This document shows, one piece after another, positions 1 to 20,193 of a stretch of 20,193 nt of DNA. A program made the position numbers and the translations under genes. Under the pieces are notes generated by a model. It made no database searches and was not told the origin of the DNA. It saw nothing but the letters and a program-made list of their open reading frames with translations. Location of the stretch: IMG/VR virus record IMGVR_UViG_3300012920_000372, positions 1 through 20,193 of that record. One strand, given 5' to 3'. Every line of letters begins with the position of its first letter. Within the stretch, counting starts at the first letter, position 1. This DNA is from a virus.

Positions 1-46
1 AACCAAAAAACGCCAACACAATCAATCACGCCCGGCCCACCCAGAG

Positions 47-74
47 GCGCACAAAGGGTCTTCTTTTTGTGCGC
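47..74. repeat. Perfect 9-bp inverted repeat (hairpin)
   Basis: Bases 47-55 (gcgcacaaa) are exactly complementary to 66-74, with a 10-base loop. No T-tract follows the stem on either strand, so this is not a standard factor-independent terminator. It lies downstream of the last plausible minus-strand gene, among otherwise gene-free bases 1-162. It could be an RNA-end or processing structure. Confidence 0.45.
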
Positions 75-162
75 TGCGGGACGCATTGAGTGTCCTTAGT
101 GCTGGTGCGTGCGCTAGGGGGGTATGGGGGGGCCGCCCCAATCACGCTAGAGCGTTACCACC

Positions 163-339
163 TCAGATTTTCTTACCAAAACAAAGAGCCTTTAGCTCCC
201 CAAGTATCCCCAGAGCTTTCTCATTGCCCTCAAGATGCACTTTAAGCTCCTCTAGGCGGTTTTTAATCAATGCTAAACGGCTTATGCGCTGTATGTGCCC
301 CCAGTGTTTAGAAACATCAATGATTCTCATGGCTTTCAT
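163..339 (-). CDS. Small hypothetical protein, 58 aa
   Basis: An open frame from ATG at 339 to TGA at 163 encodes 58 residues beginning MKAMRIIDVSKHW. I do not recognise the family. The middle (about residues 18-52) is rich in Leu, Lys, Glu and Ile with regular spacing and would form an amphipathic helix or short coiled coil; no signal peptide or metal-binding motif is visible. There is no clear Shine-Dalgarno sequence, but several firm genes here also lack one. It is on the same strand as all other genes and lies 20 bases after the hairpin at 359-392. A frame on the opposite strand over the same bases (86-358) has a less convincing composition. It is probably a real phage accessory gene, but it could be chance. 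Confidence 0.42.
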   Translation of the reverse strand: MKAMRIIDVSKHWGHIQRISRLALIKNRLEELKVHLEGNEKALGILGELKALCFGKKI

Positions 340-358
340 AGTTGTAAGTATATTGTAA

Positions 359-392
359 CTTCTCGCCCCCCGCGTTTAAGGGGGACGAGAAG
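359..392 (-). terminator. Strong hairpin, terminator-like but without a U-tract
   Basis: Bases 359-365 (cttctcg) pair with 386-392, and the C-run at 366-370 pairs with the G-run at 380-384. One A (385) is bulged and the loop is 371-379. In the minus direction the stem is followed by TTACAATAT rather than a run of T. It may act as a late terminator or an RNase III-type processing site between the packaging genes and the 58-aa gene. Confidence 0.4.
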
Positions 393-429
393 CTTGCGTT
401 ACACACAACACACAACACGCAACAAAACT

Positions 430-506
430 ATTTAGGTCTTTCTTGAGAGCAAGCCTTTAGGCACTCTCTTCGACGCCTTTGGCGGCACCTTACGGTTCGC
501 CTAAAT
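430..506 (-). other. Possible structured RNA, 77 bases, closed by a 7-bp stem
   Basis: The ends 430-436 (atttagg) and 500-506 (cctaaat) are exactly complementary. In the minus direction the interior can form three hairpins: ACC-GTAA-GGT with a GNRA-type loop, CGCC-AAA-GGCG, and a GAGAG/CTCTC stem capped by GCC-TAAA-GGC. The size and closing stem recall a tRNA, but there is no T-loop sequence, D-arm or sensible anticodon arm on either strand, so I do not call a tRNA. The same bases can be read as a 29-codon frame (428-517, starting MKRRFRRTVRCRQRRRR), which lacks a ribosome binding site. Either reading is tentative. Confidence 0.3.
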
Positions 507-653
507 CTTCTTTTCATATTTTTTATGATTGACAAGGGGCACTCAGAGCTACACTATGTGTGTCCTGTAGGTGCCTTTAAAAGTGAAATAACCACTTAGA
601 ACCCACATTCAACATCCATTAAAGGTGTGTTATTATTCTTAACCGTAAGACAG

Positions 654-672
654 CTCTAAGTGTATCTTAGAG
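654..672. repeat. 7-bp inverted repeat
   Basis: The bases ctctaag (654-660) and cttagag (666-672) are perfect inverted copies around a 5-base loop. The site lies 30 bases beyond the stop of the metallopeptidase-like gene. No T-run follows on the minus strand, so a role in termination is uncertain. Confidence 0.35.
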
Positions 673-701
673 ATACCCTAAGCGTCCATATATCCCGTCT
701 C

Positions 702-1013
702 TCAAAGCCTCCAGACCCTTATGATGGCTGGTGCAGCTAAGCTCTCCACTGCTGTTACGACCTGTTCCTCTATCTTTTCGGACAGGACTCTGCTTGTGTT
801 GAACGAGATACCAGCTAGGTCAAGGGCACAGTGGATCACTTCGTGCACCAGACAAGAGCGAAACAACTGGCGGTCCCTTAGAACGCTTCTGTGTAGGTTT
901 ATGCAGCGCATCTCGGGGTCATACTCAGCCAACCTTCCGGGCATCTCGTCCTTTACGTGCACCGGGATGCGCTGTCCGGCTACGTTAATAAACTTAGGTG
1001 GTTCGATATTCAT
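702..1013 (-). CDS. HExxH metallopeptidase-like protein, 103 aa
   Basis: This small protein has a zinc-peptidase signature, HEVIH at residues 57-61. A helix with glutamates at about 80-83 (EKIEE) could supply the third zinc ligand, as in minimal gluzincins of the ImmA/IrrE and SprT type. A short N-terminal beta region (residues 8-42) precedes the helix, as expected for that fold. The substrate is unknown. I chose ATG at 1013 over an in-frame TTG at 1025; ATG leaves a 2-base gap after the terminase stop (ATGTAACAATG). From memory, similar small HExxH proteins follow the terminase in some marine podoviruses. It might process a virion protein, act on a host regulator, or be a structural remnant. 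The motif is seen directly; the activity is inferred. Confidence 0.72.
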   Translation of the reverse strand: MNIEPPKFINVAGQRIPVHVKDEMPGRLAEYDPEMRCINLHRSVLRDRQLFRSCLVHEVIHCALDLAGISFNTSRVLSEKIEEQVVTAVESLAAPAIIRVWRL

Positions 1014-1015
1014 TG

Positions 1016-2677
1016 TTACATCCAAGTAGCCTTAGACCCCTTGGCTCCCATATAGGTTTCCGCAAAGCGCTGTAGCTCAGCGTCTATTCTGTCTTTCTTG
1101 CGCTCCCTGATGCGCTTGTCGGCGTCCTGAGCCATCTGTTCGGTCCAGTAGGCCACGGCCATGCTCAGGGCATCTAGGCGGTCATCGTGGGTTATTGCCC
1201 CTCTTTGCATCGTTATCCGGGACATCTGGTAGACCAACTGGTATTTAAGCTGGGACTCTAGCGAGTATTTCTGTGCGCTTTCATAGTCATGTTGTATGAC
1301 TTTCGGGTCAACTACCAGCCGGTGTTGGTTCATCACAGGCTCTAGGGTGTCGATTATTCGTCTTTCTTTTTGGGTGTTGTGCCTGACTTCCTCGATGGTG
1401 CACGGGTGAATCTTAGTGAGCACTGGTTTGAACAACTCGACAAACATACCGTCTCCGAAGTTACTCTCGACCACTATGGCATTCACCTTGTTCTTTTTGG
1501 CCTTCATGGTAAGCGCCTTGAGGACCTCATCGCTGTATCCCCCTTGGATTCCTCCGGCATCAACAACATACAGATAACCATTCAGCATCTTGATGATGGC
1601 GTATCCGGTCTCGTCCTTACCGCGCCCAGAAGGGTCAATAGACATCACACAGCCGGTATACGGGATATATTCCCCTATGGTTTCCATGGGGCGATAGAAA
1701 CGGTCCCCAGATAGCCCCACATTGGGCACAGACGAGTCCCACTCCAGTTTAGGGTCCCGAGCCCACACAAGCTTCTCTGGGGCCACCTCGGGGTCCACAG
1801 ACATCACTATGAGGTCGCTGGTCTTCAGAGGGAACCTGTCGATGTCACTAAGGCGGGTATCCAGCATAAACTGCATGGAGAACCCGGTGCGTCCGTAGGA
1901 AGCCTCTCGCTCCGCTAGGTCAATGTCAGAGAACCTCAAAGGCTCTGTAGATGCCCCCTCGGCCTCGTCATCGACGCATATGTGGCTCACAGCCCCGTCA
2001 TAGTTAGCGTCATTGGTCTTCTGGGTAATGTATTTAGCGGGCCATATGCGCTTCCGGTATCCCCTTTCGGTGAGCTTATTGTAGATGGTGTCCTCGCACT
2101 GTGGTGTTCCAAGGAACAATATCTTGGACGTAGCGTCTGGCTTAATGATGGCGTCGAACTCCTTGACCTGCTCGCCAAGCTTATCGCGCATCCCTTGGGT
2201 GGCGCTATTGCCCACCACCTCGATGTCATCAGCAACGATGATGTCTGCCCGGGAACCCGTCAGTTGCGATGTGACTCCCAAGGATTTGACGGAGGGGGCA
2301 TGGGAGGCTGGCGCGGGTCCGACATCAAAGCTGATTTTAGAGAATCGTTGCTTATCAGATGGTCGCAGATGAGCGAGAAGAGGTAACTCATGGATGAGTC
2401 TAAGTGTAAAAGTGCTGAAATCGTCTGCTCTTGTTTTTGACGCAGAGACGACAAGGATATTTCGTCGTGGGTCGAGGAGGAGCTGGTGGACAACGAATGC
2501 AGAGCAAATCCAACTTTTACCGACTCCCCTAAAGCCTTCGATAATAGCTCGTCTATCTCCTCTTTGCATATAATCAGCGATTTCATATTGAATAGGGGTG
2601 GGGTCAGGGAGGTTCAGCTCCTTCCATACAATGTATAGAAAGTTACGGAAGTCTTTAAGCTTTTCAGGAACCTCCAT
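1016..2677 (-). CDS. terL: Terminase large subunit (T7 gp19-like)
   Basis: This is the motor and nuclease that packages concatemeric DNA into proheads, 553 aa and close in length to T7 gp19 (586 aa). The ATPase domain has a Walker A motif, GFRGVGKS (residues 48-55), a Walker B strand, IIVADDIE (146-153), and a likely coupling motif at LGTPQ (189-193). The RNase H-like nuclease domain starts at CVMSIDPSGRGKDETG, where D348 is the likely first metal ligand. VVESNFGDG (about 402-410) and DDRLDAL near residue 505 supply further acidic residues. It starts at an ATG 4 bases after the HNH-like gene and is followed by the metallopeptidase-like gene. It works with the small terminase and with a portal not in this window. 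The identification is secure. Confidence 0.97.
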   Translation of the reverse strand: MEVPEKLKDFRNFLYIVWKELNLPDPTPIQYEIADYMQRGDRRAIIEGFRGVGKSWICSAFVVHQLLLDPRRNILVVSASKTRADDFSTFTLRLIHELPLLAHLRPSDKQRFSKISFDVGPAPASHAPSVKSLGVTSQLTGSRADIIVADDIEVVGNSATQGMRDKLGEQVKEFDAIIKPDATSKILFLGTPQCEDTIYNKLTERGYRKRIWPAKYITQKTNDANYDGAVSHICVDDEAEGASTEPLRFSDIDLAEREASYGRTGFSMQFMLDTRLSDIDRFPLKTSDLIVMSVDPEVAPEKLVWARDPKLEWDSSVPNVGLSGDRFYRPMETIGEYIPYTGCVMSIDPSGRGKDETGYAIIKMLNGYLYVVDAGGIQGGYSDEVLKALTMKAKKNKVNAIVVESNFGDGMFVELFKPVLTKIHPCTIEEVRHNTQKERRIIDTLEPVMNQHRLVVDPKVIQHDYESAQKYSLESQLKYQLVYQMSRITMQRGAITHDDRLDALSMAVAYWTEQMAQDADKRIRERKKDRIDAELQRFAETYMGAKGSKATWM

Positions 2678-2681
2678 GAGA

Positions 2682-2906
2682 TTACTTGTTGTTCGACCTG
2701 TTCGTCTTCTTGCTCTGGATTCTTAGGTTAGAGCGAGAGTTGTTCTTTGGGTTTCGGTCAGCATGGTGCACATCTTTGCCGTCACCCTTCTTCGCCCTTC
2801 CAGCCTTAATCATCATCGCCCGGGCCTTGTTGCGCCCCGCTCGGCGTTTCTTCTGCTTAGACTTTTTGTGATATGAGTCGTATTCTTTTCTGTAATTCCT
2901 AGCCAT
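2682..2906 (-). CDS. Small HNH-like protein beside the terminase, 74 aa
   Basis: A basic N-terminal half (starting MARNYRKEYDSYHKK) is followed by a compact HNH-type segment, DVHHADRNPKNN then SNLRI. This has the pattern H-H-x-D-x-N-P-x-N-N-x(3)-N-L, typical of beta-beta-alpha metal nucleases, at about residues 45-63. There are no zinc-binding cysteine pairs, so it would be a minimal HNH domain. Its ATG at 2906 overlaps the small terminase stop by 8 bases (ATGGCTAG), which decides this start over a longer frame beginning at 2984. HNH proteins next to terminases in HK97-like phages assist DNA cutting during packaging; the position suggests a similar role here, but that is inference. It could also be a stand-alone homing-type nuclease or a DNA-binding derivative. 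Confidence 0.72.
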   Translation of the reverse strand: MARNYRKEYDSYHKKSKQKKRRAGRNKARAMMIKAGRAKKGDGKDVHHADRNPKNNSRSNLRIQSKKTNRSNNK

Positions 2907-3123
2907 GAGCTGCTTCGTCAAACGGTAAGATTTTAACAAGGTTGTCCATAGGGTTATCCTTGGACAGACCTGCGTGGATGCCATTGTCCTTCAAGAGCTG
3001 CCTAGCGGCATTTAGGTCGCTTGGTGCAGCTTCTCCTGACTCAATACGAGTAATGAACTCGTTAATGAGTAGGGCCTGAAGGCTTTTGAGTTGTTCTTCT
3101 TGGTTGTCTACTTGTCCTTCCAT
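2899..3123 (-). CDS. terS: Terminase small subunit (T7 gp18-like), 74 aa
   Basis: This is a small acidic helical protein, MEGQVDNQEEQLKSLQALL followed by INEFITRIESGEAAPSDLNAARQLLKDNGI. That helix-turn-helix composition is typical of T7-type DNA maturase A, which recognises phage DNA and regulates the large subunit. T7 gp18 is 89 aa. An in-frame GTG at 3153 would add 10 residues, but the ATG at 3123 gives a product matching the family start. AAGGA lies immediately before this ATG, too close for ideal use. The start lies inside the 3' end of the holin-like gene and the stop overlaps the HNH-like gene, so translation is probably coupled. The call rests on position between a 17.5-like holin and terL plus sequence character. 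Confidence 0.85.
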   Translation of the reverse strand: MEGQVDNQEEQLKSLQALLINEFITRIESGEAAPSDLNAARQLLKDNGIHAGLSKDNPMDNLVKILPFDEAAHG

Positions 3124-3263
3124 TCCTTGATTGTTTTTAAAATTAAGTAGCACAGCGTGGTCACCCCCACTGCGATACCTACCATCGAGTTAATATCCGA
3201 AAGCGTAAAGGTGCCTAGCATACCTACTATACCAACCGCAGCAGGAACATGGGTAGAGTCCAT
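3108..3263 (-). CDS. Small holin-like membrane protein (T7 gp17.5-like), 51 aa
   Basis: ATG at 3263 opens a 51-codon frame ending at TAG 3108-3110. The protein has two hydrophobic stretches, about residues 7-20 (VPAAVGIVGMLGTF) and 27-43 (MVGIAVGVTTLCYLILK), and ends in a charged tail, KTIKEWKDK. This is the layout of the T7 gp17.5 holin, which also ends with a membrane helix followed by a short Lys/Trp-rich tail. Position agrees: between tail fibre and small terminase, as in T7. The ATG shares one base with the fibre stop (TAATG), and the 3' end overlaps the small terminase start by 16 bases. It would permeabilise the inner membrane to trigger lysis. The T7-type assignment is inference from layout and synteny. 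Confidence 0.8.
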   Translation of the reverse strand: MDSTHVPAAVGIVGMLGTFTLSDINSMVGIAVGVTTLCYLILKTIKEWKDK

Positions 3264-4846
3264 TATTTCACAGAAGTAATAGTTAAAATAGGAGTTCTAA
3301 GCTGAGAGTCCAACGTGGCTTCGTCAGTGTGGTGCGGAACAGCGTGGAGCCTAGTGTCCGAAAGGTGGTCACTAGGAACCCAAGAATACACATAAGCGTC
3401 TGAGCCGGGGTTGTAGCTTGTCTGGTTTGCTCCGCTTAACGGCACAGTAAAAGCATTAGGGTAAGTAAACGTAGCTTGCTTGTAACCAGTAGGGTCAGTT
3501 GTAGCGTTTGCCCACGTTCCGTGAAGCTTGATGATTTCTTTACGTCCGGGGTCTAGGTCAATCCAATTAGAAGCAGTAACAACCGACAACACATTAGAAC
3601 TAAGAACCGCGCTTGTGACTCCGACTTTTCTTCGAGCCAAGGTAGGCAAAGCGTCAGCTTCTTGCTTACACTGTAAATAAAGTTTTCTTTCTCCGTTCCA
3701 AGTGTCTGCGCCCGCAGTTGCCGTGGAGCCAAACACACCCATACCTAAATCAGAATAACCAGAGCCTATACTTGCGTCATACCTACCAAATACCCACTTA
3801 AAATGAATAAGGGTTCCGTTAAACTCAGGACCGCCTATGGTAAACCTAGCGTGGTCTACTTCCGTTGCAGAAGAAGAACCTTCGTCAGATGCCATTAAAC
3901 GGAAATAAGTTAAAGCTTGTGAGGTTGCATCTTTTGATATCGTAAAACTAAACTCGTATTCTACGCGAGTAGCTTCTGAATGGGGAATAAAAGTAGCTAA
4001 TGAGCCGCTTACATCTGCCCAGCTAGTGCTTACGTTCTGCACAGCAGACACGTTAGGCATAACAAATGTGCTATTAGGAGCGTCAGGCGTTCTAGTAACG
4101 GTAGTCCCGTCACAAGGCCCGGTTATCTTTTCCAATACGTTTGACGTTTTCAGGGATGAATAACCAGTTCCCCCGCGAATTACTGGAACTGTTCCTGTCC
4201 ATCCGTAGTTTGCGTCAGTAGCTGACAGGTTTCTATTAGCAGCCGGAAGAATAATGGTGGACCCTTCGGTCTTGAAGTCCATTGTGTTTGCCGTCTTAGC
4301 GGTGGTCACTGAGTCGTCAGCAATCTCTGATGTTCCAACGGCATTTGCTTGTATTTCGTCGGACCTCACCGCATCTGTAACAATGTGGTTATGGTCAACG
4401 CTGTTGTCGCCTAGAGCAGCTCCGCTTCCGCCTAGAGTAGACGCATTTTCTGACACCTCTTGAGCGCAGAACAGCCCTTGCTTATAAGCGTTATCTAGGT
4501 CTGCTTCCGCAATGCGTGAGCCTCCTTGAAAATCTACAATAGGGTTAAGAGTAGACGCTCTGTAAATACGCAACAAAGACCCATCAACTGCGTTGGTTGG
4601 ACTTGCGGACGGCGCTGCGGCTAGTTTTATTTTCTTATTAGTCGCGTCTATGCCGTTGGAATCAAAGTCTCCCGTAGCCCCACTATTAGTAAGCACTGAA
4701 GTCCAAGTCGTTCCGCTGTTATTCGATACAATAGCTTTGATGTCTCCCGTGTTGATAAAATCGAACGTGAAAGAAAACTCAGTATTGTCCTTGTCTGTCG
4801 CCCCTCCTACATTGTCGAGGGTTATTTCTGTATAGGATAATGCCAT
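3263..4846 (-). CDS. Tail fibre protein with T7 gp17-type N-terminus, 527 aa
   Basis: Residues 1 to about 145 carry the T7-type fibre attachment domain: MALSYTEITLDN, the FSFTFDF region, LRIYRAST and DFQGGSRIAEADLDNAYKQ. This part binds the tail. Residues about 155-195 hold degenerate repeats of the form D-A/S-V...I...(A/D)DSVT.AK, common in trimeric fibre shafts. The remainder (about 215-527) is Ser/Thr/Gly-rich beta-type sequence without a family I recognise; it presumably forms the receptor-binding tip and was probably exchanged between phages. T7 gp17 is 553 aa. The start ATG is 12 bases after the gp16-like stop, and the stop is fused to the holin start as TAATG. No tail-spike enzyme motif is visible. 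Confidence 0.92.
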   Translation of the reverse strand: MALSYTEITLDNVGGATDKDNTEFSFTFDFINTGDIKAIVSNNSGTTWTSVLTNSGATGDFDSNGIDATNKKIKLAAAPSASPTNAVDGSLLRIYRASTLNPIVDFQGGSRIAEADLDNAYKQGLFCAQEVSENASTLGGSGAALGDNSVDHNHIVTDAVRSDEIQANAVGTSEIADDSVTTAKTANTMDFKTEGSTIILPAANRNLSATDANYGWTGTVPVIRGGTGYSSLKTSNVLEKITGPCDGTTVTRTPDAPNSTFVMPNVSAVQNVSTSWADVSGSLATFIPHSEATRVEYEFSFTISKDATSQALTYFRLMASDEGSSSATEVDHARFTIGGPEFNGTLIHFKWVFGRYDASIGSGYSDLGMGVFGSTATAGADTWNGERKLYLQCKQEADALPTLARRKVGVTSAVLSSNVLSVVTASNWIDLDPGRKEIIKLHGTWANATTDPTGYKQATFTYPNAFTVPLSGANQTSYNPGSDAYVYSWVPSDHLSDTRLHAVPHHTDEATLDSQLRTPILTITSVK

Positions 4847-4858
4847 ATCTATGAGTGG

Positions 4859-7800
4859 TTATTTTCTGTTGATACTTTCGTAATAGTGAGCGCGGAGCTT
4901 AGGATACTCTTCAAGAACCTTGTTTTTTGCGTCAGCGCTATAGAACGCAAGAATTTTACCAATAGCCATGCTTCTTGGATGCTGTTTACCAATAGTCATG
5001 TCTGTAGCTGGAGGTAACTGCTGGTAATCGTTAGATTGAATTAGCGCTCTTAAAGACTGCCTTAGAGTGCGCCCTCCAAGAACGCGTGTAGACATTAGCT
5101 CTTGATGCCTGTCGTAAGCCGTCTGACCTGCGGGTTCATTGCGATACATTGTTGAGTCTATCGTTCCCGCTGCCCATGTGTGGCTTCTCTGGTTAAACCC
5201 TCTGCCTAGAGCTAAAATTTCTTGGTCAACAATATCAAACGAATGAGGAACTTGCTGCCCTGCTCCAACAAAAGACGGAAGGAATGGGCCTTGCTTGCGC
5301 ACTTTTTCTCCAAGCCAGTTTCTTTTAGGCATCAATGAAGCGCTACTCCAGATTGTCTCTGGAACGTCCGGTCTCATGTAAGCCGGTATCCTCTTCATTA
5401 CGTGGTCAAGAATCTTTCTTGCTTCGTAAATTTGAGGTTCTTCTTCAACAAGGTTTTCTGTCCACGTAAGACCAGTGGGAACCATTCCACCAAGAATGCT
5501 TCCAGCCATCTTGTCAGCCTGAGTCGGGTCTTTAAACAGCTCCATAACATTGTAGAGTCCTTCAACATAAGACCCGTTTGTAATGTTGTTATAGAAGGTT
5601 AGCGACAGTATCGCATACACCTTTTGAATCCCTTTCATAGCCGCCGCCTTCTCGTTCGTATCAGCGAATAGCTCCTGCCCTTCGTTTCTAAACGCGGCGT
5701 CGGTCATGTGCACTGTGTCCGCAAATATACCAAGTATAGTGGCAAATGGGTCCATCTTTTGATAACTAACCCATTTAGCGTCTTCTCCGCTACCAACTAA
5801 AATAGAATAAGGCTTTTTACCTACAGCTTCCCAAGCTCGCTTTGCTGACAATCCTTTCGGGGGAGAGCCTGTGACTCTGTCTTTTACAAGCTCCACTGTA
5901 TAAGCAACCGAAGCAGTCATCAGAGCGGAAGTTGTAAGCCGACCAATGTTCTCAGCGGTTTTCACAGCGTCTCCTTGAATCTTCAAGTCTCGGTGCTCTT
6001 TTACCATCGCTTCAGTAAATGGAGTATCTGCGTAAAGGCGCTGAAGCTCTTTCTGCCACCCTTTGCCGCCCTCCTTATTAGCCTCCATTCTTTTTAGAGC
6101 CTCTTTGTTTATTCTATTTTCATAGGCAGCTTTAGACTCATTTTTTCTGTGGCGTTGCTTGAGATACTGGTGAGCTTGTTCGTGCTCCATAACAAACTCT
6201 TCAAAATCTTCGTATGACTGAATATACTCGTCCGGTATCGGCTTCACGCCTTTAACTTTGGGATTTTGCCAAGCTTTTCTCTCATACATTTCACGGATTC
6301 TATTTTTGTCTATGTGTATAGTTCCTGTTGGTCCTTCGGTAGACCTAAAGAATGCCGCTGCTTTTGATTCAGGAATTACCTCTTCAATAATCTTTGGCTC
6401 GTTGTATGGAGAGTTTTCATACTTACTTATCGCTTCGTTTGGAGCGCCTACTCCGGGGGCCTTTCCTTCTGCTACAGCCGCATATCTCTTAGTTGTTTCT
6501 ACGGCATACTCTCCGCTTAGAAACGGGTTCAAAGAGCTGCGATAACCTTTGTCAGTTTGGAACTGATGAAAACTCTCGTTAAACTCTCTAGCTTTACTGT
6601 GGTGGACCCTTCCTAATCCCGGTAAAGGAAGAACACGACTCAACGCAAAAGTAAGAATATTCGTAGGAGTTCTAACAAACGGAATAGCAAATGCTAACCA
6701 CGGAGAAGCCATGGCCTGAGTAGACACCCAGCGAGCAAAGGCGTTTTCTGGAGTGTTTGTAAAAGTGTTTATCAAAGACCAGTCTGTTGCCCGGTCAACC
6801 AGCATATCTCTTTGGTATGTAGTCTTGTAAATAGTGCCGTCCTGAAGACGCATATTGTTATTGTAAAAGTTTTCGTTCATGTATTCGTCGATGAACGCTG
6901 TCCTCTTACCAAACCTAAGTCCTTCATCATCAGCCTTTGCAGAAGCTTCTTTGTAGACGTTCGCCTCATTCATAAAGCGACCTTCCTTAGTCACATAGTT
7001 CTCAAAGTTATCTCTAACGTAAGCAGCAATTTCTGTGGGGTTTTTTATGCCTCTACGATGTGCCTCCATCGCTAGGTCGCTCTTAACATACGAACGATAA
7101 TTCCACTGCTTAAACAACTCATCACCCGCCATCAATACCCTTGAAGGTCCTGACACAAGATTACCCAGCCAGTTACCGGCTGTAGTTAAAGGATTCTTTG
7201 AGTCTGCGTCTCCAAAAACCCACCCACTTTTAAGGTCTTCAAATCGGTTATCCGAATAAGCAACAAACCCAGCTACGCTTCTTGGCTCTCCAGCTTTTAA
7301 GCTAATAGCCGCATACTTCCACGCGTCTAGGAAGGACTCCATATCAAACGTAGCCTTAATACGGGCTTTAAGCAGGTCTGCGTTACCAGTCATGCCGTAT
7401 TGACCCATAGCTCCCGCCATCATCTCAAAGTCTCGGAATGCTTTCATCAACGCACTACCAACCATATTAACACCCCAAGTAACGGGGCTACTCAGAAGAG
7501 AGTTAAGGTAGTAACCCATTGTCCTAGCAAACCCGTTTCGAGAGTCTGCACCAAGCTTGCTTAAGGCCGCGCCAATGTCGCCGGAGTTTTTCGCTTGTTC
7601 CAGCTCTCTAAGAAACTTTGATTCGCTTCGAGACCCTCTAATGCCTTTGCGGTAAAGGGATTCTCTTAGTTCTTGAACGGTGCTTTTTTTCGCGTTTGGG
7701 TCAGCGTCTTTCTTAAGAGCAAACCCTAAATCGCGCGATTTATACTTCATCCCTCCGCTGCCTGTCCCTTCGTAAATAAACCTACGTTGAAGCATTCCCA

Positions 7801-9685
7801 TCGAAAGGTGGGTTCCGTATTGCGCCCAGAGTTCCTTGGCAGCTAACAAAAAGTCGAGGTTCTGGTAAACATCTGTAAGAAGGCTTTTGTAGTCTTTTTC
7901 AATATCCCTAACTTTACCGTTTTTTACACCTTCGTATGTAATGGTCTCTTTTGTTGACTTAGCTTTAATGGCTCTGTCCACGGAATGCCCCACTTCTTCG
8001 GCTAGGTAATTGTAGAGCTTATAAATAGCGTTCTGTTCAGCGTAGATTTTTTCTAGGTCTTCAACATTACCCCTAGCGTTCTCTAGCTGTTGCTGAGCTA
8101 AGTCTCTGTCAAATAAATCCGTGTGGTCTAACTCTAATAGAAACCCTTCGTTCCTGTCGTAAAGCTCTTGAGCATTTTTAGGCTTGCCGTGCAACTCTGT
8201 GCGTAAAGATACGGCTTTTTTACTAACCGCTCTAAACAGAGCCGTAAGCCCTTCAGTGCTCCTTAAGCCGTCAAACAATTTACGCGCAGACATTGCCGCT
8301 TGGTCTCCGGTAGTCTTTAAGAAAGTTTCAGCGTTAGATTCTACGACCGCTTCCACAACTCCTTGAAGGTCTAGAGTTGTTTGAAGAGCGTCTTCCCCTC
8401 CTTTAATAATGTCTTTAGCGATTTGCTTTTTAGTTGCCAAAGAACCAGAGACGCTTGGAATATCCATGTCTCCATATTCAGTAAGAAACTCATCTACCTG
8501 AGCTTCTGTCATTCCGTCCACATCCTTTTCTTTTGCGACCTTTCCGTTTATTTGTATAGGTGCTGCCTTTTTCTTTGGCGGCATTTCACCACCGCCTAAA
8601 GGAATTTCGTCAACTTCGGTCTTAAACGGCGACTCTTCAGTTTTGAAGGGGGCAGGAAGGGAGCCATTCTCTCGGAGAATCTTTTCTCGCGCTATGGTAG
8701 CATTGAGGTCCGTCATGTCTTTTATCGCGTCCTTGTCGCTTGCAACGTCCGCTATAAATTCTCTCTCAGCCGTTTCAATAGCTTCTTCTTCAGGCGTTCC
8801 TTTTGAGACTAGCTCGTTTTTACGCCGAAATTTCCTAAACACTTTTCCTAGAACACCAATAGCTCCGCCAGCCACACCACCAACAAACAAACCCTCAATA
8901 GAGTTCTTCAACCTCTCTTCGTATTCGTTGTTGTCCTGCTCAGGGTCATACGACAAGTAATCCAGTAACTTGCTGTCAGCTCCCCATTCTGTCACTAGGT
9001 TTGAAAGACGAGCTTCTTGTCCTTTAAAGGCAACAAAGTCTGACACAGCGCCTGCATAGCCAAAGACCGCCGCTCTACGGGCTGCTGGCTTCATCTTAGC
9101 AAGCTTTTGCATGGTGGCTGCGCCTAGCGTCCTGTTGCCCTTAGCGACTGAGGCTACACCTTCTAGTTGCTGAGCTTGCTTAGCCCCTTTAGCGGCTTTG
9201 GCGGTCTTTGCCATTTTAGCCACCTTACCAAGCTTCGCGGCTTTAGACACCAACCCCGCAGTCCCGAGACCGGGAATCATACCTATACCAAACTGCACAA
9301 TGTTTTCGCCAAAAGAACCTACAATAGTTTTTGACTTCCCAAACAGGCTCCATTCGTCTCTGTCCCACTTAGAGCCAAACAACCCTCCTACACTTTCAAC
9401 AAAACCTTCTACTCCTCTTAACCCAAACAAACCTACATCAGCGGCAAAATCTCCAAAGGACGCTCCTTCTTCTTGAGGAGGCTCTGGGGTAGAATCAACA
9501 GAGTTCTCATAACGAGGCTTAGCGTCTTCAATAGTTTTACCTTTGATTTGTTCATCTAAAGCGGACTCAGGAGTCGTTTGCTGTGGAGTGACGTTAGTCA
9601 CGGCTCCAGACACATTCGACCCGTCGATGTTTAACGCCAAATCGCGTTGCAGGTTGTCTTCTGTTACAGAAATAGGGTTCTTCAT
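4859..9685 (-). CDS. Internal virion protein D (gp16-like ejection protein), 1608 aa
   Basis: This is the largest gene, in the T7 gene 16 position between the gp15-like gene and the fibre. T7 gp16 (1318 aa) is ejected into the cell and helps form the DNA conduit across the envelope. The N-terminal 100 residues are polar. Residues about 135-180 are a Gly/Ala region plus a Lys-Ala-rich helix (LGKVAKMAKTAKAAKGAK). A Gly-rich hydrophobic stretch, VGGVAGGAIGVLGKVF, follows near 270-285. Further hydrophobic parts lie near 685-700, 1005-1030 (PFVRTPTNILTFALSR) and 1250. I find no lytic transglycosylase signature at the N-terminus. HEQAH at residues 1168-1172, followed by glutamates at 1183, 1189 and 1195, looks like a zinc-peptidase helix pair. 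Role is assigned by position and character; the peptidase is inference. Confidence 0.9.
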   Translation of the reverse strand: MKNPISVTEDNLQRDLALNIDGSNVSGAVTNVTPQQTTPESALDEQIKGKTIEDAKPRYENSVDSTPEPPQEEGASFGDFAADVGLFGLRGVEGFVESVGGLFGSKWDRDEWSLFGKSKTIVGSFGENIVQFGIGMIPGLGTAGLVSKAAKLGKVAKMAKTAKAAKGAKQAQQLEGVASVAKGNRTLGAATMQKLAKMKPAARRAAVFGYAGAVSDFVAFKGQEARLSNLVTEWGADSKLLDYLSYDPEQDNNEYEERLKNSIEGLFVGGVAGGAIGVLGKVFRKFRRKNELVSKGTPEEEAIETAEREFIADVASDKDAIKDMTDLNATIAREKILRENGSLPAPFKTEESPFKTEVDEIPLGGGEMPPKKKAAPIQINGKVAKEKDVDGMTEAQVDEFLTEYGDMDIPSVSGSLATKKQIAKDIIKGGEDALQTTLDLQGVVEAVVESNAETFLKTTGDQAAMSARKLFDGLRSTEGLTALFRAVSKKAVSLRTELHGKPKNAQELYDRNEGFLLELDHTDLFDRDLAQQQLENARGNVEDLEKIYAEQNAIYKLYNYLAEEVGHSVDRAIKAKSTKETITYEGVKNGKVRDIEKDYKSLLTDVYQNLDFLLAAKELWAQYGTHLSMGMLQRRFIYEGTGSGGMKYKSRDLGFALKKDADPNAKKSTVQELRESLYRKGIRGSRSESKFLRELEQAKNSGDIGAALSKLGADSRNGFARTMGYYLNSLLSSPVTWGVNMVGSALMKAFRDFEMMAGAMGQYGMTGNADLLKARIKATFDMESFLDAWKYAAISLKAGEPRSVAGFVAYSDNRFEDLKSGWVFGDADSKNPLTTAGNWLGNLVSGPSRVLMAGDELFKQWNYRSYVKSDLAMEAHRRGIKNPTEIAAYVRDNFENYVTKEGRFMNEANVYKEASAKADDEGLRFGKRTAFIDEYMNENFYNNNMRLQDGTIYKTTYQRDMLVDRATDWSLINTFTNTPENAFARWVSTQAMASPWLAFAIPFVRTPTNILTFALSRVLPLPGLGRVHHSKAREFNESFHQFQTDKGYRSSLNPFLSGEYAVETTKRYAAVAEGKAPGVGAPNEAISKYENSPYNEPKIIEEVIPESKAAAFFRSTEGPTGTIHIDKNRIREMYERKAWQNPKVKGVKPIPDEYIQSYEDFEEFVMEHEQAHQYLKQRHRKNESKAAYENRINKEALKRMEANKEGGKGWQKELQRLYADTPFTEAMVKEHRDLKIQGDAVKTAENIGRLTTSALMTASVAYTVELVKDRVTGSPPKGLSAKRAWEAVGKKPYSILVGSGEDAKWVSYQKMDPFATILGIFADTVHMTDAAFRNEGQELFADTNEKAAAMKGIQKVYAILSLTFYNNITNGSYVEGLYNVMELFKDPTQADKMAGSILGGMVPTGLTWTENLVEEEPQIYEARKILDHVMKRIPAYMRPDVPETIWSSASLMPKRNWLGEKVRKQGPFLPSFVGAGQQVPHSFDIVDQEILALGRGFNQRSHTWAAGTIDSTMYRNEPAGQTAYDRHQELMSTRVLGGRTLRQSLRALIQSNDYQQLPPATDMTIGKQHPRSMAIGKILAFYSADAKNKVLEEYPKLRAHYYESINRK

Positions 9686-9703
9686 TCTTTTGCTAAATTA
9701 GGT

Positions 9704-12700
9704 TTACTTACCCTGTGCTCTTTTGCGGATTTCAAAAAGAGGGTGAGTGTATTGGTATTTTAGGAATTCCTTAAGACCTTCTTTGGTGTCTTCGTATCCC
9801 CACAAACGTGCCATTTTATTTAAGCCTTTATCGTCTGCGTCTAACGCGGACTTAATAACATCCATGTTGTAGCTTTTGATGCCACCCTTAGCGTTATAGT
9901 TAACACCATCTACAGGTAGGTCTGTCACTGGTGGCTTAATTCGACTTAAAAAGCCTATGTCAATGGTGCTGTCAGCAGGGTCTCCTTTTACAGCTAACGT
10001 CTGCCCCTCAACAAATGCTCCGTCTTGGTCCGTTGCTCTTACGTCTGGTAATAGACGGTCTGTGTAATAGTCCGCATAAGCTCCTCTAGCTAAATTAGGA
10101 GACTTTAAGTAAGTTGGGCTTGTCGGGATTTGGCGTATGAACTTACGTCGATACTCTTTTTTGTATTTATCAAATTCTAAGTAACGCTCTCTATACCTGT
10201 TTAAGTCTTGCCCGCCGGTCTCCTCAATTTTGTCGTGAATCTCGTTAAACCTGTCTTCTGAAGAACGAATAAGAACTCTTCTACCCATAGAGCCGTTAAC
10301 CATAGTAGATGTGTAGTAGGCCATAGCTTCGTCTGCGCTAATTCCATACTCCACCTTGGCTTCAAAAGCGTTTAGAACTTCTCTTTGAGCAGCGCTATAC
10401 TCTTCTTGGGTAAACCCTTTGCCGGGAAAGAAGGTTCCTCGGGTCATGTGGTCGTATATATTGCTAGTTACCGCTTTCTCTGCCACCTCGTAAGCTAATT
10501 CAGCTTGACCTTTTTGCTCATCTAAAGCTTCAAGAAACCTCTTACTTTGCACTGAGTCTTCTTTAGTAAACTTTTTCTGCTTTCCCGAAAGCTTAGCTTT
10601 ATCAGCTCTAATTTTTTGCTGGCTTTTGTATGCCGTTTCTACGGTCTTATAAAAGTCACGGGCCGTGCTTGGTGCAGGGACTTCTTTGGTTTCCGATATT
10701 CCTTGAGAGTCTGTTTCAGCAATTCTTCTTAAGTTAACAGTCTCTCCTTTGCGGAATTTACGCATACGCTCATCGCTCACTTGTTTCTGCACCATGTCGT
10801 GAACTTTTTCCATAAACCCTCTGCTACTAAGGTCTACTAATGTAGGACCAAGCTGGTCTTTAAAGTCAGCTAATGCAGGGCTTCTGCCATTTTCTTCTGC
10901 AAAGGTTTCAACAAAATCATCTATAGCTTGCCGCGACTCTAGGTCCGTGTCGCTTTGCGCTTTTTGAAGAATTACTGCTATTTGCTCTCCGCTTAACGCA
11001 CCCACTACAGGCAAAGGAAATTCTCCTGTTCTTTCGGGTCCTTGCGTTACGTTTCGGTCATTTAGCGCGGCTCTTACATCATCAGAAACTGTAGTTTGAC
11101 CGTCTTCGTCTACTAAAATATTCATCATAGCTTTTGCTAAAGCGTCGTCTTCCCCTGTTGCGTATACGTTAGGGTTTGAATACGATTTCATAGTAGGCGC
11201 TATGACCTGTTGAGCCACAGCTAGGCGTTTTTCTTGGTTAGTGCGAGTCGCTTCAACAAGAGAGTATAAGTTTTCGTTAGCCATGATTCTTTCCTCAAAA
11301 GAAAATTCCTCATACTCCTTAAGTAACTCTTGAACGTGAGTAGATTCTATGTCCTCCGGTGCAAACATCCCCCTTATAGCTTCTATGTTGTTTGTGTTTG
11401 GGTTCCCTAGCAGAATATCTAACTCAGTATTAGCTACAGTTCCTTGATTATGCATAAAGGCAGAAACATAAGGCTGAAGTTTGCTTAAAAACACAGCGGA
11501 TTTTTTACCTGTGTTATTTAGCTCTCTTTCTTCAATAGACTCTTCGGCGGCGACAATAGCCGCAAAAAGTTTTTGCCCTACGGTGCCTTCTTTAAACGAA
11601 ATTTTACCACGGTATTTGTAGTCCTTGTCCGAGTCTGGGAGGCCAAGCATAATCTTAGCTTTTTCCAGTTCTTTTAGCGCTACTAGAGGCTTGCCTCCTT
11701 TTCCAAAGTCTAATGCTCTGTCTATTGAACCAAGCACAGACTGACTAATAAACCCATCTAACTCATCAGGGTTTTTTTGACGAATAGTGTTCCACCAAGG
11801 GGCTGAAAGAAGAGTATCGTAATTGACCTCTCCCGTCTCTCCCTCAAGTCCTCCTAAAGTAGAATTGTAAGCAGCGTCTAGGTTCAGGTTAGCTTGCTGT
11901 TGAAAGTCGTTAAGAGAAGCTCTCTCAACATAGTCGAACACTTCACGCTTATACCTTGGAAGAGTTTTATTATACCCGTCTGCAATAGCGGTATTGAACG
12001 CCCCTTCAGCGGCTGAGTTTGCCGTTATCTGGCGTTTGTCTTTATAGTCTTGCGTCCACTGAGCTACATACTGGTTAAACTCGTCTTCACTAGGTGTAAA
12101 CACGCCGTCCCCTCCCTCGGGGCCTTTCTTCCACTCTTCTAAGTCGTCCGCTAAGTCATCGAAGTAAGTGGCAGCCGCTTCGTTTCCTCTAAATATTTCA
12201 CGTATCTCGTTTTTAACAACAGGGTGCTTTTGAGCAACTGGAACCAAAGCGTCCGCTCTAACCATTTCGACTTGTGCATCTTTTCTTTGTTGGTCCGCTT
12301 CTTCGACATACTCACTTGCGTGCGAGGCTGCAAACGCCCTGTCTTCAGGGTTCATCCTACTAAGCCTATCCAACTCAAAAGCTTCCGCAGTCTGTTGCTG
12401 AGCTATGTCCATTTGCGCCGCCAGTGACGCACTACGCGCATCTGCCTCTTGCCCTTGGAGCTGCACCAGCGCAGTCTGATGGTCTATCTGAAGACCCTGT
12501 TGCTCCATTTCAAGCTTCTTGTCTTCAAACGCTTTTGCTTGAGCTAACAAACCACTTACCGACGATAACGCCCCAGCAAGCCTTCCTATCGTAGTATTGC
12601 CAGCCGTTGGAGTTTCTGCGACAGCAGGAGTCCACCCTCCGCCTCTGGCGGGAGAGGGCGTTAACCTAAATGCTTCCCTGCTGAATTCTTTTGGTTGGAC

Positions 12701-12751
12701 AGGGTCGTTTGAAAGCCCCAACTGCTTTGCTATAGATGTTTGTTTAGCCAT
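9704..12751 (-). CDS. Internal virion protein C (gp15-like ejection protein), 1015 aa
   Basis: This large, mostly helical and charged protein occupies the T7 gene 15 position. In T7, gp15 (747 aa) is ejected with gp14 and gp16 and forms the periplasmic part of the DNA conduit. The N-terminus (MAKQTSIAKQLGLSN) leads into long predicted helices rich in Gln, Glu and Ala (about residues 60-180), and helical character continues to the end; no enzyme motif or transmembrane segment is evident. It is about 270 residues longer than T7 gp15. A good Shine-Dalgarno sequence (GGAGGA) overlaps the end of the gp14-like gene, and the two genes are separated by one base. The stop is 18 bases before the gp16-like start. 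Assigned by synteny, since sequence similarity in this family is weak. Confidence 0.87.
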   Translation of the reverse strand: MAKQTSIAKQLGLSNDPVQPKEFSREAFRLTPSPARGGGWTPAVAETPTAGNTTIGRLAGALSSVSGLLAQAKAFEDKKLEMEQQGLQIDHQTALVQLQGQEADARSASLAAQMDIAQQQTAEAFELDRLSRMNPEDRAFAASHASEYVEEADQQRKDAQVEMVRADALVPVAQKHPVVKNEIREIFRGNEAAATYFDDLADDLEEWKKGPEGGDGVFTPSEDEFNQYVAQWTQDYKDKRQITANSAAEGAFNTAIADGYNKTLPRYKREVFDYVERASLNDFQQQANLNLDAAYNSTLGGLEGETGEVNYDTLLSAPWWNTIRQKNPDELDGFISQSVLGSIDRALDFGKGGKPLVALKELEKAKIMLGLPDSDKDYKYRGKISFKEGTVGQKLFAAIVAAEESIEERELNNTGKKSAVFLSKLQPYVSAFMHNQGTVANTELDILLGNPNTNNIEAIRGMFAPEDIESTHVQELLKEYEEFSFEERIMANENLYSLVEATRTNQEKRLAVAQQVIAPTMKSYSNPNVYATGEDDALAKAMMNILVDEDGQTTVSDDVRAALNDRNVTQGPERTGEFPLPVVGALSGEQIAVILQKAQSDTDLESRQAIDDFVETFAEENGRSPALADFKDQLGPTLVDLSSRGFMEKVHDMVQKQVSDERMRKFRKGETVNLRRIAETDSQGISETKEVPAPSTARDFYKTVETAYKSQQKIRADKAKLSGKQKKFTKEDSVQSKRFLEALDEQKGQAELAYEVAEKAVTSNIYDHMTRGTFFPGKGFTQEEYSAAQREVLNAFEAKVEYGISADEAMAYYTSTMVNGSMGRRVLIRSSEDRFNEIHDKIEETGGQDLNRYRERYLEFDKYKKEYRRKFIRQIPTSPTYLKSPNLARGAYADYYTDRLLPDVRATDQDGAFVEGQTLAVKGDPADSTIDIGFLSRIKPPVTDLPVDGVNYNAKGGIKSYNMDVIKSALDADDKGLNKMARLWGYEDTKEGLKEFLKYQYTHPLFEIRKRAQGK

Positions 12752-12752
12752 G

Positions 12753-13439
12753 TTATCTTCCTCCAGCTATTCTCTGAGTTGTTCCTATTCTAAATCGCCG
12801 TGCTCGTTCTGCACTAAGCCCAGCACCTTGTCTTGCAATGCCTACGTTTTGCGCGGCTAATCCCTGTTGGCTTTGTCTAAGATTTGCTTGTTGAGCGTAT
12901 AGCCCTTCCTGCATTCCTCTAAGAGCGTCTGCTTGGTAAATAGACTGAGTGTCCTGCACCGTAGCGATAGCTGTTCCAAGAAGGTTAGGTCTGTTTATCG
13001 GGCGGTTTATTCGAACCATGTTTTGTGTAAAGCCAAGGCCAGCCCCTCTAAGCCTAAAGTGGCTAGTAGCTCTCCTCATCCTAGCCTGACGCTCTAACGC
13101 AGTTTGGTAGTTAGCGTTAGCTTGCATATAGTGAGCAACAGCCAGTCCTGATGCGTTACCTTCAACACCACGCTCTTCGGCGCTGGTCATAAGAGTGCTT
13201 ATAGCTTCCTGAGCTTCTCTTTGCGCTTTCTGCGCTTCAAAGGCGTCCGCAGTGTCTTCTTGTGCTTCGTTTAGACGCTCAGCAGACGCTTCGTGTTGAT
13301 ACCTCTTCAACTCGTTTAAAGACGCTTGGTATTGCGCACGCTCTTGCTGGCGAGCTGCTTTGGCTTGAGCCGCATAATTAGCAACCCCTGACGCAATGGT
13401 CAGCGCTGCTTGAGCCGCGACTGGTAATACTACACACAT
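12753..13439 (-). CDS. Internal virion protein B (gp14-like), 228 aa
   Basis: The N-terminal hydrophobic, Ala-rich segment (residues 3-25, VVLPVAAQAALTIASGVANY) is followed by a long Gln/Glu/Ala/Arg-rich helix, about 26-95. A Gly-containing middle with an Arg-rich patch (QARMRRATSHFRLRGAG) comes next, and the C-terminus is Gln/Arg-rich (QQANLRQSQQGLAAQN). This is the layout of T7 gp14 (196 aa), which inserts in the outer membrane as the first part of the ejection conduit. The hydrophobic N-terminus is a family feature rather than a signal peptide. The start is two bases after the gp13-like stop; the stop supplies the ribosome binding site for the gp15-like gene. Confidence 0.88.
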   Translation of the reverse strand: MCVVLPVAAQAALTIASGVANYAAQAKAARQQERAQYQASLNELKRYQHEASAERLNEAQEDTADAFEAQKAQREAQEAISTLMTSAEERGVEGNASGLAVAHYMQANANYQTALERQARMRRATSHFRLRGAGLGFTQNMVRINRPINRPNLLGTAIATVQDTQSIYQADALRGMQEGLYAQQANLRQSQQGLAAQNVGIARQGAGLSAERARRFRIGTTQRIAGGR

Positions 13440-13441
13440 GG

Positions 13442-13909
13442 TTATCTAGTTATGGTGAATTTAATAAAGGTTTGTTTGTCTATTTCAAAGGGGTCGCTGA
13501 GCTTTGCTCCGCACCACTCTAGCCATTTAAGGCAAATAAAGTTTTCGGCGTGTATGTAATTAGACACTTCTCCGTAAAGCTCAGTCAATGACCAAACCCA
13601 CTTACGACAATGTTTAAGGAAATCCTTAGAGTAAGTTTCTACTTCAGGAGAACCCAGCATCCATATGTAAGGGGCATCAGAAACTCCCGCCCCAAAGATA
13701 GCCATCACGTTGTTGTCTTTAGTTACAACTGTAAAAGTAACATCGTCTGTTTCAAAGGCGTTGTTAAGGGCATCTTCAGGGCTTGTCTTAAAGCACGCTA
13801 CCTCTGTTTTGTCCATGTCCCGTAGGTTCTCTTTAAGCTCATTAAGGTGAGCTTTAGTGGTCACTCTTATTGTGTGACCTTCAGGAGTGGTCTCAACAAC
13901 ACTATCCAT
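13442..13909 (-). CDS. gp13-like internal protein with GNAT-type fold, 155 aa
   Basis: The product resembles T7 gp13 (138 aa) and related phage proteins with an acetyltransferase-like fold. The core includes the strand VMAIFGAGVSDAPYIWMLGS (about residues 72-91), a helix at DFLKHCRKWVWSLTELYG, and the segment NYIHAENFICLKWLEWCGAKL. That segment matches the usual GNAT ending in which a conserved Asn/Ala helix leads to the W..GF strand. Acetyl-CoA-binding Q/RxxGxG/A is not obvious, so catalysis is doubtful. In T7 gp13 is needed for proper virion assembly and is not essential for ejection itself. I chose ATG at 13909: it overlaps the tail tubular B stop by 8 bases (ATGGATAG) and follows AGGT. 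A longer frame to 13987 would lie mostly inside the upstream gene. Confidence 0.8.
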   Translation of the reverse strand: MDSVVETTPEGHTIRVTTKAHLNELKENLRDMDKTEVACFKTSPEDALNNAFETDDVTFTVVTKDNNVMAIFGAGVSDAPYIWMLGSPEVETYSKDFLKHCRKWVWSLTELYGEVSNYIHAENFICLKWLEWCGAKLSDPFEIDKQTFIKFTITR

Positions 13910-16844
13910 ACCTACTTGACCTTTGGTGAACAAAGGACTCAAACTCCGCACTCTGCAAGTTACAAGGAGCGGCGCTATCGTTTTCAATTGTTATTACGGT
14001 CCCTTTCGGGTCTGTAAATACCGGGAAGCGAAAGCTATTAGTTTCTAAGGGCATGGAACCTTCTGTCGTAGCTTGCACTACGGTGGCGTTAAACTCGCTC
14101 TTAGAAGTGCTGCGTAAATTTGGTGTCACCTTTACAACAAAGTGACTTGTGTCCTGAAAGAAAATACTACCGTTTCTTATAAGCATTCTTCCAGCGTTTG
14201 TAGGGCTGGCTTTTTCTCCAGCAGACGCTTTGAATATCTGTTCAGAAAAAGTGTATTTCATGCCGTAACCAACGCCCACGTATAGTTTAACAGCAGAGCC
14301 TGAAATTCCTCCCGGCACGATGTCACTCACAAACGATACGGTTGTGTTGGTATCGTCTTCAGATACATCAAGGTTTTGAACAAACAAGCCGTCCGCAGTG
14401 TAAGCTTGGAGCGTTTCTCCTGTGGACAAATAATAAGGAAGAGTAAAAGAAGGAGAGGCAGCGTCAGCGTTTAAGGTAATCTCTACGCGCTTGTCTAAGT
14501 GTATATTGTAGCCTTCTACGTCTCTTTCCTTATTAGCCAGAGGGATTTTTAATAAGTGGGTCTCTGGCTTGTTTACGTTTGCGGGGGACTGAACAATGTA
14601 TAAATCAGAATCAACAAAACCAATACCACGAATACCACCCCCACCTAGAGTAAACTTACTCCAAGAGCTTAGTAGCTTTTCATTGCCGCTGAAGAAATAC
14701 TTGTAGATGTATATATCTTCTCCGTCTGTGACTGCTAGTAGCTCTTCTGAGCTGCATCCAGTCATAGATACAAGTCCTTCTGGTAAGCTATTAGAGTCTA
14801 GCTTCTGAGTGATATACTGAGGAACGTGAGCTGTGATTTCGTTAGCGTCAAAGACATCTGTGTTGCTGTTTACGGTAAACTCACGCACTCCTGTGAACTT
14901 ACCTCGAGCAAAGGGGAAGTATATAAATGAACCAAGAGCGACTGGTGACACAGAACTATCATACTCAAACTCTGTGATTGGGTTTGCGGACACAGACTTA
15001 GGCGTCAGGAGGTCTCCTCCACGAAGAACAAACTGACCATAGTCAGAGAACATTACCAAGTTATCTTGGAATGCCATCGCGTCCTTAAGCTTGACCACAT
15101 TAGCGGACGAAAGCGTAACGTCGATAGGGTCTCCATCTAGTAGAGAAACAACAGTAGTCCTGTAAAAGTTATAGTTTTGTATGTCGTTGTCGGCTGCATA
15201 TGAACCAAACTTAACTTCCGTAAGGCTTACCGAAGCGTTTGAGAGAAACCCAAGACGCCCTTTAAACTGAAAAATACCGCTAATAGTAGAGTTAACAAAA
15301 GAAGGGTCTGGGTTGGTATTGAGGTCACCAGCGGCGAGCGCGTCTAAAGGCATATGACATAGCTCAAAGACGTTTTCGGCTGTGGACTTTAGAATCAGCG
15401 GCATAGTGTGCGCGTCAATTCTGTTGTTTACTCTATCGCCCGCTGACTCTACCCAACTGCCTTGCCCGACACTTGTCTCATTTGTTTGGTTGTTTGAACC
15501 AGCTACAAGAAACGTAACAAAGCGGTCATCAGTCTGCTCTTCGATGTCTCCTCTGATTTTAATCTTAAACCTATGCGGAGCAACTTTTGGCAAATCTAGT
15601 AGAGATGTAACAGATTTGTGAGCAACCCCGATGCCTTCGCCTCCCATGCTATCTACGGGATAAATAGTAAAGTCTTCGTTGCTGTTGTGTCGTATCTCTC
15701 CTATGCGGGGAGATAAAAGCCTTAACGAGTCTTCGGTAAAGCCCGGAGCGGTAAGAACGCTACCAGTAACATCAGTGTGTAGCGCTCTATTAGTAGCGGC
15801 GTTTTTGTCGTCTAAATCAGGGTCTACATTCTGTTCTCCTGAAGCGTCCCGAACAGGGGCTTTGTTATCCGAAAACAAAGTAGCAAGGATATGGTCTGCT
15901 TGGGCGTTCTTGGCTGTGTTGTAGTAAGTCGAGCCGTCTTTAGCTTGAGAAGCTCCTGAGTAAACCCAGTTTTCGTAAGTATTGTTGTTGTGCTCTACGC
16001 GCACTCCATACTTCTTTTCGTAGTCTCCCTGCTTAATAAACACTAACGCATTTTTATTTAGAGGAGCGCTTTCAACTGAGTCTTTCGTAACTGTCTTTTG
16101 AGTGTTCAGTAAGTAAGTAAAGTCTCCAGTCGTAAGCGTCTTAAGGTCTTTGCGAGCTACCGTGTTTGTCCCATCGTCTTTAGTTTTTAGATACGTTGGC
16201 TCAACAGACGAAGCTGCCGCAATGTAGTAGTCGATGGTATTTTGAAGCTCTCCTGTCCCTGTTCCTTTTAAGCTAAAGGTGTCTGCTGTATCGCCTTCAA
16301 CCTTAAACTTAATTTGACCGGTATGGTCTCCGGTCTGCGTAACAGATAACAAATCAAACTTAGTAGCCGAAGTGTCAGCTCCATCTACAACACGCACATA
16401 GTTATCCGCAGACCCACTGCCTACAGCAGTAAACTCTACAGGAGGTCTTTGAGATAAGTTAAAGGTATACTCATAGTAATCTCCGTTAGCTACCCCATCT
16501 CCTGCTGACGATGTAATGACCGCTCTGTAGCGTTGAGCAATGGTAGCCTGTGTGCCGTCTTTTAAGCTATACGCTGTAAGTTCTTTGGTGTCGGTTCCTT
16601 TTATAATAACAACATACCTCTCATTAGCGTCACGCTCTATGAAGTGCACTTTTGCATCTGCGTCCACAGAAGCTTCTCTAAGTATTCTACTTATATGACG
16701 AGTAGCTGGTCTTTTTTGAAGACCGTCTACAATACTGGATAAAGCGTTTTCCTGTTCCGCGCATTGCCCGGGAAACTTAACAGCATCAGGCTGCTGAGAG
16801 ACCCCTTGAATGAGGTTGGTCAGAGAGGTATTGATAAGAGGCAT
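13902..16844 (-). CDS. Tail tubular protein B (T7 gp12-like, tail nozzle), 980 aa
   Basis: The N-terminus, MPLINTSLTNLIQGVSQQPD, then GQCAEQENALSSIVDGLQKRP, is the hallmark of the T7 gp12 family, which forms the hexameric nozzle of the short tail. The rest is beta-rich, as expected for nozzle propeller domains. LGFLSNASVSLTEVKFGSYAADNDIQNYNFYRTT and the following DGDPIDV region (about 520-575) match the family's conserved centre. At 980 aa it is well above T7 gp12 (794 aa); the excess seems to lie in residues about 130-470. Its ATG shares one base with the tail tubular A stop (TAATG). It is followed by the gp13-like gene with an 8-base overlap. Confidence 0.95.
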   Translation of the reverse strand: MPLINTSLTNLIQGVSQQPDAVKFPGQCAEQENALSSIVDGLQKRPATRHISRILREASVDADAKVHFIERDANERYVVIIKGTDTKELTAYSLKDGTQATIAQRYRAVITSSAGDGVANGDYYEYTFNLSQRPPVEFTAVGSGSADNYVRVVDGADTSATKFDLLSVTQTGDHTGQIKFKVEGDTADTFSLKGTGTGELQNTIDYYIAAASSVEPTYLKTKDDGTNTVARKDLKTLTTGDFTYLLNTQKTVTKDSVESAPLNKNALVFIKQGDYEKKYGVRVEHNNNTYENWVYSGASQAKDGSTYYNTAKNAQADHILATLFSDNKAPVRDASGEQNVDPDLDDKNAATNRALHTDVTGSVLTAPGFTEDSLRLLSPRIGEIRHNSNEDFTIYPVDSMGGEGIGVAHKSVTSLLDLPKVAPHRFKIKIRGDIEEQTDDRFVTFLVAGSNNQTNETSVGQGSWVESAGDRVNNRIDAHTMPLILKSTAENVFELCHMPLDALAAGDLNTNPDPSFVNSTISGIFQFKGRLGFLSNASVSLTEVKFGSYAADNDIQNYNFYRTTVVSLLDGDPIDVTLSSANVVKLKDAMAFQDNLVMFSDYGQFVLRGGDLLTPKSVSANPITEFEYDSSVSPVALGSFIYFPFARGKFTGVREFTVNSNTDVFDANEITAHVPQYITQKLDSNSLPEGLVSMTGCSSEELLAVTDGEDIYIYKYFFSGNEKLLSSWSKFTLGGGGIRGIGFVDSDLYIVQSPANVNKPETHLLKIPLANKERDVEGYNIHLDKRVEITLNADAASPSFTLPYYLSTGETLQAYTADGLFVQNLDVSEDDTNTTVSFVSDIVPGGISGSAVKLYVGVGYGMKYTFSEQIFKASAGEKASPTNAGRMLIRNGSIFFQDTSHFVVKVTPNLRSTSKSEFNATVVQATTEGSMPLETNSFRFPVFTDPKGTVITIENDSAAPCNLQSAEFESFVHQRSSRYG

Positions 16845-17434
16845 TACTGTATATTGTATTGTCTACGCACGCCCAAACGCCGATAAACATCTTGATTGTC
16901 AAAAATAGTTCTGTCCGAAGACTGTGAGTCTAGCTCTTGGAGACGAGCGCGTGCTTGCATCTCATCGACCGCTATGAGCGCTTCAAGCTCACGACTACCA
17001 ACAATCCTTCCTTGGAATATCCGAGCAGCTCTAAGTGTTATGTAGCGCCTAGCTACTTCAGGTAAATCGTCCCAGTCTAACTGAGTAGTAAGGTCTACCT
17101 TAACCGTAGCGTTAAACACAAACGTCCGGTCTTTTCTATTATACAAATAAAGACCTCGTTGGACTAAATCATCTGTAGAGTTAACTGCGTCCACAAACAA
17201 CGTATTACTCGGAAGACTCAACTTACCGTCTCCGTCAATAGTTGGTTCGTAGTCGGTAATTGTGTTAAAGTGCCACTCTTCAGTTTGCACTTCTTTGGCT
17301 ACTTCGCGCAGAACCGTAAGAGCAGTGCTTGCTGAAATAGGTAAAGCTGCGGTGTCAGCTAGTGAGTTTATAGGTGCTTCACCAATATGACCAAGCATTT
17401 GGTTTACGCTTTCGATTTCTGTAGTGAGAGCCAT
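16844..17434 (-). CDS. Tail tubular protein A (T7 gp11-like, adaptor), 196 aa
   Basis: This 196-aa protein has the length of T7 gp11. The start, MALTTEIESVNQMLGHIGEAPI, then a helix containing VLREVAKEVQTEEWHFNT, and later SLPSNTLFVDA, YLYNRKDRTFVF and LPEVARRYITLRAARIFQGR are family features. The protein forms the dodecameric adaptor between portal and nozzle. The C-terminal region about residues 150-185 (MQARARLQELDSQ) is a helix that packs on the portal in T7. It begins 7 bases after the stop of the small basic protein gene and has no clear Shine-Dalgarno sequence, so translational coupling is likely. Confidence 0.95.
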   Translation of the reverse strand: MALTTEIESVNQMLGHIGEAPINSLADTAALPISASTALTVLREVAKEVQTEEWHFNTITDYEPTIDGDGKLSLPSNTLFVDAVNSTDDLVQRGLYLYNRKDRTFVFNATVKVDLTTQLDWDDLPEVARRYITLRAARIFQGRIVGSRELEALIAVDEMQARARLQELDSQSSDRTIFDNQDVYRRLGVRRQYNIQ

Positions 17435-17440
17435 AGTTTA

Positions 17441-17698
17441 TCAGCAGCGCCACTTTCTTAAAGCCAGCGCCTTTCTTGTTGGTTTCCCGTTTTTCCTCAT
17501 AGGTCCTTTTACTCCGCGCATACGGGCGCAGAAAGAACGCTTCCTAGCTGCGCGTTTGCCTTTAGGTTTACGCTCGGTCACAGGGGCTTTGAGGTTAGAC
17601 CCTGTCTTACGATTATAATAATCACGCCCCTTCTGATTAAGACCACCAGTCTTAGACTTGTGCTCAACTCTGAGGTTTGCTCGCTTTCTTGCAGCCAT
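17441..17698 (-). CDS. Small basic Cys-containing protein, 85 aa
   Basis: This Lys/Arg-rich protein has the central block GSNLKAPVTERKPKGKRAAR, then SFCARMRGVKGPM (about residues 56-68) and RKALALRKWRC at the end. The block with its two cysteines is highly patterned and, from memory, widely shared by small proteins in marine phages and algal viruses under a domain-of-unknown-function label; I cannot verify which. It could bind nucleic acid or be a minor virion component. It lies directly after the capsid terminator, only 10 bases from the T-tract, so its expression depends on read-through. Its nearest Shine-Dalgarno-like sequence, GGAGG at 17714-17718, lies within the terminator stem, 15 bases before ATG. 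It is followed by tail tubular A after 6 bases. Confidence 0.82.
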   Translation of the reverse strand: MAARKRANLRVEHKSKTGGLNQKGRDYYNRKTGSNLKAPVTERKPKGKRAARKRSFCARMRGVKGPMRKNGKPTRKALALRKWRC

Positions 17699-17700
17699 AA

Positions 17701-17742
17701 TAAAAAAAGGGGGCCTCCGCAGAATAAACTACGAAGACCCCC
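17701..17742 (-). terminator. Factor-independent terminator after the capsid gene
   Basis: In the minus direction, GGGGGTCTTCGTAG (17742-17729) pairs along all 14 positions, counting G-T wobbles, with CTGCGGAGGCCCCC (17722-17709). The loop is TTTATT, and the stem is followed by seven T (17708-17702). It begins 18 bases after the capsid stop codon, which is the place of the T-phi terminator after T7 gene 10. It should reduce, not abolish, transcription into the tail genes, setting capsid mRNA in excess. Confidence 0.9.
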
Positions 17743-17760
17743 ATTGTGGGTTAATTAGCT

Positions 17761-18801
17761 TTAGCTAACAACACTGACAGCAGCGTCAGGGCGAAGAATA
17801 CCGTGACCCATTGCATACTTAGCCAACATGAGAGTTGACTGCTTCTGCATTGAGTATTCGGACTCAACAGCAAGGTCCATCAGCTTAACGGTTCCGATAG
17901 CGGACGTATGTCCACCAAGGAACTGCAAGACATTCAGGTTAGCGTCAAGGTAACCCTTGGCGTCTGAGGTGCCTTCAGCATCGTCAAACGGGTTGTTCTT
18001 AGCGTTTGAGTCATCACCGGCAACATCATTAACGGCGATGTCCGCGATGTGCGGAGAGCTGTAGATTTTGATACCCAGAAGCTGTGGGATGCTACCAGAG
18101 GCAACAGCGCCGCTACCACCAAAGTCCCTATTGATAGCGATGTTGTCGCTACCAGTAAGCAGGTAGTAAAGCTCAGGAGTAAGAATCGCAAAACGACCGT
18201 CACTTGGAACGTGCTTTTCATCCAGAGTCTGGGCCATAACCCGGAAGGTTTGGATGATGTTAGCAGCGGTGCTCAAGTTTGCTGGAGCGCCAGTGGTGGT
18301 GCCCAAGTCAATCCTAGTGCCTTGTGCGGCATCAGGGTTAGCCCGGGAATCAGCATCGGTCTCGGCAGCAGCCGCGAGTGTCCGCAACGTAGCAAGGTCG
18401 AACCGCTTAGCAAGTGCACGACCCAACTCGCTAGAGTAGGTAGAGCGCACATCGTAGTGGTTCTTAAGCTCGTCAATGTTAGCGATAGAAGTAGCAGCGA
18501 TGAGAACGTCATCAATGTTGATAACCCGCTCACGGTGCTTAATAGCAGTCGTGTAAGAGTTACCAGCATCAAACACATCCTCACCGGGAGTGTGATACTT
18601 CGCTGTCGCAGTTCCCAGAACAGGGAATTGCGCCGACTTACCACTCGAAATAGTCCGAATGGTGTGAAGCTCTTTCATCACGTTTGCTTCTTCGAAGGCT
18701 GCAAGCACTTCGTTTCCGAAAACTTTGAGAAAAAGAGCATCGGTATCTCCGGCTCCCATGGATTGACCAAGGCGAGACGGGGTAATGTTTCCATTAGCCA
18801 T
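17761..18801 (-). CDS. Major capsid protein (T7 gp10A-like), 346 aa
   Basis: The protein has nearly the same length as T7 gp10A (345 aa). Typical features are the N-terminus MANGNITPSRLGQSMG, LFLKVFGNEVLAAFEEANV, the E-loop region GKSAQFPVLGTATAKYHTPGE, HRERVINIDDVLIAATSIAN and the helix ELGRALAKRFDLATLRTLAAA. This is the HK97-type fold that builds the icosahedral head. It has a good Shine-Dalgarno sequence (AAAGGA, 10 bases before ATG) and is followed by a strong terminator, consistent with high expression. No space is left for a long 10B-like frameshift extension before the terminator. Codon choice looks more GC-rich than in the adjacent ejection-protein genes. The amidase gene lies 99 bases upstream. 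Confidence 0.97.
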   Translation of the reverse strand: MANGNITPSRLGQSMGAGDTDALFLKVFGNEVLAAFEEANVMKELHTIRTISSGKSAQFPVLGTATAKYHTPGEDVFDAGNSYTTAIKHRERVINIDDVLIAATSIANIDELKNHYDVRSTYSSELGRALAKRFDLATLRTLAAAAETDADSRANPDAAQGTRIDLGTTTGAPANLSTAANIIQTFRVMAQTLDEKHVPSDGRFAILTPELYYLLTGSDNIAINRDFGGSGAVASGSIPQLLGIKIYSSPHIADIAVNDVAGDDSNAKNNPFDDAEGTSDAKGYLDANLNVLQFLGGHTSAIGTVKLMDLAVESEYSMQKQSTLMLAKYAMGHGILRPDAAVSVVS

Positions 18802-18811
18802 TGTTTAAATG

Positions 18812-18852
18812 TCCTTTCTTAAATTAAGGGTTAGTTTGAATTACGGTTTCAA
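18812..18852 (-). promoter_or_regulatory. Possible sigma-70-type promoter and ribosome binding site for the capsid gene
   Basis: In the minus direction, TTGAAA (18852-18847) is followed after 18 bases by CTTAAT (18828-18823), each a fair match to the -35 and -10 boxes. The ribosome binding site AAAGGA lies at 18817-18812. T7 has its strong phi10 promoter here, but a T7-type phage RNA polymerase promoter for this phage is not known to me. The region around the -10 box resembles the leader of the gp16-like gene. This is a motif match only. Confidence 0.35.
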
Positions 18853-18879
18853 GTCGGTCTTTTCTCGCTGTTCACTCTA

Positions 18880-18902
18880 AAGCGTTATCCTTTCGGGCGC
18901 TT
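18880..18902 (-). other. Hairpin just after the amidase stop
   Basis: AAGCG (18902-18898) and CGCTT (18884-18880) form a 5-bp stem in the minus direction; an inner CC-CGAAA-GG can add a small capped helix. It overlaps the amidase stop codon. No proper T-run follows, so it may be a weak terminator, an mRNA-end stabiliser or a processing site between the lysis and capsid genes. Confidence 0.3.
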
Positions 18903-19482
18903 AGGCTACTAATTCGTTACTTTTCGACAGGAAATTATTTACACCCCTAGCGTATGCTTGCGCTAGGCGGTTGCGGGAGGTGGCGTGTTTGTTCCACTCC
19001 GAGTGATTAGAACCAAAGAATGGCTCACACACCACGGCAGGGCACTTGGTTCTGACCAAGAATCCCCCACCCCGCGAAAATCTTTTAAGGGCTTTTATGC
19101 CTCTGTTTTTGCTGTTGTATTCAGATACTACCTCCACTTGGAGGCACCCAGCGAGCTTCTTGCCGCTGGTTGAGTTGTGGTAATAAAGCATCTCACAGCC
19201 TTCTGCTGTCGGAGACGCTGAGTTAAAATGCAGCTCTAGAGCAAGGGTAACACCGTCATTGTGCATTCTGTCAGATAACCAACGCATAGAGGAGCCATAG
19301 GAGCCTCCCTCGTAGGCGTCATACACAATAGAAGCAATACCCATATCGTAGAGGTGGCGCTTCAGGAGAGCCCCTACGCGCACGTTGAATGCCCATTCTG
19401 ACATACCACCAACACCCCACGCTCCTTGCTCTCCTGCTCTAGAATGACCGATGCAGATACCTACAACGTCACCGGGACTCAA
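18901..19482 (-). CDS. N-acetylmuramoyl-L-alanine amidase (Amidase_3 type endolysin)
   Basis: This zinc amidase would cut the bond between muramic acid and the peptide of the cell wall during lysis. From a TTG at 19482 it has 193 aa and begins right at the first strand, VVGICIGHS. The expected metal and catalytic residues are present: H13 in GHS, E29 in GGMSEWAFN, H85 in ALELHFNSAS and E153 in VVCEPFFGSN. Amidase_3 covers the whole product; there is no separate wall-binding domain. No in-frame ATG precedes the first metal ligand, so the start must be non-ATG. The frame is open back to TTG 19602, through GTG 19578, but that would add a basic stretch overlapping the lipoprotein gene. From 19482 the overlap with that gene is 14 bases. 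No signal peptide is evident, so holin-dependent release is expected. Confidence 0.85.
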   Translation of the reverse strand: MSPGDVVGICIGHSRAGEQGAWGVGGMSEWAFNVRVGALLKRHLYDMGIASIVYDAYEGGSYGSSMRWLSDRMHNDGVTLALELHFNSASPTAEGCEMLYYHNSTSGKKLAGCLQVEVVSEYNSKNRGIKALKRFSRGGGFLVRTKCPAVVCEPFFGSNHSEWNKHATSRNRLAQAYARGVNNFLSKSNELVA

Positions 19483-19657
19483 GGTCGTTGACGTAGTGGA
19501 GGATTTCAGCGATTGTTTCTTTTTCTTCAAGAGAGAAAGAATGCTGCTCCAACTTTTGAATAAACCCCGGAATTTCACTCTTCTTAATCGTCGTGCACCC
19601 AACGATTGATACGCTTATCATTATCGTCGTGGCGGCGCTGCTTAATCTTTTTCTCAT
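19469..19657 (-). CDS. Small lipoprotein, possible o-spanin-like, 62 aa
   Basis: The product starts MRKRLSSAATTIMISVSIVGC and continues TTIKKSEIPGFIQ. This is a textbook lipoprotein signal: basic N-terminus, hydrophobic core and lipobox SIVGC with cysteine 21. The mature part is about 42 residues, acidic and helical (KLEQHSFSLEEKETIAEIL). The gene starts inside the 49-aa gene upstream in another frame and ends inside the amidase gene. Nested lipoprotein genes beside endolysins are often outer-membrane spanin subunits, which fuse inner and outer membranes at the last step of lysis. However, the mature part is not Pro-rich and its partner is unusually short, so spanin function is a guess. I chose ATG 19657 because it gives the full signal peptide. 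Confidence 0.65.
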   Translation of the reverse strand: MRKRLSSAATTIMISVSIVGCTTIKKSEIPGFIQKLEQHSFSLEEKETIAEILHYVNDLESR

Positions 19658-19733
19658 ACTCGTCACGAACCTTAAAAAACAAATCAGCAAGTTTTGGAAA
19701 TGCAACTAGCAAACTTACTAGCGTTTTAACCAT
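19584..19733 (-). CDS. Small protein with hydrophobic N-terminus, possible lysis partner, 49 aa
   Basis: The sequence starts MVKTLVSLLVAFPKLADLFF, a short hydrophobic or amphipathic helix, then a strongly charged tail, KVRDEYEKKIKQRRHDDN and KRINRWVHDD. This suggests a protein that sits at the inner membrane with a short charged helix outside it. It overlaps the lipoprotein gene by 74 bases in another frame, the arrangement seen for i-spanin/o-spanin pairs. Normal i-spanins have a much longer coiled coil, so it may instead be an antiholin or a membrane-associated factor. ATG 19733 is preceded by GAAG and begins 7 bases after the stop of the 82-aa gene; an upstream in-frame extension to 19784 lies inside that gene. 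Confidence 0.6.
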   Translation of the reverse strand: MVKTLVSLLVAFPKLADLFFKVRDEYEKKIKQRRHDDNDKRINRWVHDD

Positions 19734-19740
19734 GGTTGCT

Positions 19741-19989
19741 TCAGTATTTTTTAGAGCGGACCTTAGCCGCTTTTGTGTTGGCAACGAATTGCTTTCCTTT
19801 AGAGCCAGCTTTCTTTTTCTTCTTAGCTGTAGTCGCTCTTTGCTTAATTGTCAGTCTTCTTGCTTTAGCCATAGGTAAACATCTGTCAGGGTTCTTCTTA
19901 TTTTTGGAGGTGCCGCAAGGTCCTTTAATCTTCCCATCCGTTCCGATTCGGACCCAGTTTTGTTTGCGCCACTTTGCTAACTCTCCCAT
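19741..19989 (-). CDS. Small basic protein with paired cysteines, 82 aa
   Basis: The N-terminal half has a patterned core: KWRKQNWVRIGTDGKIKGPC, then GTSKNKKNPDRCLPMAKARRL. The tail is very Lys-rich (TAKKKKKAGSKGKQF). Two cysteines (residues about 25 and 37) and the WVRIGTDGKI strand suggest a compact fold with a disordered cationic tail. From memory, similar proteins occur in marine phages and giant algal viruses without known function. DNA binding, for example as a minor packaged protein, is possible but unproven. Its ATG shares one base with the stop of the 52-aa gene (TAATG). Confidence 0.82.
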   Translation of the reverse strand: MGELAKWRKQNWVRIGTDGKIKGPCGTSKNKKNPDRCLPMAKARRLTIKQRATTAKKKKKAGSKGKQFVANTKAAKVRSKKY

Positions 19990-20147
19990 TATCGTTTCTT
20001 TTTAATCTTAAGGGACTTTCTCTTTTTACCCTTACCATAGTTAGGGTCTTTGCAATACTTGGACGCCGCCATGTTAGCGTATGCGGACGGGTATTTATCA
20101 AATGTCCGCTTTGCCCAAGCAATGCCTTTAGGACATATCTTAGCCAT
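19989..20147 (-). CDS. Tiny basic Cys-containing protein, 52 aa
   Basis: ATG at 20147 to TAA at 19989 gives 52 residues. The core is CPKGIAWAKRTFDKYPSAYA, then NMAASKYCKDPNYGKGKK, and the end is an almost pure Lys/Arg tail. The motif with Trp, Tyr-Pro-Ser-Ala-Tyr-Ala and two cysteines is distinctive and recalls small conserved proteins in marine tailed phages; function is unknown to me. Both its start and its stop are fused to neighbours through TAATG, so it is translated as part of a coupled chain. A different frame over the same bases (19925-20122) is arginine-rich nonsense by comparison. Confidence 0.8.
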   Translation of the reverse strand: MAKICPKGIAWAKRTFDKYPSAYANMAASKYCKDPNYGKGKKRKSLKIKKKR

Positions 20148-20193
20148 TATCTACTGATTGGTCCTTTGCGGACTTTTTTCTTTTTTGTTAGTT
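20147..20193 (-). CDS. 3' end of another basic small protein (partial)
   Basis: The last bases of the window, read in minus, give LTKKKKVRKGPISR and then TAA at 20149-20147, sharing one base with the next ATG. The lysine/arginine-rich end and the same TAATG junction as its neighbours suggest a third member of this gene chain. The start lies outside the window, so nothing can be said about the rest. Another frame ends at 20150-20152, but it does not share the junction. Confidence 0.5.
   Translation of the reverse strand, partial: LTKKKKVRKGPISR

Follow-up and report, generated by a model that had tools for sequence, protein, structure and literature searches.

Zincin domains are already known from giant polyvalent proteins of phages and plasmids and from the virion RNA polymerase (vRNAP) of phage N4. 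In the polyvalent-protein MPTases, three strands are followed by a helix with the HExxH and another with a glutamate, and an N-terminal helix has also been described (Iyer et al., 2017; PMC5512222). Both autoproteolysis and host targets have been proposed for these enzymes, autoproteolysis being favoured with reference to DdrB of phage P1 (PMC5512222). The C1 domain of N4 vRNAP also carries an HExxH motif, HELVH; N4 is a short-tailed phage, and the chain concerned is an RNA polymerase that is ejected as a giant virion protein (PMC12633501). The third relevant system is T7 gp16, an internal virion protein with an N-terminal SLT transglycosylase domain, of which residues 411-1118 reach the host cytoplasm in the T7 model (PMC8954989). 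The SLT domain is not a defining feature of the wider gp16 group, since it is also missing from P22 and Sf6 gp16 (PMC8954989).

The window analysed here (the whole stretch of DNA under study, a virus record of 20,193 bases) is from a marine virus of bacteria. Read 5' to 3' on the minus strand, genes for Amidase_3, the major capsid protein, a DUF6321 protein, tail tube, nozzle and a gp13-like protein are followed by gp14-like, gp15-like (by position) and gp16-like genes and then by those for a T7-type tail fibre, HNH and terminase. The order of the gp14-, gp15- and gp16-like genes and the tail fibre is thus that of T7. The gp14-like ejection protein (12753-13439, minus strand) matches Pfam T7_gp14 (E = 4.2e-14). 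The probable gp15-like ejection protein (9704-12751, minus strand, 1015 aa) is assigned from its place between the gp14- and gp16-like genes, and no Pfam, PHROG, NCBIfam or significant PDB match was found for it; it is about 30% identical to its counterpart in the relative L003, the corresponding values being 62% for gp16 and 78% for the nozzle. The gp16-like protein, internal virion (ejection) protein D of 1608 aa, is encoded at 4859-9685 on the minus strand with its ATG at 9685. It matches the internal virion protein family phrog_6651 (E = 7.4e-21) and, in tblastn, 'internal virion protein D' of Roseobacter, Pelagibacter and Desulfovibrio autographiviruses, and is classed as a T7 gp16-like ejection protein on gene position together with this similarity. 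Nevertheless, it differs from T7 gp16 itself, to which it has no BLAST similarity. Elsewhere in the window, the Amidase_3 (N-acetylmuramoyl-L-alanine amidase) gene upstream of the capsid gene (18901-19602, minus strand) probably encodes an endolysin, and a small HNH_3 endonuclease-like gene (2682-2984, minus strand) lies between the terminase and tail fibre genes. The DUF6321 protein (17441-17698, minus strand, 85 aa; Pfam E = 9.3e-25) matches the C-terminal ends of far larger proteins in PHROGs.

A segment of the gp16-like protein is missing from several of its relatives. In the window and six relatives, PFxxTP and the conserved block that follows it (DPF or EPL) lie 306-317 aa apart, as against 93-114 aa in CRP-403, HTVC025P, ProddE, CRP-118 and MedDCM-OCT-S45-C18, which indicates an insertion of about 200 aa. 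The initial annotation had proposed an inserted domain between PFVRTPTN (residues 1002-1009) and NGSYVEGLYNVMELF (residues 1370-1384), and the block spacing bears this out, the segment being absent from all five relatives. When the protein is compared with cultured phages by tblastn, the gp16 backbone aligns on both sides of the HExxH segment and the segment itself stays unaligned. From the PFxxTP-to-DPF spacing, the insert spans approximately residues 1040-1235 (5981-6568, minus strand). It is preceded by gp16-like backbone of residues 1-1039 (6569-9685, minus strand) and followed by backbone of residues 1236-1608 (4859-5980, minus strand); phrog_6651 is matched at 1232-1403, and residues 1241-1597 are 31% identical to phage S45-C18 (tblastn). 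The dN/dS of the insert, 0.07 and 0.11 against two close relatives, is similar to that of the rest of the protein, so the insert is under purifying selection.

The insert contains HEQAH (residues 1168-1172; 6170-6184, minus strand), the predicted zinc-binding and catalytic motif and the sole HExxH in the protein. The predicted third metal ligand is Glu1189 (6119-6121, minus strand), in the arrangement HExxH-x16-E followed by x3-N-x2-A; it lies in YENRINKEALKRM (residues 1188-1200) and is nearly invariant in an alignment of 24 sequences. The motif and its quoted flanks stand where they had been placed initially. By itself the motif is weak evidence because 2.7% of same-composition shuffles of the protein contain an HExxH; it is the conservation in relatives that takes it beyond chance. 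Within the window lineage (n = 7; the window, L001, L002, L003, L010, L011 and L012) every chain has exactly one HExxH, of the form HE(Q/R/H/K)AH, in which the middle residue varies and the other four are constant, and the six relatives keep both this motif and Glu1189.

More distant members were collected by scanning IMG/VR with a DNA pattern of DFxxFVxxHExxH, which added about 20 distinct large proteins (521-2319 aa, several ending at contig ends) as well as clear chance matches in short frames. In the 24-sequence alignment, the conservation of D, F, F, V, H, E and H is by construction for the members found in this way, and conservation claims therefore use the others only. A motif-independent set was assembled by using six backbone peptides to collect homologues of the L030 gp16. 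The HExxH and the helix-2 glutamate are kept in all 11 of these that cover the domain (L127-L136 and L138; L137 ends short of it), some of them, such as DYADFVLLHEFHH and DFLDFIIMHELHH, lying outside the reach of the DNA pattern. When 12 homologues including these 11 are aligned, the HExxH, the helix-2 glutamate and its alanine are invariant, although invariant columns number only 11 of 50 in the core and 597 of 1414 overall. L026, found by other patterns and tblastn, has HEYQH. The conservation on which the initial proposal depended thus holds in the six relatives and in eleven backbone-collected homologues. Of the three second-helix glutamates that it had named, however, E1183 and E1195 are not kept in the wider family, which leaves E1189 as the conserved one.

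One clade departs from this pattern. In the Hodr-type pelagiphage proteins (L005 and L013-L015) the domain is kept, with KEVYR or KEIYR in place of the HExxH. Pelagibacter phage EXVC031P Hodr (WDQ27578.1) and L013-L015 have a homologous domain in a gp16-like protein, at 30% identity, although there it is near the N-terminus. Judged by its sequences, this clade has lost the HExxH and is a natural motif-less clade, so catalysis is not always needed. That such proteins retain the remaining domain signature is what would be expected if the insert had a structural and not a catalytic role, its zincin-like fold being preserved whether or not a structural metal is bound. We regard this explanation as unlikely for the family, since outside this clade the HExxH and the glutamate show no variation in any member collected independently of the motif, whereas most of the core is variable.

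The predicted fold agrees with a zincin-like core. In a first AlphaFold2 model (11 sequences), only residues ~1092-1206 (6068-6412, minus strand) form a confident core, with 10-residue block means of pLDDT of about 69-92. A second model, of a 137-residue domain from 24 sequences, has a mean pLDDT of 79 and a pTM of 0.75, and its topology is three strands, a short helix, a long HExxH helix and the Glu1189 helix. The HExxH is within helix 73-93 and Glu1189 in helix 100-119 of this model, in which His1168, His1172 and Glu1189 would make up the predicted metal site. The strands and two C-terminal helices agree with those of the polyvalent MPTases, while the remaining helix, which comes after strand 3 in the model, may differ in position from the published one. 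Both domains are found in giant invasion-associated proteins. There are also differences. The first is the chain, which here is T7 gp16-like; 'gp16' and 'internal virion' are absent from the text of PMC5512222. The second is the second-helix signature of the window domain, E-x-R-x-N-x2-A. The likeness to the MPTases, of which 12 clades have been described, is one to their published description. A non-protease HExxH enzyme, such as an alphaKG-HExxH-type hydroxylase that depends on iron and alpha-ketoglutarate, finds some support in that radical-SAM-linked HExxH proteins are brought up for the N4 domain in the paper on the N4 vRNAP structure (PMC12633501). We consider such an enzyme very unlikely here, as the short layout of three strands, HExxH helix and Glu helix fits the published zincin core.

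Searches of named families and solved structures did not place the domain. None of the Pfam, PHROG and NCBIfam models identifies it, and no fold or sequence match was found in the PDB, although named-family searches may miss remote homologues. Neither Pfam MPTase-PolyVal (PF18818) nor any other Pfam peptidase was matched; in one such search the controls were also silent. Foldseek against the PDB returned nothing at E <= 0.001: the top matches, baculovirus cap proteins, were non-significant and were set aside, and CapP and DPP III were among the weak matches only. Against viral models, five large viral proteins were matched with probability 1.0 and E <= 0.001, and the next neighbours, which were non-significant, included a lethal-factor-like, several SprT-like and IrrE-like proteins. 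ImmA/IrrE (Pfam M78) likewise has an HExxH and, one helix further on, E-x3-N-x2-A, but the match was discarded: the hhalign probability of 90% is lost, and the profile similarity is non-significant, once seven selected motif columns are masked. This score is a selection artefact, because the M78 seed is itself found with the same DFxxFVxxHExxH DNA pattern; motif-keeping decoys averaged 88% against M78. The C1 domain of N4 vRNAP has no detectable sequence similarity to the window domain and was rejected as a homologue at an hhalign probability of 0.4%. Pattern scans of genome contigs gave no relatives with the patterns used, tblastn of a phage collection with domain sequences gave none but Hodr, the one cultured carrier found and a motif-less one, and tblastn of plasmids with one domain sequence gave none. 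Of the zinc-peptidase reading first proposed, a zincin-like and probably catalytic domain is supported by predicted fold, conserved HExxH, Glu1189 and insertion, while a match to a named family or solved structure does not accompany it.

At least four insertion sites for the domain can be distinguished along one homologous gp16 backbone, and each is occupied by a separate domain clade. In Hodr coordinates, the domain is found near 254-395 in Hodr itself, before ~575-587 in L034, L060 and L076, at ~651/664 in L030, L031, L038, L081, L089 and others, at ~947/956 in L044 and at ~997/1010 in L074 and L065. At ~651/664 the Hodr backbone is continuous and has no domain. Such different sites on one backbone suggest, from sequence comparison, that the inserted domain is a movable cargo module. 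On the domain tree, in which several supports are modest and some branches long, the site labels need six changes, which is the minimum, so that one origin per site is compatible with the data; labels for the partial proteins L054 and L071 are less certain. A clash between domain tree and backbone is not claimed as proof of transfer, the tree being compatible with one insertion per site. The insertion site of the window protein is unmappable in these coordinates, there being no alignable similarity to the Hodr-type backbone or to T7 gp16 outside the domain.

Some relatives carry further cargo. The gp16-like proteins of L003 (5505-11609, 2034 aa) and L012 (2820-9653, 2277 aa) have extra segments at about residues 390-1030 with NADAR- and DUF4326-like matches, which are below the Pfam cut-offs and supported by PHROG, and L012 additionally has a DprA/SLOG-like match (phrog_768) and phrog_2072/NCBIfam A1S_2505. 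DUF4326-SLOG-NADAR fusions have been reported for viruses, in phage conflict proteins (PMC9503650). As in the polyvalent proteins, the module thus occurs alongside unrelated effector-like domains. Several unrelated effector domains are combined on one polypeptide in L003 and L012 but not in the window protein, which has no NADAR, DUF4326, SLOG or phrog_2072 match.

The initial annotation also saw no transglycosylase and hinted that the insert replaces it. No Pfam, PHROG or NCBIfam SLT match was found in the gp16- or gp15-like proteins of the window, with T7 gp16 as positive control detected at E = 1.7e-31; the first observation is thus upheld. The same absence would fit a peptidoglycan endopeptidase that substitutes for the missing enzyme, which was the function suggested first. 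Nevertheless, the insert-free relatives CRP-403, HTVC025P, ProddE and CRP-118 have no Pfam SLT match either, so the two events, losing SLT and acquiring the domain, are unlinked and the hint of replacement is not supported. Within Pfam sensitivity, the absence of SLT is general in this phage group and unrelated to the insert. The window moreover has its separate Amidase_3 gene, and the insert is central to C-terminal, a region that is cytoplasmic or membrane-associated in the T7 model (PMC8954989). Because the central part of gp16 reaches the host cytoplasm in that model (PMC8954989), peptide cross-links are the least likely target, and we hold a peptidoglycan endopeptidase to be highly improbable.

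The reading that we consider reasonably probable, from the model and the sequence, is that residues ~1092-1206 form a zincin-type metallopeptidase module that is packaged in the virion, injected with the DNA and cuts a host protein or the ejection proteins. In this reading a metal ion, probably zinc, would be bound by His1168, His1172 and Glu1189, with Glu1169 serving to activate a water molecule. The module would be self-contained within the ejection-protein backbone; its packaging and delivery with DNA are expected from ejection-protein homology. If the homologues act like T7 gp16, the inserted domain most likely meets cytoplasmic proteins, an exposure predicted from the T7 model. Its substrate may be a host protein early in infection, or else the ejection proteins themselves, for their release or rearrangement. 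As a sub-case, the domain could cleave the ejection protein that carries it, or else gp15/gp14, either while still in the head or once ejected, for cargo release or refolding. Self-processing of this kind is in line with the preference of Iyer et al. for autoproteolysis in polyvalent MPTases, with the several cargo modules in one chain of L003 and L012 and with the single HExxH per chain of the window lineage. However, N4 vRNAP also contains an MPTase domain and goes into the virion unprocessed (PMC5512222), and the shifting position of the domain in the backbone does not indicate a single fixed cut. We regard self-processing as possible but rather doubtful. Owing to the variable site and the uncut packaging of N4 vRNAP, a host target is ranked slightly above it.

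In open PMC texts we found no paper in which T7-like internal virion proteins were connected with a metallopeptidase or HExxH domain, and no HExxH-domain insertion is known in T7 gp16. The zincin-like clade described here, which lies within the gp16-like ejection proteins of marine phages, is a separate and unannotated one. The varying site on one backbone and the motif-less clade provide built-in comparisons for its function. Tentatively, a portable metallopeptidase module may move from site to site and from backbone to backbone among T7-like ejection proteins, in which case the gp16-like proteins of marine podoviruses would deliver a protease with the DNA (and some relatives also NADAR, SLOG and DUF4326), probably against host proteins or defences. 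The finding suggests that the T7-like DNA-ejection machine is also an enzyme delivery vehicle.
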